Positions 1 through 64,000 of a stretch of DNA of 64,000 nt are shown here, in pieces (the first letter of the stretch is position 1; each line of letters opens with the position of its first letter). Source of the DNA: Beijerinckiaceae bacterium (GTDB taxonomy: Bacteria > Pseudomonadota > Alphaproteobacteria > Rhizobiales > Beijerinckiaceae); NCBI GenBank assembly GCA_024304885.1, contig JALJOM010000004.1, positions 1 through 64,000 on the forward strand, in the 5' to 3' direction. The notes beneath the pieces are model-generated. The model was not told where the DNA came from and made no database searches. It worked only from the letters and a program-made list of their open reading frames with translations. The position numbers and the translations under genes were made by a program.

Positions 1-1779
1 TCCGTGACCATGGTCTCGGCGATCGGCTTCTCGGCCTTTCTCGCCCTGTCGCTCACGCCGGCCCTCTGTGGTGCCCTGCTCAAGCCCGTTGAGGCCGGCC
101 ACCACCACGACAAGAAGGGCCTGTTCGGCCTCTTCAACCGGGGCATGGCGCGCGCGACCACGGGCTATGGAAGCTTCGTCCGCTGGACGCTCGCCCGAAC
201 CGGCCGCGTCATGCTGATCTATCTCGTGATCCTGGCTGCTCTCGCCGTCGGGTTCCAGCGCCTTCCCGCTGGCTTCCTCCCGGTGGACGACCAAGGCTTC
301 CTCACGGTCGACATCCAGGCCCCGCCCGAGGCCTCGTTCAACAGGACCTTGGCCGCGGTCGAGCGTGTCGAGGCCTATCTTCTCGACCGAAAGGGGATCG
401 ACCAGGTCACGTTCCTGACGGGCTTCAGCTTTCTCGGCCAGGGGATCAACACGGCGCAAGCTTTCGTGACCCTGAAGGACTGGTCGAAGCGCGGCGAGGA
501 CGACTCCGCCGAGGCGATCGTCGCCGACGCCAACAAGAAGCTGGAAAGCTACAAGGACGCCGAGATCAAGGCCTTGCAGCCGCCGCCGATCGACAATCTC
601 GGAACCTCGAGCGGCTTCAGCTTCCGTCTCCAGGACCGGGGGCAAAAAGGCTATGTCGAGCTCATGCGAGCCAAGGACCACGTCCTCTCCGAAGCCGCCA
701 AGAGCCCGGTCTTGCAGGATGTCTTTGTCGAGGGACTTTCGCCGGCACCCCAGGTCGAGCTCGTGATCGATCGCGAGAAGGCTGCGGCGCTCGGGGTCAG
801 CTTCGAGACGATCAACAGCACGATCTCGACCAATCTCGGGTCGAGCTACATCAACGACTTCCCCAACCGCGGTCGGATGCAGCGAGTCATCGTCCAGGCC
901 GATCGGTCGGGCCGCATGCAGCCCGAGGACATCCTTTCCTTCAACGTCCAGAACAGCAAGGGTGAGCTCGTGCCGTTCTCGTCCTTCGCCGCCGTCAAAT
1001 GGACGATCGGCCCGACCCAGCTCGTCGGGTTCAACTACTACCCCTCGGTCCGGATGAGCGGCACCGCCCGCCCCGGCTATACCTCGGGCGACGCGATCGC
1101 CGAGATGGAGCGCATCGCCGAGGGTCTGCCGGCGGGCTTCGGCTACGACTGGACAGGCCAATCCTTGCAGGAAAAGCTCGCGGGCTCGCAGGCCGCCTTC
1201 CTGCTCGCTCTCTCCGTGCTCGTCGTCTTCCTGCTGCTCGCCGCCTTGTATGAGAGCTGGACGATCCCGCTGTCAGTGCTTCTCGTGGTGCCGCTCGGCA
1301 TGTCGGGCGCGGTCCTCGCCGTGACCTTGCGGGACATGCCGAACGACGTCTATTTCACGATCGGTCTCGTCACCATCATCGGCCTCGCCGCGAAGGACGC
1401 CATCCTCATCATCGAGTTCGCGCGGACCCTGCATGCGCACGGCACGCCTCTGGTCGAGGCCGCCGTCGAGGCCGCGCGGCTTCGCCTGCGGCCGATCCTC
1501 ATGACCGGCTTCGCCTTCGTCTTCGGCGTCACGCCCATGGTTATCGCCCATGGCGCGAGCGCCAAGAGCCAGCAGGCGCTCGGCACAGGTGTCATGGGCG
1601 GCATGATCGCGGTCGTGGTTCTCGCCTTGATCATGGTGCCGACGTTCTATGTGGTCGTGCAGCGGTTCTTCGAGCGTCGCGGACGTCCGCCGGAGCCTCC
1701 GTCCCACATCGGGGAGAAAGAGGAGGAAGCGATCCTCCACAGTCCCTACCACAGCCGGTCGCGGGGGACGCTAAGCTGA
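1..1779 (+). CDS. RND multidrug efflux transporter (HAE1/AcrB type), C-terminal part
   Basis: The reading frame is open from the first base, so the gene begins upstream; about 592 residues of a protein that is usually near 1040 are present. The piece starts around the end of the first membrane half (SLTPALCGALLKP) and runs through the second periplasmic loop and the last six membrane helices. The segment GLAAKDAILIIEFA matches the AcrB helix carrying the proton-relay Lys940, here with Asp following the Lys where AcrB has Asn. The HAE1 family exports drugs and amphiphiles by proton antiport as an inner-membrane trimer with a periplasmic adaptor and an outer-membrane channel. Partner genes would lie upstream. 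It ends 38 bp from the convergent porin gene. The family call is firm; the substrate is unknown. Confidence 0.93.
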   Translation, partial: SVTMVSAIGFSAFLALSLTPALCGALLKPVEAGHHHDKKGLFGLFNRGMARATTGYGSFVRWTLARTGRVMLIYLVILAALAVGFQRLPAGFLPVDDQGFLTVDIQAPPEASFNRTLAAVERVEAYLLDRKGIDQVTFLTGFSFLGQGINTAQAFVTLKDWSKRGEDDSAEAIVADANKKLESYKDAEIKALQPPPIDNLGTSSGFSFRLQDRGQKGYVELMRAKDHVLSEAAKSPVLQDVFVEGLSPAPQVELVIDREKAAALGVSFETINSTISTNLGSSYINDFPNRGRMQRVIVQADRSGRMQPEDILSFNVQNSKGELVPFSSFAAVKWTIGPTQLVGFNYYPSVRMSGTARPGYTSGDAIAEMERIAEGLPAGFGYDWTGQSLQEKLAGSQAAFLLALSVLVVFLLLAALYESWTIPLSVLLVVPLGMSGAVLAVTLRDMPNDVYFTIGLVTIIGLAAKDAILIIEFARTLHAHGTPLVEAAVEAARLRLRPILMTGFAFVFGVTPMVIAHGASAKSQQALGTGVMGGMIAVVVLALIMVPTFYVVVQRFFERRGRPPEPPSHIGEKEEEAILHSPYHSRSRGTLS

Positions 1780-1817
1780 CCTGCGACAGGTCACCGCCTC
1801 GGAGCTTCGCCACCCCG

Positions 1818-3962
1818 TCAAAATTCCGCGTGGAGCCTCAACCCGAAGACAGACACCGGTCCGCGATCTAGGTTGTGCGCAGGGTTCGGCAAGAACTGGT
1901 AGTCGAAGGTGATATCGAGCCCGTCGACGACGCCCCATTTGTAATAGGCTTCCATGGCTTTTTCGCCGTCGTAGGAGAGCGCGCCGTCACCGATGTAGAC
2001 GCTCGTCCCACCGAGAGCGAAATAGCGCACGCGTGCAGGCGAGAGGCCGCTGACCACCCCGGCGACGCCGATCTCGTCCTTTGGACGTTCCCACAAGAGT
2101 CCCGAGGCCACGAAACCGCCCGAGAGCGACTTGTCGATGTCGGTGTAATCGACGGTCTCGTAGCGTCCGTCGGCCATGCTCGCTCGCAGGAAAACTCCGA
2201 GGCCCGGGGTGAGCTGCTGCTGAATATTGACACCACCGCCGAATTTCACGCGTCTTTTCCGCAGATCGTTGTTCGTGATGTCGGGCGGGAGGTTCCCCGT
2301 CGCGAGAGCGATATCGACGACCTCGTCGACCTTGTTGAGGTAGCCATTGTCGGCAAAGAGCAGGAACTTGACGTTGCCGGGTTGACCGAAAAGATCGTAA
2401 CGCACCTCGAACTCGCCGACGCCCATGTATTGGCGCAGGAGGATCGGCTCGATCTTCTCGCTGTTGGGAACGTCCGACAGCTGGAAGACTCCGGCGCGCG
2501 CGCTCCACCAATCCTGCTTCCATTCGATGGCCGCGCCATAGGTATAGCCCCAGGCATCGGCGGCGTAATCGAAGGCGCCCATGGTATTGAAAGCGAAATT
2601 CAGGAATCCGGTGGTGGGGTCGTGCGCATAGACGTTGTCGTCGAAGACATCTCCGACGGAGAACTTACCGATCGTGAAGATCAAGCGATTCTTGTCGACC
2701 GTTCCTTGAAGCTGGTTCTGCGTCGCTTCGAGCAGCTCGCTGTGGGATCCCGTGTCGCCCGGCTCCTGCTCGATGCCGTCGAGGCCGATGATCTGGCGCA
2801 AGAAATAGCGGTGGTAGCGAAGATAGGGGGCGCTGCTCCCTACCTTGGCGACCGCGCCGTTCACATAAGAGGCCGCACCGACCGAATTGGAGAGCCCAAA
2901 TCCTTCGCTGATCTCGGGATTCACATAGATCGCGCCGCCCTCCCACACGCGCAGGCCGGCAAATAGATTGGTGGTAGAGCCGAAACGCGCCTGTCCGAAG
3001 GGCGTGAAGCTGTTCGGCCCGGTATAGTGCGCAGGAAACTTCGGATAGCCCTGCAGCACTCCCGTGGTCTGCCCATGCACGCTGTAGAGCTCCGAGTCGC
3101 CGTCGGTTTGCTTTCCGCTCTGCGCGTCAGCATGGTCTGCGACATTGTTGTCGGTGCCGAGCAAGGAATTCAGCCCGACCCGGAACACGTGGTTCTCGTT
3201 GCGCGTGCGCGAGGCATACTGAAAGTCGGCGCCATTGTCGAACAGCTGCGTGTTCAACGACAGGTTGAGGAAAAGGTACTCGAACCGCACCGACCAACCA
3301 TCCGCGAACGCGTATTCGTAGCCCGCGCCGACAGCATATTTCATACGCGACGACTGGGATGGGCCAACCGTGAAGGGAGCGTCGATACCACGGCCGGAAA
3401 GCGCCAGGATCGCCGGGCCGCGCGCACCACCGGCCGCAACTCCGCCCGTGATGTAGACGAGCGAGCGGTCGAAAGCGTAGCCGAGGCGTCCGCGAAAGCT
3501 CGCGAAATAATTTGCGCTCTGCTCGTAATCGACACTGTATGAAAGGACCCCCGGAGGCCAATAGGCGGGGGGCGCAGGGAAGGTTCCACTCTGGCCGCCG
3601 CGACCATCCAAGAAATTGAAATCCATCTCCACACCATAGACCCAAGGCCCGAGCTGCCAATTGTAGCCCGCTTGCGCGCCGAAAGTGACGCCCGTGCGCT
3701 CGCCGCTCGGGGGATAAAGATCGAATGCGGTACTGCCGAAGCCGCTCCCGGCCTGTAGCCGCTCCTGCGTGTTCAATGGAATGGAAGCTCCGCTGTTGCC
3801 ACCGATGTAGGCGCCAGCCCAACTGAAGGCGGGCGGAGGCTCGGCCGCGACGGCTTGGACGGAGAGCGCGGCGGAAGCCGACAGCACGAGAAAAAGGCGC
3901 TGTCCAGAGCATTGCTGCAATAGCGCCGTGGCGGCCGTCGAGGCCTTCTCGGATCGGTCCAT
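1818..3962 (-). CDS. Fused outer-membrane protein: Omp25/31-like barrel plus OprB-family carbohydrate porin
   Basis: I start the gene at ATG 3962 (714 aa) because a GGAAGG lies about 12 nt upstream and a hydrophobic signal segment ending in AVAAEPPP follows; an in-frame ATG at 4025 would add 21 basic residues. Residues ~25-280 read as a small Omp31-type beta-barrel (FSWAGAYIGGNSGAS near the mature start, GYEYAFADGWSVRFEYLFLN near its end). Residues ~300-714 read as a carbohydrate-selective porin of the OprB type (GLRVWEGGAIYVNPEISEGF, YYKWGVVDGLDITFDYQ, final aromatic F). OprB proteins pass sugars through the outer membrane. Two normally separate barrel families in one chain is unusual and no stop or frameshift separates them. 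It converges on the RND gene. Confidence 0.8.
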   Translation of the reverse strand: MDRSEKASTAATALLQQCSGQRLFLVLSASAALSVQAVAAEPPPAFSWAGAYIGGNSGASIPLNTQERLQAGSGFGSTAFDLYPPSGERTGVTFGAQAGYNWQLGPWVYGVEMDFNFLDGRGGQSGTFPAPPAYWPPGVLSYSVDYEQSANYFASFRGRLGYAFDRSLVYITGGVAAGGARGPAILALSGRGIDAPFTVGPSQSSRMKYAVGAGYEYAFADGWSVRFEYLFLNLSLNTQLFDNGADFQYASRTRNENHVFRVGLNSLLGTDNNVADHADAQSGKQTDGDSELYSVHGQTTGVLQGYPKFPAHYTGPNSFTPFGQARFGSTTNLFAGLRVWEGGAIYVNPEISEGFGLSNSVGAASYVNGAVAKVGSSAPYLRYHRYFLRQIIGLDGIEQEPGDTGSHSELLEATQNQLQGTVDKNRLIFTIGKFSVGDVFDDNVYAHDPTTGFLNFAFNTMGAFDYAADAWGYTYGAAIEWKQDWWSARAGVFQLSDVPNSEKIEPILLRQYMGVGEFEVRYDLFGQPGNVKFLLFADNGYLNKVDEVVDIALATGNLPPDITNNDLRKRRVKFGGGVNIQQQLTPGLGVFLRASMADGRYETVDYTDIDKSLSGGFVASGLLWERPKDEIGVAGVVSGLSPARVRYFALGGTSVYIGDGALSYDGEKAMEAYYKWGVVDGLDITFDYQFLPNPAHNLDRGPVSVFGLRLHAEF

Positions 3963-4238
3963 TTTGGATTTGCACCTTCCAGTGCACATGGATGCGCGAC
4001 GCTTGTGAGTCCGATCGCGGATCACGGCAAGGCAAAAGGTCTCGATGCGGCCGGAATCGACAATAGCGTTGCAAATTTGTCCCGCGCGCCGACGAAACGG
4101 CGCCTCCGCATGAAGTAGAATGATGTTTTCTTAACAATAGAGCGACGTTTACATGACATCGAAAGACGGCGTCGCCTTACCTCACATTTTCCGTTTTTCA
4201 GCGACAAACCGGCTCACATGGCACTCGGAGGAATGATC

Positions 4239-4607
4239 ATGGCCAGTCCTTTTGTTCACGTCGAGCTCACGACCCCCGACCCCGACAAGGCGAAATCCTT
4301 CTATCAGGCCTTGCTCGGCTGGAAGCTGAACGATGTCGAGATGGGCCCGGTCGGGGTCTATACGCTGATCGATCCCGGCGAGGGCACCGGCGGCGGCATC
4401 ATGAAATCTCCGCGCCCGGAGGTGCCGACGGCCTGGCTGCCCTATGTCCTCGTCGATGATATTCGCGCCGCGACCGACAAGGCGACAGCGCTCGGCGCCA
4501 CGCTCTGCCACGACGTCACCGAGGTGCCGAATGCCGGATGGTTCTCGATCATCCAGGACCCGACGGGGGCCACGATCGGGCTCTGGCAGCCGAAGCCGAA
4601 GGAATAG
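4239..4607 (+). CDS. VOC (glyoxalase/bleomycin-resistance fold) family protein
   Basis: A 122-residue protein from ATG 4239, chosen because GGAGGA lies 6 nt upstream; ATGs at 4218 and 4233 are in frame but badly placed for that site. One betaalphabetabetabeta module pair is visible: it opens with PFVHVELTTPDPDKAKSFYQ and closes with FSIIQDPTGATIGLWQP, the usual COG3324-type layout. VOC proteins use a metal site built from His/Glu; here the first His of FVHVEL is present and the C-terminal Glu is replaced (TIGLWQP), so catalysis is uncertain. It is followed by a 10-bp-arm hairpin and a palindromic repeat. Confidence 0.85.
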   Translation: MASPFVHVELTTPDPDKAKSFYQALLGWKLNDVEMGPVGVYTLIDPGEGTGGGIMKSPRPEVPTAWLPYVLVDDIRAATDKATALGATLCHDVTEVPNAGWFSIIQDPTGATIGLWQPKPKE

Positions 4608-4645
4608 AGCGGCTAGCCGAACCGGCCGAATCGGATAGCCGCTCT
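4606..4645 (+). terminator. Hairpin with T-rich tail after the VOC gene
   Basis: AGAGCGGCTA (4606-4615) is perfectly complementary to TAGCCGCTCT (4636-4645), with a 20-nt loop, followed by ggattcttgtttt. It begins at the stop codon of the VOC gene, so it may act as a rho-independent terminator, although the loop is long and it could instead be part of the adjacent repeat cluster. Confidence 0.45.
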
Positions 4646-4654
4646 GGATTCTTG

Positions 4655-4861
4655 TTTTGGCGCAATTTCACGACGCGAAGTGGTATCCGCTTCGATGGAA
4701 ATCGCTCGAGCGGGATGAGGGCGGAAAACCGCTGTGCACTTCTCCTCATCTCGCTCCAGAGGTCGTGTCATCCATGCTGGCCTCCGACCCAGCGCGAAGC
4801 TCGAATCAGATCTCAGCCAATTCGGGAATCCCAAATCGATCGGATAAGCCTCATCCCGCTC
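4655..4861. repeat. Palindromic intergenic repeat with 13-bp terminal inverted repeats (MITE-like)
   Basis: Two units fill the gap between convergent genes. The first (4655-4706) has GCAATTTC, a small stem GCGAAG/CTTCG and GAAATCGC, the same layout as the copies at 9236 and 17120. The second is bounded by GAGCGGGATGAGG (4708-4720) and its exact reverse complement CCTCATCCCGCTC (4849-4861), about 150 bp apart. A third, imperfect arm, CCTCATCTCGCT, sits near 4746-4757. There is no coding content. It reads as a non-autonomous dispersed palindromic element. Confidence 0.6.
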
Positions 4862-5295
4862 TAGTCGATGGGAACGCCCACGTAGTCGTTGCCGAAGCCT
4901 TCTTGCCGATTCGCCCGGCGAGGCCCGCCGTTCAGGCGCCAAGCGTGCTGGACGTTGTCTCCGCAGGTGAGGCAACAGCCGTTGCAGCTTCTCGTCCCAT
5001 CGAAGCCGACGCCCCAATGTGACTTGTTGTCGGCATAGGACCCTCCGTAGCAGATTTTCTCGCCGTCCCGGCATCGGAGGGGAAATTCATGCCGGCGACC
5101 GTCGTCGAGCGTATAATGCGTCGTGCTGCTCGGCCATTGCCAGCCGCGGCGATCCTGGGAGAAAAACTTGACCCTGATGCTGTAGGGGGCAGCATTGGTC
5201 AGCTTGAAGGTCACGCTGCCGGCGTTTGCGGGCTCGATCCCCGCGCCGGCGCCGAGCAAGGTAACGAGGAAGATCGCCGCAAAAATCATTCGCAT
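4861..5295 (-). CDS. Small exported cysteine-rich protein of unknown function
   Basis: 144 residues. The N-terminus is a clear signal peptide (MRMIFAAIFLVTLLGAGAG, likely cleaved after EPANA). The mature part begins with a beta-rich segment (VTFKLTNAAPYSIRVKFFSQ) and has six cysteines, including a CNGCCLTCG cluster in the C-terminal half, which suggests disulfides in the periplasm or outside the cell. The opening resembles proteins that form a small beta-sandwich, but I do not recognise a named family. Its stop codon abuts the palindromic repeat. It stands alone on its strand. Confidence 0.7.
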   Translation of the reverse strand: MRMIFAAIFLVTLLGAGAGIEPANAGSVTFKLTNAAPYSIRVKFFSQDRRGWQWPSSTTHYTLDDGRRHEFPLRCRDGEKICYGGSYADNKSHWGVGFDGTRSCNGCCLTCGDNVQHAWRLNGGPRRANRQEGFGNDYVGVPID

Positions 5296-5700
5296 GACTA
5301 CCTCCGTTCTCGAAAACCGACACTCCCGATCTAGCCGTCACCGCCCTTGGTTGTTGCCCGCGGGACGATCGGCGTGTCGAGCTGGCCTATTCACAGAAGT
5401 ACTCTCTAGAGACCACACCTCGCGAGCAGGAGATGTGAGAATTCGCATATGCTGCGACATGGCCTGCCCTGTGGCCTCCGCCGAAGAGCAGGTACTTGCC
5501 CCTGTCCCGAGCAGAGCTATGCTACGGATCTCGCCAAGGGCTCGCATCTCCTGTTCGAGGGACGGTTTCACCCGCTCCGCAAGCCTCGACCGGGCCGCGA
5601 CTCTCGCACTTGTGCGGCAGGTGCGATTCACGTCAAAACGCGCCGTCGATTCGCCGGCCGACACCCGGCACGGCCCCCCAGCACGCGAAGCATTCCCGCG
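5296..5700. other. 405-bp divergent intergenic region
   Basis: This separates the minus-strand secreted protein from the plus-strand permease and should hold both promoters. Open frames exist across it but lack family signals or a ribosome site, and I see no repeat or RNA motif. Confidence 0.4.
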
Positions 5701-6450
5701 ATGATGCTCCTCCTCGTCGGCCTTGCCGCCTTCGCGGCCGGCTTCATCAATGTTCTCGCCGGAGGCGGGTCCTTCCTGACGTTCCCCGCGCTCATCGCCG
5801 CGGGCCTCCCGCCGATTGCCGCCAACGCCTCGAGCACCGTCGCGCTCTATCCCGGCCAGATCGCGACCGCGGTCCTCGCCCGTGACGGGCTCCTCGCGGC
5901 GTCCAAGGACAAGCGGATCGATGTGCCGCTGCTCTCGGCGATCAGCCTCGTGGGCGGCCTCGTCGGCGGGCTCCTCCTCCTGATCACGCCCGACGAGACC
6001 TTCCGCCGCATCGTGCCCTGGCTCATCCTTTTCGCGACCCTGGTCTTCGCGAGCGGCAACCTGACCCGTGAGGGCGCGCGGAAGTTCCGTCTCGGCCGAA
6101 GAGGCATCGCCCTCGCTCAAGTCTTGGTCGCGATCTATGGCGGCTATTTCGGCGGCGGCATCGGGATCTTGATGCTCGCCGCGCTCACCTTGTTCGGCTT
6201 GCGCGACATCTGGCTGATGAACTCGGTGAAGATCCTCTTTGCCGTCCTGATGAACACCGCGGCGGTCGTGACCTTCGTCGTCGCCGGGCTGGTCCATTGG
6301 CCCTTGACGGGTGTTGTCGCGATCGGTGCCTTGGCGGGGGGCTATGCCGGGATCCATGCCGCGCGGCGGATGCCGACCCGGCAGGTGAAAGGCTTCGTCG
6401 TGCTGGTCGGGCTCGTCCTGACCGTCTATTTCTTCGTGAAGACCGCATGA
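5701..6450 (+). CDS. TauE/SafE-family membrane permease
   Basis: 249 residues from ATG 5701 (two adjacent ATGs; the frame continues upstream but without homology). The protein has about seven to eight hydrophobic helices and starts with the family opening FAAGFINVLAGGGSFLTFPAL; the second half repeats the pattern with GGYFGGGIGILMLAAL, the typical internal duplication of TauE/SafE. Members move sulfite, sulfoacetate or other organic anions out of or across the inner membrane. The substrate is not evident from context. Its stop overlaps the start of the quinone reductase gene by an ATGA, so the two are probably co-transcribed. Confidence 0.88.
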   Translation: MMLLLVGLAAFAAGFINVLAGGGSFLTFPALIAAGLPPIAANASSTVALYPGQIATAVLARDGLLAASKDKRIDVPLLSAISLVGGLVGGLLLLITPDETFRRIVPWLILFATLVFASGNLTREGARKFRLGRRGIALAQVLVAIYGGYFGGGIGILMLAALTLFGLRDIWLMNSVKILFAVLMNTAAVVTFVVAGLVHWPLTGVVAIGALAGGYAGIHAARRMPTRQVKGFVVLVGLVLTVYFFVKTA

Positions 6451-7475
6451 GCCGCGAAACGGAGCGAGAGACGATGCACGGACCTCGGATGCGCCGGGTC
6501 GAGTTTGCCGGTAAGGGCGGACCGGAGGTCATCCGCATCGCCGAGGCCGATGTCCCCCCGCCCGGACCCGGCCAGGTCCTGATCGAGGTCGCCGCCTGCG
6601 GCGTCAACCGTCCGGATTGCCTGCAGAGGGAGGGCGCCTATCCGCCGCCTAAGGGCGAAAGCGACGTTCCGGGCCTCGAGGTCGCGGGCAAGGTCGTCGC
6701 CCATGATGACGGGGTCGCATGGCCGCGGGCAGGCGAGGCCGTCTGCGCACTGCTGGGCTCCGGCGGCTATGCCGAATATGCGCTGGCGGATGCCGCGCTC
6801 TGCCTGCCGGTGCCGCAGGCTCTCGGCGTCGTCGAAGCCGCGGGCCTGCCGGAGGCTTTCTTCACCGTCTTCGACAACGTCTTTACGCGCGGAAGGCTCG
6901 TCGCGGGCGAGACCTTCCTCGTCCATGGCGGATCGAGCGGGATCGGCTCGACCGCGATCCAGCTCGCCAAGAGCGCCGGCGCGATCGTCATCGCCACGGC
7001 CGGCTCGCCCCAGAAATGCGCCTTCTGCACGAAGCTCGGCGCGGATCTCGCGATCGACTACAAGACCAGCGACTTCGTCGAGGCGGTGAAAGCCTTCACC
7101 GCAAAGCGAGGCGTCGATCTCGTGCTCGACATGGTCGGCGGCAGCTACCTGCCGCGGAACATCTCGGTCATGGCGATCGAGGGACGCCTGGTGCAGATCG
7201 GGTTCCTGCAGTCCCACGTGACCGAGGCCTTCGATTTCCGACCGGTGATGCTGCGGCGGCTGACCTTGACCGGCTCGACGCTTCGCGCGCGCACCGTGGA
7301 GCAAAAGGCCGCGATCTCCGTGGCGTTGCGGGAAAAGGTCTGGCCGCTGCTCGAAAGGGGTGAGGTGAAGCCCTGGGTCGCCGCGACCTTTCCCCTCGCG
7401 GAGGCGCGCCGCGCGCACGAGCTCATGGAGTCGTCGGCGCACTGCGGCAAGATCCTGCTCGTCACCGGGCGATAG
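6447..7475 (+). CDS. Zinc-free NAD(P)H:quinone oxidoreductase (PIG3/zeta-crystallin type)
   Basis: 342 residues from ATG 6447, which overlaps the preceding stop by ATGA; ATG 6474 with a GGAG-like site upstream is an alternative that would give MHGPRMRRVEF. It is a medium-chain dehydrogenase/reductase without the zinc ligands: GroES-like domain first (GVNRPDCLQREGAYPPP), then a Rossmann domain with VHGGSSGIGSTAIQLAK. The arrangement and spacing match the PIG3/TP53I3 group that reduces quinones with NADPH. It is the last gene of the short plus-strand pair with the TauE permease. Confidence 0.9.
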   Translation: MSRETERETMHGPRMRRVEFAGKGGPEVIRIAEADVPPPGPGQVLIEVAACGVNRPDCLQREGAYPPPKGESDVPGLEVAGKVVAHDDGVAWPRAGEAVCALLGSGGYAEYALADAALCLPVPQALGVVEAAGLPEAFFTVFDNVFTRGRLVAGETFLVHGGSSGIGSTAIQLAKSAGAIVIATAGSPQKCAFCTKLGADLAIDYKTSDFVEAVKAFTAKRGVDLVLDMVGGSYLPRNISVMAIEGRLVQIGFLQSHVTEAFDFRPVMLRRLTLTGSTLRARTVEQKAAISVALREKVWPLLERGEVKPWVAATFPLAEARRAHELMESSAHCGKILLVTGR

Positions 7476-7560
7476 GACGCGCCGCGGTCGCGCCCCGTGA
7501 TTCCCGCGTCGGCGCGGCGGCAAGCGCAGCGGCCGCGCTGGGAAATGCAAATATTACGCT

Positions 7561-7603
7561 TTGTAACGGGAATTGACCTTGTCTTGTAACCTATTGGTGT
7601 AGC
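7561..7603 (+). promoter_or_regulatory. Direct TTGTAAC repeats and candidate promoter
   Basis: TTGTAAC occurs at 7561-7567 and 7584-7590, 23 bp apart (about two helical turns), flanking TTGACC (7573-7578), a plausible -35 element. A weak TATTGG or TGTAGC follows as a possible -10. The direct-repeat spacing suggests a protein binding site, but this is inference from pattern alone. Confidence 0.3.
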
Positions 7604-7620
7604 ATGGCTATCGATGCTCC

Positions 7621-7645
7621 GACCGCGTCTTCGGCGCGGTCTTTT
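7621..7645 (+). terminator. Rho-independent terminator-like hairpin
   Basis: GACCGCG (7621-7627) pairs with CGCGGTC (7635-7641) around a 7-nt loop, followed by TTTT. It lies about 145 bp past the quinone reductase stop and just after the candidate promoter, so it could end the upstream transcript or act as an attenuator before the next operon. Confidence 0.55.
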
Positions 7646-7844
7646 CGACTTGTCCACGGATCCCCTTTTGCTCCGGACTTCGCATAATGCTATGCCTCGG
7701 GCTGACGATCCTCGGTCTGCCGGTCCGGAAAAAGGTCGCGATTCGGCTCGAGCGTTTTCAGCGGACTAGACACGAGTTCGCGGCGCGAGATCGCGACTCT
7801 CGAGCAATCGGGTCCGGTTCCCGGTCTCGGGATGCCGAATTCGG

Positions 7845-9113
7845 ATGCGGCGCGCCTTTCCAACCTCTCGAGACTGCAAAAAGCACGTGCCCAAGATCAA
7901 CAGCCTCGCCGATTATGCGACAAAGCGCTTTCGCCTAGCCGGCAAGGCCTATCTCGAGGGTGGCGACCCTTTTTTCGCCCCGATCGATCGGCTGCGACGG
8001 GAGGCGGAGGCGCAGGGCGAGCATTTCGTCAGCTTCGCGAACTACGATTACCTCGGCCTGTCGCAGCACCCGAAGGTGAAGGCCGCAGCCGCCGCCGCGC
8101 TCGAAACCTTCGGCATCGGCGCCCTCGCCTCCCGTCTCGTCGGCGGCGAAAGGACGACACATCACGATCTCGAGGCCGCGCTCGCAGAGTTCCTCGGGGT
8201 CGACGCCGCGCTCACCCTCGTCAGCGGCTACCTGACCAATGTCACGACGATCTCGCATATCCTCGGATCGCGGGATGCCTTGTTCATCGACGAATTGTCG
8301 CACAACAGCATCGTGAGCGGCGCGAAAGGCACCGCCGCGGAGGCCGTCGTCTTCCGCCACAACGATCTCGACCATCTCGACTTTCTCCTGCGCGAGCGGC
8401 GCGGCGGGTTTCGCAGCGTGCTGGTCGTGGCGGAAGGCCTCTACAGCATGGACGGCGATGTGTCCGATCTCGGTCGCCTCGTCGAGATCAAGGAGCGGCA
8501 CGACGCATGGCTCCTCATGGACGAGGCCCATTCGATCGGCGTGCTCGGTAACGAGGGACGCGGCCTTTGCGAGCATGCCGGGGTGGATCCGCAGCGGATC
8601 GATCTCGTCATCGGCACCTTGTCGAAGACGCTCGCCTCCTGCGGCGGCTTCATCGGGGGCAAGGCCCCTGTCGTGGAATGGCTGCGCTATACGCTGCCGG
8701 GCTTCGTCTACAGCGTCGGCCTCTCCCCCGTCATCTCGGCGGCCGCGGATGCGGCCCTGCGCCTGATGCAGCAGGAGGAGTGGCGCATTGCGCGGCTGCG
8801 TCGCAACGGCGAGCTCTTTCTCGAGCTCGCCCAGGATGCCGGGCTCGACACCGGGCCGGCGGTCGGGCGCGGCGTCGTCCCCGTGCTGTTTCGCGACGCG
8901 CTCGAGACGCTGGCAGCGTCCCAGCACCTGTTGCGCCACGGCTATTACGTGCCGCCGATCATCCAGATCGGGGTTCCGAAGGACCAGCCGCGGCTGCGCT
9001 TCTTCCTTTCGGCGCAGCACACGGAAGCGGAAATCCGGGGGGTCATCGACCTTCTGGCGGAGCCGAGGAGCCGCTGTGCCACGTCGCTGCCGTCGCTGAC
9101 CGCCGCGACCTGA
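7845..9113 (+). CDS. PLP-dependent alpha-oxoamine synthase, probable serine palmitoyltransferase
   Basis: 422 residues from ATG 7845; GTG 7887 (VPKINSLADYA) is an equally plausible start and lies nearer the conserved region. The fold-type I signature is complete: FANYDYLGL near residue 65, SRLVGGERTTHHDLE, the aspartate loop DEAHSIGVLG, and the PLP lysine in GTLSKTLASCGGF (Lys261 counted from 7845). Alpha-oxoamine synthases condense an amino acid with an acyl thioester: serine plus palmitoyl (SPT), alanine plus pimeloyl (BioF) or glycine plus acetyl (Kbl). No biotin or threonine-catabolism gene is nearby, while the next two genes are ceramide-synthase-like and DEGS-like, so serine palmitoyltransferase is the best reading. 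This choice rests on context, not on a diagnostic residue. Confidence 0.75.
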   Translation: MRRAFPTSRDCKKHVPKINSLADYATKRFRLAGKAYLEGGDPFFAPIDRLRREAEAQGEHFVSFANYDYLGLSQHPKVKAAAAAALETFGIGALASRLVGGERTTHHDLEAALAEFLGVDAALTLVSGYLTNVTTISHILGSRDALFIDELSHNSIVSGAKGTAAEAVVFRHNDLDHLDFLLRERRGGFRSVLVVAEGLYSMDGDVSDLGRLVEIKERHDAWLLMDEAHSIGVLGNEGRGLCEHAGVDPQRIDLVIGTLSKTLASCGGFIGGKAPVVEWLRYTLPGFVYSVGLSPVISAAADAALRLMQQEEWRIARLRRNGELFLELAQDAGLDTGPAVGRGVVPVLFRDALETLAASQHLLRHGYYVPPIIQIGVPKDQPRLRFFLSAQHTEAEIRGVIDLLAEPRSRCATSLPSLTAAT

Positions 9114-9235
9114 CGCTTGCATGAAACGGCGATCTTTCATGTCGGGAACGAGCGGATCCGACGCCGTTAAGTCTCGTGCGGCGGGTCTTGGAACGGTTGC
9201 CGTTCCGGCGGAATCGGAACTCGGCTCTACTTCGT

Positions 9236-9326
9236 TGTTTTGTCGCAATTTCGCATCGATGTCGATCTATCGAAACGTCGAGATCGAAATGCGAAGTGGT
9301 ATCCGCTTCGCTGGAAATTGCTCTAG
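9236..9326. repeat. Dispersed palindromic element, second copy
   Basis: GCAATTTC (9245-9252) pairs with GAAATTGC (9314-9321). Inside are GCAT/ATGC extensions and the stem GCGAAGTGG/CCGCTTCGC. The right end, ctctag, directly abuts the ATG of the acyltransferase gene, so the element occupies its leader and no ordinary ribosome site is visible there. Same layout as 4655 and 17120. Confidence 0.65.
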
Positions 9327-10469
9327 ATGAGCACGCTCGAGATCGTCCCGGTCGAGGGGCTTCGGCGCTTCCTCGCCTTTTGCCGGCTGCCGCGGCAGCT
9401 CTACGAGGGGCGGCCCGGATTTTCTCCGCCGCTCGATGCCTTGCGCTGGGAGTTGCTCGCGGCGCGGCTCAACCCACATTTCAAGCACGTCGACTCGCGG
9501 TTCTGGCTCGCCCGAAGAGACGGCAAGCTCGTCGGGCGCATCCTCGCACAGTACTACAAGGACGATTTCGTCCCTCTCGGGGCCTCGCGGGCCCAGTTCG
9601 GCTGCCTCGATGCGATCGAAGACGACGAGGTCGTCGCCGCCTTGACCGGGACCGCCGAAGCCTGGCTCCGGGACCGGGGGGCGGAGCGCGTCCATGGCCC
9701 ATTCTCGCCCTCGATCAACAGCGAGGTCGGGCTGCTCGTCGAGGGGTTCGAATCGGTCCCGATGGTCTTCATGCCCTGGCACCCGGACTATCTCGGCAGG
9801 TCCCTGGAACGGCAGGGCTATGTCAAGGCCCGCGACCTCCTGTCCTACCGCTACGCCATCACCGCCGCGGACCGTGCGCAAAAGCCGGGCATCATGGCGC
9901 GGCCCGAATGGCGGGAGCGGCTGAAGATCCGGCGTCTCGATCTCGCTCGCCTCGACAAGGAGGCGGAGGTCATGATGGACATCTTCAATGATGCCTGGCA
10001 CGACAATTGGGGCTACGTGCCCTTCACGATCGAGGAGTTCCTGGCGACCGCGGCGGGCTTGAACCATGTCATGCCGCCGGACGGCGGGTTCATGATCGAG
10101 CTCGACGGAGTGCCCCAGGCCTTCGCCGTGATCTTGCCGAACCTCTACGAGATCATGGGCGATCTCGGCGGCCGGCTGCTCCCGCTGGGCTTGCCGCGTC
10201 TCCTGTGGCGGATCAAGACGCACAAGTACAAGACCGCGCGCGTCGCGCTGTTCGGGCTCCGGCGCGCCTTGCATCGCTCGGCCGCGGGGGGCGCCGTGGT
10301 CCTCGCCTTCATGGAGGAGGCGCGCGGCCGTTCCGGCCGGCACGAGGTCGACCAGATCGAGTTCGGCTGGGTCCTCGAGAACAACGCCGCCATGCGCCGG
10401 CCGATCGAGATGTCGGGGGCACGGATCGACAAGGTTCATCGCATCTACGAGAAGGGTCTCGCCGGCTGA
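9327..10469 (+). CDS. YghO/GNAT-fold acyltransferase, candidate bacterial ceramide synthase
   Basis: 380 residues. It matches the YghO-like family of long GNAT proteins: an N-terminal phosphodegenerate GNAT half, then the hallmark GPFSPSINSEVGLLVEGF and MPWHPDYLG region near residues 130-160, and a second half with FGWVLENNAAMRRPIE near the end. In Caulobacter the bacterial ceramide synthase bCerS belongs, as I recall, to this type of protein and N-acylates the sphingoid base. Position between an SPT-like gene and a DEGS-like desaturase supports that role here. A palindromic repeat ends immediately before the ATG, and there is no Shine-Dalgarno sequence. The exact substrate is inferred. Confidence 0.75.
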   Translation: MSTLEIVPVEGLRRFLAFCRLPRQLYEGRPGFSPPLDALRWELLAARLNPHFKHVDSRFWLARRDGKLVGRILAQYYKDDFVPLGASRAQFGCLDAIEDDEVVAALTGTAEAWLRDRGAERVHGPFSPSINSEVGLLVEGFESVPMVFMPWHPDYLGRSLERQGYVKARDLLSYRYAITAADRAQKPGIMARPEWRERLKIRRLDLARLDKEAEVMMDIFNDAWHDNWGYVPFTIEEFLATAAGLNHVMPPDGGFMIELDGVPQAFAVILPNLYEIMGDLGGRLLPLGLPRLLWRIKTHKYKTARVALFGLRRALHRSAAGGAVVLAFMEEARGRSGRHEVDQIEFGWVLENNAAMRRPIEMSGARIDKVHRIYEKGLAG

Positions 10470-10507
10470 GCCGGCACCCTCGGATTGCGCTGCGGAAGGA
10501 GCTGGCC

Positions 10508-11545
10508 ATGGAGACGCATGCGGCGCGTGCAAACGCGTTCCAGCGCGAGCAGATCGTCGCGGCCGGGCCGGTCGCTCGGGACTCTTTCCTTCCGACCACG
10601 CTGAAGCGTCCCCATCCGCCGCGGCGGCGCGCCATCCTCGCGGCGCATCCCGAGGTCGCGAGCCTGATCGGCCACGATCCGAGGACGGCCGCGATCACGC
10701 TCGCCGTCGTCTTGGGCCAGACGCTCGTCGCGGCATTCTGCGGCGGGCTCGGCCTCGGCTATTGGTGGGTCGCGGTCCTCTTGGCCATCGGCCTCGGCGC
10801 CTTCGCCAATCATGCGATGTTCGTCGTCATCCACGACGCCTGCCATGACGTGATCTTCAAGGGCCTCTCGGCCAACAAATGGGTGGGGATCCTCGCCGAT
10901 CTGCCCAATACGCTGCCGACCGCGATGGGGTTTCGCTGCTACCACATCAGGCATCATTCCCATCTCGGCGACTACGACTACGATGCCGACCTGCCGAGCC
11001 GTTGGGAGGCGCGGGTCTTCGGCCGGACCTGGTACGGCAAGGCGGCTTGGATGTTCTTCTTCCCGCTCTTCCAGGGATTCAGGCTCCGGAGGCTGAAGGC
11101 GACGGTGCCGATGTGGGGGCGCTGGACCTTCATCAACGCGGCTTGCGTGTTCCTCTACGATGCATTGGTCCTCGTGCTTCTCGGACCGAACGCGCTCCTC
11201 TATCTCTTCGCCTCGTTCTGGTTCTCGGTCGGCGGGTTGCATCCGCTCGCCGCGCGCTGGATCTCGGAGCACTACACCTTCGATGCGGCGCAGGAGACCT
11301 TCGACTATTACGGCAGCTTGAACATCGTCGCGCTCAACATCGGCTACCACAACGAGCACCATGATTTTCCCGACGTGCCCTGGACGCTGTTGCCGCGACT
11401 GAAGGAGATGGCGCCGAGCTTCTACGACGGGCTCGCGACCCACGCGTCCTGGAGCGGATTGCTGGTGCGGTTCATCTTCGACGACAGCTTCACGCTGTTC
11501 ACGCGGGTGGACCGCAGCCCCGCTACCTCGCCGCCGGTGAGCTGA
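10508..11545 (+). CDS. DEGS-like sphingolipid delta-4 desaturase (membrane fatty acid desaturase)
   Basis: 345 residues from ATG 10508, with GGAAGGAG ending about 6 nt upstream. The three histidine boxes of membrane diiron desaturases are complete: H109DACH113, H146IRHH150 and H281NEHH285. The last sits in GYHNEHHDFP, the motif I associate with dihydroceramide delta-4 desaturases (human DEGS1). The resemblance continues elsewhere: an N-terminal HPEVASLIGHDP segment where DEGS1 has YPEIKSLMKPDP, WISEHYTF before box 3, and FYDGL plus a short acidic tail after it. About four membrane helices are visible. It would introduce a double bond into the sphingoid base of (dihydro)ceramide. It follows the acyltransferase by 38 bp on the same strand. 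Confidence 0.85.
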   Translation: METHAARANAFQREQIVAAGPVARDSFLPTTLKRPHPPRRRAILAAHPEVASLIGHDPRTAAITLAVVLGQTLVAAFCGGLGLGYWWVAVLLAIGLGAFANHAMFVVIHDACHDVIFKGLSANKWVGILADLPNTLPTAMGFRCYHIRHHSHLGDYDYDADLPSRWEARVFGRTWYGKAAWMFFFPLFQGFRLRRLKATVPMWGRWTFINAACVFLYDALVLVLLGPNALLYLFASFWFSVGGLHPLAARWISEHYTFDAAQETFDYYGSLNIVALNIGYHNEHHDFPDVPWTLLPRLKEMAPSFYDGLATHASWSGLLVRFIFDDSFTLFTRVDRSPATSPPVS

Positions 11546-11564
11546 CGGGCCGAGACAGCCCACT

Positions 11565-11816
11565 TCAGTCGATCAGCTTGCGCTCGCGCGCGGCCGCCTC
11601 GGCGAAGGCCCGGGCCTCGGCGCTGAAGACCGCGCCGTCGTTGGCGGTCGCATTGTTGCCGATCGTGACCCCGTCGCCGAGGAGCCTGCGGCCGTTCTCG
11701 CTGACGATGAAGAAGGCGTAGCGATGGGCCTCCTGGCAGTGCCGGACGAGGATGGTCTCCTCGTCGGCGGAATCGACCGCGAAAGCGCTGTCGGCATCCA
11801 TGGTGTCACATTCCAT
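11565..11816 (-). CDS. Small protein of unknown function
   Basis: 83 residues, convergent with the desaturase. It has no signal peptide or membrane segment; the composition is acidic in the first third and the C-terminus is an Ala/Glu/Arg helix (EARAFAEAAARERKLID). ATG 11801 is an alternative start. It lies 65 bp downstream of the phosphoribosyltransferase gene on the same strand and may be its operon partner. I do not recognise a family. Confidence 0.5.
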   Translation of the reverse strand: MECDTMDADSAFAVDSADEETILVRHCQEAHRYAFFIVSENGRRLLGDGVTIGNNATANDGAVFSAEARAFAEAAARERKLID

Positions 11817-11881
11817 CGCTCGACCGGATTCGGCTCCCTTTGCGTGACGAGCAAAGCTCGCGCCAAGCCGCGACTTGCCGG

Positions 11882-12538
11882 TCAGCCCGAGCTCCCTTCC
11901 TCGTCGAGCCAGAATTCCTGGCGGCCGAAGGCCTTGGTCTCGAAATCATGGACGACGTGCCCGCAGGAGACCGCGCCGAGGACGACGGCGCCCTCGGCCT
12001 GAAGGCGCTGGCGCGCCGCAAGAAGCAGCGTGCCCGAGGAGACGATATCGTCGATCAGCACGATCGCCTGGCCGCGCACCGGGAAGTCGCAGGTCATGAC
12101 GGCGGCAAGGGCATCGCGGTCGCGTCGCGCCGCCTCCTCGACGCCGGGGGGCGGTGGAACATCCCAGAAAAGCGCGTCGACCAGGGCCCATTTGAGCTCG
12201 GTCGTGGCCAAGGCTTCGGACAGCATCAGCCAGGAGCGAAACACCGAGACGCTGACGAACGCGTCCTCGGACGGCACGGGAACGAGCAGCGGATTGGCCC
12301 AGGAGCCTTCTTCCGCGATGCGCTTGACGATAAACTGGCCATAGGCGCGACGGGCGAGCCCGATGTTGCTTTCCGCGACGAGAATCCGCTCCTTCTGGGT
12401 ATGAATGTGAAACGGTGCCTCGAAACGGCCGGTTCTCACGGCCAGGCAAAACCGGTAGGCGTCCCAATAGTCTTCCGTTCGCGCGACCTTCGCGTGCGCC
12501 GCATCGGAATAGAAGCCGCACATGAAGAACATCTTCAT
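11882..12538 (-). CDS. Phosphoribosyltransferase-domain protein
   Basis: 218 residues from ATG 12538 (MKMFFMCGF), chosen because GGACAGGG lies just upstream and homology begins there, although the frame stays open further. The PRPP-binding loop VLIDDIVSSGTLLLAA is present near residue 170, with two acidic residues before it, and VPVPS lies upstream as the usual PPi loop region. The layout resembles ComF-like or general type I phosphoribosyltransferases; the acceptor base is not identifiable. It is transcribed divergently from the FAD-linked dehydrogenase across 283 bp that contains a tandem repeat. Confidence 0.8.
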   Translation of the reverse strand: MKMFFMCGFYSDAAHAKVARTEDYWDAYRFCLAVRTGRFEAPFHIHTQKERILVAESNIGLARRAYGQFIVKRIAEEGSWANPLLVPVPSEDAFVSVSVFRSWLMLSEALATTELKWALVDALFWDVPPPPGVEEAARRDRDALAAVMTCDFPVRGQAIVLIDDIVSSGTLLLAARQRLQAEGAVVLGAVSCGHVVHDFETKAFGRQEFWLDEEGSSG

Positions 12539-12708
12539 AGTACCCTGTCCATCCGTGGCGGCTTCCAGGCTGTCGATCGGCGTCGTGGGTCGGGCCGGCA
12601 GCGGTCGGGCCGGCGGCAGTCGGGCGCGCCGCCGAGCACGGGACTCGCGGCGGCGAGGTCGCGCGAACCGCGCGACGATAGTTCGGCAAGGCACTGCAGA
12701 AGCATTTT

Positions 12709-12753
12709 GCAAGACGCATACCTGGCAAGACGCATACCTGGCAGGACGCATAC
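12709..12753. repeat. 16-bp tandem repeat (2.8 units) in a divergent promoter region
   Basis: The unit GCAAGACGCATACCTG is present exactly at 12709-12724 and 12725-12740, and a third partial unit with one change (GCAGGACGCATACC) follows to 12753. It sits between divergent start codons (12538 and 12822), where a repeated operator would be expected; it is far too short for a CRISPR array. Confidence 0.7.
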
Positions 12754-12821
12754 CGCCGGCGCCCGTTGATCTCATGGCATTAGGGTTGCGCTTCGGGCAC
12801 GGAGCCGCAGGGAGGCCGCCT

Positions 12822-14252
12822 ATGACGCAAAGTGCCGGGGACAGGGATACGCGGGCTCTGGTGTCGCGACTGGCCGCGATTGTCGGTCCTGCCCAAGTCG
12901 TCACCGACACGGCGGAGATGGCGGGCTTCCTCCACGAGCCGCGGGGCCTCTTCCGGGGTGCGGCGGCCTGTGTCGTGAAGCCGGCGACGACAGCGGAAGT
13001 CTCGGCCGTGCTCGCGCTCTGCCACGAGACCGGCACGCCAGTCGTCCCGCAAGGCGGCAACACTGGTCTCGTCGGAGGCCAGGTTCCCGATGCGAGCGGG
13101 CGAGCGATTGTGCTCTCGCTCTCCCGCCTGACGAAGGTCCGCGAGATCGACCTCGCCACGAGCACGCTGACGGTCGAGGCGGGAATGGTGCTCGCCGGGG
13201 TCCAGGGGGCGGCGGACGACGCGGGACGGCTGTTCCCCCTCTCGCTCGCCGCGGAAGGCTCCTGCACCATCGGCGGCAATCTCGCGACCAATGCGGGCGG
13301 GACGGCCGTCATCGCCTATGGCAACGCCCGCGACCTCGTGCTCGGCCTCGAGGTGGTGCTCGCCGACGGGCGGATCCTCTCCGATCTCTCCAAGCTCAGG
13401 AAGGACAATACCGGCTACGACCTGAAGCATCTCTTCATGGGCTCGGAAGGTACGCTCGGGATCATCACCGCGGCCGTGCTGAAGCTTTATCCCAAGCCGC
13501 GGAGCCTCGAGACGGCCTTCGTCGGGCTCGCGTCGCCGGCGCAGGCGCTCGCCTTTCTCGAGCTCGCGCGCGACATGGCGGGCGGCGAGATCACCGGCTT
13601 CGAGCTGATCCCGCGAATCGGGATCGATTTCGTTCTCGCCCATGCCCAGGGCGTTCAGGACCCGCTGCCCGAGCCCCACGCCTGGTATGTGCTGCTCGAG
13701 CTTTCCTCGCAGAGCCGGGAGGGGCTCGCCGCGCGGCTCGTCGGCTTGCTCGACACGGCGGCCGAGAGGGGAATCGTCGAGGATGCGGCCGTCGCGGCCT
13801 CGCTGGATCAGACGGCGCGGTTCTGGAAGCTCCGCGAGCTCCTGCCCGAGGTGCAGCGCGCGGAAGGCGGCTCGATCAAGCACGACATCAGCCTGCCGCT
13901 CGCCGCGATCCCAGCCTTCCTCGACGAGGTCTCGGGCGCCTTGGCGTGGGAGGCTCCCGGCGTGCGGCTCGTCGCCTTCGGCCATCTCGGCGACGGCAAC
14001 ATCCACTGCAATGTCTCGCAGCCGGTCGGTGCCGAAAGGGACGCTTTCCTCGCCCGCTGGGGCGAGATCAACGCGATCGTGCACGCGATCGTGGCGGCGC
14101 ATCACGGCTCGATCTCGGCCGAGCACGGGATCGGGCAATTGAAGCGCGAGCTCCTGCCCCAGGTGAAGGACAAGGTGGCGCTCGACGTCATGCGCGCCCT
14201 GAAGCGCACGCTCGACCCGAAGGGGATTCTCAACCCTGGCAAGGTGCTGTAG
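12822..14252 (+). CDS. FAD-linked D-2-hydroxyacid dehydrogenase (D-2-hydroxyglutarate/D-lactate type)
   Basis: 476 residues from ATG 12822, preceded by GGGAGG at a good distance. It is a two-domain FAD_binding_4 / FAD-oxidase C protein: GGNTGLVGG near residue 80 binds the FAD pyrophosphate, followed by GNLATNAGG and DNTGYDLKHLFMGSEG, with FGHLGDGNIHCN and AEHGIG in the C-terminal domain. These motifs fit the D2HGDH/DLD2/GlcD group that oxidises D-2-hydroxy acids and passes electrons to a quinone or ETF. The tautomerase gene follows by 30 bp, probably in one transcript. Confidence 0.9.
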   Translation: MTQSAGDRDTRALVSRLAAIVGPAQVVTDTAEMAGFLHEPRGLFRGAAACVVKPATTAEVSAVLALCHETGTPVVPQGGNTGLVGGQVPDASGRAIVLSLSRLTKVREIDLATSTLTVEAGMVLAGVQGAADDAGRLFPLSLAAEGSCTIGGNLATNAGGTAVIAYGNARDLVLGLEVVLADGRILSDLSKLRKDNTGYDLKHLFMGSEGTLGIITAAVLKLYPKPRSLETAFVGLASPAQALAFLELARDMAGGEITGFELIPRIGIDFVLAHAQGVQDPLPEPHAWYVLLELSSQSREGLAARLVGLLDTAAERGIVEDAAVAASLDQTARFWKLRELLPEVQRAEGGSIKHDISLPLAAIPAFLDEVSGALAWEAPGVRLVAFGHLGDGNIHCNVSQPVGAERDAFLARWGEINAIVHAIVAAHHGSISAEHGIGQLKRELLPQVKDKVALDVMRALKRTLDPKGILNPGKVL

Positions 14253-14282
14253 GGCTCGGGCGCACAACGGAGGAACCGAGCC

Positions 14283-14663
14283 ATGCCGCTGACCCGCGTC
14301 TCCCTGCTAAAGGGCAAGTCCCCCGACTATCGCCGCGCGATCCTCGACAGCCTCTACCAGGCCATGCGGGAGGTCTTCGAGATTCCCGAGGACGATCGCT
14401 TCATGGTGATCGAGGAGCTCGAGCCGGAGAACTTCCTGTACGGCAAGACCTATCTCGGCATCGCTCGGGACGACGATCTCGTGATGATCCAGATCGTCGT
14501 GAACAATACGCGAGGTCCGGACAAGAAGAAGGCGCTCTATGCCCGGATCGCCGAGCTTTTGGCGAAGAGCCCCGGCATCCGGCCCGAGAACGTTCTCGTC
14601 AATCTCGTCGATGTGCCGAAGGAGAACTGGTCCTTCGGGATGGGCATCGCGCAATACGCGTGA
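14283..14663 (+). CDS. Tautomerase (4-oxalocrotonate tautomerase/MIF-like) family protein
   Basis: 126 residues starting MPLTRVSLLKG; removal of Met would expose the catalytic Pro1 typical of the superfamily. The length, about twice a 4-OT monomer, fits the fused or MIF-like group (cis-CaaD/malonate-semialdehyde decarboxylase relatives). NWSFGMGIAQYA at the C-terminus completes the fold. GGAGG lies upstream of the ATG. Its position after a D-2-hydroxyacid dehydrogenase suggests a small catabolic operon, but the substrate is unknown. Confidence 0.85.
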   Translation: MPLTRVSLLKGKSPDYRRAILDSLYQAMREVFEIPEDDRFMVIEELEPENFLYGKTYLGIARDDDLVMIQIVVNNTRGPDKKKALYARIAELLAKSPGIRPENVLVNLVDVPKENWSFGMGIAQYA

Positions 14664-15072
14664 AGCTCGGCGCCGAGCTCGAGCGGACGAGCAGGATCTG
14701 TAAGACGTCTTGAGCCGCGCCGGAAAAACGATAGTCGGTGCTCGGAAACCTGCCGATTCGGGAACCAGCACGACCTTTCTGGTTCGTCGCGGTCTGAACC
14801 GAGACGCGGTTTCCACCTCGCTGGGCATCGCTCGGGAACGAGCGGGACCTCGGATCGGGGGAGAACGGCAAGACAACCGTAGCTTCCTGCCGCGCCAAGA
14901 CAGCCGATCGCCCGCGGGTCGCACCCGACGAGAGCCGCGGAATCGCCTTTGCCGCGAGAGCAAGGTCGCCCGACACGAACGAGACGACTACGCCACTGGT
15001 CCGCTCGAAACTACCGTGACGCCTCGCGACGCTCCTTTGTGCTATTCCCTCGGCGACGATGCAAGAATAGGC
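14664..15072. other. About 410 bp without a recognised gene
   Basis: GC-rich sequence leading to the regulator at 15111. Frames cross it but show no family signal. The last 60 bp are A/T-richer and should hold the regulator promoter. Confidence 0.35.
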
Positions 15073-15112
15073 TATTTTTCGGAGTCCTCGAAAAATACAG
15101 AAAAAGACGCAT
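15073..15112 (+). promoter_or_regulatory. Palindrome plus 13-mer before the HTH-PBP regulator
   Basis: TATTTTTCG (15073-15081) and CGAAAAATA (15089-15097) form a perfect 9-bp inverted repeat around GAGTCCT. Three bases later GAAAAAGACGCAT (15100-15112) runs into the start codon. The same 13-mer follows or overlaps a second palindrome in the mosB leader (16169-16196). An autoregulatory operator for the adjacent gene is a reasonable inference. Confidence 0.5.
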
Positions 15113-16007
15113 GGCTGAATTCCTCACGACGCGCGAGCTCGCGGCCCTACTTCGTGTCAAGGAGCGCAAAATCTACGAACTCGCCGCGGACGGAAAGCTG
15201 CCGGTGCGCCGGGTCACGGGAAAGCTCTTGTTCCCCCACGACGAGATCGAGGCCTCGATCCTCGCGAACGGGGCACAGGCCAAGCCGGGCCAGCAGATCG
15301 CGCGTCCGATTCTGGCGCGCCTCCCTCCTGTCGTCGTCGGCGGCCACGACCCTCTGCTCGAATGGGCCCTGCGGGAATCGCGTTCCGGGATCGCGGCTTG
15401 CCTGGACGGGGCTCTCGATGCGCTCCAGCGCTGTCCCGGACAGGATTTCATCGCGGCCGGATTGCACATTCCGACGCGCGCAGGCGAAGGCTGGAACGTC
15501 GAGGTGGTCCGTGAGGCCTTCGCGGACAAGGCCGTCGTCTTGATCGAATGGGCGAAACGCACGCGCGGCTTGATCTTCCGCACCGATCTCGGACGCTCGA
15601 TCGGATCCCTGCGCTCTGCGCGTGGATTGCGGTTCCAGCCACGACAGAAAGAGGCCGGAAGCGAGATGGTGCTCGACCTGTTGCTCGACCGGGACGGCCT
15701 GCGGAGAGACGATCTTCATTGCATCGAAACGGTCGAGCGGACCGAGATGGATCTGGCCGCGGCCATCGCCGCGGGAAGGGCCGATGTGGGGCTCGGCATC
15801 GAGGCCATGGCCCGTCAATTCCGGCAAGGGTTCACGCCTCTGCTCGTCGAGCGCTTCGATCTCTTGATCTGGAGGAAAGCCTATTTCGATCCGCCGATAC
15901 AGAAGCTCATCCGCTTCTGCGCGAGCGACACATTCGTTCAGCGGGCAAGAGAGCTCGGCGGCTACGACGTCACGGAGCTCGGCACGGTGCATTTCAACGG
16001 ACCGTAA
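15111..16007 (+). CDS. HTH regulator with a molybdate-binding-like PBP domain
   Basis: 298 residues from ATG 15111. Residues 4-50 are an excisionase/MerR-like helix-turn-helix (FLTTRELAALLRVKERKIYELAADG, written in two parts by its helices). Residues ~80-290 resemble the PBP_like domain (COG1910, periplasmic molybdate-binding protein/domain): a GGHDPLLEWALR opening, ALDALQRCPGQDFIAAGLHI, and an AIAAGRADVGLGIEAMA segment near residue 225 followed by LIWRKAYFD. It has no signal peptide, so the sensor is cytoplasmic. It lies immediately upstream of the molybdenum storage genes, with a shared palindrome/13-mer, so it probably senses molybdate or tungstate and controls mosBA. That role is inferred. 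Confidence 0.8.
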   Translation: MAEFLTTRELAALLRVKERKIYELAADGKLPVRRVTGKLLFPHDEIEASILANGAQAKPGQQIARPILARLPPVVVGGHDPLLEWALRESRSGIAACLDGALDALQRCPGQDFIAAGLHIPTRAGEGWNVEVVREAFADKAVVLIEWAKRTRGLIFRTDLGRSIGSLRSARGLRFQPRQKEAGSEMVLDLLLDRDGLRRDDLHCIETVERTEMDLAAAIAAGRADVGLGIEAMARQFRQGFTPLLVERFDLLIWRKAYFDPPIQKLIRFCASDTFVQRARELGGYDVTELGTVHFNGP

Positions 16008-16168
16008 CCGTCACGAAAAAATGCCGCTCGCGCCTGTCGAGGACGCAACCCGACGTTGAAGGAGCCGTTCTCCGACGGGCTTCCCGGCCCTGTTCCGCTC
16101 GGTCGTTTTCTCGGTGATCTCGATTTCGGCAACCAGCGAAGAATTCAGGATTATCCATGCTTCGGCGT

Positions 16169-16196
16169 TTTTTCCCATGCGGGGAAAAAGACGCAT
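16169..16196 (+). promoter_or_regulatory. Palindrome plus shared 13-mer in the mosB leader
   Basis: TTTTTCCC (16169-16176) and GGGAAAAA (16182-16189) form a perfect inverted repeat around ATGCG, overlapping GAAAAAGACGCAT (16184-16196), which is identical to 15100-15112. It is about 90 bp upstream of the mosB start and is a candidate operator for the HTH-PBP regulator. Confidence 0.5.
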
Positions 16197-16283
16197 AAAT
16201 TTCGGATATTGTGGGATGCTCCTACAACAGATACCTGGGCACTCGAAGCAAGAAACTACATGGCAACGACGAAAGGGACCCCG

Positions 16284-17096
16284 ATGGCCAACACGACGGC
16301 GGAGCTCGAGGCGCTCCTCATGCAGCGATCGCTGACCGATACGCAGCTTCTGGCGGCGGCGGAGGAGGCACCCGACTTCCGGATCCTGCCGGACGCGACC
16401 GTCATCAAGATCGGCGGCCAGAGCATTATCGACCGTGGCCGCGAGGCCGTCTATCCACTCGTGGACGAGATCGTCGCCGTCCGCGAGGCCCACACGCTGC
16501 TGATCGGGACCGGCGCCGGCACGAGGGCCAGGCACCTCTACTCGATCGCGGCGGAGCTCAACCTACCGGCGGGCGTGCTCACGCAGCTCGGCACCTCGGT
16601 TGCCGATCAGAACGCGGCGATGCTGGGGCAGCTCCTCGCGAAATACGGCATTTCCGTGGTCTCCCACGCCGGGCTCTCGGCAGTGCCGCTCTACCTCGCC
16701 GAGGTGAATGCCGTCGTCTTCAGCGGCATGCCCCCTTATGGCCTCTGGATACGCCCGTCCCCCGCGGACGTCATCCCGCCCTACCGCACCGACGCCGGGT
16801 GCTTCCTCGTCGCAGAGCAGTTCGGCTGCAAGGCGATGATCTTCGTGAAGGACGAGGACGGCCTCTACACCGCTAACCCGAAAACCTCGCCGGGCGCCAC
16901 CTTCATCCCCAAGATCTCGGTCGACGAGATGAAGGCGCGAGGGCTGCACGATTCGATCCTCGAGTTCCCGATGCTCGACCTGCTCAAGGAGGCGCGACAC
17001 ATTCGCGAGGTGCAGGTCGTGAACGGCCTCGTCCCCGGCAACCTGACCCGCGCGCTCGCCGGCGAGCACGTCGGCACCATCATCACCGCGAGCTAG
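16284..17096 (+). CDS. mosB: Molybdenum storage protein subunit beta
   Basis: 270 residues from ATG 16284, chosen because AAAGGGA lies 5-6 nt upstream and the N-terminus MANTTAELEALLMQRSLTD matches Azotobacter MosB; ATG 16260 would add MATTKGTP. It has the amino-acid-kinase (UMP kinase-like) fold: VIKIGGQSIIDRGR at residues ~38-50 and LIGTGAGTRARHLYSIAAEL. MosA and MosB form a heterohexameric cage that stores polyoxomolybdate clusters in an ATP-dependent way in the cytoplasm. The gene is directly followed by mosA and preceded by a putative molybdate-responsive regulator. Similarity by recall is strong along the whole length. Confidence 0.95.
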   Translation: MANTTAELEALLMQRSLTDTQLLAAAEEAPDFRILPDATVIKIGGQSIIDRGREAVYPLVDEIVAVREAHTLLIGTGAGTRARHLYSIAAELNLPAGVLTQLGTSVADQNAAMLGQLLAKYGISVVSHAGLSAVPLYLAEVNAVVFSGMPPYGLWIRPSPADVIPPYRTDAGCFLVAEQFGCKAMIFVKDEDGLYTANPKTSPGATFIPKISVDEMKARGLHDSILEFPMLDLLKEARHIREVQVVNGLVPGNLTRALAGEHVGTIITAS

Positions 17097-17119
17097 GGGC
17101 GCTTGCCGCTCGGATCGAC

Positions 17120-17200
17120 TCGGAAAGCCGCCCTACGTTCCTTGCTTTGTCGCATTTTCGCGACGCGAGCCGGTGTCCGGCTCGCTGGAAAATGCTCTAG
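17120..17200. repeat. Dispersed palindromic element between mosB and mosA
   Basis: GCATTTTC (17152-17159) pairs with GAAAATGC (17188-17195); inside, GCGAGCCGG (17165-17173) pairs with CCGGCTCGC (17177-17185). It ends in gctctag just before mosA, like the copy before the acyltransferase gene. In the transcript it would form a strong hairpin between the two storage-protein genes and could set their ratio. Confidence 0.65.
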
Positions 17201-17212
17201 AGAACCACAGCC

Positions 17213-18058
17213 ATGACCGACACCACCGACACCATCAAGCACGTCGCCTCGCCGCTTGCGCGCCAGACCCTCCTCGACAACGAGCTCATCCGCCCCGTCG
17301 CCGGCGTGCGCCCGATCCGGCTCCTCCCCTGGCTGCAAGTCGTGAAGATCGGCGGCCGCTCCATCATGGATCGCGGCCCGGATGCGATCTTGCCCGTTGT
17401 GGACGAGCTCCGGAAGATCCTGCCCGAGCACCGTCTGCTCATCCTGACCGGCGCTGGTATCCGCGCCCGCCATCTCTACAGTGTCGGCCTCGACCTCGGC
17501 CTGCCGGTCGGGTCGCTTGCTCCGCTCGCCGCGAACGAGGCTGGCCAGAACGGCCACATCCTCGCGGCGCTGCTCGCGCCGGAGGGCGTCTCCTATATCG
17601 AGCACGAGACCATCGCGAAACGGCTCGCGATCCACCTCACTGCGGCCCGCGCGGTCGTGGGAAGCGCCTTTCCGCCTTATCATCACCACGAGTTCCCGAC
17701 CTCGCGCATCCCCACTCACCGCGCCGACACGGGCGCGTTCCTGCTCGCCGACGCGCTCGGCGCGGCCGGCCTCACGATCGTGGAGGACGTGGATGGGGTG
17801 TATACCACCGATCCCAAGGGCCCCGGCGGGGAGCAGGCACAATTGCTCCGCGAGACCAACGCCGCCGACCTCGCGAATTTGGGCACATTGCCGTTCGACC
17901 GCGCGCTGCTCGAGGTCATGGCAACCGCGCGCTACCTCGAGCACGTGCAGGTCGTGAACGGGCTCGTGCCGGGCCGGATCACCGCCGCGCTGCGTTGCGA
18001 GCATGTCGGGACGATCATCCACACCGGCGCACCCGCGACCAGCGCGCGCGCGGCCTGA
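17213..18058 (+). CDS. mosA: Molybdenum storage protein subunit alpha
   Basis: 281 residues starting [20 protein letters not shown], matching Azotobacter MosA. Conserved parts include [20 protein letters not shown] (substrate/nucleotide loop), [20 protein letters not shown] and the histidine-rich PPYHHHEFP near residue 155 that contributes to polymolybdate binding in the known structure. The C-terminus carries the shared [17 protein letters not shown] segment. The subunit pairs with MosB to make the Mo/W storage cage. It is 116 bp after mosB, separated by a palindromic repeat, and has only a weak ribosome site. Confidence 0.95.
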
Positions 18059-18128
18059 GCGCACAATGCCCGGCGGCGCCGATCAGGCCGCCAGGCAACG
18101 CATCGGAGCAGCAGCGCCGCTGGCGACC

Positions 18129-18285
18129 GAGCCGCACCCTGATAGGATAGTCGGCAATGCGAACGGTGACGTCGGTCAGCCAGGCCTCGGGGCCGACGTC
18201 GTCCCGCTCGGCGGTCGCGATGAGCATATATGTGATCGCTGCTTGCCGTCCTCCCGGGTCGGAACCGCCGAAGCGATAGTTGCAA
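18129..18285 (-). pseudogene. IS66-family transposase C-terminal scrap
   Basis: On the minus strand about 50 residues read as the end of an IS66 transposase: FGGSDPGGRQAAITYMLIAT then GPEAWLTDVTVRIADYPI, the conserved tail of that family. No other part of the element, and no terminal repeats, were found. It directly follows the stop codon of the broken cyclotransferase. Confidence 0.75.
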
Positions 18286-18814
18286 TCACTCGGCCGGCTC
18301 GACGCTCTCCAGGAACTGCACCCACATCTCGGGCAGCCCACGATCACGCGCTCCGTCACGCAGGAGCGAGAGATAACGCAGGGACGGGCGTCCGTCGTCG
18401 GCATTGCCCTGACGATGTAGGTCATCGCTTTTACGACTGTGCCATCGCCGTCTCGCACGTCGAGCCAGTTCCGACGATATCTCCCACCTGGCACACCTTC
18501 CGACGCGTCGAGCCGGAGCATGTCTCGACATGTGATCTGGTAGAGAACGCCCCAGACCTCTGCGGTCGCGTCCGGGGTGATATTGGCCGGGGCCGCTTTG
18601 CCCTTGGGCCTTCCGTCGAGGTTGAACCTCAGCCGGTAGCCCTCGAGCCTGCCGATGCGCCGTCCAGTGGCCGCATCCCACGGCGCTCGAGGAAGATGCT
18701 TCCATGCATGTTCGAGCCATAGGCGAAGTACCATATTCTGTCCGAGGGGCGGCCGAGCAGCTCGACGCCGTAGCACCGGTAGATCCATCTCGACACGATC
18801 CAGGATTTCGCCAT
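18286..18814 (-). pseudogene. Gamma-glutamylcyclotransferase-like gene with two frameshifts
   Basis: Three minus-strand frames make one protein. The first gives the substrate-loop signature WYFAYGSNM and IFLERRGMRPL; the next, from about 18675, gives GRLEGYRLRFNLDG, EVWGVLYQITCRDMLRLDA and the loop EGVPGGRYRR; the last, from about 18410, gives GNADDGRPSLRYLSLLRDGA and ends with LESVEPAE and a stop at 18286. Members of this AIG2/GGCT fold make 5-oxoproline from gamma-glutamyl compounds. Shifts near 18675 and 18410 must both be repaired for function, so the gene is probably dead unless these are sequencing errors. ATG 18814 is the first usable start. Confidence 0.75.
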
Positions 18815-18976
18815 CAGTATTCGCCATCGAATTCGCATGGCCGTCCTTTTCTCGGGGCGTCGCGTGCGGGCGAGCCCGCGGCAGCGCTCGTGCGCCAATT
18901 TCACCGAATCGCCAGAGCAATTCCGTGCTCCCGGCTTCGTCGACAAACCAGCCGGCTGCCTACCCGGGTGGGTGTT

Positions 18977-19834
18977 TCAATCGGCGGCGAGAATCACGTC
19001 GGAGGCCTTGAAGACGGCATCGAGCCGATCGCCCGAAGCGATGTGCAAATCTTGCGCAGTTTCTTTAGGCACCACGGCGGTCAGGCATTTTCCGTCGCCG
19101 ATGTCGAGATGGATCTCGCTGTTGGCATCGCCATCGACCCGTCGCGTGACCTCTCCTTCCAATTTGTTACGGTTCGGAAGGCTGCAAGTCTCTCCATGGT
19201 GCGCGAGCATCACGAAGGAAGACTTGACGAGGGCCACCACGTTCCGCCCGGGGGCGAGCCCCAGGTCTGCGACGGCGCCGTGGGTGATGACAGACGTCAG
19301 GTTATTCGTAGTGGATACCTGCAAGGTGACCGTGACATCGACCACCTCCTCCCGAATTTCCGTTACGGTGCAGCGAAACGCATTTCTGGCGCTGACCTTG
19401 CCCCCGAGGCCGAAAAGCAGGAGATCGTCGAAATTGTCGAGGCCTTCGGCAGCGATCGCGCTCGAGATCCGGCCGAGCTTCTCCTCGAGGCTGCGGAAGG
19501 CGGCGATGAGCTTGCGTCCTTCCTCGGTCACCTCGGCGCCGCCGCCGCGTTTCCCCCCTGTCCTCGTGACGAAGGCGGGCTTGGGCAAGAGGTTGTTGAT
19601 CGCTTGGACGGCGTCCCAGGCTGTCTTGTAGCTGAAGCCCGCGGCCTGCGCCACCTTGGTCATGCTGCCGTGCTCGATGACAGCTTCGAGCAGGGCGATC
19701 CGATCGCGTCCGACGAGGAGGCGTCCATCGGCGCGCAAGGCGAGAAGAGCATCGATTCGACCATCTGACATCGAGACCTCGTGCGCCAGTGCTCGCCACC
19801 GTCCTTGCGCGACGATTGCGCAAGCGTCGAGCAT
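18977..19834 (-). CDS. modE: Molybdate-responsive transcriptional regulator ModE
   Basis: 285 residues from ATG 19834 (AGAGAGG about 5 nt upstream); ATG 19771 (MSDGRIDALL) is an alternative nearer the usual length. The N-terminal winged helix carries EAVIEHGSMTKVAQAAGF and SYKTAWDAV. Two tandem Mop/TOBE molybdate-binding domains follow (SARNAFRCTVTEI at about 150 and NSEIHLDIGDGKCLTAVVP at about 245). ModE represses molybdate uptake genes and adjusts Mo-enzyme expression when molybdate is bound. Proximity to mosBA and to a TonB/FecCD-type locus supports a Mo-homeostasis region. Confidence 0.92.
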   Translation of the reverse strand: MLDACAIVAQGRWRALAHEVSMSDGRIDALLALRADGRLLVGRDRIALLEAVIEHGSMTKVAQAAGFSYKTAWDAVQAINNLLPKPAFVTRTGGKRGGGAEVTEEGRKLIAAFRSLEEKLGRISSAIAAEGLDNFDDLLLFGLGGKVSARNAFRCTVTEIREEVVDVTVTLQVSTTNNLTSVITHGAVADLGLAPGRNVVALVKSSFVMLAHHGETCSLPNRNKLEGEVTRRVDGDANSEIHLDIGDGKCLTAVVPKETAQDLHIASGDRLDAVFKASDVILAAD

Positions 19835-20011
19835 GACTGCCTCTCTTGGTCTATGTAGTCGATCTATACGAAATAAAAAATGGGTTCACGGTCGATTGGC
19901 ACGATGCCGCGCAGGACGAGGCTGCGCGGGGTCTCGAAGCGGTCGGCTTCAGATGTCCTCATCGCGGATCCCGTGGCGCCGAGTCGAACCAGCACCCGGC
20001 GACCCCGCGGC

Positions 20012-21420
20012 TCAGAACTTGAAGGCGACCCGTCCCCAAACTGTGCGGGGCGCACCGGGATTGTAGATCGCGCCCGCCGCGCTGCTCTGCTGGAAGTAGC
20101 CGTTGTTGATGAAGCCTATGTAGGCCTTGTCGAAAATGTTCGTGATCGACAGGCTGGCCAGCAGGCCACCTCACGGCGTCGGATGCTCCAGCTCGAAATC
20201 GAGGTCCGCAACCACATAGCCCGGAACCGGCCGTGTCCGTGCGGTGTCTCCGTACCGCGACCCGACAAAGCGAAAGACCGGCACGATCACGAGCTGGCCC
20301 AAGCTCCATCTCGCGCCTCCCGATGCGAGCCAAATCGGTACGTTGGGCAGTTGCCCACCGGTCACGATCGCCGCAGCTCGGACCGCCTGAGAAGCGCCGG
20401 GAAGCGTCGGAAGGTCTGCATCGAAGACATTTCGATTGTACGACGCTGTCGCGAAGAGGTCCAAGGTCTCGACCGGCAACCAGTGGGCGATCACCTGCGC
20501 GCCGTAGGAATGGCTTTGGGCGACGCTCTGCGAATAAGCGATGCCGATCCCGGGATCATAGCTCACCGCCTTGTCGGTAAACTTCGCATAGTAGAACAGC
20601 GGCTCGATAGAGAAGCTCCGAGCTCGGCGAGATCGCCGAGCGACCAGCGCAATCCGGCGTCGATGCCCGTCGAAAGCTCCGGCTTGATCGCGTGCCACAA
20701 TTGGTTCGCCGTGATACCCCGCGCGAGAAAGGCCGCGGCGTTCTGCTGAAACGCAGGCCAGACGTCGAAGGCCGGTGGATTGTAATTGGACCCGAAGCTG
20801 CTTCTGAGCTGGAGGTTCGGACTGACATCGTAGCTCGCGGCGGCATAGGGAAGAAAAGCCCCGGTCGACCAACCGGTGACGCTGCGAGCGGGGATCACGC
20901 CTCGCGATGCCGCCAATGCGGCATCGTGAGACAGGTCGCCGATACCTGTCGTATCGAATTCATTGATACCTGGAAGCGCCTCGCGGAGATAGCGTGCGCC
21001 GAATTGCATGTGAAGTGGCCCGAAGGACCTGTCGAGCAAGCCATAGATAGCATTGAACTCGTGCCTGCTGGTCGGCTCGGCCAGGATGGACCAGGAGGCA
21101 TTAGCCAGGCCACCCGACGCGGTCGGACCATAGAGCATCCACGCAGTCGGCGGTCCGGGCAATCCGAGTGATCCGTACCAATAGCCGACCTTGGCGTCCG
21201 CTTCTGCCACCCGCGTTTGCCATTCCGCGATGACACCATAGGTATCATGGTCGATCAGCCAATCGCGCACTTTACCATTCTGCATTGCATCGAAATAATT
21301 TCCCGTTTCGTTGAAGTAATAAGGCTTGAAAACAAAGCGATTGGATTCATCGATAGTATAGGTGATTTCGGACGTGAGGGTCCAATCGACGAACGATTGT
21401 CGGTTGTAGCGATCCGCTCG
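20012..21420 (-). pseudogene. TonB-dependent outer-membrane receptor, 5' deleted and frameshifted
   Basis: The minus strand encodes the second half of a TonB-dependent receptor barrel. It begins at about 21420 with RYNRQSFVDWTLTSEITYT, without signal peptide, TonB box or plug. A frameshift near 20610 moves the reading to IEPLFYYAKFTDKAVSYDPG; a stop or shift near 20172 interrupts before the last strands SITNIFDKAYIGFINNGYF, and the frame ends with VWGRVAFKF, the typical terminal Phe, at 20012. Such receptors import metallophores, B12 or metals. The 5' end stops where the divergent FecCD permease fragment begins, so one deletion removed both starts. Confidence 0.8.
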
Positions 21421-21904
21421 ACGTGCTGCCGATGATTGCATTCTGGCTCATGGGGAGCCTGGCCAAGACCGATTTGGTGGGCACCGCCGCGGTGTCGGTG
21501 CCGGTGCTTTCCTGTGGAGTCCTCCTCTACCTCTCGCGATGGCGGATCAACCTGTTGGGCCTCGGCGAAGAAGAAGCTGCGGCCTCGGGCTCGACATTCA
21601 TCGCACGAAAGCCATGCTGATCGCCTGCGCGACCCTGATGAGTGCGGCAACAGTGAGCGCGGCAGGCATCGTCGGTTGGGTCGGCCTCGTCATCCCTCAT
21701 GTCGCAAGGATGCTCTTCGGCATGGAGCCGGCGCATCTCCTTCCCGCCACGGCCTTGCTCGGCGCCTTGTTCCTGGTCGGCATCGACACTCTGGCGCGAT
21801 CTCTCTTCGTGGTCGAGGTGCCGATCGGGGTGTTGACTGTCGTCATCGGGGCGCCGTTCTTTCTTTGCGTCCTGGTGCGCCAACGGCGGGGCAATTGGGC
21901 GTGA
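21417..21904 (+). pseudogene. FecCD/BtuC-type ABC permease, 5' deleted and frameshifted
   Basis: Only the last ~160 of the usual ~330 residues remain. The fragment opens with LPMIAFWLMGSLA, then shifts frame near 21578 within the conserved GEEEA / LGLDIHRTKA region and continues with AAGIVGWVGLVIPHVARMLFG, the family coupling-helix signature, to a stop that overlaps the ATPase GTG. FecCD permeases import siderophores, haem, B12 or, in the MolB group, molybdate. Association with modE and mosBA makes a molybdate or metallophore role possible but unproved. Confidence 0.8.
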
Positions 21905-22755
21905 AACTCGTCGAGACGAGAAGCCCGTCGTTCCGGCGCCGGCGCAACGATCGGCTGAATTTGGACACTATCACGCTCGACATCGAGGCGGGGGAGACGC
22001 TCTGCATCCTTGGTCCCAACGGGGCCGGCAAGTGCACCTTGATCGGCTGCTTGCTCGGCCTTGTCGAGGGCTCGACCGGGTCGGTCGCGCTCTCGGGCCG
22101 CAGCATCGAAGCCCTGTCCCGAGAAGACATCGCCCGCCTCGTGGCCTATGTGCCGCAATCGAGCGAGCTCGTATTCGCCTATTCGGTGCGGCAAATGGTG
22201 CTGATGGGACGAACCACGCATTTCGGTCGTGGTGGGGCACCGGGCAGCACCGACCGACTCCGGGTAGAGCAAGCGCTGGTAAGCTGCAAAATTGCGCATC
22301 TCGGTGACCGACCCTTCGTCGAGCTCTCCGGCGGGGAGCGCCAATTGGTCTTGATCGCCCGCGCGCTGGCCCAGGATGCGCCGCTTCTCGTCATGGACGA
22401 GCCGACTGCCGGCCTCGATCTCGGGAGTCAGGGCCGCGTCCTCGGCCTCGTCCGCGAGCTGTCGCGCGCGGGCAAGGGAGTGATCATGACGAGCGATATG
22501 CCGGAGCATGCCTTCGTGCTCGCTTGTCGCGTTGCGCTCTTGAAGGACGGCCGAATTCTCGATTGCGGCTCGGCGTCCGACATATGTGGAGAAGGTGCCA
22601 TGAGTGCGCTCTATGCAGCGCGCCTTCGTAGACTGCAGAATCCCGACAGAGACGATCTCGCAGCCTTCGTTCCTGACCTCGGCCGAGAGGATCGACTGGC
22701 GAGCGCAGGGCAGGACGAGAAAAAGGGCGGATGCACATGGCCCTGCGAGGAGTAA
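21901..22755 (+). CDS. FecE/BtuD-type ABC transporter ATPase with altered catalytic residues
   Basis: 284 residues from GTG 21901, overlapping the permease stop (GTGA). Walker A reads GPNGAGKCTL, with Cys where Ser or Thr normally binds Mg. The signature LSGGERQ and Walker B LLVMDEPTAG are intact, but the switch-histidine position reads TSDMPEHAF instead of the usual T-H-D/N-P. The ~40-residue C-terminal tail (EDRLASAGQDEKKGGCTWPCEE and before) does not look like family sequence. With the permease and receptor broken, this ATPase is probably decaying too, even though its frame is open. Confidence 0.75.
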   Translation: MKLVETRSPSFRRRRNDRLNLDTITLDIEAGETLCILGPNGAGKCTLIGCLLGLVEGSTGSVALSGRSIEALSREDIARLVAYVPQSSELVFAYSVRQMVLMGRTTHFGRGGAPGSTDRLRVEQALVSCKIAHLGDRPFVELSGGERQLVLIARALAQDAPLLVMDEPTAGLDLGSQGRVLGLVRELSRAGKGVIMTSDMPEHAFVLACRVALLKDGRILDCGSASDICGEGAMSALYAARLRRLQNPDRDDLAAFVPDLGREDRLASAGQDEKKGGCTWPCEE

Positions 22756-22996
22756 GGATCAATCGTGCACCCGCCCGCAATGTACGATCGGCCCGAAGTC
22801 CCGGTCTCGTCGGCGGTGAGACATCGACTTTTCGGCTCCGGCCCACCCTGGCGCGAGGCGTAACGCCGACTCGAGCCAGAGCGGATCGCACACTGGATAT
22901 ATTATTATTACATAGCGTCCGGGTCGTCACGCCTTTTTTCCGTCGTCGGCCCTTCGAGGCGTGCTCGGTCCCGAGCGCCGCCGTGCTGTGGCAGTC

Positions 22997-23734
22997 TCAT
23001 GCCGCCGTCGCCTTGAAGCGCGCTGCCTCTTCCGACCCGCTTGTCGCGTTGCCTGCACTATAGGAATGTGCGCCGGTGCCGGCGAGCTTGCCACCATCGA
23101 CGATGAGATATTCGTTCCGGATCGGCTTGCCCTCGAACCAGCATTCGAGGATCTCGCGCACGCCCGCAGCATAGCGGGCCTGGGCCGACAGGGATGTGCC
23201 CGAAATGTGCGGAGTCGTGCCGTGGTAGGGCATGGAGCGCCAAGGATGATCCTTCGGTGCAGGCTGCGGGAACCAGACGTCGCCTGCATAGCCTGCAAGC
23301 TGCCCGCTCTCGTGGGCCCGAACGATCGCGTCGCGATCGCAGATCTTGCCGCGCGCGGTATTCACGATATAGGCGCCGCGCTTCCTCTTCGCGATGAGGG
23401 CGTCGTCGAACAGATGCTCGGTCTCCGGATGGAGCGGGCAATTGATGGTCACGACATCGCAGACCTTCATCATGTCCTCGACGGTCGAATGCCAGGTCAG
23501 GTCGAGCTCTTTCTCGGTTGCTTCGGGCAGCCGGTGGCGATCGGTGTAATGCAGCTTCACGTAGAACGGAGCGAGCCGGCGCAGCACCGCAAGACCGATG
23601 CGCCCGGCCGCGACCGTCCCGAACTCCATCGCCTCGACGTCGTAAGAGCGGGCGACGCAGTCGGCGATATTCCATCCCCCTTTCAGCACCCAGCCATAGG
23701 ATGGTAGGTAGTTTAGCACGAGTGCGAGGATCAT
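22997..23734 (-). pseudogene. NAD-dependent formate dehydrogenase, N-terminal 140 residues missing
   Basis: The minus strand encodes about 245 residues closely like the C-terminal part of the Pseudomonas-type metal-free formate dehydrogenase (about 400 aa): [19 protein letters not shown], the Rossmann loop GTVAAGRIGLAVLRRLAP, VNTARGKICDRDAIV and PHISGTSLSAQARYA with the catalytic His. The catalytic-domain start, including the substrate-binding N-terminal part, is absent; homology stops at about 23734, where a Maf fragment on the other strand begins. The enzyme oxidises formate to CO2 with NAD. As preserved it cannot fold normally. Confidence 0.88.
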
Positions 23735-23756
23735 CCCGCTACACCTCTCACTCCTC

Positions 23757-23927
23757 CTGCCCCACGGCAAGGCCGGAGGCTATGCGATCCAGGGGCTCGC
23801 TGGTGCCTTTGCCTTGAAGCTCGCCGGGTCGTATTCCGCGGTGGTCGATCTGCCGCACTATGAAACCGTTGCCTTGCTCGGCGGCGAGGGTTTTCCCGTC
23901 TACGCGTCCTGGGCGACCCGAGGTTGA
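23757..23927 (+). pseudogene. Maf nucleotide pyrophosphatase, C-terminal scrap
   Basis: About 57 residues read as the end of Maf (septum-formation/house-cleaning nucleotide pyrophosphatase): [17 protein letters not shown], then [20 protein letters not shown] and a stop at 23925-23927. The N-terminal two thirds are missing. It lies head-to-head with the truncated formate dehydrogenase. Confidence 0.8.
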
Positions 23928-24577
23928 CGATCCATTGCCCGCCGATCACGACGGTTCCCTGTCGACCTTGCTCGAGCACTCGAGGCTCTTCTTCGAGGAG
24001 CTTCCTGCCGTCCGCCGTCGCCGAGAGGCAGGCGCGCACAGCGAGGTCCTGACCGAGGAGACGCGTGCCAAACGGCCCTGTTACTACCTGCAGAACTTCC
24101 ACTTCCAATCCGGCGGCTGGATGACCGACGAGTCGGCCAAGCGCTACGACACGCAAGTCGAGGTGCTCTTCAACGGCACCGCGAATGCGACGCGCCGCCA
24201 GGCTCTTCTCCCATTGCACGAGATCTTCTCCGGTCGTGATCAGCGGCGGTTGCGGCTCAGGGACATCGGCTGCGGCACGGGGCATCTTCATGTTCCCCGA
24301 GCTGCCGCCCGAGGTGCGCCGCATCGCTTTCCGCGAGGTGTCCCGCGTCAGGAAGCCCGGCGGGCGCCTGGTCCTCGTGGACTCGCTTCAAGTCGGCGAT
24401 GACCCGGAATACGATGGTCTCCTCGAGCTTTTCCCACAGGGCTTTCACGAGCCTTACTCCACGACCTACATCACGGAGGATTTCCGCGCGATCGCAAACG
24501 ACTGCGGTTTGGTGCACGCGCGGGATTCGAAGGCGTTCCTCTCCAAGGTGATGGTGTTCGACAAACTCGGCGCATGA
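23928..24577 (+). pseudogene. Class I SAM methyltransferase with internal deletion
   Basis: The N-terminal half reads YYLQNFHFQSGGWMTDESA and ends in motif I, LRDIGCGTG, near 24275. The sequence then switches frame and skips about 60 residues to FPELPPEVRRIAFREVSRV, RKPGGRLVLVDSLQ and a normal C-terminus ending KVMVFDKLGA at 24577. Motifs between I and the post-II helix are gone, so the SAM site is destroyed. There is no clear ATG; a TTG near 23943 may have been the start. Confidence 0.8.
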
Positions 24578-24602
24578 GTGCGGCGGTGCGCAGAATGCGC
24601 GC

Positions 24603-26933
24603 CTACTTGATGAGCATGACCTTTGCGTCTCCTTGTCGGCTCAACACCTTCAGCGTCGCCTCCATTCCATGGCGTCGCAGCTCGAGATCGAAGATCGAAT
24701 CTCCCAAGCGCAATCGCCTGATGGTGAGGTAATCGAGAAATTCGGGGACGACCGGATCGACGAAACAGAGTGCATTCGATGCATGGCGCAGTTCGAGGCC
24801 GAGGCAGGCCTCGAGCAAGCCGAACGGCGCGGCCGCCGCCCAAGCTTGCGGAGAGCAGGCGACGGGATAGCGGGTCGGGCCTCGATGCGGACGGCGGATA
24901 AAGCCGCAGAATAATTCGGGCAGCCGCCGCAAGTCTTCGTATTTCGTGACCCCGAACAGCGCCGCGAAGATCTCGCTCGCGCGGCGGCCGAGCCCGTAGC
25001 GGGCGAAGCCGAGCGCGATCATGGCGTTGTCGTGCGGCCAGATCGACCCGTTGTGGTAGGAGAGCGGGTTGTAGCGCGCTTCTGTGCGGGCGACGGTTCT
25101 TATCCCCCAGCCACTCAAGAAATCGCGTTCGAGCAGCGTCTCGGCGACACGATGCGCGCGGTGTGGCTTCGCGATGCCGGCGAACAGCGCGTGGCCGGCG
25201 TTCGATGTCTTGATCCGGCAGAGGTTCTTGTGGCCGTCGAGCGCCAATCCGAAGGTGTTGATCTCGTCACACCAGAAGGCGTAGTCGAAACTCTCCTTCA
25301 GGTCCTCCGCCTCCGCGGTGAGCTGCGCCGCGAGCCTGTGCTCGCTCATATGGCGCGCGAGCTTCGCCGCATGGAGCTTCGCGCTGTAGACATAGGCTTG
25401 AACCTCGCATAGTGCGATGGGACCTTCGGCGAGCGAGCCATCAGCGTGAAACACAGCGTCGTAGGAATCTTTCCAACCCTGGTTGGCGAGGCCCGAACCG
25501 GATTGGCGCGCATATTCGACGAAGCCGTCGCCGTCCATGTCGCCGTAGGTATCGATCCAGCGTAGGGCCGCGATGATGCTCGGCCACAACTTCGTGATCA
25601 AATCGATCCTGCCGGTGCGGTCGAAATACATGCCGGCCAGCATCACGTAGAGCGGCGTCGCATCGACCGTCCCGTAGTAGCGTCGGAACGGCACCTCGCC
25701 GAGGAGCGCCATCTCGCCGTTGCGCGTCTCGTGCATGATTTTTCCCGGCTGCGCGTCGCTCGACGGGTCGAGCACGGCCGCCTGCGTCGCGGCGAGATAT
25801 TGCAAGACGCCGCTCGCAATCGAAGGATCGATCCAGAGCAGCATCATCGCCGTGATGATCCCGTCGCGGCCGAACGCCGTGCTGTACCAGGGGATCCCGG
25901 CGTAGGGATAATAGCCGTGATCGACCCTCGTAGTCAGCATGTAGAGATCCGAGATGGACCGCTTGCAGAACTCGTTGAAGAGCTCGTTGGAGCTATCGAC
26001 CTCGGCAATGTTCGCGGTTCGCGCCCGGATCTCGCGCCGATGCGCGCGGAACGCGCGGGCGAAGTTCATAACCACAGGTGCGTTGCGGTCTTCGCATTGA
26101 ACCGACACACATAGTGAGGTCTTCTGATGGGGGCCGAGCTCGAAGTCGAACGTCGCGCGATGCTGGCCGATCTTGCTCGGTGCCGGCGAGAAGGTGAGCG
26201 TCGTTTTGCGGGTGAGCCCATCGAGCCCTCGGTAGGAGAATTCGACGCTTGCATCGGTGTAGGTTACGGTTGTCTTGCCCCGCTTCTCGCGATGGGAACC
26301 GCGCACCTCGAACAAGTCGCGAAAATCGGCACCGAAGCCGATATCGATCCGAAATCGGCAAATGTCGTCGGTGTAGTTTCGCAAACCGATGCGTTCGTAG
26401 CAGACTTCACGCCACAGCAATTTCGTACGTTCGATCGCGATCGTGTCACGTGGGAGTATGATCGCGCCGTCCCTGTGGATATCGGGATTGGTGAGGTCGA
26501 CCGATAGGGCCGCGTTGTCGTCTTGAACGACAGAGCTCAAAAGGAGAGGCCGGGTGCATTCGAAAAGGAGCTCGAACCAGGACAGAAAGCGCGTATCGTT
26601 GAAATAGAGGCCGTCGGGCCCGGTACCGACAACTCCGATGTCACCGTAATTGTCGAAAACAGCGAATGTTTCGCCATGCTTGAGGCTTCTCGACGGGCCT
26701 CGGAGCAGGGAGCCGTCGGCTTCGATGTAATGGCGTGGCAGGTCGATGACCGCCTCCGTCGCGGGGTCGCTGCGACGCGTCTCGTGGGATTCGGTGATCT
26801 TCGTTCTCCGCAAAGCTTTCGTGAAGGTCCAAACGGGACTCTCTCGCGCGATGACCAATCGGCGGCGAAGCTCTACGGATGCCAGAGCCGAGCCGATGAG
26901 CTGGGGCGACCGCGCCCTGCATCGGCAATTCAC
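24603..26933 (-). CDS. Amylo-alpha-1,6-glucosidase / glycogen-debranching-like enzyme
   Basis: 776 residues. Residues ~75-290 form the N-terminal GDE_N_bis-type beta domain (ADGSLLRGPSRSLKHGETFA, GTGPDGLYFNDTRFLSWFE). Residues ~330-745 are the (alpha/alpha)6 barrel: TRVDHGYYPYAGIPWYSTAFGRDG written across the catalytic-acid region, DMDGDGFVEYARQSGSGLANQGWKDS split around its Asp, and YHNGSIWPHDN with PQAWAA near the end. COG3408-type proteins hydrolyse alpha-1,6 branches of glycogen-like glucans; substrate is not proved. The first ~60 residues look non-homologous, so the real start may be internal. The GT4 gene ends 22 bp upstream on the same strand, so both are likely one operon. Confidence 0.88.
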   Translation of the reverse strand: MNCRCRARSPQLIGSALASVELRRRLVIARESPVWTFTKALRRTKITESHETRRSDPATEAVIDLPRHYIEADGSLLRGPSRSLKHGETFAVFDNYGDIGVVGTGPDGLYFNDTRFLSWFELLFECTRPLLLSSVVQDDNAALSVDLTNPDIHRDGAIILPRDTIAIERTKLLWREVCYERIGLRNYTDDICRFRIDIGFGADFRDLFEVRGSHREKRGKTTVTYTDASVEFSYRGLDGLTRKTTLTFSPAPSKIGQHRATFDFELGPHQKTSLCVSVQCEDRNAPVVMNFARAFRAHRREIRARTANIAEVDSSNELFNEFCKRSISDLYMLTTRVDHGYYPYAGIPWYSTAFGRDGIITAMMLLWIDPSIASGVLQYLAATQAAVLDPSSDAQPGKIMHETRNGEMALLGEVPFRRYYGTVDATPLYVMLAGMYFDRTGRIDLITKLWPSIIAALRWIDTYGDMDGDGFVEYARQSGSGLANQGWKDSYDAVFHADGSLAEGPIALCEVQAYVYSAKLHAAKLARHMSEHRLAAQLTAEAEDLKESFDYAFWCDEINTFGLALDGHKNLCRIKTSNAGHALFAGIAKPHRAHRVAETLLERDFLSGWGIRTVARTEARYNPLSYHNGSIWPHDNAMIALGFARYGLGRRASEIFAALFGVTKYEDLRRLPELFCGFIRRPHRGPTRYPVACSPQAWAAAAPFGLLEACLGLELRHASNALCFVDPVVPEFLDYLTIRRLRLGDSIFDLELRRHGMEATLKVLSRQGDAKVMLIK

Positions 26934-26955
26934 CTATCAAGTGGTACCCTCCATT

Positions 26956-28077
26956 TCAAGCCGGCGCATCGGCGCTGATTCGAGCCGAGGAGACGAGCAT
27001 GGAGTCGAGGATGCGCGGCGTCGCCGGCGGTAGTTTTGTCGGCTCCGTCTGACCGGCGCCGAGGAGCGCGTGATAGGCAGCGAGATAGTTTTTCGTCATC
27101 CGTGTCGCCGTGAATCTCCGTTCGAACTCGGCGCGAACCAGAGCTCGGCTGAAGCCGGCGACCTCGTGCACCGCCGCGACGGCCGCTTCGATGCTCTGAA
27201 CAATTCTACCGCTCACGCCGTCCGTGACGACCTCGGGAACCGAACCTTGGCGCCAGGCGATCACCGGTGTGCCGGCGGACATGGCTTCGATCATCACGAG
27301 GCCGAACGGTTCGGGCCAGTCGATCGGGAAGAGAAGGGCGCGGGCCGAGCCCAAGAAATCCGACTTCTCGTGTTCGGTGATCTCGCCGACATATTCGACG
27401 AGCTTGTTGTCGATGAGGGGCTTGATGCGATCCTCGTAATAGTCGCGATCGACATCGTCCACCTTCGCGGCGATTTTCAACGGCACTCCGGCTCGCCGGG
27501 CGATCTCGATCGCGCGATCGGGCCGCTTCTCGGGTGAGATCCGGCCGAGGAAGGCCAAATAATCTCCACCCGTCGGATGATAGGGGCAAATATGCGCCGG
27601 CAAGCCGTGTGGGATCGTCGCGAGCCAGTTGGCATGCACGGGCAACGGCCGACGTTGAGCGTTCGAGATCGAAACAAGCGGCATTTCAGGATAGGTCGTG
27701 TAGAGCGGCAAGCATTCCGGAAGATCGAGCCGTCCGTGCAATGTCGTCAGGCATTTCGCGGCGAGATCCCAGAAGAGGGCTTGCGGCAGCAGGTCGATGT
27801 GAAAATGAATGATGTCGAAGTCGTCGGCGCGGCGTCGAACGCTGCGCAGCATGTGGAGTGTTGTCCCGAGATGATCGTGGATGCCGGCCAAACGGAGGCT
27901 ACGCGGCGCGCCGGCGACGAGCTCGGCACCAGTAATCGAGTCGCCACTGGCGAATAACGTTACTTGGTAACCGAAACGAACAAGCTCCTCGGCCAAGATG
28001 GACACGACGCGTTCGGTGCCGCCATAATATCTCGGGGGTACGGCTTCGAACAGAGGTGCTACAAGTGCAATTCGCAT
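26956..28077 (-). CDS. GT4-family glycosyltransferase
   Basis: 373 residues from ATG 28077, preceded by GGAAGG 8 nt upstream; the open frame to 28188 adds only a non-homologous basic stretch. GT-B fold: the N-terminal domain has MRIALVAPLFEAVPPRYYGG and TERVVSILAEEL; the C-terminal domain has FLGRISPEKRPDRAIEIA and the nucleotide-sugar binding motif EPFGLVMIEAMSAGTPVIA. It transfers a sugar from an NDP-sugar in the cytoplasm, and the paired debranching-like enzyme suggests an alpha-glucan. The sequence type is common in alphaproteobacterial stress or glycogen-like loci. Confidence 0.9.
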   Translation of the reverse strand: MRIALVAPLFEAVPPRYYGGTERVVSILAEELVRFGYQVTLFASGDSITGAELVAGAPRSLRLAGIHDHLGTTLHMLRSVRRRADDFDIIHFHIDLLPQALFWDLAAKCLTTLHGRLDLPECLPLYTTYPEMPLVSISNAQRRPLPVHANWLATIPHGLPAHICPYHPTGGDYLAFLGRISPEKRPDRAIEIARRAGVPLKIAAKVDDVDRDYYEDRIKPLIDNKLVEYVGEITEHEKSDFLGSARALLFPIDWPEPFGLVMIEAMSAGTPVIAWRQGSVPEVVTDGVSGRIVQSIEAAVAAVHEVAGFSRALVRAEFERRFTATRMTKNYLAAYHALLGAGQTEPTKLPPATPRILDSMLVSSARISADAPA

Positions 28078-28232
28078 TGGATGCCTTCCGAATCGAGAGG
28101 GGCAAGCGGACTTGGAGAATGAAGAAAGTCGCCCGAGGTTCCGTCGGGTTTTGCCGCTCCTGCGAAGCTGGCGTAGTCGGTTCGGCATAATGCCATCGCT
28201 GGTTTTCTTCGCGAGCCGGGTTCACGGCTTCG

Positions 28233-28823
28233 GTGGAGACGAGTTATTTTATTGCCGCAGAAACGCTTGATTGTTCGGCGCAAGTTTCGATGGATAGCGT
28301 TGTGCCGCCTGCCACGAAAATCGAGAGCCAGAGTTTGCACCACAAGCTCAGCGAACCTGTGCGCATCATGTTTTTGCTCGGCGCAATCGCCGCGGTCGTC
28401 ATGTGCGCGGTGGCGGTCGTTCTCTGGAATCTCCGCCTGCAGGATCTCGAAGAGGCAAAGCGCGAATTGAGCACGCTCGATCTTCTCCTCGTCGAGGAGA
28501 CCGAGCGGGCGATGCAGACCGTCGACCTCATCTTGAAGAATGCGCGGGAACTTATTGCCGCTACGGGTGTCGCAACCGCCGATGGTCTGGTGGCGGATCT
28601 CGGTAACAGCGACAAGCACAAGCTCCTGGTGTCGAAGATCGGCGGTGTGCCACAGGTCGTCGCTCTCGCGATCGTCGCCGCCGACGGGCGCGTTCTCAAC
28701 CTGTCGCGGGCGTACCCGGTCCCTTCCGTCGATATTTCGGACCGCGATTACCTCATCGCCTTGCGCGACAGCTCGGCTGAGAGAGCATGCAAAACCGTGG
28801 GGGATCATGATTTTTGCGGCTGA
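28233..28823 (+). pseudogene. Membrane sensor protein truncated after its periplasmic domain
   Basis: From ATG 28233 (or 28290): a short cytoplasmic leader, one hydrophobic helix (IMFLLGAIAAVVMCAVAVVL), an alpha-helical juxtamembrane segment and the start of a Cache-like periplasmic domain with VLNLSRAYPVPSVDISDRDY. Homology breaks at about residue 180, 33 bp before the left end of the IS element, and a stop follows. The effector part (kinase, GGDEF or EAL) is missing. It is divergent from the glycosyltransferase gene. Confidence 0.7.
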
Positions 28824-28917
28824 GCTCCCTCTATTGTGCGGGGGGAGTGAAGCACTGACCCTCCCTCGAAATGGTGGACACCTCTGCTAAGCTCTTGAGG
28901 GATCAAGAAGGTGTTCA

Positions 28918-29289
28918 ATGGGAACGACGCGTCGTCACTTCACGGACGAGTTCAAGCGGGAAGCGGTCGGATTGCTGACGGGTAGCGGCCGGCCTGTGAG
29001 CCAGATTGCCCGAGAGCTGGGGATTGCCCTGCGCCGACCACTCCATCGAGCTTCGCTCGACGGAGCCTCTGATCGGCTTCGCCCGTCGATGCTTCGCGCT
29101 TGGCGGGACGCGGGTGACCGGGGGCATGCGGGATCGCCGCGGCGCTCGAATACGCAGGCGGTGATCCCGCATGCCAGCTCGGATCTGGCCGCGGAAAACG
29201 CCCGTCTGCGGCGCGAGCACGAGCGCCTGCGCATGGAGCGGGAGATTCTAAAAAAAACGCTGCGCATTTTCTCGGAAGCACCGAGATGA
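28918..29289 (+). CDS. IS3-family transposase OrfA with in-frame 18-residue insert
   Basis: 123 residues. The N-terminus has the HTH (RRHFTDEFKREAVGLLTGSG, VSQIARELGIA) and the C-terminus a leucine-zipper helix (AENARLRREHERLRMEREIL). Between ELGIA and SMLRAWRD, where the family reads continuously (IAPSMLRAW), 18 extra residues LRRPLHRASLDGASDRLR come from the palindromic repeat at 29029-29082. The insertion keeps the frame but separates the two helices of the HTH. The end overlaps orfB by four bases, as usual for frameshift-controlled IS3 elements. Confidence 0.85.
   Translation: MGTTRRHFTDEFKREAVGLLTGSGRPVSQIARELGIALRRPLHRASLDGASDRLRPSMLRAWRDAGDRGHAGSPRRSNTQAVIPHASSDLAAENARLRREHERLRMEREILKKTLRIFSEAPR
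29029..29082 (-). repeat. 54-bp palindromic element, copy in orfA
   Basis: Exact excision restores ggattgcc|ccgtcgatg (GIAPSM). The element, read on the minus strand, is about 50/54 identical to the copy at 29958-30011 and has arms GCCGATCA and TGGTCGGC plus CTCCGTCGAGC/GCTCGATGGAG. In this orientation it is translatable in frame. Confidence 0.8.
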
Positions 29290-30200
29290 AATTCCGGCTC
29301 GTCCAGGATCAGCGCGAGACGTTCCCGGTTCGCGTCCTGTGTGATGTGTTGGGCGTGTCTCCGGCCGGGTACTGCGCTTGGCGCGACCGCCCCGAGAGCC
29401 CCCGCAAAGCGGCCAATCGTGCCTTGGTGGCCGAGATCCGGCGGGTCCATATGGCCCATCGTCGACGGTACGGCGCGCCCAGGGTTCACGCGGCCTTGCG
29501 CGCCGAAGGGCTGACGGCGAGCCGTGGCCGCGTCGAACGTCTCATGCATCAACATGGCATCCGAGCCATGACGCCGCGGCGGTTCCGGGTATGCACGACC
29601 GACAGCCAGCACGATTTGCCAATCGCTCCCAACCGGCTGGACCAGAAATTCGTCGCCTCGAGGCCCAACCAGGTCTGGCTCGCCGATATGACCTATGTAC
29701 CGACCGAAGAAGGCTGGCTCTATCTGGCCGTCGTACTCGATCTCTGCACCCGCAAAATCGTCGGCTGGGCGATGCGTGACCATATGCGGGTGGAATTGAC
29801 AATTGCGGCTTTGATCATGGCCATCCAGCGGCAAAAGCCGGCTTCCGGCCTGATCCACCATTCCGATCGCGGCAGCCAATACGCCGCTGCGGACTATCGG
29901 AAAATTCTCCGCAAAGCCGGCATGGTCCAATCCATGAGCCGAAAAGGAAACTGCTGGGCGGAGCCGATCAGAGGCTCCGTCGAGCGCAGCTCGATGGAGT
30001 GATCGGCGGAGGGTAATGCGCCGATGGAGAGCTGCGTCGGCACCCTGAAAACCGAGCTCGTGCACGAGGCTTGCTATTCCACCCGAGATGCTGCCCGGCA
30101 CGACTTGTTCGCCTACATCGAAGGATACTACAATCGCCAGCGCTTGCATTCCGCTCTCGGGTATATCACCCCAGAACAGGCAGAACGCCAAGCCGCTTGA
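29286..30200 (+). pseudogene. IS3-family transposase OrfB interrupted by the palindromic insert
   Basis: A DDE integrase: QVWLADMTYVPTEEGWLYL holds the first Asp, GLIHHSDRGSQYAAADY the second, and the region of the catalytic Glu (APMES in the sequence after the insert) lies beyond. At residue ~225 the 54-bp insert introduces a TGA (end of ...SVERSSME), so translation stops at 30002. The frame resumes unchanged after the insert and runs to the family C-terminus (YYNRQRLHSALGYITPEQAE) and a stop at 30198-30200. The product is therefore cut just before the catalytic Glu. Confidence 0.85.
29958..30011 (+). repeat. 54-bp palindromic element, copy in orfB
   Basis: Inserted after the Trp codon of NCW in orfB; the host frame continues with ggtaatgcgccg after it. 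It is the reverse orientation of the orfA copy, with four mismatches in 54. In this orientation it contains an in-frame TGA. Confidence 0.8.
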
Positions 30201-30245
30201 CCCGGTGTCCACGAATTCGGGGGAAGGTCAAAAAGAAGGGCAGGG

Positions 30246-31373
30246 GACTTTTCGGTCCGTCCCGTCAAGACCGCGTGGCTCCACAACCTCGCCGATTACG
30301 AGACCTTCGACGATGTCTTCGACCTTCCGACCAGTGCGCTCGAGGAGGGGGAGGGCGGCCCGGCGGTCGAGTATTTCTCGACGTTTGCGGCCCGCAATAT
30401 TCGCGCGATCATGGTTGACACCCTGAAAGCCCGAGCCCAACACGGGCTGATCGAGGCACCCGGCCCAATCCGTGCCTATCTCGCGGAGCTCACGCAACGC
30501 GAGGCCCTCGACGACTTCGCCGCAACCGTCCTTCGCGACCTCACGATCGCCGAGCACCTGGACGAATATCGTCTCGTCGAGGACCTCGCGGCGCTCTCCT
30601 TCGGCGAGAGCCTCCTCGAGCGCCGTCCGGACCAGGCCGCGCGTCTCGCCACGGACGCGGTCAAGGCGGACAGACACCGCCCCGAGCGGCGAGCCAAGCG
30701 CAAGCTTCCCCAAGCCGTCGATACGATCTTTCGAGGGCTCCGACACCAGCCAGCCGGAGCGGAGCTCACCGCCGTGATGCTTCTCGGGGAGATCGTCACC
30801 CGCGCTTTGGGCGTCGATGGTCTCGACGACGATGATGGGTTCGGGACGCTTCGGCTCGTCCGGCTGCTGGACCGCGACGAGCGGATTCTCGCGCTGCTGC
30901 CGAAGCGCGGCGCAAGGCAGCTCCAGCGCGACGCCGCGCATTGGATCGGGCAAGCCGAGCGCGGCGACCTCGACCTCACGCACCCGCTGGTCTTTCTCTA
31001 CAGGCGCCTCGACCAATCCGCGCGCGCCGGCGCAGCTCCTACAACCATCGCCATCCGCCAGAGCGAGGTAATCTCTACCTTCGGTCCGGCCAGTTGGGCC
31101 TTCTTTCTCGCCTACGCGCTCGGCCCCGGAGATCCTGACCTGGAAGACACTTTCGAAATCGTCCTCACGCGCGTCGAGGCGGGCACCGAGACCGACGGCT
31201 CCCGTTCACCCGACCTCGCGGCCGGAATTCTGATCGAAGAGCGTCGCGCCTTCTATCTCACCGCCGAGGAATTCCGCCAGCGCCACGGCGCCGACCTCGC
31301 TGCGCGATCCAAGAACGCCACCCTCCGGCTCGTTGACGCCGCAAGTCTCGTCTTCCATGGCCCCGACGAGTGA
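30246..31373 (+). CDS. Protein of unknown function, 5' end lost at the IS element
   Basis: The frame is open from inside the IS right end; convincing coding sequence starts by 30246 (DFSVRPVKTAWLHNLADYE) and the first ATG is 30411 (320 aa). The protein is acidic to neutral, rich in Asp, Glu, Arg and Leu, probably all-helical, without signal or membrane segments. I do not recognise a domain. Since residues before the first ATG look genuine, the gene was probably truncated when the IS or a deletion joined here. It stands alone on this strand before the convergent cusA. Confidence 0.6.
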   Translation, partial: DFSVRPVKTAWLHNLADYETFDDVFDLPTSALEEGEGGPAVEYFSTFAARNIRAIMVDTLKARAQHGLIEAPGPIRAYLAELTQREALDDFAATVLRDLTIAEHLDEYRLVEDLAALSFGESLLERRPDQAARLATDAVKADRHRPERRAKRKLPQAVDTIFRGLRHQPAGAELTAVMLLGEIVTRALGVDGLDDDDGFGTLRLVRLLDRDERILALLPKRGARQLQRDAAHWIGQAERGDLDLTHPLVFLYRRLDQSARAGAAPTTIAIRQSEVISTFGPASWAFFLAYALGPGDPDLEDTFEIVLTRVEAGTETDGSRSPDLAAGILIEERRAFYLTAEEFRQRHGADLAARSKNATLRLVDAASLVFHGPDE

Positions 31374-31443
31374 AGCGACACGCACCACAGGGTAACTGCG
31401 CAACCGCTCGATCCGCGCCACCTCACCCGATGAAGGCGCCTAC

Positions 31444-31878
31444 ATGAACGCCGTACTGGATCAGGTTCGCGCCACGATCGCCGAGCTCGAGGTCCTCGCC
31501 CTCGAGAGTTCGAGAAGGGCGTCAAGCCTCGTATCTCGACCAAAGCCTTCCGCTCGACCGAAACCGTCACCTGCTCCGAGAATTGCGCGTACGGTCGAAG
31601 ATGCGAATAATCGACTGCTCGAGGTCGACACAAGCAACGGCAATCGCGACCGTCTGGTCACCCGCTGTCAAAAAAAAGCGCTGGCTGCTTCGTACAGCAG
31701 CATTCACATCGGGCGGTGGCCTAAACCGCTTGGATTTCCGTTATTTCAGCATCTCTGCATCGACTCGTGGCCCTGTCACTTCGCTGCGACGCCGATCGAG
31801 GTCTGGTCCTTCGGATCGTCGCTTTGTCCGGGTATCTCGCGCGTGACCGGAAGCCGCCATCCTTTGACGAGCACATAG
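31444..31878 (+). CDS. Doubtful small ORF overlapping the 3' end of cusA
   Basis: The first ~55 residues (MNAVLDQVRATIAELEVLAL and a Pro/Lys-rich stretch) have a coding-like composition, but the rest is low in signal and the last 100 bp overlap cusA antisense. It may be the N-terminal remnant of a gene. Apart from this, 31374-31775 holds nothing I recognise. Confidence 0.2.
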   Translation: MNAVLDQVRATIAELEVLALESSRRASSLVSRPKPSARPKPSPAPRIARTVEDANNRLLEVDTSNGNRDRLVTRCQKKALAASYSSIHIGRWPKPLGFPLFQHLCIDSWPCHFAATPIEVWSFGSSLCPGISRVTGSRHPLTST

Positions 31879-34800
31879 ATCGCAGGGATGATAACAAGGG
31901 TCAGGACGGTCGACGAAACCATGCCGCCGATCATGGGAACGGCTATCCGCTGCATCACCTCCGAGCCCGCGCCCGTGTTCCAGAGGATCGGCATGAGGCC
32001 CGCTGTGATTGCTACCACCGTCATCATCTTGGGGCGCACCCGTTCGACCGCGCCCTGCATGATCGCCGCTTCGAGATCTCCATGCGTGAAAGGGTGCCCC
32101 CGTCCGCGGCGATCCGCCTCGATCTCCTTCATCGCCTGATCGAGGTAGATGAGCATCACGACGCCGGTCTCGGCGGCGACACCCGCAAGCGCGATGAATC
32201 CGACCGCTACCGCGACCGACATGTCGAAGCCCTGCCACCACATGAGCCACACCCCCCCGACCATGGCGAAAGGGAGCGAGAGCATCACGATGAGCGTCTC
32301 TGTGAGCGTCTTGAAGTTGAGATAGAGCAAGAGGAAGATGACAAGAAGCGTCACAGGCAGGACGATTTTCAATCGCGCCTCGGCGCGCTCCAAATATTCG
32401 AATTGCCCGCTCCAAGCGATAAAATAGCCGGGCGGCAGCTCGACCGCCTTCATGACCGACTCCCGCGCAGCGACGACATAGCCGCCGAGGTCGCGGCCTG
32501 CGATGTCGACAAAAACATAGACCACGAGCTGGCCGTTCTCGGTGCGGATCGAGGTTGCGCCACGGGTGATCTCGACGCGTGCCACCTCGCCGAGTGGTAC
32601 GGTTCCCCCTGCCGGCATCGGTACCTCGACCTCGCTCGCGATCGCCCGAGGATTGCTGCGCAGCTCACGCGGGTAGCGGATATTGACCGTATATCTTTCC
32701 CGGCCTTCGACGGTCGTGGTGACCGCCTCACCGCCGAGAGCGGTTGCGATCACGTCCTGAACATCGCCCACGGCGAGCTCGTAGCGGCCCAAGGCTTCCC
32801 GGTCGGGCACGATATCGAGGAAATAGCCGCCGATGACTCGCTCCGCATAGGCGCTCGCCGTTCCCGGCACCGACTTCAGCACCGTCTCGACCTCACGCGC
32901 GATCTTCTCCATCCTGGCGAGGTCCGTGCCGAATATCTTGACGCCGACCGGCGTGCGGATGCCGGTCGCGAGCATGTCGATGCGAGCCTTGATCGGCATC
33001 GTCCATGCGTTCGATACGCCCGGGAATTGCAGGGCCCTGTCCATCTCGTTCTTCAGGCTCTCGATCGTGACGCCAGGGCGCCATTGATCGCGAGGTTTCA
33101 GGTTGACGATCGTCTCGGACATTTCGAGAGGGGCCGGGTCGGTTGCCGTCAACGCGCGCCCCGCCTTGCCATAGACCGACGCGACCTCCGGGAAGGATTT
33201 GATGATGCGATCCTGCATCTGGAGGAGCTCGGCGGCCTTGGTGACCGAAAGCCCGGGCAAGGTTGTCGGCATATACATGAGCGCGCCCTCGTCGAGGTTC
33301 GGCATGAACTCGGATCCGAGCTGGCGGGCGGGCCAGACGCTCACGCCGAGAATGGCGAGCGCGACGACGATGGTTGCGACCTTGGCGCGGAGCACCCCCC
33401 GGATGATCGGCCGATAGATTGCGATCAGGAGGCGATTGATCGGGTTCTTGTGCTCCGGAACGATTTTTCCACGCACGAAGACAACCATCAGCGCCGGGAC
33501 CAGCGTGACGGAGAGCAGCGCCGCCGCCGCCATGGCGAAGGTCTTCGTGAAGGCGAGCGGGCCGAAGAGCCGCCCTTCCTGCCCCTCGAGCGAGAAGATC
33601 GGCAGGAACGATACGGTGATGACGAGAAGGCTGAAGAACAGGGCCGGACCGACCTCCGCCGCGGCCTCGACCAGGATTTCGATGCGCGGCTTCCCCTTCG
33701 GCGCGCGCTCGAGATGCTTGTGGGCATTCTCGATCATGACTATGGCGGCATCGATCATGGCGCCGACCGCGATGGCGACACCGCCGAGGCTCATGATGTT
33801 GGCGCCGAGGCCGATCGAGCGCATCATGGCGAACGCCATCAGGATTCCGACGGGCAGCATGAGGATGGCGACCAGGGCGCTGCGCAGATGGAGCAGGAAG
33901 ACGACGCAAACCAGCGCGACGACGAGGCTCTCCTCGACGAGCGTGCCGCGCAATGTTTCGATCGCGGCTTCGATCAGCTGCGAGCGGTCGTAGACAGGGA
34001 TGATCTCGGCACCTTTCGGCAAGCTCGGGGCAATCGCGGCGAGCCGCGTCTTGACGTTATCGATGACGGTCAGCGCATTGGCCCCGAACCTCTGCAAGGC
34101 GATGCCGCTCGCGACTTCGCCTTCGCCATCGAGTTCCGTGATACCGCGCCGCTCGTCGGGGCCGATCTCGACGCGCGCCACATCGCGCAGACGCAGCGGA
34201 ACGCCGGCGTCGGTCCTCAAGACGATGGTCTCGATGTCGTCGAGGCTCTTCAGGTAGCCGCGGCCGCGGACCATGAACTCGAATTCGGAGAGTTCGACCG
34301 TGCGGCCGCCGACATCCATATTGGCGGCGCGCACTGCTTCCCGCAGCCGTGACAGCGCAATTCCTTGCGCTCGGAGCCGGCGCGGATCGACCACGATGTT
34401 GTATTGCTTGACAAAGCCGCCGACGCTCGCGACCTCCGCAACGCCCTCGGCCTTGGCAACAGCGTAGCGCACGATCCAGTCTTGCAGCGAGCGTAGCTCG
34501 GCGAGAGTCATGTCCTTCGCCACCACGGCATATTGATAGACCCATCCGACCCCCGTGGCGTCGGGGCCGAGGCTCGGCGTAATGCCCGGCGGCAGGCGCC
34601 GCGCCGCCGCATTGAGATATTCGAGGACGCGGCTGCGCGCCCAGTAGGGATCCGTGCCGTCCTCGAAAATGACGTAGACGAAGGAAACACCGAAGAACGA
34701 GAAGCCGCGCACCACCTTCGAGCGTGGCACGGTGAGCATGGCGGTGGTCAGTGGAAAGGTGACCTGGTCCTCGACCACCTGCGGTGCCTGGCCCGAATAA

Positions 34801-34951
34801 TCGGTAGTCACGATGACCTGGACATCCGAGAGATCGGGGATCGCGTCGAGCGGGAGGCCGCGCAACGCGTAGCATCCTGCGGCTATAGCGAAGGCCGTTC
34901 CGACGAAGACCAGGACGAGGTTGCGCGCGGACCAGGCGATGAGCCTCGCGA

Positions 34952-34955
<4 letters not shown>
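31776..34955 (-). CDS. cusA: Cu(I)/Ag(I) efflux RND transporter, CusA type (HME4)
   Basis: 1059 residues from ATG 34955, which overlaps the cusB stop by ATGA. Full-length heavy-metal-efflux RND protein: first helix MIARLIAWSARNLVLVFVG, periplasmic opening LPLDAIPDLSDVQVIVTTDY, and the TM4 motif GAMIDAAIVMIENAHK that marks the monovalent-cation (HME4) subgroup, carrying the proton-relay Asp and Glu. The second half begins after MPNLDEGALMYMPTTLPG, the typical periplasmic entry. It exports Cu(I)/Ag(I) from the periplasm and cytoplasm by proton antiport, with CusB and an outer-membrane factor. No cusC gene is adjacent. Confidence 0.94.
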
Positions 34956-38884
<3,929 letters not shown>

Positions 38885-38888
<4 letters not shown>

Positions 38889-39169
38889 TGCCGGAGCCAG
38901 AAAACCACGAACGTCTCGACGAGGCTGTCAGGATACGGCGCGAACGGCGCGCGCGCTGGCAACGAGAGGGCGAGCGGTCGCTCGGCCAGAACCTCGCCAT
39001 GATCGGGGTGCTCGGCTGGACCATCGTGACGCCGACGCTCGCCGGGATATTCGCCGGGCGCTGGCTCGACCGGCAGTTCGGTTCCGGCGTCTTCTGGACG
39101 CTCGGCCTGCTCGTCCTCGGCCTGGCTCTCGGATGCTCGCTTGCTTGGAAGAGGATGTCTCACGAATGA
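38885..39169 (+). CDS. atpQ: N-ATPase accessory membrane protein AtpQ (AtpI-like)
   Basis: 94 residues, start codon overlapping the atpC stop. A charged N-terminal helix (RIRRERRARWQREGERSLG) is followed by two hydrophobic hairpin helices (MIGVLGWTIVTPTLAGIFAG and VFWTLGLLVLGLALGCSLAW), the AtpI/AtpQ layout. In N-ATPase operons this protein is thought to help c-ring assembly or ion handling; exact role is not settled. Confidence 0.85.
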
Positions 39170-39453
39170 TCCACGAAACATTCGGTTCGATTGCTTTACT
39201 CGCAATGCTGTTGGCACTTGTTGGGTTTGTCTTGGGACTCGCCTATTTCGCAGCATTGCACCGAACTGCGGTCCTCTTTGCAACTGGAGGCGGTTGGCTC
39301 GGTCTTTCGGCGCTCACGATAGGCCGTATCGCGGCGGCGACGATTCTGTTGACGCTCGCCGCGATGCTCGGCGCCGCGCCGCTGATCGCTACCTTCCTGG
39401 GTTTCCTCCTAGCGCGTGCCGTCGCGCTACGCAGAGTCGGGTGGGACGACTGA
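39166..39453 (+). CDS. atpR: N-ATPase accessory membrane protein AtpR
   Basis: 95 residues, ATGA overlap with atpQ, three hydrophobic helices (IALLAMLLALVGFVLGLAYF is the first). Its size, position after atpQ and composition fit AtpR, a protein specific to N-ATPase operons with a proposed role in c-ring assembly. Its stop shares one base with the next start (TGATG). Confidence 0.85.
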   Translation: MIHETFGSIALLAMLLALVGFVLGLAYFAALHRTAVLFATGGGWLGLSALTIGRIAAATILLTLAAMLGAAPLIATFLGFLLARAVALRRVGWDD

Positions 39454-41282
39454 TGCTTGGATGGCCGTCCACCAGAGCAGTTCCGTGGGTTCCGACCGTC
39501 GTGCCCTGCGGGACAACCGCGGTGCCCCTACGGCTAGTCGAGATCGTCTCCGAGCTCGTCGGAACCTTCTCGTTCTCGGCACGCATCTTCGGCCGGCGAT
39601 GCGTCATTGCTTTCACCAGAGCCCTCGCCGGCCTCCTTTGTATTTTACTCGCAGCACACGCCTTTGCCGCGGGCGACCGCACGACGGGGTGTCGAGGAGC
39701 CGATCCAGACGAGCGAATTGCCGCCTGCACGGAGATCATCACCACGGCGGGTAGGAAAGCGAAGCGGAACCGGATCACGGCCTACATCAATCGAGGTGCC
39801 GCCTATCGCATCAAGGGCGACCTCGATCGCGCGATCGCCGATCTCGACAAGGCGCTGCAACTCGATCCGAGGTCGGCCATCGGTCTCGCCGAGCGCGCGT
39901 CGATCTATCGTGCAAAGGGCGAGCTCGAACACGCCATTTCCGACTATGGCAGGGCCATCGAGGCTCAGCCGCAATCCGCTGCGGCTTTCTACGGCAGGGG
40001 CGAGGCGTATCGAGCAAACGACGATCTCGACCGCGCCATTGCAGATTACGACAAGGCTCTTCAGCTCGACGAGGGCCTGGCAGGCGCCTATGGCAGCCGG
40101 GCGCGCGCTTTTCTTGGCAAGGGAGAGCTCGACAAGGCGTTGGCCGACTTTACAGAGGCCCTGAAGCTCGATCCGAGATCGTATTCGCTGCACATCGATC
40201 GGGGCGACATTCACTCGAGCAAGGGCGATCTCGATCAGGCGATCGCCGACTACGACGAGGCAATCGAATACGATCCCGGGTCGGCCAGCGCCTACAACAA
40301 GCGCGGTCTCGCCTATTCCGCCAAGGGCGAGTTCGACAATGCCATTATCGATTTCAGCAAGGCCATCGAGCTCGATCCCACAATTGCGGAAGCGTTCCTC
40401 GACCGGGCCAATGCCTATCGCAGCAACGGGGACCCAGCGCAGGCTCGGCGCGACCTCGAAGCCGCGTTGAAACTCGACCCTGAGCTCGCCTCGGCCAAGG
40501 AAGCGCTCGACGAGGTGAACAAGCTCATCGCCAAGAGCGCCGCATCTCCGACGGCTGCGGCTCCGGTGGCCCCAGTCGCACCTCCAGCGCAAGCGCCCGC
40601 CCCTCGCTCGCCGCGGCCTTCGCCCCTCAAGAGCACTGTTCTGTTCCACTCGGGGCCGGTTCCGATCACCGAACCTGTCGCGATAACCTGGGCCATCATG
40701 CTCCTCGTGAGCGTCGCGTCCTTTCTCTTCACGCGCCGGCTCCAACTGGACCCGAACCGGCGCCAAGCCGTGCTCGAGCTCGTCGTGACCGGCATTCTCG
40801 AGCAGATCGAGGATGTCGTCCGCAGAGACGGGCGGCCCTTCCTTCCTCTGCTCGGGACGCTGTTCATTTTTCTCGTCGTGGCCAATCTCTCCGGCCTGCT
40901 GCCGGGTGGCGAGGCGCCGACGAGCAAGCTCGAGACGCCGGCAGCCTTGGCGCTCATCGTGTTTTTCTCGGTGCATTTTTTCGGCGTGCGGGCACGGGGC
41001 GTCGCTGGCTACCTCGCGAGCTTCGCCGAACCGAAGCTCATCATGCTGCCGCTCAATATCGTCTCCGAGGTGACGCGGACCTTCTCGCTCATGGTTCGCC
41101 TCTTCGGCAACGTCATGAGCGGAGAGTTCGTCATCGCTCTCGTGGTGGGACTAGCTGGGCTCTTCGTGCCGATCCCGCTCATGGCTCTCGAGGTCCTGGT
41201 CGGCATCGTCCAGGCCTATATCTTCACCGTGCTCGCAACCGTCTTCATCGGCGCCGCGATCGGCAGAGTCGAGAAGGGATAG
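39453..41282 (+). CDS. atpB: TPR-repeat protein fused to N-ATPase subunit a
   Basis: 609 residues with no stop or frameshift. Residues ~48-75 look like a signal peptide or helix ([20 protein letters not shown], then [12 protein letters not shown]). Residues ~80-365 hold about eight TPR units with consensus [18 protein letters not shown]. An Ala/Pro linker (~365-395) leads into the normal start of subunit a, [16 protein letters not shown], and five to six membrane helices with the essential Arg in SLMVRLFGN. No ATG or GTG lies between the TPR part and the first helix, so subunit a cannot start separately by a standard codon. Subunit a's N-terminus normally faces the periplasm, so a periplasmic TPR arm is topologically possible. 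The N-terminal ~45 residues also contain a segment resembling subunit a itself ([17 protein letters not shown]). Confidence 0.85.
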
Positions 41283-41292
41283 AGGAGGTTTC

Positions 41293-41535
41293 ATGGATCC
41301 GGAGCTCGTCAGCATCATCGGCGCAGTGGTCGCCGTCTCGATCGCCTCGATCGGTCCGGCACTGGCCGAGGGCCGCTCGGTCGCCGCCGCGATGGATGCG
41401 ATTGCCCGTCAGCCGGAGGCGGCCGGTCCGATCTCGCGCACGCTGTTCGTCGGCCTCGCGATGATCGAGACCATGGCGATCTACGGCCTCGTGGTGGCTC
41501 TCCTGCTGCTCTTCGCTAATCCCTACACGGGCTGA
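41293..41535 (+). CDS. atpE: N-type F-ATPase subunit c
   Basis: 80 residues, two membrane helices joined by the RQPEAA loop. Ion ligands fit a Na+ site: Glu26 in PALAEGR, and Glu59, Thr60 and Tyr64 in MIETMAIY, matching the double-Glu N-ATPase pattern (compare Ilyobacter Gln32, Glu65, Ser66, Tyr70). AGGAGG lies just upstream. The ring carries ions across the inner membrane. Confidence 0.95.
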
Positions 41536-41537
41536 TC

Positions 41538-42278
41538 ATGCGCTTCGACTGGTGGACCTTGGCGCTGCAGACGATCAATTTCACGGTCCTCGTCTGGCTG
41601 CTGCACCGCTTTCTCTACAAGCCGGTGCTTCGCATGATCGACACGCGACGTGCCGAGATCGAAAAGCAATATGCCGATGCCCGCGCGGCGGAAGCCGCGG
41701 CGAGGGACCAGCTCGCGGCGATCGAGGCTCAGCGCGCCGGTATCGCCGCCGAGCACGAGGCCGCACTCGCGACCGCCATGGTCCACGCGGAAGAGGCGGC
41801 CAAGGCGCGGCGCGTTCAGGCGGAAAGCGAGGCTGCCGCACTCCTCGACGAGGCCCGCAAGACGCTTGCGGTCGAGCGCAGCCAGGCACTCACCACGGTA
41901 CGGAAATCGGCGCTCGACCTCGGAACCGAGGTCGCCCGCCGGTTGCTTGGCGAGGTGCCCATGAAGCTACGCGCGGAAGCTTGGCTCGAGCAGGTCGAAC
42001 ACCATCTCCAGTCCCTGCCGAAATCGGAGCTCGATGCACTCGGCCGGCAGATCCAGAACGGCGCTGTCGTTACCGTCGTAACGGCCGCATCACTCAAACC
42101 GGAAGCAGCCGACATCTGGCGTGCCAGTCTGCGCCAATCGCTCAGTCAGGGGGTCGACATTGCTTTCGACGTGGATCCAGCCCTCATCGCGGGCGTGGAG
42201 CTCCATCTCCCGAGCGCCGTCTTGCGGTTTTCCTGGCAGAGCGCGCTTGCCGAGGTGCGTTCGGAGATCGAGGCCTGA
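41538..42278 (+). CDS. atpF: N-type F-ATPase subunit b with delta-like C-terminal part
   Basis: 246 residues. One N-terminal membrane helix (LQTINFTVLVWLLHRFLY), a long charged coiled coil to about residue 140, then ~100 residues that take the place of subunit delta, for which no separate gene exists in this operon. This long form is standard for N-ATPases. It is the peripheral stalk linking subunit a to F1. The stop overlaps atpA by one base. Confidence 0.92.
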   Translation: MRFDWWTLALQTINFTVLVWLLHRFLYKPVLRMIDTRRAEIEKQYADARAAEAAARDQLAAIEAQRAGIAAEHEAALATAMVHAEEAAKARRVQAESEAAALLDEARKTLAVERSQALTTVRKSALDLGTEVARRLLGEVPMKLRAEAWLEQVEHHLQSLPKSELDALGRQIQNGAVVTVVTAASLKPEAADIWRASLRQSLSQGVDIAFDVDPALIAGVELHLPSAVLRFSWQSALAEVRSEIEA

Positions 42279-43822
42279 TGGCGACGCTCAGCGAGGATCT
42301 GCAAGAGTGGGTTGACCGAAGCCGCGGCCGCATCGGCACGCTGGCACTCGAGCCTCGCCTCGAGCAGATCGGGAAGGTCATCCAGGTCGGGGACGGGGTG
42401 GCAGCTGTCGCGGGCCTCCCGGAGACGCGGCTCGACGAGCTGCTCGTGTTCGAAGGCGGCCTGCGCGGCCTCGCGGTCGATCTCGGCGAGGAAACGATCG
42501 GATGCGTGCTGCTCGGCGACACGAGCGCGATCCTGGCCGGAAGCACGGTACGCGGCACGGGCGAGGTCGCGCGCGTTCCGGTCGGCGATGCCCTGCTCGG
42601 CCGTGTCGTCGACGCGCTCGGAGTTCCCCTCGATGGCGGAGACCCGATCACGTCCGAGACGCTCTTACCGGCAGAGCAGCCCGCGCCCGCCATTGTCGAT
42701 CGTGCTCTGGTGAAGCAGCCTCTGTCTACCGGGCTCCTGGCGGTAGATGCGATGATTCCCCTTGGCCGCGGACAGCGCGAGCTGATTATCGGTGATCGTG
42801 GGACGGGAAAAACCGCAATCGCGGTAGATACCATCATCAACCAGCGTGCGAGCGACGTTGTGTGCGTCTACGCGGCAATCGGCCAAAAGGCGTCGTCGAT
42901 CGCGCAGGTCATCGAAGCTATACGCCGCTATGGTGCGCCGGAACGCTGCCTGTTCGTGATCGGGGAAGCCGATGCCGCGCCGGGCCTTCAGTGGCTGACG
43001 CCCTATGCCGCCTGTACCATGGGCGAATATTTCATGTCGCGCGGACGTGATGTCCTGCTCGTCATCGACGATCTCACCAAGCACGCCGCCGTGTATCGCC
43101 AAATGTCGCTGCTGCTGCGCCGGCCGCCGGGCCGAGAGGCCTATCCGGGTGACATTTTCTATATCCATTCGCGCTTGCTCGAACGGGCGGCGAAGCTTGC
43201 GCCCGAGCGCGGCGGCGGCTCGCTCACGGCACTCCCGATCGCCGAGACCCAGGCCGGCAATATCAGCGCCTATATTCCGACCAACCTCATCTCGATCACC
43301 GACGGCCAAATTTATCTCGATCCGCGCCTCTTCTATGAAGATCAGAAACCCGCGGTCGATGTGGGAAAGAGCGTGTCGCGCGTCGGGGGGAAGACCCAGG
43401 CTCCAGTTCTCAAAGCTCTCTCCGAGAGCCTGCGGCTCGATTATGCCCAGTTTCTCGAGCTCGAGGTCTTCACCCGCTTCGGCACAATGGTGGACGAGCG
43501 CACGCGCAAGGTGATCGAGCACGGAAGGCGCATTCGCGCGGTGCTCGCACAAAAGCAGTTCGCACCGCTGTCGCTCGGCGAAGAGGTGGCGCTCCTGCTG
43601 GCGCTGAGCGAAGGCATCCTAGACGATTTGCCGATTGATCGAGTTGGCGCATTTCGGGAGCGACTCGGGCCGTGGCTGATCGAGCATTGCCCGGAGGCAG
43701 CGGCGCTCGGCGACCAGGCAGAGCAGCTGTCGGATGATTTGCGTGCGCGCCTCGGGACATCGCTCGACGCCCTCGCCCGCACGCTCGATTCGAGCGGCGG
43801 ATCGAAGGGCACTCCGCCATGA
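42278..43822 (+). CDS. atpA: N-type F-ATPase subunit alpha
   Basis: 514 residues from ATG 42278 (MATLSEDLQEWVDRSRG), at a TGATG junction with atpF. P-loop GDRGTGKTAIAVDTI, the arginine finger in VSRVGGKTQ and the VIQVGDGVAAVAGL beta-barrel opening are intact. It alternates with beta in the F1 head and holds the non-catalytic nucleotide sites. Confidence 0.95.
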   Translation: MATLSEDLQEWVDRSRGRIGTLALEPRLEQIGKVIQVGDGVAAVAGLPETRLDELLVFEGGLRGLAVDLGEETIGCVLLGDTSAILAGSTVRGTGEVARVPVGDALLGRVVDALGVPLDGGDPITSETLLPAEQPAPAIVDRALVKQPLSTGLLAVDAMIPLGRGQRELIIGDRGTGKTAIAVDTIINQRASDVVCVYAAIGQKASSIAQVIEAIRRYGAPERCLFVIGEADAAPGLQWLTPYAACTMGEYFMSRGRDVLLVIDDLTKHAAVYRQMSLLLRRPPGREAYPGDIFYIHSRLLERAAKLAPERGGGSLTALPIAETQAGNISAYIPTNLISITDGQIYLDPRLFYEDQKPAVDVGKSVSRVGGKTQAPVLKALSESLRLDYAQFLELEVFTRFGTMVDERTRKVIEHGRRIRAVLAQKQFAPLSLGEEVALLLALSEGILDDLPIDRVGAFRERLGPWLIEHCPEAAALGDQAEQLSDDLRARLGTSLDALARTLDSSGGSKGTPP

Positions 43823-44667
43823 CGCGTCTCGCCGAGATCCAGGCCCGTATCGGCAGCATGGGCGAGCTGCGTGATATCGTCGGGGCAATGCGCTCGCTCG
43901 CTGGTATGCGCGTGCAGGAGACGCAGCAGGCGCTCCCCAGCATTCGCCGCTATGCCGAGGCCGTGGCGACCGCGCTCGCCAGCACTTTCGCCCTCATGCC
44001 GGAACCGGCGCCCGAGAGGCACGCCGATCAGGAACGCCGAGCCTTCATCTTATGTGCCGCAGAGCACGGCTTCGTCGGTGGTTTCAACGAGCGCCTCGTC
44101 GATGCCGCGGAAGCCGCGCTCGAGCCAGACGATTCGCTCTTCGTGCTGGGAAGCCGGGGCGCGGCTCTCGCTCTCGAGCGGAGGCGGCGGATCATCTGGT
44201 CGAGACCGATGGCGACTCGCTTGGGGGGTGTCCCCGAGACCATCCGTCAACTTTCTGCTGCGCTCTACGCTCGCATCGCGAGCGGCGAGATCGGCCGCGT
44301 CGAGGTCATATTTGCTCGGTACCGTCAGGGCAGCACGCCCGCGACCGAGCGGCACCTGCTCCTGCCGCTCGATCTCACGTCGCTCGCGGCCAAGCGGCCC
44401 CGGCAGCCGCCGCTTCACAATTTGAAGCCTATCGTCCTCCACGAGAAGCTCATGGTGGAATATGTCTTCGCGCTTTTGACGGAGGCTGCCGTCGAGTCGA
44501 TCGCCAGCGAGAATGCGGCACGCTTCGCTGCGATGGAAGCGGCGCACGATAACGTCTCGAAAAAGCTCGAGGAGCTGCGCCAGGCGGAGCGCGAGGCCCG
44601 GCAATCCGAGATCACGACGGAACTGCTCGATCTCATAATAGGCGCCGAGGCGCTCAACTGCCGATGA
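43819..44667 (+). CDS. atpG: N-type F-ATPase subunit gamma
   Basis: 282 residues, ATGA overlap with atpA. Helical start MTRLAEIQARIGSMGELRDI, central Rossmann-like part (AFILCAAEHGFVGGFNERLV), and the closing helix with NVSKKLEELRQAEREARQSE that forms the rotor coiled coil. Last gene of the operon. Its shorter, diverged form is usual for N-ATPases. Confidence 0.92.
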   Translation: MTRLAEIQARIGSMGELRDIVGAMRSLAGMRVQETQQALPSIRRYAEAVATALASTFALMPEPAPERHADQERRAFILCAAEHGFVGGFNERLVDAAEAALEPDDSLFVLGSRGAALALERRRRIIWSRPMATRLGGVPETIRQLSAALYARIASGEIGRVEVIFARYRQGSTPATERHLLLPLDLTSLAAKRPRQPPLHNLKPIVLHEKLMVEYVFALLTEAAVESIASENAARFAAMEAAHDNVSKKLEELRQAEREARQSEITTELLDLIIGAEALNCR

Positions 44668-44960
44668 TGTTTTCCGACCAAGGCTCGGGCGCGACAAGCT
44701 ACGGTCCCTCGACTATGGACACATCGGCCTGCGCTGATTGCGCCTCCGGTACCGCGTCTTGGATGAGCTGGCACGTCGGGCATCCGCTCGTTCAGCTCAA
44801 CGCCGAGCGCTATGCGCGCGAAGCCGACCTGCGGTTCGCGCTCGTTCGGGTGAATGAACACGCCGACGCTATTGCTGTGTATGGCGGAGAGAACGACGAA
44901 AACATCCGTCTCCACCATGTGCTCGATCGGGTTCTCGCGATCATACGTCGGCTCGTTGTC
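44664..44960 (+). pseudogene. SbmA/YddA-type ABC transporter scrap
   Basis: An ATG overlaps the atpG stop, but homology covers only ~44766-44960: GHPLVQLNAERYAREADLRF, ALVRVNEHADAIAVYGGEND and DRVLAIIRRLV, the cytoplasmic-loop region of the COG4178 transporter family. About 60 of ~600 residues remain. Between here and the transposase scrap at 45019 nothing else is recognised. Confidence 0.65.
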
Positions 44961-45018
44961 GGCGATGTGGTGATTCGGATCGGGCCTGCCGTGACCATCG
45001 GTCGGCTGCAGGCGATCC

Positions 45019-45381
45019 TGCGAGCGGTCCGAGCGCTCGTTCGGGACCTTGCAGGACCGCTTGGTGAAGGAGCTGCGGCTCGCAGGCATTGCCACGCTCG
45101 ACGCGGCGAATGCGTTCTTGCCGGGCTTTCTCGAGGCGCACAACGCGCGGTTCGGCGAGCCGCCTTTCGATGCCACCGATGCCCACCGTCCGATGCACGA
45201 AAAAGTGGAGCTCGAAGACGTTTTCGCCTGGAAGGAGGAGCGCACGGTCTCGAACAACCCGACGCTACAATACGACAAAAACCTCTTCATCCTGGAGCCG
45301 AACGAGGTAACGCGATCGCTCGCCCGCAAGCGCGTGACCGTCCTCGATTATCCCGACGGTCGCTTGGCGATTCGTATGTAG
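45019..45381 (+). pseudogene. Transposase C-terminal scrap (ISNCY-like family)
   Basis: In one frame from 45019: SERSFGTLQDRLVKELRLAG, EAHNARFGEPPFDATDAHRP, FAWKEERTVSNNPTLQYDKN, and RKRVTVLDYPDGRLAI before the stop. This reads as the end of an ISNCY/IS1202-type DDE transposase, recalled from similar proteins. The catalytic N-terminal part and the ends of the element are absent. Confidence 0.7.
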
Positions 45382-45593
45382 CTAGTGTTCCCGCGGCAAG
45401 GCACGAACTTTCATAGCCGCGACAGGCGGGCTCCGTCGCGGCTTTCAACGCACGAGGTCGCACAGAACTCCGCGAACGGCAAGCAATCGCTCTCCGGCGT
45501 CGCGGGCTGGCGAATCTCGCCTTTTTCGGATGACGCCAGCTCTTCGTCGCTCTATGATATTACCAGTGTTCCAAGCCGCATTACAGGACCGAG

Positions 45594-45827
45594 ATGGCAG
45601 CGACCGTCACGAGCAAGGGCCAGGTCACGATTCCAAAACCCGTCCGGGATCTTCTCGGCATCGAACCGGGAAGCAAGGTCGAATTCGAGCGGGCGCCGGA
45701 TGGGCGAATCGTCCTCGTCAAGGTCGATGGGGATCGGCGACCCAGTCGTTTCGCGCGTCTGCGCGGCCACGCCGGCAAGGGCCTTTCGACCGACGCTATC
45801 ATGGCCTTGACGCGCGGCGATTCCTGA
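45594..45827 (+). CDS. AbrB/MazE-family antitoxin (VapB-like)
   Basis: 77 residues: swapped-hairpin AbrB DNA-binding fold (TVTSKGQVTIPKPVRDLLGI, EPGSKVEFERAPDGRIVL) and a C-terminal toxin-binding tail. AGGACC lies upstream. The stop and the next start overlap (TGATG), the usual antitoxin-first layout. It should neutralise the PIN toxin and autorepress the pair through a site in the 210 bp upstream. Confidence 0.9.
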   Translation: MAATVTSKGQVTIPKPVRDLLGIEPGSKVEFERAPDGRIVLVKVDGDRRPSRFARLRGHAGKGLSTDAIMALTRGDS

Positions 45828-46231
45828 TGACGCTCGTCGACACGAACGTTCTCCTCGACCTCGTGACCGACGACCCAGATTGGGCGGAATGGTCGCTCGC
45901 GACAATGGAAGTCGCGGCGCTCGACGGTCCGCTCTGCATCAACGATATCGTTTACGCCGAGTTGTCGGTCCGCTACGAGCGGATCGAGGATCTTGAGACA
46001 CTGCTGGAAGATTCGGCGATCGAGATCGAGCCGCCGCCGCGCGCGGCGCTCTTCCTCGCCGGCAAGGTCTTCGCCCAATATCGTAGGTCCGGCGGAACCC
46101 GTACGGGCGTGCTCCCCGACTTTTTTATTGGAGCCCACGCGGCCGTCAGTGGCATTCCGTTGCTGACACGTGACGCCCGAAGATATCGGAATTATTTTCC
46201 GACCTTGCATCTCATCGCGCCGAAGAAATGA
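45827..46231 (+). CDS. PIN-domain toxin (VapC-like)
   Basis: 134 residues. Acidic site: Asp in LVDTNVLLDL near the N-terminus, Glu in NDIVYAELSVRY, Asp in GVLPDFFIGAHA and the closing LLTRDARRYRNYFP. PIN toxins are Mg-dependent RNases that cut tRNA or rRNA. Intact and coupled to its antitoxin, in a region otherwise full of gene fragments. Confidence 0.9.
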   Translation: MTLVDTNVLLDLVTDDPDWAEWSLATMEVAALDGPLCINDIVYAELSVRYERIEDLETLLEDSAIEIEPPPRAALFLAGKVFAQYRRSGGTRTGVLPDFFIGAHAAVSGIPLLTRDARRYRNYFPTLHLIAPKK

Positions 46232-46313
46232 CACTCCGTTCGATGCGATCGAAGTGGCAGTCATCCGGGACTCGCGCATTAGCCGAGGTCGGCGCAGGTC
46301 TGCCTGGTGCTGG

Positions 46314-46778
46314 TCAGAGCCCGAGTTCGGTCAATCCCGGATGGTCCGCTGGTCGCGGTCCCGAGGCCCACAGGAACCTCCGTTCATCGACCTGTATGGC
46401 GACATCGTTGATGGAAGCGTCGCGCCTTCGCATCAGGCCGTCGGCGCCGAACTCCCAATGCTCGTTGCCATGGCTGCGCCACCATCGGCCGTCGACGCTC
46501 CGCGACTCGTAAGCGAATCGCACCGAGATCCGGTCGCGAGCGAAGGCCCATAGCTCCTTTATCAGCCGGTAGTCGAGCTCGCGCGCCCATTTGCGCTCGA
46601 GGAACGCGATGATCGCCTCTCGCCCGGTGAAGCACTCCTCGCGGTTCCGCCACCGGCAGTCGAGGGTGTAAGCGAGCGCCACCCGCTCGGGATCGCCGCT
46701 GTTCCACGCGTCCTCGGCGGCTCTGACCTTCAGCAAAGCGGACTCGCGCGTGAACGGAGGCAATGGAGGCCGGATCAT
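46314..46778 (-). CDS. DUF1348 (NTF2-like/SnoaL fold) protein
   Basis: 154 residues from ATG 46778 with GAGAGGGG 5-6 nt upstream. The sequence follows the DUF1348 family closely: [60 protein letters not shown] and the end [10 protein letters not shown]. It is a cone-shaped NTF2 fold, often binding a small molecule; function unknown. The truncated SDR gene lies 18 bp upstream on the same strand. Confidence 0.9.
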
Positions 46779-46795
46779 AATGCCCCTCTCGGTGT

Positions 46796-47398
46796 TCAGA
46801 CAGCTTTGATCTCGCCGCCATCCGTGTGTAGCGTCGTTCCGGTCATCCAGCGGGCCGCGGGCGAAACGAGGAAGGCGATCAGCGCGGCGATGTCGTCCGG
46901 CTCGCCGCAGGGGCTGATGCCGGTTTCGCGCACGTAACGTTCGACGCCGACGTCGAAAGACAATCCGTTGCTCGCCGCGTAGCGCTCTAGCAACAGGCGC
47001 CGACGGTCGGTCAACACGGGGCCAGGCAAGACTGCATTCACTTGCACGCCATCGGCGACGCCGCGTTCGGAAAAGGCCTTGGCCAGGGCCGAGATCCCGG
47101 CGTTGATCGCGCCGACTGCAGCGAGACCCGGCTTGGGTGAAATCGCCGAGCTTCCCGACATGCACACCACCGAGCCACGCGACTCCTTCAGTGAATCCCA
47201 AGCACGGATGGCGAGCTGCCTCGCGCCGTGGAACTCGAGCGCCAAGCCATCGGTCCATTCATCGTCGCTCATCGCGAACAAATCGATTTGCGGAACCGCG
47301 CCCGCGACATTGACCAATGCATCGATCCGCCCAAACCGATCCATCGCCGCGGCGACGACTACCTCTGCAGCCGCCGGTGTGGATCGTACTTTGATCAC
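46796..47398 (-). pseudogene. Short-chain dehydrogenase missing its N-terminus
   Basis: 200 residues of an [43 protein letters not shown] and the C-terminal [13 protein letters not shown]. The nucleotide-binding GxxxGxG start (about 50 residues) is missing, and the YxxxK site reads VGAIN, so catalysis was probably lost or never of the classical type. Directly fused at its 5' side to a GlcG fragment. Confidence 0.7.
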
Positions 47399-47520
47399 TC
47401 TTGGCTTTTAGCTTGACGTTGCCGGCAGCGTCGACGATAGAGACACTGACCGGCCACCCTTTCTCTGCGCAGGCACGCACGGCCTCCGCGGCGGCTTCCA
47501 TTGCGAGATCGAGGCTGGGT
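47399..47520 (-). pseudogene. GlcG/HbpS-like (DUF336) N-terminal scrap
   Basis: About 40 residues: PSLDLAMEAAAEAVRACAEK, GWPVSVSIVDAAGNVKLKAK, the opening of the GlcG/heme-binding family. It is sandwiched between the hydrolase and SDR fragments, all on the minus strand, and joined out of frame on its upstream side. Confidence 0.6.
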
Positions 47521-48241
47521 ATTGGGCGACATTGTCTTGATAGCGATAGAGAAGCTCGACCTGGATCTCGGCGTTGCCGGGCCGGTCGAGAAGCGCCTGA
47601 TCGTAAATCCAAGCGTCCGGATTGATCCGATCCTTGCGAGAGACGCCGTGCGTGTACTGGAACCGTGTCCCCTGTGCGTTGAACGCCTCGCGAAGGGGCC
47701 TCTCGGTCTCGGGTGTCCGGTTCCGCCACGCAGGCGACAAGCTTTCAACCACCTGCGGGTTCCAGCCCTCGACATTGGTGACGGCATTCTGCACGACGAA
47801 ACCGCGCACCTTGTCCGGATTCGCGAGGGCCAGCCGCAAGCCGATGGGGCCGCCGTAGTCCTGCATGTAGAGGACGTAGCCGTTCAACCCGATGGTTTTG
47901 GTGAATGCGTCGATGACGTCCGCTACATTGGCGAAAGTGTAATCGAAGGCCTCGAGCGGCGGCGCGCTCGAATGGCCGAAGCCCGGATAATCCGGCGCAA
48001 CCACATGATATTTTGTCGCCAGCGCAGGGATCAGGTCGCGGAACATATGCGACGACGACGGAAAGCCGTGCAGCAGCAGGACGGTTGTCGCCGACCTCGG
48101 TCCCGCCTAGCGATAGAAGATGTCGAGACCGCGCACCTCGGCGACATTGTAGGTGACGGGTTCAGCACCGGCTTGGTCGGCCGCAAGTCCGCCGCCGAAA
48201 TCGGCGATGGCTTTGTCGCCGACGATTACAAGGTGGTTCAT
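47521..48241 (-). pseudogene. Alpha/beta hydrolase with in-frame stop and lost 3' end
   Basis: Starts at ATG 48241 (MNHLVIVGDKAIADFGGG) two bases after the PPOX stop. At 48107-48109 a TAG replaces the Glu codon expected in IFYREAGP. The frame continues with TTVLLLHGFPSSSHMFRDLI (oxyanion region), HVVAPDYPGFGHS, YMQDYGGPIGLRLA (nucleophile Asp, as in dehalogenases/epoxide hydrolases) and stops matching after DNVAQYP at about 47522. Both the stop and the missing C-terminal catalytic His argue for a dead gene. Confidence 0.8.
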
Positions 48242-48243
48242 GA

Positions 48244-48870
48244 TCATTCTCCGAGCTCGAGAGTTTCGACGAGCGCACGCAGCTTTGCATTCTCGGCTTC
48301 GAGCGCGTGGATGCGGGTGTTCAATTCCTGGAGCGCGCCTGCGACAGCATCAGCAGGCAACAATCGAGGGATATGCTGCGAGCAGTTGATGTCCCAGGCC
48401 TCGACGTCGAACACCAACGCCTGCTCGGGTCGAGCGCGATAGGTCTCGGGCATCAGGCGGGCGATGAGCTGGGGATCGGAGTCGAATCGGGCGCGCCCCC
48501 ACAGCTTGACGCGGCGTCGCTCGGCATAGTCGACGACGATGAGCGCGGCGCGGTCGTTCTCGCTGATGTTGCCGGTCGAGATGTATTGGCGGTTGCCGCG
48601 GTAGTCGGCGAAGCCGAGAGTCTTTTGGCCCAGGACACGGATGAACCCCGGCGGGCCGCCGCGATGCTGCACATAAGGCCGTCCCGCAGCGCTCGCCGTG
48701 GCGAGATAGGCGGTTACCGCGCTTTCGAGGAAAGCGCCGAGGTCGGGGGTCAGCTCGGTAGAAAAGCCGCCCCTCGCCTCGAGCCGCGCATAGGCGTCGC
48801 GCGAGCCGCGTGTCGCTTGCAGCGCCTTGACGGCCGGCGTGAACGCGATGTCGGAAGATGGCGTAGGCAT
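48244..48870 (-). CDS. Pyridoxamine 5'-phosphate oxidase-like (PPOX class) flavoprotein
   Basis: 208 residues. FMN-binding split barrel: FLESAVTAYLATASAAGRPY, QHRGGPPGFIRVLGQKTLGF, NRQYISTGNISENDRAALIV and RVKLWGRARF. The C-terminus is a heptad-like helix (LQELNTRIHALEAENAKLRA) that could mediate dimerisation. Such proteins reduce or bind flavin-dependent substrates; the exact role is unknown. Faces the LysR gene at 49160, its likely regulator. Confidence 0.85.
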   Translation of the reverse strand: MPTPSSDIAFTPAVKALQATRGSRDAYARLEARGGFSTELTPDLGAFLESAVTAYLATASAAGRPYVQHRGGPPGFIRVLGQKTLGFADYRGNRQYISTGNISENDRAALIVVDYAERRRVKLWGRARFDSDPQLIARLMPETYRARPEQALVFDVEAWDINCSQHIPRLLPADAVAGALQELNTRIHALEAENAKLRALVETLELGE

Positions 48871-49110
48871 TGCTGTCTGTCCGGGAATGGAAGCGGGCTC
48901 CGGGCGGAGGGGGGATGCTCGGAGCCCGCGAAGTCACGCCGCCAGGGGGAAAGCGGCGTGGACCACAGGAAAGTCGATGTCGGTGCCGGCGACCTTGCTT
49001 GAGCGGCAAGGATTCGACCGTGTTTTTCTCGTGGGTGAGATTAGGCAGGCCGGCATCGGCAATCTCCATTGCTCGTGTGCAATTTCTAAATGCGTCAAGT
49101 CGCATGCCGT

Positions 49111-49162
49111 GATAATCGATGAAAAGCGCATTTCTTTATTGCGAGTGGCGCGATAATCGATG
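49111..49162. promoter_or_regulatory. Direct repeats of GATAATCGATG in the divergent promoter
   Basis: GATAATCGATG occurs at 49111-49121 and 49152-49162, 41 bp apart; the second includes the LysR start codon. Position and spacing suit a LysR-type operator controlling both the regulator and the PPOX gene. The 289-bp gap contains no gene. Confidence 0.45.
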
Positions 49163-50053
49163 GACAGGCTCGAGGCGCTGAAAGTCTTCATCGCAGTCGC
49201 CGACAAGGCGAGCTTCGCGGAAGCCGCGCGGTCGCTCCGGATCTCCCCGACCGCCGCGACGCGTGCGATTGCCGCGCTGGAAGAGACGTTGGGCGTCGCG
49301 CTGCTTCGTCGCACGACGCGATCGGTCGGTCTGACAGCCGAGGGCGGCGCCTATTTGGACCGCTGCCGTCACGCGCTCGACGAGCTCGACGACGCGGCGC
49401 GGTCGCTACGCGGCGAAAGCGCCGAGCCGCGCGGCCTGCTCGCCGTCACGGCGCCCGTCATGTTCGGGCGGATGCATATTCGCCCCATCGTCTCTCGACT
49501 CTTGCGCGACCATCCGAAGCTCGAGGTGCGGCTGACGCTGACCGACAGGGTGGTTCGGCTCGTCGAGGAAGGCATCGATGTCGCGGTACGGATCGCCGAG
49601 CTTTCGGACAGCCCGCTGCACGTGCTGAAAGTCGGCGAGGTTCGGCGGGTGCTCGTTGCCAGCCCCCTCTACCTGGCTGCACGCGGGATGCCGGCGACGG
49701 TTGCCGCGCTCCACGATCACGACCTCATCACCTTCGACAATTTCTCGCGCAACGGCGAGTGGCGATTCGCCGGCCGGGAACATGGCGTCATCCGCGTCAA
49801 GCCCCGGTTGCTCACCAACAGTATTGATGCGGCGATCGACGCGGCGATTGATGGCCTCGGCATCGCCCGCACGCTCAGCTATCAGGTGGCGCGCCACGTG
49901 GCTGACGGTCGACTCTCGCTCGTGCTCGACGACCTCGCGCCGCCACCATTGCCGGTCAGCATTCTCTACCCGGCAAACCGACAGCGCTCGGCCAATCTCC
50001 GCGCCTTTGTCGCGGCAGCCAAGCTCTCCTTCGGAGAGCAGCCGATCATATGA
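49160..50053 (+). CDS. LysR-family transcriptional regulator
   Basis: 297 residues. N-terminal winged HTH (MDRLEALKVFIAVADKASFA, AARSLRISPTAATRAIAALE) and a periplasmic-binding-like effector domain (RGLLAVTAPVMFGRMHIRPI). The subtype resembles those beside small redox genes. Divergent from the PPOX gene, with repeated motifs between. Effector unknown. Confidence 0.92.
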   Translation: MDRLEALKVFIAVADKASFAEAARSLRISPTAATRAIAALEETLGVALLRRTTRSVGLTAEGGAYLDRCRHALDELDDAARSLRGESAEPRGLLAVTAPVMFGRMHIRPIVSRLLRDHPKLEVRLTLTDRVVRLVEEGIDVAVRIAELSDSPLHVLKVGEVRRVLVASPLYLAARGMPATVAALHDHDLITFDNFSRNGEWRFAGREHGVIRVKPRLLTNSIDAAIDAAIDGLGIARTLSYQVARHVADGRLSLVLDDLAPPPLPVSILYPANRQRSANLRAFVAAAKLSFGEQPII

Positions 50054-50136
50054 GAAAATCGATCGATAACGAGGGGCAATTTGCCGCGGCTATGCGCTGT
50101 GCCCTCGGAACGGCGGCACTCCACTCCGACATGCGT

Positions 50137-50253
50137 TTAAGGCTTCGCTCCGGCCGGTGGCTCGAATGGATCGAGGACCGGAACTCCCGCCGGCCCGAAG
50201 TCCGACACGTTCCGTGTCACCACTACAAGGCCATGTTCGAGCGGGGCTGCCGA
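50137..50253 (-). pseudogene. VapC (PIN toxin) C-terminal scrap
   Basis: About 35 residues on the minus strand: PLEHGLVVVTRNVSDFGPAG then VPVLDPFEPPAGAKP and a stop. This is the typical end of a VapC toxin. It meets the toprim-type gene fragment head-to-head near 50250. Confidence 0.65.
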
Positions 50254-51136
50254 GGTCGTGGCACCTCGACCGCAGAGAAAGCACCAAGAACGCCCTGAAA
50301 TACCGGCGCGGCAAAGGCGAGATCCTGATCGTCGTCCACAACGGACGGATGCGAACAGCGACGCCAAGGGAGATATCTTCTCCCTCGTCCAGCACCTCCG
50401 GCCGGGCCTGAATTTCGGGCAAGTCCGGAAGGTCCTGCGCCACTTTGCCGGTCACGCCGACCTGAATCCTGAGCCGCGGCGCAAGGTCCAGGAGCAGAGA
50501 TCGCAGCCCCCGGTCCCGCTCGCCATATGATGGGTCGAGCGGCCGCGGCTCACGAAGACCTCCCCGACCTGGACCTATCTCACCCGCGAACCCGCCCTTC
50601 CCGATCGTGTCCTCGCGCTCGCCGGTCGCGAGGACGTGGTGCGCGGAGGTCCTCGCGCGAGCGCCTGGTTCGCCCACAAGGACGAGCGCGGCGCGGTCAC
50701 GCATATCGAAACCCGCGGCCCCGAATTCAAAGGCTCGCTCCGAGGCGGCACCGAAACCCTCTTTCGCTTTCCCGGCCGGCCACCCCCGCTTGCCCGGCTC
50801 CTCATCGCCGAAGCTCCGATCGACGCGCTGAGCCTCGCCGCAATCGAAGGAATCCGAGCGGATACGCTCTATGCCGCGACAGGCTGCGGAATGGGACCGG
50901 GGACGATCGCGGCGATCGAGGAAAACCTCGAGACGTTGGCCGCGAACCGCCGCACTAGGCTTCGCCGTCCTCTGTACGAGCGCAACCGACGCCAATTGTG
51001 CCGGCGACCGCTACGCTACACGCCACGAAGCACTCTCTATCCAGGCCGGCGTCCCCTTCGAGCGATCGAGACCACCGATCGAAGGCGGAGATTGGAACGA
51101 CGTGCTGAAAACCACAACAACAACCCCGAGCGATGA
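50254..51136 (+). pseudogene. Toprim/DUF3991-type plasmid protein with several frameshifts
   Basis: Fragments in successive frames: WHLDRRESTKNALKYRRGKG and EILIVVHNGR; DAKGDIFSLVQHLRPGLNFG; TYLTREPALPDRVLALAGRE; and DERGAVTHIETRGPEFKGSL, LIAEAPIDALSLAAIEGIRA with a toprim-like core. This order matches DUF3991/toprim proteins of alphaproteobacterial plasmids and integrative elements. At least three shifts (near 50345, 50525, 50930) kill the gene. It marks former mobile DNA. Confidence 0.7.
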
Positions 51137-51156
51137 TGAGAACGGAGCGAGCCGCC

Positions 51157-51376
51157 ATGACCAGGTCCGGTGATTATGACGAAGCCCCTTATTACCTCCA
51201 ACCCGGCGAGCCCGACCTCGCTCCATCGGTGGTTTCTACCGGAAGGGGCGTCACTCCTCGGTCCTTCGACGCCCTCGCGGAGGACCTGATCCGAGCTCAG
51301 ATCGAGGCCGCGAGCCATCCCGGAGCCGCCCTAGTCCTCGCCGGCGACGGAACGGGAAAGGCGTCGACGCGTTCCT
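51157..51376 (+). pseudogene. 5' part of an unknown gene cut by an IS remnant
   Basis: From ATG 51157 (GGAGCGAG upstream): MTRSGDYDEAPYYLQPGEPD, then a helix and VLAGDGTGKGVDAFLWRG-like sequence with frame ambiguity near 51360, ending where the truncated IS3 copy begins at about 51381. It follows the toprim gene closely, as partner genes of such plasmid operons do. Function unknown. Confidence 0.4.
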
Positions 51377-51380
51377 CTGG

Positions 51381-51848
51381 CGAGGTGTCGGCGACGAGCG
51401 CCAGGCACTCGCGGGTGCAATCGTCGACAATTGCCAGGATGTGAAAGCGACGGCCGTCGGTGAGTTGGTCCGAGACGAAATCGAGGCTCCAACGCTCGTT
51501 GGGTGCCAAGGGGATCATCATCGGTGCCTCGGTGCCGATCGTCCGTCTGCGGGAGCCACGGCGACGAAGCGCCAGCTTCTCCTCATGGTAGAGCCGGAAG
51601 AGCTTCTTGTGGTTCACCACGTAGCCGTCCCGCTTCAGAAGATCTCGAATACGCCGATAGCCGAACCGCCGACGTTCATGGGCAATCACCTTCATCCGCT
51701 CCCGAAGGTCGCGATCGTCGGGGCGTGTGGGTCGGTATTGAAACGTCATGCGGTTGCAGCCGATGGCTTTACACGCCCGCCGCTCGCTCATTCGGCAAGC
51801 CTCCTTCAGAAGCGCGACAGCTTTTCGCTCGGCAGCGGGCGTCACCAC
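51381..51848 (-). pseudogene. IS3-family transposase OrfB, 3' truncated
   Basis: Begins MVTPAAERKAVALLKEACRM and has SERRACKAIGCNRMTFQYRP, the HTH_21 region ERRRFGYRRIRDLLKRDGYV, and the first catalytic Asp in RWSLDFVSDQLTDGRRFHIL. After VADTS at about 51381 the sequence is no longer transposase. The second Asp and Glu are missing, so it is inactive. Confidence 0.85.
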
Positions 51849-52140
51849 TTCTTTCCCAGCACGTCCTTCAGCGCCAAATTGCCGAGCATAGCGTCAGCCG
51901 GCAGTCGCTTCAGCCGCGCATTTTCCTTCTCCAGCGTCTTCAGCCGCTTGGCGTCGGAGACGTCCATGCCGCCGTACTCGGCTTTCCATTTGTAGATGCT
52001 GGTCTCGCTCACACCGTGCTCGCGGCCCAAATCCGCGACGGACACGCCAGCCTCGTGCTCCTTCAATATCCTGATGATCTGCTCTTCCGAAAAGCGGTTC
52101 CGTTCATGCTCTGGTCCTCTTACCGGGCCAGAGTGAACTT
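51381..52140 (-). mobile_element. Truncated IS3-family element (IS407-like)
   Basis: A minus-strand copy holding orfA and the first ~155 residues of orfB. The left end of orfB, including the last catalytic residue and the terminal repeat, is deleted at about 51381 (after VADTS). It is unrelated in sequence to the IS at 28856. The right border is approximate; I could not define the terminal repeat. Confidence 0.7.
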
Positions 52141-52159
52141 CAAGCTGGATCAAACCCAA
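51842..52159 (-). CDS. IS3-family transposase OrfA
   Basis: Up to 105 residues; family homology starts at about residue 20 (RNRFSEEQIIRILKEHEAGV, SVADLGREHGVSETSIYKWK) and ends with a coiled coil (AKRLKTLEKENARLKRLPAD, LKDVLGKKW). The natural start is unclear, perhaps a GTG just before the homologous part. It overlaps orfB by seven bases as expected. Confidence 0.8.
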   Translation of the reverse strand: MGLIQLEVHSGPVRGPEHERNRFSEEQIIRILKEHEAGVSVADLGREHGVSETSIYKWKAEYGGMDVSDAKRLKTLEKENARLKRLPADAMLGNLALKDVLGKKW

Positions 52160-52214
52160 GGGGCAAAGTCAGAGCACCAGGGCGCCCCAGAATTTTGTCC
52201 ACTTTCCACGCGCG

Positions 52215-53204
52215 TCAGCGCCGAGCGGTGCGCGAACGTTGCTTCGTGCGAGTGATGCTTTCGGAACGTGTCGCATCGTGCAATCGATCAAAAAGCCAAG
52301 CGATACCGGTATCCATCAAGGCGGCCTTCGAGGCAATCGCGCGAATGCGGGACCGAATCAGTGGCAATGGCGGCTCGGCACTCACGACACCGAAACGCGG
52401 CGCATACATCGCCACAAATGCCTTCGGCAGTGCAGCGACGAGATCCGTTTCTGCGATGACCGCGAGCGCGAACATGAAGTTGGAGACGGTGAGCGCAACC
52501 CGGCGCGAACGTCCGAATTCGACAAGAGTATCGTCAACGAAGCCGTGGGCATCGCCGCCGAGCGAAACCACAAGATGTTGCATCTGGCAGAAGGCATCGA
52601 GCGTCGGTTCGTTCCCGAATGGGTGCCCGGCACGCATCGCGATTACGAATTCTTCTTCATAGAGTGTCTGGGCTGCGAAACGCGCCGGAACCTCCTCGGC
52701 GGGAACCACCGCGATATCCATCTCGCGGGCCTCGAGGTCGCCGAGGACGGGCTCCCAAACGTCTTCGAACGTCCTGACGGCGCGCGGGGGGAGAATCTGC
52801 CGCACGCTGATATCGATGCCCGGGCCGACCCGGCGCAGCTCGGTGAGGAGCGGAGACAGGAAAACGGCCGAGACGCCGTCGGGCGCGCCGATCGTGAAAC
52901 GGCGCGTGGACTTCGCGGGGTCGAATGGCTCGGCTGTCGAGATGATATTTCGCGCCCGCGCAAGGAGCTCGGCGATCGGCTCCGCCAGTTCCATTGCCCT
53001 CTCGGTCGGGACCACGCCCTTCGGCGTTCGCAGAAACAGCGGGTCGTTGAGCAGCCGCCGCAGGCGCCCGAGCCCGTGACTGACTGCCGACGGTGAGAGA
53101 TTCAGTCGTTCCGCCGCCTGGCCGACGTGCCGCTCTTCCAGCACGATCTCGAACAAAACCAGGAGATTGAGGTCGACGCGCGATAGATCAATCCTATTCA
53201 GCAT
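52215..53204 (-). CDS. LysR-family regulator (NodD/NahR-like subgroup)
   Basis: 329 residues. HTH in LSRVDLNLLVLFEIVLEERH and AAERLNLSPSAVSHGLGRLR, followed by FLRTPKGVVPTERAMELAEP; effector domain to about residue 305, then a basic tail of ~20 residues that may be an artefact of a shifted 3' end beside the IS remnant. Divergent from the cupin gene across 84 bp, whose expression it probably controls. Confidence 0.9.
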   Translation of the reverse strand: MLNRIDLSRVDLNLLVLFEIVLEERHVGQAAERLNLSPSAVSHGLGRLRRLLNDPLFLRTPKGVVPTERAMELAEPIAELLARARNIISTAEPFDPAKSTRRFTIGAPDGVSAVFLSPLLTELRRVGPGIDISVRQILPPRAVRTFEDVWEPVLGDLEAREMDIAVVPAEEVPARFAAQTLYEEEFVIAMRAGHPFGNEPTLDAFCQMQHLVVSLGGDAHGFVDDTLVEFGRSRRVALTVSNFMFALAVIAETDLVAALPKAFVAMYAPRFGVVSAEPPLPLIRSRIRAIASKAALMDTGIAWLFDRLHDATRSESITRTKQRSRTARR

Positions 53205-53288
53205 GTTGATTAAAATATGTCACTGGATTCATGTAGCCGCAAGTGGAATCTCCTGTCGTGAACCAGTCGCTTCAGAGAAAGAGAGTCC

Positions 53289-53717
53289 ATGTCGCGAGCA
53301 CACGCAGAGGTTCTCCGACCGATCATTGCCAAGCCTGGCTCGCCTCCGATTTCCGCCGCTGGCGCATCCCTCGTGATCCGAGAGTGGACGATGTCCGGCC
53401 CCTCCTGGATGCATGTTCATCGGTCGGACGACGAGGCATGGCATGTGCTGGAAGGGGCGCTACGCTTCGAGTTCCCGGATCGGGAGGTCGATGCCACTCC
53501 TGGAACGACGGTCTTCGTGCCCGCGGGCCTAGCTCACGCCTACCGGGTGATGGAGCCGAGCCGATACCTCGTCCTCCTGACGCCCAAGATCGATCGCCTC
53601 ATCTCGACGTTGCGGGATCCATCCGAGGGCTACGACTTGAGCGCGACGCTCGGCGAGTTCGACACGGTGCCGGCAGAACAATTCCAACAGCAACGACGTA
53701 ATATCTGCACGCAATAG
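53289..53717 (+). CDS. Cupin-domain protein
   Basis: 142 residues with one double-stranded beta-helix. Cupin motif 1 is HVHRSDDEAWHVLEGALRFE split by strand (metal ligands His, His, Glu) and motif 2 is PGTTVFVPAGLAHAYRVME (His). So a full metal site is likely. Function undetermined; could be a small isomerase, dioxygenase or binding protein. First gene of a three-gene plus-strand run. Confidence 0.88.
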   Translation: MSRAHAEVLRPIIAKPGSPPISAAGASLVIREWTMSGPSWMHVHRSDDEAWHVLEGALRFEFPDREVDATPGTTVFVPAGLAHAYRVMEPSRYLVLLTPKIDRLISTLRDPSEGYDLSATLGEFDTVPAEQFQQQRRNICTQ

Positions 53718-53730
53718 ATCGGAGCTCGGG

Positions 53731-54459
53731 ATGTCGTGGACATTTGAATGGGCCGCCAACCTCCATGGATTGCGCCTTGTGAAAGACTCCTTGCAGCGGC
53801 CATCGCTCGCTGGCCACAGATTGGCACATGTCGATAGCCTCTCGCGACCGGCAACCGACGGGGTCGATGACGCAGCGGCAATATCCACCTTCAACGACAG
53901 GCCCGACAGCGCGCTTGCGGCGCCTGCCGAAGCTTCGGCAGTCATTGATTTCTGGCGAGATGCGGGCCCGAAGCTCTGGTTCACCAAAGATCCGGATTTC
54001 GATAGGCTCTTTCGTGAGCGCTTCATGTCCCGCCACGAGGCTGCGGCGCGCGGCGACCTTGCGGGTTGGTTCGCCACATCGCACGGTGCCTTGGCGCTAC
54101 TCCTTCTGCTGGATCAGTTTCCGCGTAACGCCTTTCGCGGCACGCCGCGCATGTATCAGACCGACGCATCGGCACGCCGGATCGCCACGGCAGTCCTAGA
54201 CCTCGAGCACGATGTGTGCGGTCCTCCGGACCTCCGGCTCTTCTACTACCTGCCTTTCGCGCATTCGGAAAACATCGCGGATCAGGACCTGTCGGTGATG
54301 CTCGCGAGCTCGTTGGGTGAGCCGCATCTTACACGGGCCGAGCATCACCGCGAGATCATCCGCCGCTTCGGGCGCTTTCCACATCGCAACGAGATCCTCT
54401 CGCGCAAGAGCACGGAAGAAGAGCTGCTCTTCTTGGCTGACGGAGGGTTCTCGGGATGA
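53731..54459 (+). CDS. DUF924 family protein
   Basis: 242 residues as read from ATG 53731. Homology to DUF924 (COG3803) starts near residue 68 with AVIDFWRDAGPKLWFTKDPD and includes LLLLDQFPRNAFRGTPRMYQ and FYYLPFAHSENIADQD. The first ~65 residues look unrelated, so translation may start internally or the gene may carry a foreign leader. The family is all-helical and of unknown function. Overlaps the esterase gene by ATGA. Confidence 0.85.
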   Translation: MSWTFEWAANLHGLRLVKDSLQRPSLAGHRLAHVDSLSRPATDGVDDAAAISTFNDRPDSALAAPAEASAVIDFWRDAGPKLWFTKDPDFDRLFRERFMSRHEAAARGDLAGWFATSHGALALLLLLDQFPRNAFRGTPRMYQTDASARRIATAVLDLEHDVCGPPDLRLFYYLPFAHSENIADQDLSVMLASSLGEPHLTRAEHHREIIRRFGRFPHRNEILSRKSTEEELLFLADGGFSG

Positions 54460-55382
54460 AATGCGCTATGTCGCTCATGGCCGGTCTGGTGAGCGCCACG
54501 ACCGCCTTGGGCAGCTCGCTCGAACGAAAGGCGCCTGACCCGACCAGCCTCGAAGCCTTCGTCGCCATCCCGCGGCCGCAGCCTGACGTCGAGCTGAGCT
54601 ACGGGCCGGCGCACGAGCAGGGGATCGACGTCTTCCGGCCGAGAGGCGAGGGACCCTTCCCGGTCGCCATCCTGATCCACGGTGGCTGCTGGCGGCGCCT
54701 GCCCGGTGCCGGACGGGAGCAGCTGCGGCACATCGGGCCGAAGCTCGCGAACCGGGGCATCGCCGTATGGAGCATCGGCTACCGGCGCGCGGACGAGGAC
54801 GGCGGCGGCTATCCGGGAACCTTCCAGGATGTAGGAGAGGCGATCGATCGCCTGCGTTCCGATGCCGCCCGGTATCATCTGGATCTCGTGCGCACCGTGG
54901 TCGTTGGACATTCCGCGGGCGGACATCTTGCTCTGTGGGCGGCGGCGCGCGACCGCCTGTCCTCTGCCAGCCCGCTTCACCGTGACGAACCCTTGATGCC
55001 CGGTGCGGTCATCAGCCTCGGTGGTGTCGGTGACCTCGAAGCGTTCAGCCGCTTCGTGCCGGTTCTCTGTGGACCGGGCATTCTCGACACTCTGGCTCCA
55101 ACGGCGGATGCATATGCCGAGATTTCGCCGGCAGCGCTAGCGCCTCCAAAGGCGCCGATCACGATGATCAGCGGCATCCTCGATCATCTTGTTCCTCCCT
55201 ACGTCGCCCATGACTACGCCCGTGCCATGCGGCGAAAGCAGGGGCCGGCCATCGACCTCGTCGATGTGCCCGGCGCAGGCCATTTCGATCTCGTGACGCC
55301 AGGCACAACAGCCTGGGATGAAGTAATACTGCGCATCACGGCCGCGCTGGGGATACATGAACGGGATCCGGCGCAAAAGTAG
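54456..55382 (+). CDS. Alpha/beta hydrolase (esterase or kynurenine formamidase-like)
   Basis: 308 residues. Oxyanion motif AILIHGGCWRRL, nucleophile elbow VVVGHSAGGHLALW, acid in GILDHLVPPYVAHDYA and catalytic His in GAGHFDLVTPG. The HGG and GHSAGGH pair fits the COG0657/kynurenine-formamidase-like subgroup. A weak signal-like start (MKCAMSLMAGLVSATTALGS) may target it to the periplasm. Translationally coupled to the DUF924 gene. Confidence 0.88.
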   Translation: MKCAMSLMAGLVSATTALGSSLERKAPDPTSLEAFVAIPRPQPDVELSYGPAHEQGIDVFRPRGEGPFPVAILIHGGCWRRLPGAGREQLRHIGPKLANRGIAVWSIGYRRADEDGGGYPGTFQDVGEAIDRLRSDAARYHLDLVRTVVVGHSAGGHLALWAAARDRLSSASPLHRDEPLMPGAVISLGGVGDLEAFSRFVPVLCGPGILDTLAPTADAYAEISPAALAPPKAPITMISGILDHLVPPYVAHDYARAMRRKQGPAIDLVDVPGAGHFDLVTPGTTAWDEVILRITAALGIHERDPAQK

Positions 55383-55504
55383 CCGACCGAGGAAAGATCG
55401 ATGACGCCCGCGCTTCCGCGAGCCTGAGAGCGCCGACCGAATTTTCATGATGGCTCCGTATCCCCACTGATACGCCAGGAGCGGCGAAAGCCGCCCTCGC
55501 TCCC

Positions 55505-56404
55505 TTACGCCGCCTGAGCGATGTCCATCAGGCTCTTGCGCAACCAGCGATGACGCGGGTCATTCTGCACGCGTGGGTGCCATGCTGCGATGACGTTGAA
55601 CTCCGGAACGGCTACAGGGATCTCGAACGCCGCCAGGTCATGACGCATATGCTCGAGCAGACGCGCCGGAATCACCGTGACGAGATCGGTCGATCGCAGC
55701 ACATGCGGCAGGATGAGGAAGCTCGGGACGCTGATCGCCACGGTCCTGCGTGCATTGATGGCGGCGAGCGCGTCGTCTACCGGACCACGCACGGGACCGC
55801 CGCGTGGGACCACCAGCGCGTGCGGATAGAGGCAGAACGTCTCGACGTCGATCCTGCCTCGGAAGATCGGATGCCGCTTTCGTGCCGCTCCGACATAGCG
55901 CTCGCGATAGAGCGTCCGCGACAGCATCTCATGCGGTGCGAATTCGGGAATAGTGATGCCGAGATCCAGATCGCCGCGAGCAAGACGATCGGGGATGTCG
56001 GAGAGTTCGAGCGAACGGACCGCGAGGGTCAGGCCCGGCGCAGCCTTGCGGAGGTGCGCCAGGAGCGGCACTACGAGTGTCGTCTGCATATAATCGGTGG
56101 TCGCGATAGCGAATTTGCCGGTGGCAGCTCGCGGGACAAAGCTCGAAGGTCGCAGCAAATCTTGCGCGTCGTGCACGATGCGCTTGACCGCTCCGGCCAT
56201 TTCCAGAGCTCGCGGAGTTGGCACTAATCCCCTCTGCGCGCGGACGAACAGCGGATCCCCCAACAGGTCGCGCAGCCGCCCCAGCGTCCCGCTCAATGCC
56301 GGTTGCGACATTGCGAGGCGCGCCGCCGCGCGTGTGACATTACGCTCGTCCAGCAGGGAATCGAGCGCCACGAGGAGGTTCAGATCGAGCTTCCTGATAT
56401 CCAT
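55505..56404 (-). CDS. LysR-family transcriptional regulator (NodD/NahR-like)
   Basis: 299 residues: HTH MDIRKLDLNLLVALDSLLDE, NVTRAAARLAMSQPALSGTL, then the PBP2 domain (KFAIATTDYMQTTLVVPLLA). Divergent from the quinone reductase gene across 120 bp with a palindrome between, so it probably regulates that gene in response to an aromatic or quinone effector. Confidence 0.92.
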   Translation of the reverse strand: MDIRKLDLNLLVALDSLLDERNVTRAAARLAMSQPALSGTLGRLRDLLGDPLFVRAQRGLVPTPRALEMAGAVKRIVHDAQDLLRPSSFVPRAATGKFAIATTDYMQTTLVVPLLAHLRKAAPGLTLAVRSLELSDIPDRLARGDLDLGITIPEFAPHEMLSRTLYRERYVGAARKRHPIFRGRIDVETFCLYPHALVVPRGGPVRGPVDDALAAINARRTVAISVPSFLILPHVLRSTDLVTVIPARLLEHMRHDLAAFEIPVAVPEFNVIAAWHPRVQNDPRHRWLRKSLMDIAQAA

Positions 56405-56410
56405 GCACCA

Positions 56411-56436
56411 AATATCCGATAAGAATTATCCCGATT
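56411..56436. promoter_or_regulatory. Palindromic candidate LysR operator
   Basis: GATAA (56418-56422) and TTATC (56426-56430) form a perfect inverted repeat around GAA, with further symmetry in TCC/CCGA outside. It lies 14 bp upstream of the LysR gene start and about 95 bp before the quinone reductase start, a standard place for a LysR autoregulatory and activating site. Confidence 0.5.
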
Positions 56437-56524
56437 GGCCTTATATCTCTTGCTCCGTCATCTTGTCACCAGAAACCGGCGCACGGCCCATCGCCCGCAG
56501 CTGTCTCGAGCAGAGGTGTGCCTC

Positions 56525-57565
56525 ATGATGCAGGCAATGGTCATTCGTTCATTCGGCGGACCCGAGGTCCTCGCGTGGGAGGAGGTGCCGTCCCCGAAGC
56601 TACGGCCCGGCTATGTGCGCGTGCGGGTGCAAGCAGTCGGCGTCAACTATTACGACACGCTGGTCCGCTCTGGCGCGGTCAGCCGCGCGATCGAGCTGCC
56701 GCATGTCGGCGGCAGCGACGTCGTCGGCGTTGTCGAGGCGCTCGGCGAAGGCGTGAGCAAATGGTCAGCGGGAGATCCCGTCCTCGTCGCGCCCGGCTAT
56801 CCGACCGATCCCGCGGAACGCCTGTACTCGCCCGAGAACGAGGCTCCCAGCTATTACCCGACCGGCACGTTCGAATGGGGCGGCTATGCGCGCTTCATGG
56901 AAGTGCATCAACGCTGGCTGCTGAAGAACGACACCGGCTTGCCGGCCGAAGAAGCGGTGACTATCCCGCTCGTCCTCGTCACTGCGGTCCATGCTGTCAA
57001 GACGCTGGCGAAGGTCGGACGCGGCACTCGGGTGCTCGTGCAAGCAGGCGCATCCGGCAGCGGCAGCATGGCGATCCAGGTCGCCAAGGCTCTCGGGGCC
57101 TCGGTCATCACAACGGTCAGCGAAGAGGCCAAAGCCGTTCTCGCACGAAAGATGGGCGCCGACGAGATCGTCTTCTACCGCCACGGCAATGTCGTCGAGG
57201 CGGTGCGCGAATGGAGCGGCGGCGACGGCGTCGACGTGGTCATCGACCCGGTCGGCGGTATCGCATTCGGCGACAACGTCCGCAGCCTGCGACCGCGTGG
57301 CGTGATCGTCAATTTCGGACTATCCGGCGGTACGGAAGCGACGATCCCGCAGCTCTACCCGTTCTTCCGCAACGAGCTCCGCATTTTCGGCTCGTGGATG
57401 GGTAGCTTGGACGAGCTCCGATTCGGTCTCGATCTCGTGCGCCAAGGTCGCATCCGCGCGGCGCTGGACAGGACGCTGCCGCTGAAGGCGGCGCAAGAGG
57501 CGCATCGGATGCTGGAGGACAGAGCGATCAGCGGAAAGCTCGCGCTACTGCCTTGGGCTGCATGA
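56525..57565 (+). CDS. NADPH:quinone oxidoreductase (zeta-crystallin-like MDR)
   Basis: 346 residues from ATG 56525 (AGAGG 8 nt upstream); the frame is open further up without homology. GroES-like start AMVIRSFGGPEVLAWEEVPS, GVNYYDTLVRSG, and Rossmann motif LVQAGASGSGSMAIQVAKAL. Lacks zinc ligands. Reduces quinones or enones with NADPH. Divergent from its likely LysR regulator. Confidence 0.9.
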   Translation: MMQAMVIRSFGGPEVLAWEEVPSPKLRPGYVRVRVQAVGVNYYDTLVRSGAVSRAIELPHVGGSDVVGVVEALGEGVSKWSAGDPVLVAPGYPTDPAERLYSPENEAPSYYPTGTFEWGGYARFMEVHQRWLLKNDTGLPAEEAVTIPLVLVTAVHAVKTLAKVGRGTRVLVQAGASGSGSMAIQVAKALGASVITTVSEEAKAVLARKMGADEIVFYRHGNVVEAVREWSGGDGVDVVIDPVGGIAFGDNVRSLRPRGVIVNFGLSGGTEATIPQLYPFFRNELRIFGSWMGSLDELRFGLDLVRQGRIRAALDRTLPLKAAQEAHRMLEDRAISGKLALLPWAA

Positions 57566-57761
57566 CAGGAGCCGAGAGGAAGACAGCCGTGCCGGCGTCG
57601 TCGAGGGCGAGTTCGTGCGGGAGGATGGTCCGCGGCGGGTTGCTGCGTGATCGAAAAGCGCACCTTGGTGGACGATCGGCATGTGATCCGAGAAACCTTT
57701 CGTCGTGGCGCGTCCGCCCCGTGCGCTTCCTCTCCTTCTCGGTCGGCAGGGATCGACAAGC

Positions 57762-58613
57762 CTACACTCCGTCCTGTGCTTCCGCCACATCTCGAAGGCC
57801 TTCGATGTTGCAGATATAACCACGCGATATGCGGCGGATCGCCCGCATCTTCTCGAGCCTGGAGAATGCCGCACTGACCTTCGGCCGGCTCGCACCAATG
57901 AGTCCCGCAATTTCCGCGCGGGAATAGGGAATCTCGATGTGGATTTCCTTCTCGGTCGAAGCGCCCTCGAGCTCGGCCAGCTCCAACAGGAAGCGAGCGA
58001 GCCGCGCTCCGAGACTGTGAAAAACCACGGCCTCCAACCGGCCCGTGGTCGCGCGCAACAGGTCACAGAGATGCCGCGCGATCGCCTTCGCGATCGATGG
58101 GCGTTCGTCCATCAGCTTGTCGAGGTCGCGCCGTGAGATGATCAACGCCTCGACATCGGTCGATGCAGTAGCGTCTGCCGTGCGCTTCGTCCCACATAGC
58201 ACGGCAATTTCGCCGAGCCATGCCCCGGGCCCGGCGAAGCGCAGTGACAGCTCGCGGCCGTCGGCCGACGCAACTGACAGGCGGACGCGCCCGCTGCATA
58301 CGAGAATGACCTCGTGCCCGTCGTCGTCTCGTTGGAAGATGACTGCGGACGCCTTCCACGAGCGCGGTCTGCAATACCGGGCGACCGCCCCGAGGTCGTC
58401 TGGCTCGAGAGTCTTCAGCCACTCTTGTCGCCGCAGGACCTCGACCGAATTCAGCGACGCCGGTCGCAACGGGTTTCTCGCCGCAGCCGAGCGCGAATAT
58501 GCGACGCTACTGGGCTGCTGAGATGCAGTTCGGCCAATCCCGGCTGCTTCCGCCGTCACGTGTGCGACGTTCTGGCCGACAGGGTTTGCCGGGCTGGGCT
58601 TCCCGTGGAACAT
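57762..58613 (-). CDS. Crp/Fnr-family transcriptional regulator
   Basis: 283 residues as read from 58613; homology starts near residue 60 (RRQEWLKTLEPDDLGAVARY), so the real start may be internal. Cyclic-nucleotide-binding domain (VILVCSGRVRLSVASADGRE, GPGAWLGEIAVLCG) and a C-terminal winged HTH (IPYSRAEIAGLIGASRPKVS). The FNR Fe-S cysteines are absent. 57566-57761 downstream shows nothing recognisable. Confidence 0.88.
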   Translation of the reverse strand: MFHGKPSPANPVGQNVAHVTAEAAGIGRTASQQPSSVAYSRSAAARNPLRPASLNSVEVLRRQEWLKTLEPDDLGAVARYCRPRSWKASAVIFQRDDDGHEVILVCSGRVRLSVASADGRELSLRFAGPGAWLGEIAVLCGTKRTADATASTDVEALIISRRDLDKLMDERPSIAKAIARHLCDLLRATTGRLEAVVFHSLGARLARFLLELAELEGASTEKEIHIEIPYSRAEIAGLIGASRPKVSAAFSRLEKMRAIRRISRGYICNIEGLRDVAEAQDGV

Positions 58614-59007
58614 TTCCGAGATCTCCGATCTAGCTCAGCTTCCCATCCGGGATCGGGCCTGCTCCGATCGCGGCAGCAGGACGCGGCGAAATCGATTTGA
58701 CTTCGGCGCGAGTCCCAATCGCATGTAGGCTCAGACCGAAGGACGGGACCCTTCTGCGAAGTGCCCCGCATCTCGCATGGCAACGGGAATGAATCAAATG
58801 ATTTGATTTGAACAATATGCTGAATCAGAATGACCGTCTATGCGCTTCGCCTCGACATGCCGATAAGGTCGAAGTGCCCATCCTGCCATGCCGCCGTCGC
58901 AACGAGGGTTGAACTGGTGCCGCCTGCATCCGTGCGCTTCTGAACTACGTGCCTGACCTCGGTTCCTGCTCGAATCGGCCACCGAACGGTCAGTATTTCG
59001 AATCCAT
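58614..59007. other. About 390 bp without a gene
   Basis: It contains a perfect palindrome ATCAAAT-G-ATTTGAT (58793-58807). The arms are the reverse of an FNR box order (ATCAA then TTGAT), so it is not a standard FNR site. GC falls toward the right. No coding signal. Confidence 0.35.
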
Positions 59008-59907
59008 CTAATGACCAAATTCACTGATTCTCGAGGCGTGCAGGCAGAGTCGTTGGGGGATGTCCCCATGAACGCCGTTGTTGCTCAGCCTCGCTTGCGC
59101 GTAGAACGGAAACCGTGCCCAACGCGGCAGCGGTAGGTAAAAGACATTATGTCCAGGACCAATGGCCCCCTGTGTATACAAGAACGCTCGGCCGCCTTTC
59201 GGAGGGCCGGGCGGCGCGCCTCCTACTCCGTCAAAATCCCAAATCTCCCTTAGAAGCGCCGCCATGCCTGGAGCGTTGCGTACCCTGCTCAGGAGCGGCC
59301 GCCCACGGCTGAAGTCGGAAAGGATGACGTTCTTCATAGCGGTTCGGTTCCGGACCATCTCTTCTCCGGGTTTGTCCGGCCATGCGACCTTCTGGACCTC
59401 GACCAAGATGGCATCGATGATTTCGTGCCATGCTTTATTGAATATACCCAAGTTTGTATACGTGGCGTTGCTGAACATGGGCATGACTAGCACCATGTTT
59501 GAACCACCCGCAGCGAGTTGCACACCGAAATGCTGTATGTAACGGAAGAGGTTGCTCCAAGTCCCTTTCAGGCTCGGATAATCATTGTCCTGCATACCGG
59601 CATTCCCTGGCACCGGATGGCAGAATATATTAACGGTTCCGATATCCGTAATGCCAAATCGAAAGGCGACGCCAAAATATCGTGGTCCACTCGCGGGAGA
59701 AGCCAGTGTGCCGTCGTCGATCTCGTACAATTTAGCGTAGAACCTCCCGACTCTCTTCTGAGGAAGCAACGGCTCATTGAATCGTGGGGTCACCGACACC
59801 GGGTCGACGAGAAGCTCCTCATATTCGTGAGGCGTCGTGTTGCTAGTACCTAGATGAGTTGGTGGCAATGCCGGAAATTCGATGGAACGGACTTTGATCT
59901 CTCTCAT
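59008..59907 (-). CDS. Protein of unknown function in lower-GC DNA
   Basis: 299 residues, no signal peptide; one moderately hydrophobic stretch (NMVLVMPMFSNATYTNLGIF). A central region has FGVAFRFGITDIGTVNIFCH and a C-terminal GPGHNVFYLPLPRWARFPFY; a Gly/Pro loop (GGAPPGPPKGGRAF) separates them. I do not recognise a family. Codon use is visibly less GC-biased than in neighbouring genes, and the flanks are also A+T-rich, suggesting transfer. It stands alone. Confidence 0.65.
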   Translation of the reverse strand: MREIKVRSIEFPALPPTHLGTSNTTPHEYEELLVDPVSVTPRFNEPLLPQKRVGRFYAKLYEIDDGTLASPASGPRYFGVAFRFGITDIGTVNIFCHPVPGNAGMQDNDYPSLKGTWSNLFRYIQHFGVQLAAGGSNMVLVMPMFSNATYTNLGIFNKAWHEIIDAILVEVQKVAWPDKPGEEMVRNRTAMKNVILSDFSRGRPLLSRVRNAPGMAALLREIWDFDGVGGAPPGPPKGGRAFLYTQGAIGPGHNVFYLPLPRWARFPFYAQARLSNNGVHGDIPQRLCLHASRISEFGH

Positions 59908-60036
59908 GTTATATAACCCTCTTGAAGATACAGGCGCTGAATAGGGTTATTGCAATCAGAATTCTCTCTACGCCGGGATAAGGAAATGTCTACCGCGGTT
60001 TCCCGCCCACATCCCGCTCTACACTTTTGGACTCGA
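59908..60036. other. A/T-richer upstream region of the unknown gene
   Basis: Probably holds the promoter of the 59907 gene; no motif stands out. Confidence 0.3.
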
Positions 60037-60085
60037 TCACGTTTCATGACTTTGGATCGATTCGATCCAAAGTCTTCGTGATCTA
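60037..60085. repeat. Long perfect palindrome (12-bp arms) nested in a second inverted repeat
   Basis: GACTTTGGATCG (60050-60061) and CGATCCAAAGTC (60065-60076) flank ATT. Outside these, GATCAC (60037-60042) and GTGATC (60080-60085) are also complementary. The element ends in tctag like the other palindromic repeats in this window. It would make a strong hairpin on either strand. Confidence 0.75.
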
Positions 60086-60167
60086 GCGTCGCGCGTTTCC
60101 GTATGCATTTCGCCGATGGGTTATTCTGAACCTGAACTTTTGTGATCGCGAATGTCGTCTACTACTG

Positions 60168-60191
60168 CGCTATCCGACTATTCGGATAGCG
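60168..60191. repeat. Perfect inverted repeat, 10-bp arms
   Basis: CGCTATCCGA (60168-60177) and TCGGATAGCG (60182-60191) around CTAT. No T-tract follows, so it may be an operator or repeat arm, not a terminator. Confidence 0.6.
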
Positions 60192-60943
60192 AGACAAGGC
60201 CCGCATCGGCACCGTAACTATCGTTGGGAGTTGCTGCTAAGCGCATTCCGGAGATCAACATGTGCGATTGCACACACTCGAGGCGTCTCTCGCAAGAGTA
60301 ACCTGAATATTTCTCCCGGTTGCGCTGCGGATGTTCGGTTGATGAAGCGATTGTGATCGTGATCCGGTCGAAGACCTATACTTCGGAGTTGGAGACGATC
60401 TTGCGCCAAACGTTGACATCCTCCCCCGGTCGGAACCGGTCCCGGGCTGAATCGGCGAACTTCGGCAATCGGATCCGATTAGGCGGCGAGCCGAAGCAAC
60501 TCCCCTTCGCGAAGGTGGGTGATCAAACAGCTCGAGGCTTCGGCTTGGTGAGCACACGAGCTCCATTGCCACTTCCCCGATTGTCGGCCATCCAGGCGCT
60601 TTTCCCGACGTCGCTCCCATGGATGCGGCCTTTCCTGGTTCTTCCACGTTCTCGCACGCGGCGCGAGCCTCACCGACCCCACATGAGCATCGTCGAGCTG
60701 CGAGATCTGCTTCGGCAATAGCGCAGGGTGCTGCTCCCGCCAGGCATTCGGTGTGCGCGGCGGGCGGACCACCACACGCCGCCACCTCGCTCGCCGAAAA
60801 CATATCCCGATCCACGATCCGTGTTCCCCGGGGAACAGACTCGATCCGCGCGAGATGCGAGGATGTGCTCGCTGTTTCGGATTGCCCGATCCGGCACTGT
60901 GGCCTCGGTCAACCGATCCATTCAGCAATTGGAGCGAAACCCG
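60192..60943. other. 750 bp with no recognised gene
   Basis: Several frames are open on both strands but none has family features or a credible start. The last 120 bp should carry the promoter of the heme-oxygenase-fold gene (GGAGCG lies 8-9 nt before its ATG). Confidence 0.35.
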
Positions 60944-61696
60944 ATGAAAGAAGTATTTCGACGTATCATCGATAGGAAGCGGGCCTACGAACGTTTGCCC
61001 TTGTTCGAGTGGATGCGTGACGAGACGCAGACTGCCCGGGGGCGGCTCGCCTTCTACCCTTGCATGGCACCATTCATCATGAGCTTCGGCGACCTGAACA
61101 AGTTCGTCCTACGCGAAACGAATCCCGCGGATAGCTTCCAGGAGTTGGTCAATGCCCACACGCTGGAGGACGACCATCACTGGCCTTGGTACCTGGAGGA
61201 TCTGGGCAAGCTCGGGTTCGACGCCGAGATGTGCGGCACCGACTGGATGAAGTTTCTCTGGGGCGAGGAGACGCTGCAAAGTCGCGTGCTGACGGCGCGG
61301 CTCACGGCGTTGATCAGCGGTACCACAGGTCTCGAGCGGCTCGTCATCATCGAGGCTATCGAGGAGACCGGCAATGTCCTATTCGGGGCTATGTTGCCGC
61401 TCGCCATAGAGCTCGAGCATCAGATCGGCGACGAGCTGCGCTATTGCGGCGCATTTCATTTCGGTCTGGAATCGGGCCACGCGGTCGGCGCCGATCACAA
61501 GGCGCTGGCGAGGAAAGTCCTCGGTGAAGACGAACGAGTCCGCTACATCGCCTTGGTCGACGAAGTGTATTTCGCATTCGAACCTTGGACCCACGAGCTT
61601 CTCCGCTACGCCCGGGCACATCCTTACCCTGCGCATCTCTATGAGAAGCACGGTAGGCCATCGCACATGATCGTCGCTGCTCGAGCTGCGTTTTGA
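60944..61696 (+). CDS. Heme-oxygenase-fold protein, candidate diiron oxidase (HDO superfamily)
   Basis: 250 residues from ATG 60944 with GGAGCG upstream; the frame to 60728 adds non-homologous sequence. All-helical. The iron-ligand pattern of HDO enzymes such as UndA and SznF is visible: Glu75-x2-His78 in LEDDHHWPWYLEDL, a central Glu (137 or 140 in IEAIEETGN) and His172-x3-Glu176-x2-His179 in FHFGLESGH. So it probably binds two irons and activates O2. The substrate is unknown; no pathway partner is adjacent. The TGA at 61694 is followed in the same frame by an RTX-repeat segment. Confidence 0.75.
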   Translation: MKEVFRRIIDRKRAYERLPLFEWMRDETQTARGRLAFYPCMAPFIMSFGDLNKFVLRETNPADSFQELVNAHTLEDDHHWPWYLEDLGKLGFDAEMCGTDWMKFLWGEETLQSRVLTARLTALISGTTGLERLVIIEAIEETGNVLFGAMLPLAIELEHQIGDELRYCGAFHFGLESGHAVGADHKALARKVLGEDERVRYIALVDEVYFAFEPWTHELLRYARAHPYPAHLYEKHGRPSHMIVAARAAF

Positions 61697-61897
61697 GCGC
61701 TCGAGGCCAATTCGTTCGAGTCGCTCGCCGACGGCGGCGACGGTGACGATGTGCTTCGCGGCGAGGAGGGCGGCGATGTCCTCGACGGCGGTGCCGGCGA
61801 CGATACTCTTATCGGCAACGGCGGGGATGACATCCTGCTCAACGGTGAGGTTGTATTCGATTCATTCACCGCTTCGTCCACAGACCTCTTCCTATGA
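61697..61897 (+). pseudogene. RTX (Ca-binding nonapeptide) repeat scrap
   Basis: 66 codons in the same frame as the preceding gene but after its stop: LADGGDGDDVLRGEEGGDVL then DGGAGDDTLIGNGGDDIL, four GGxGxDxL-type repeats, and a stop at 61895. RTX repeats fold with Ca2+ in secreted type I substrates. Only the end of such a protein remains. Confidence 0.75.
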
Positions 61898-62219
61898 CCA
61901 AATGGATCTTCAGTGGGGCCGGATCAAGTCGACTGAAGTGAGAGATGTAAAGCAGGCTCGGCCGGATACTTCTGTCAGCTCTTCAGGCAATCAAAGAAAG
62001 GTCATGCGGATGTCCAGCTCTAAAACCTACGGCTCCGATGCGCGGGAGAGCATGCATCATAGCTGGAGCCATGAATTTCCTGACTGGCTCACGCCCCACG
62101 TTCCAAGGCGACGATGCTGATCATTCGGGATTGGTTGCAGCCTGACGACCCCGCAACGCGGCATGCTGTCGCGAGGCGCGAGTACCGCTTTATACATCTC
62201 GTATTCGAAGGAGCTCATC
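61898..62219. other. About 320 bp without a recognised gene
   Basis: A 70-codon frame (MDLQWGRIKSTEV...) crosses it without a family signal. The right end holds AAGGAG before the DUF3574 gene. Confidence 0.35.
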
Positions 62220-62687
62220 ATGAACCACCTGAGTCGAATCGTCATTGCCGCAGCGCTTTCGTCTTCTTTCGTCGTGGATGCCGCTTGGGCGCGCGACCCG
62301 TGGGCTGCGCCGAGACCCACGAGGGAATTCGACGAACGCTTGATATGCGATCACTATCTCGGAGGCCAAATCGTCGCGCGAACAGAATTGTTCTTCGGAT
62401 TGTCGCGATCAGGAGGGCCGAACATTACCGAAAGCGAATTTCAGGTATTCATAGACAAGCATGTGACGCCGCGTTTTCCGGATGGCTTGACCTTGCTGAG
62501 CGGGAACGGCCAATTCAAGGACTCGTCGGGAAAAATCGTCCGCGAAGGGTCGAAGGAATTGATTCTTCTCTACACTTTCACGAGAGCAAGCCAGGCTGCG
62601 ATCGAAGCGATCCGTGCCGAATACAAGAGTGCCTTCCAGCAAGAGTCCGTCCTACGCGTCGACGAGCAATCTTGCGTCTCCTTCTAG
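62220..62687 (+). CDS. Exported DUF3574 protein
   Basis: 155 residues from ATG 62220 (AAGGAG 6 nt upstream). Signal peptide MNHLSRIVIAAALSSSFVVD, likely cleaved near AAWARD. The mature part fits DUF3574: ARTELFFGLSRSGGPNITES, FQVFIDKHVTPRFPDGLTLL, SKELILLYTFTRAS and a ferredoxin-like layout. Function unknown; periplasmic. Confidence 0.85.
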   Translation: MNHLSRIVIAAALSSSFVVDAAWARDPWAAPRPTREFDERLICDHYLGGQIVARTELFFGLSRSGGPNITESEFQVFIDKHVTPRFPDGLTLLSGNGQFKDSSGKIVREGSKELILLYTFTRASQAAIEAIRAEYKSAFQQESVLRVDEQSCVSF

Positions 62688-62967
62688 GCTTCGAACCCCC
62701 AACCGTCACGCCTAGAGGATCGAGGACTTCATGCCGGCTCGTGTGGGTTTCTCATGCCCACACTGAGCCGTCTCGTCACAGCGATCCACCGTTGGCGGGG
62801 TGGTTAGCCCGAACACCTCGACCTTGATGCGCGGCCTCGAGCCACGGATGCCTGGTCGAGACGTAGCTGGTGCGGAGAGTGGAATGACCACCGGGTCCAT
62901 ATGGTGAGCTCGTGCAGGTTTTGCAGGAAACGATAGCAATCGGCAATCTAGCTGGGGCTCGACAATC
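62688..62967. other. 280-bp gap
   Basis: No gene, repeat or RNA recognised. The right end should hold the promoter of the next gene, though I see no clear ribosome site before ATG 62968. Confidence 0.3.
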
Positions 62968-64000
62968 ATGTCTTTCATCAAGTTCCTCTTGCTTCGGGCG
63001 GACGACCACATCGTGCTCGAAGGCCGTCTCCTCAACATGGACGTCGTCGACGTGGACGGCGTGCCCCACGCTCACGCCGGGCAAAACGACGGCGGCGTTG
63101 ACGGGTGCGCCATCGAGCTGACGCCGCCGCCCCAGTACATCGTCGAGTACGCGGACAAGGTCAGTCAGCCGGCGCCCCTGCAGCCCAAGCCAATCTATGC
63201 CTCGCCGTCGAATTTGGTGTTCAGCGTCCCGGCCCCGGCCGCGGGCCGGACGATCCCGCTGACCGTGGCCGGTCTGCTCGAGGCCATCACCGAGCTCGAG
63301 ATCCACTCGCAGAACGGCCTGTCGCTCGATCCCGTGGTTGATCCGCTCGATGTTGCGACCAACGGGACGGTCGTCGCCGAGCGTGCTCGTCGTGCGGCGG
63401 CGTTGGTGGCGCGGGCCGCGCCGGCCGTCGAGTCCACCGCCGTTACCAGTAACATCTCGCAGGGTGATCCGAATGTGGCCGTCCCGGGCAGCGTGGGCGT
63501 CCCGAGCGCCGTGCTGATAGCGCCGGCGCGCCTCATGTGGGCGCTGCCGACGGGGGCGGCCCGCTTTACCCACCAGCACGAGCCATCGGAGCGAGCGGGC
63601 CGCGTCGAGCAGTGGCACACCCGACTGGGGGTGCGCACGGGGTCGGGCAAGAGCGCGCCACTGGAGGTCGACGTGCCGCTGCGCTCGATCTTTTTCAATA
63701 CGCTGCGCCCGAGCGGCACGTCCACGGCCTTCAAGAATCTCGTCGATCCCGTGAAGATCAACAGCCCGGTCGACGAGTTCGCCGCAGAGCAAATAGCAGC
63801 GCAGTCGATGCCGGCGGGCGGCGCGTTGGATCTCGACCACCTGCGCGTGTCGACGCTCGGCGCCACCCTCGACCTCGACGGCTCGTGGACGAGCGGAGCG
63901 ATCCGCAGCTACCGCCACCACATCATCGACGGGCGCGACGAGAAGGTCCGCGTGGCCACAAGGGGCCGTCTGTTCCCGTTCGGTCATCGAGCCGTCCTCG
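62968..64000 (+). CDS. Large protein of unknown function, runs off the window
   Basis: At least 344 residues from ATG 62968 (MSFIKFLLLRADDHIVLEGR); the frame is open to the last base. No signal peptide. It has an acidic first third, an Ala/Val-rich middle (LVARAAPAVESTAVTSNISQ) and a more structured part with RLMWALPTGAARFTHQHEPS, RVEQWHTRLGVRTGSGKSAP, and a final segment GRDEKVRVATRGRLFPFGHR. The last segment recalls very large bacterial proteins of unknown role, but I cannot name a family. Codon use is GC-rich and coding is convincing. Confidence 0.7.
   Translation, partial: MSFIKFLLLRADDHIVLEGRLLNMDVVDVDGVPHAHAGQNDGGVDGCAIELTPPPQYIVEYADKVSQPAPLQPKPIYASPSNLVFSVPAPAAGRTIPLTVAGLLEAITELEIHSQNGLSLDPVVDPLDVATNGTVVAERARRAAALVARAAPAVESTAVTSNISQGDPNVAVPGSVGVPSAVLIAPARLMWALPTGAARFTHQHEPSERAGRVEQWHTRLGVRTGSGKSAPLEVDVPLRSIFFNTLRPSGTSTAFKNLVDPVKINSPVDEFAAEQIAAQSMPAGGALDLDHLRVSTLGATLDLDGSWTSGAIRSYRHHIIDGRDEKVRVATRGRLFPFGHRAVL

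Follow-up and report, generated by a model that had tools for sequence, protein, structure and literature searches.

N-type (N1No) ATPases, as described for Burkholderia pseudomallei (PMC5376962) and ProAD (PMC11738941), are encoded by an operon that lies beside a canonical F-ATPase in the same genome; according to the available parts of these papers, the operon carries atpQ and atpR, encodes b and delta in one gene and specifies a subunit a with an essential Arg, in the gene order beta-epsilon-X-X-a-c-(b delta)-alpha-gamma (PMC11738941). The operon studied here lies in a 64,000-nt stretch of a Beijerinckiaceae genome (hereafter the window). It follows the same order: all nine genes of the series atpD-C-Q-R-B-E-F-A-G, which had been proposed from a sequence-only reading, were recognised, including AtpR (PF12966) and AtpQ (PF09527) (Table 1). 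A canonical F-ATPase is also present, represented by a second ATP-synt_A protein on another contig (G000:C3:602111-602743). The difference is in subunit a, which has ∼390 extra N-terminal residues, whereas the only fusion named in the available parts of the two papers is that of b and delta. Unfused subunits a that were read upstream start just behind AtpR; in the window a tetratricopeptide repeat (TPR) module lies between the two, in the same frame as subunit a. To our knowledge, the position of subunit a directly behind AtpR is no published N-type criterion. We kept the operon among the N-type ATPases because this position is a regularity seen in our analysis only.

The frame at 39453-41282 is uninterrupted from the ATG at 39453 to the stop codon at 41280-41282 and encodes 609 aa; its start overlaps the atpR stop in TGATG. 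Pfam found two domains in this one protein, TPR_1 (1.1e-56; 186.9 bits in six stretches, against a gathering score of 27.8) and ATP-synt_A (4.8e-47; 161 bits), and the NCBIfam model PRK13421 (subunit A) matched residues 390-607 at 321.6 bits (cut-off 302). We concluded that the fusion of a TPR domain to subunit a, first noticed as a single open frame, is real. The signal-like helix, the Ala/Pro linker and the complete subunit a with its essential Arg are all present as first described. The Arg is R549, and it does not vary among the eight fusion rows or among 36 aligned rows of the N type, of which three are fusions. Where about eight TPR units had been counted, there are seven canonical ones plus a cap and a C-terminal helix. 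In the AlphaFold model the TPR part (pLDDT > 90) shows superhelical antiparallel helix pairs of the TPR type. The subunit-a part modelled alone reached a mean pLDDT of only 72; it resembles the a chains of ATP synthases, with 6vm4_a as best match (E 4.3e-8) and that of E. coli, 6oqr_a, at 3.7e-6.

Residues 29-61 of the window protein resemble the arginine helix of subunit a, with a protein score of 61 that 0 of 2000 shuffles reached and a DNA score of 46 (0 of 2000 codon shuffles). Among the fusions this copy occurs in the window only and has no counterpart in the other aligned rows. By our reading of the alignment, the N-terminus of the fusion at locus L040, MRRSSPL, resembles the usual start of subunit a. 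The two stretches may be scars left by the insertion event from which the fusion arose.

Table 1. Genes and protein parts at the fused operon (window positions), and loci of the other carriers of the TPR module.
Feature	Position or locus	Strand	Basis or remark
CusA-type RND pump (ACR_tran) and CusB/HlyD adaptor	31776..36106	-	near operon
atpD (beta)	37000..38439	+	Pfam/NCBIfam
atpC (epsilon)	38436..38888	+	Pfam/NCBIfam
atpQ (PF09527 ATPase_gene1)	38888..39169	+	Pfam/NCBIfam
atpR (PF12966)	39166..39453	+	Pfam
TPR-AtpB fusion gene, 609 aa	39453..41282	+	open frame, alignment, Pfam/NCBIfam
Decayed in-frame second copy of subunit a arginine helix (residues 29-61)	39537..39635	+	shuffle test
Signal-peptide-like segment (residues 50-73): hydrophobic core, AHAFA-A cleavage-like site	39600..39671	+	motif and hydropathy reading
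Two-cysteine cap (C80, C92)	39672..39773	+	invariant in 19 aligned modules
Seven canonical 34-residue TPRs (residues 108-345)	39774..40487	+	Pfam, model, Foldseek
C-terminal capping helix (residues 346-363), in-frame GTG 40515 inside	40488..40541	+	sequence, model
Ala/Pro linker (residues 364-389), in-frame GTG 40566 inside	40542..40619	+	sequence, alignment, model
Complete N-type subunit a (residues 390-609); R549 at 41097-41099	40620..41279	+	alignment, NCBIfam, model
atpE (c)	41293..41535	+	Pfam/NCBIfam
atpF (b with delta/OSCP-like C-terminal part)	41538..42278	+	Pfam/NCBIfam
atpA (alpha)	42278..43822	+	Pfam/NCBIfam
atpG (gamma)	43819..44667	+	Pfam/NCBIfam
Cd/Zn-type P1B ATPases	L191 first, L194		
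Cu-type P1B ATPase	L195, L196		L196 by likeness
Mg-type P-type ATPases	L191 second, L192		
Ca-type-like P-type ATPase	L190		below NCBIfam model cut-off
Another P-type ATPase	L219		
P-type ATPase cut by contig end	L220		assigned wholly or partly by likeness
TM-cupredoxin protein	L197, L198, L215, L224, L229		L197, L224, L229 scanned; L198, L215 wholly or partly by likeness
YbaL-type antiporters	L207 first, L218		L207 below NCBIfam cut-off; L218 wholly or partly by likeness
NhaD-like transporter (name given here)	L207 second		directly behind the L207 YbaL-type gene; Pfam CitMHS_2
Molybdo-oxidoreductase with cytochrome b561	L193		

To look for the same TPR-AtpB architecture in related genomes, we used the subunit-a part as query against 397 family, 397 order and 385 class genomes and then read the upstream DNA. 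Eight fused loci in seven genomes were found: that of the window and those of G031, G248, G316, G321 (two), G356 and G400, these six genomes all belonging to one other genus group, identified as Methylocystis. They represent four sequence types (window; L040/L041; L042/L046; L043/L044/L045), and the subunits a of the other fusions share 74-79% identity with the one in the window. In the family search 8 of 49 subunit-a places were fused; upstream reading covered 19 of the other 41, and the remaining 22 have open frames of 228-362 aa. Beyond the family there were 56 subunit-a places, and none of the 18 read upstream was fused. A scan of named genomes gave 3 fused among 63 subunit-a loci, and there the closest unfused relative was L083 (77%). 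Other candidates were rejected as fusions: genome G055 (L005/L034) has a free secreted TPR protein and no atpB in the 9 kb read; the subunits a of G441 (601 aa) and G437 (561 aa) begin five residues before PL, right after a stop codon; and L093, which matched query residues 300-607, has no TPR upstream of subunit a.

On the complete M. rosea plasmid pGW6_1 the fusion is annotated as a single 1,521-nt RefSeq CDS of 506 residues (WP_124740354.1). A ninth copy of the fused operon, at the record start of M. rosea BRCS1 (L144, NZ_CP044329.1), has broken frames in several genes, which are probably sequencing errors and possibly decay. These broken frames at the same locus are the one observation that could speak for a misassembly or chimeric join, and nothing at the window itself favours it. 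We give that explanation practically no weight: a misassembly or chance join can be set aside because the architecture is shared by other genomes, including another genus and one complete plasmid. In a FastTree phylogeny of seven concatenated operon proteins (trimmed columns, 41 operons), the eight fused operons formed one clade with SH-like support of 1.0; therefore the TPR part was probably joined to subunit a once in the history of the operon and then kept.

Seven of the eight fused operons have CusA-type RND genes at a distance of no more than about 10 kb (three of the seven are nearly identical); at the eighth, L040, only about 5 kb was read on each side. No CusA-type genes were found in 50 kb around the unfused relative G602 or near six further unfused operons (7-13 kb read). 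The proximity may merely reflect shared metal islands. Just 3' of the window operon there is a pair of MazE-type antitoxin and PIN-domain genes (45594-46231), and an ORF between them and the operon (45049-45381) looks like a transposase remnant, yet has no Pfam match. A search of the window's own genome for RepA-like (PF10134) and RepC (PF03428) proteins found neither and so gave no sign that the window contig is a plasmid. A PmoA/AmoA-family protein encoded in this genome makes a methanotrophic host probable.

All fusions have a signal-peptide-like start, a cap with two invariant Cys, TPRs, a C-terminal helix and a linker, which is Ala/Pro-rich in the window and L043-L045 and short in the others. 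The number of TPRs is seven in the window and L040/L041, six in L042 and L046, and five in L043-L045. Three pairs at synonymous distances of 0.35-1.08 were usable for dN/dS estimates. The ratio for the TPR part versus AtpB was 0.32 versus 0.05 in L042/L046, 0.24 versus 0.24 in window/L043 and 0.27 versus 0.14 in window/L040; a value of 0.63 for the TPR part in L043/L044 reflects only two amino-acid changes, too little divergence to use. By these ratios the TPR arm is under purifying selection, which is laxer than that on AtpB in two of the three pairs. The concave face of a TPR superhelix is the usual peptide-binding side. Between the window and L040, conservation was 0.40 on the concave face, 0.84 at structural positions and 0.54 at all non-structural positions; a conserved peptide groove was looked for in this one pair and none was found, nor any sign of one shared ligand.

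Next, we searched with the TPR part alone. This gave long open frames other than those of ATP synthase subunits, which on reading turned out to hold the same module ahead of other proteins. A module profile of the cap and two TPRs was then built from 19 aligned rows. Matches at E<=1e-22 were present in 47 of 328 family genomes; in a class sample, 4 of 318 genomes, the window's own included, had matches, and the other three were weak. At E<=1e-30 there were 68 matches in the 328 family genomes, all of which were read, and weaker rows were left out of the count: in 43 cases the module is a secreted protein by itself, and in 25 it stands at the head of another protein. The carriers (Table 1), identified from Pfam/NCBIfam matches or from their similarity to relatives that had been scanned, are AtpB (7), P-type ATPases (9), a TM-cupredoxin protein (5), YbaL-type antiporters (2), an NhaD-like transporter (1) and a molybdo-oxidoreductase/cytochrome b (1); the eighth AtpB fusion (G400) lies outside this sample. 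All 25 are membrane transport or redox proteins. Some are plasmid-borne, and pGW6_1 alone has four of them (AtpB, cupredoxin, Cd/Zn-type and Mg-type). The two cap Cys, 12 residues apart, are invariant in 19 of 19 aligned modules; of 36 modules, 28 have exactly two Cys, seven have three and one (L196) has one. The TPR number varies from 4 to 7 and the linker is mostly Pro/Ala. The window protein, with its signal-peptide-like start, two-Cys cap and TPRs, falls within this definition; its genome has no further module match at E<=1e-22. These results suggest that the TPR part is a portable module of methanotrophic Beijerinckiaceae that is also found on unrelated transporters. The description of a TPR arm on subunit a was borne out as to the fusion and is too narrow as to the module.

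Several observations were made along the way. In the window's genus group, two neighbouring genes for YbaL-type and NhaD-like proteins (L207:3112-7889) carry nearly the same module, which therefore seems to have been recently duplicated; they have no ATG before the signal segment, and TTG or GTG starts are likely. A free module at L199 (G366:C1, about 142 kb), counted among the 43, clusters with the fusions of Cd/Zn-type P-type ATPases, stops short of the linker and is apparently a truncated P-type fusion. Two TPR proteins were placed outside the count, one of G183 (L221; 718 aa, E 2.5e-27) with a caspase-like-looking C-terminus and a TPR-rich one of G306:C41 (565 aa) with no recognised carrier. 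The window contig encodes a protein resembling that of G183, also with a caspase-like-looking C-terminus (L211:520-2871; G000:C4, about 124.5-126.9 kb); its module is different from the AtpB arm.

The way in which the module is joined differs between carriers. In the P-type, cupredoxin and molybdo/cytochrome fusions there is one added hydrophobic helix between linker and carrier, ending near Lys/Arg in the cases read, and in the AtpB, YbaL-type and NhaD-like fusions there is none. The N-terminus of P-type ATPases is cytoplasmic, and those of subunit a and of KefB/YbaL-type antiporters are periplasmic; the expected topology of the NhaD-like, cupredoxin and cytochrome carriers was taken from the charges behind the first TM. 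Since the added TM is found only on carriers whose N-terminus is expected in the cytoplasm, the module should be periplasmic on all carriers. A hydropathy scan found TM1 in six of the eight AtpB fusions. In these six, the 15 residues behind TM1 include 2-6 Lys/Arg, an indication that the N-terminus is periplasmic. In L040/L041 the scan missed TM1, and in L044 the signal segment fell below its threshold. The open frame of the P-type case L196 lacks a signal peptide. A periplasmic arm on subunit a, as originally proposed, is the best reading, with which the signal-like start, the cap Cys, the charges behind TM1 and the joining mode agree. The five cupredoxin fusions are small and consist of the TPR module, a single TM and a cupredoxin-like domain. 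Judged by charge, the last of these would lie in the cytoplasm, an odd place for a copper protein.

To compare modules among carriers, we built a tree of 36 modules (176 columns, L190 left out). A single clade of AtpB modules was rejected by the AU test (p-AU 0.008) and not by the SH test (p-SH 0.077), and a single clade of P-type modules was rejected at p-AU 0.002; a split of carrier-attached modules (with L199) from free ones was compatible with the data (p-AU 0.53). As the operons form one clade, modules were probably swapped among carriers; gain and loss of repeat units could mimic swapping in such a tree. The P-type fusion L190 has a cupredoxin-like stretch behind the added helix, which suggests that it passed through a cupredoxin fusion. 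One may ask whether the module is a passenger, with a signal peptide and a soluble fold that are tolerated, that spreads by recombination among plasmid-borne genes and has no task at its carrier. The discordance between module tree and carriers, the variable TPR number (5, 6 or 7 in AtpB fusions), the plasmid location of some carriers and the poorly conserved concave face in one pair are compatible with it. This reading has to be set against the dN/dS of 0.24-0.32 at the synonymous distances given above, the intact open frame in all eight aligned AtpB fusions, and the restriction of 25 of 25 carriers, found with the module alone as query, to membrane transport or redox with one topology that fits every join; we regard it as improbable.

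The explanation that we favour as a whole, and consider reasonably probable on the sequence comparisons, is that of an exported periplasmic TPR module with a docking or clustering job on its carriers. The signal peptide would route the module through Sec, and the module would fold in the periplasm with a disulfide in the cap. The chain would then re-enter the membrane via TM1 of the carrier in subunit a, YbaL-type and NhaD-like proteins, and via the one added TM in P-type ATPases, cupredoxin and cytochrome b proteins. In the N-ATPase, one TPR superhelix would sit on the stator beside the periplasmic half-channel at the a/c interface; in this position it need not hinder rotation.

Alternatively, the chain might be a pre-protein that is made in one piece and cut at the Pro/Ala linker in the periplasm, or subunit a might also be made from an internal GTG; either way, the TPR protein would be set free and subunit a would have its normal form. 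The sequence-only reading had expected no free subunit a, on the ground that neither ATG nor GTG separates the TPRs from TM1. There are in fact in-frame GTG codons at 40515 and 40566, and these or linker proteolysis would allow a free subunit a in the window. In L042 and L046 the stretch from the last TPR to the SPL motif is free of ATG, GTG and TTG, which counts against this alternative. GTG/TTG codons in L043-L045 and TTG in L040/L041, a linker that is unstructured in the model (pLDDT < 50, residues 365-394), and the free secreted paralogues of many family genomes fit a pre-protein. An added TM behind the module in P-type carriers would be needless for a module that is cut off, and by our reading of the sequence no clear ribosome-binding site precedes GTG 40515 or 40566. 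We consider a pre-protein unlikely.

Another role for the module would be local ion handling: in the periplasm, where each pump has its mouth, it would act as a regulator or as an ion buffer by sensing or binding the departing cation. The pump and antiporter carriers come from cation-moving families, and a Foldseek search with the TPR model returned consensus TPRs first, the best match with zinc. The net charge of the carrier-attached modules ranges from -10 to +6 and gives no consistent picture, there is hardly any Cys besides the cap pair, and carriers of different ions share one module family; we regard ion handling as improbable.

Within the favoured explanation of a periplasmic module, docking or clustering is the most likely job and also the weakest step, one that we put forward tentatively and rate somewhat below an even chance. 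Through the module, different cation pumps driven by ATP or by ions would have a location or a partner in the periplasm in common, and candidate partners would be each other, a free secreted paralogue or the Cus-type efflux system near the operon. Against docking are the poorly conserved concave face in the window/L040 pair and the absence of a second module match from the window genome, which therefore has no second carrier there to cluster with. More speculatively still, the module might be a common socket, one periplasmic TPR prefix that is set on at least six unrelated membrane-protein classes (the YbaL-type antiporters among them being of K+/H+ type) with a TM added where needed, moves between them, partly on plasmids, and gathers the cation pumps in a single periplasmic assembly. 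If true, unrelated transporters could be organised from the periplasm by means of the shared arm. Subunit a is among the most constrained bioenergetic proteins, and an arm of about 340 residues on it, beside the periplasmic half-channel, would be a natural handle on the hard-to-reach side of the motor.

No ATPase with such an arm had been known at first reading, and in the open-access PMC literature we likewise recognised no fusion of TPRs to subunit a or to a transporter among the matches listed. In the parts of the texts available, PMC11738941 has no 'tetratricopeptide' and names b/delta as its only fusion, PMC11237726 has no 'TPR', 'tetratricopeptide' or 'fusion', and PMC5376962 has no 'fusion'. 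The predicted fold itself is that of CTPR proteins and O-GlcNAc transferase TPRs (PDB 8chy, 9qhc, 1w3b; Foldseek E 3e-16 to 2e-13), whose repeats are likewise near consensus; those proteins are designed or eukaryotic and without a transporter. CheR is a cytoplasmic signalling enzyme. In the CheR-TPR fusions, as far as the available part of the report goes (PMC3447774), a TPR domain is likewise joined to another protein, but there is no series of transporters sharing one periplasmic module as found here. The free secreted TPR proteins of Methylocystis and Methylosinus (L034, L201, L202, L226 and others) have the same start, cap, TPRs and C-terminal helix as the fusions and, unlike them, stand without a membrane carrier.
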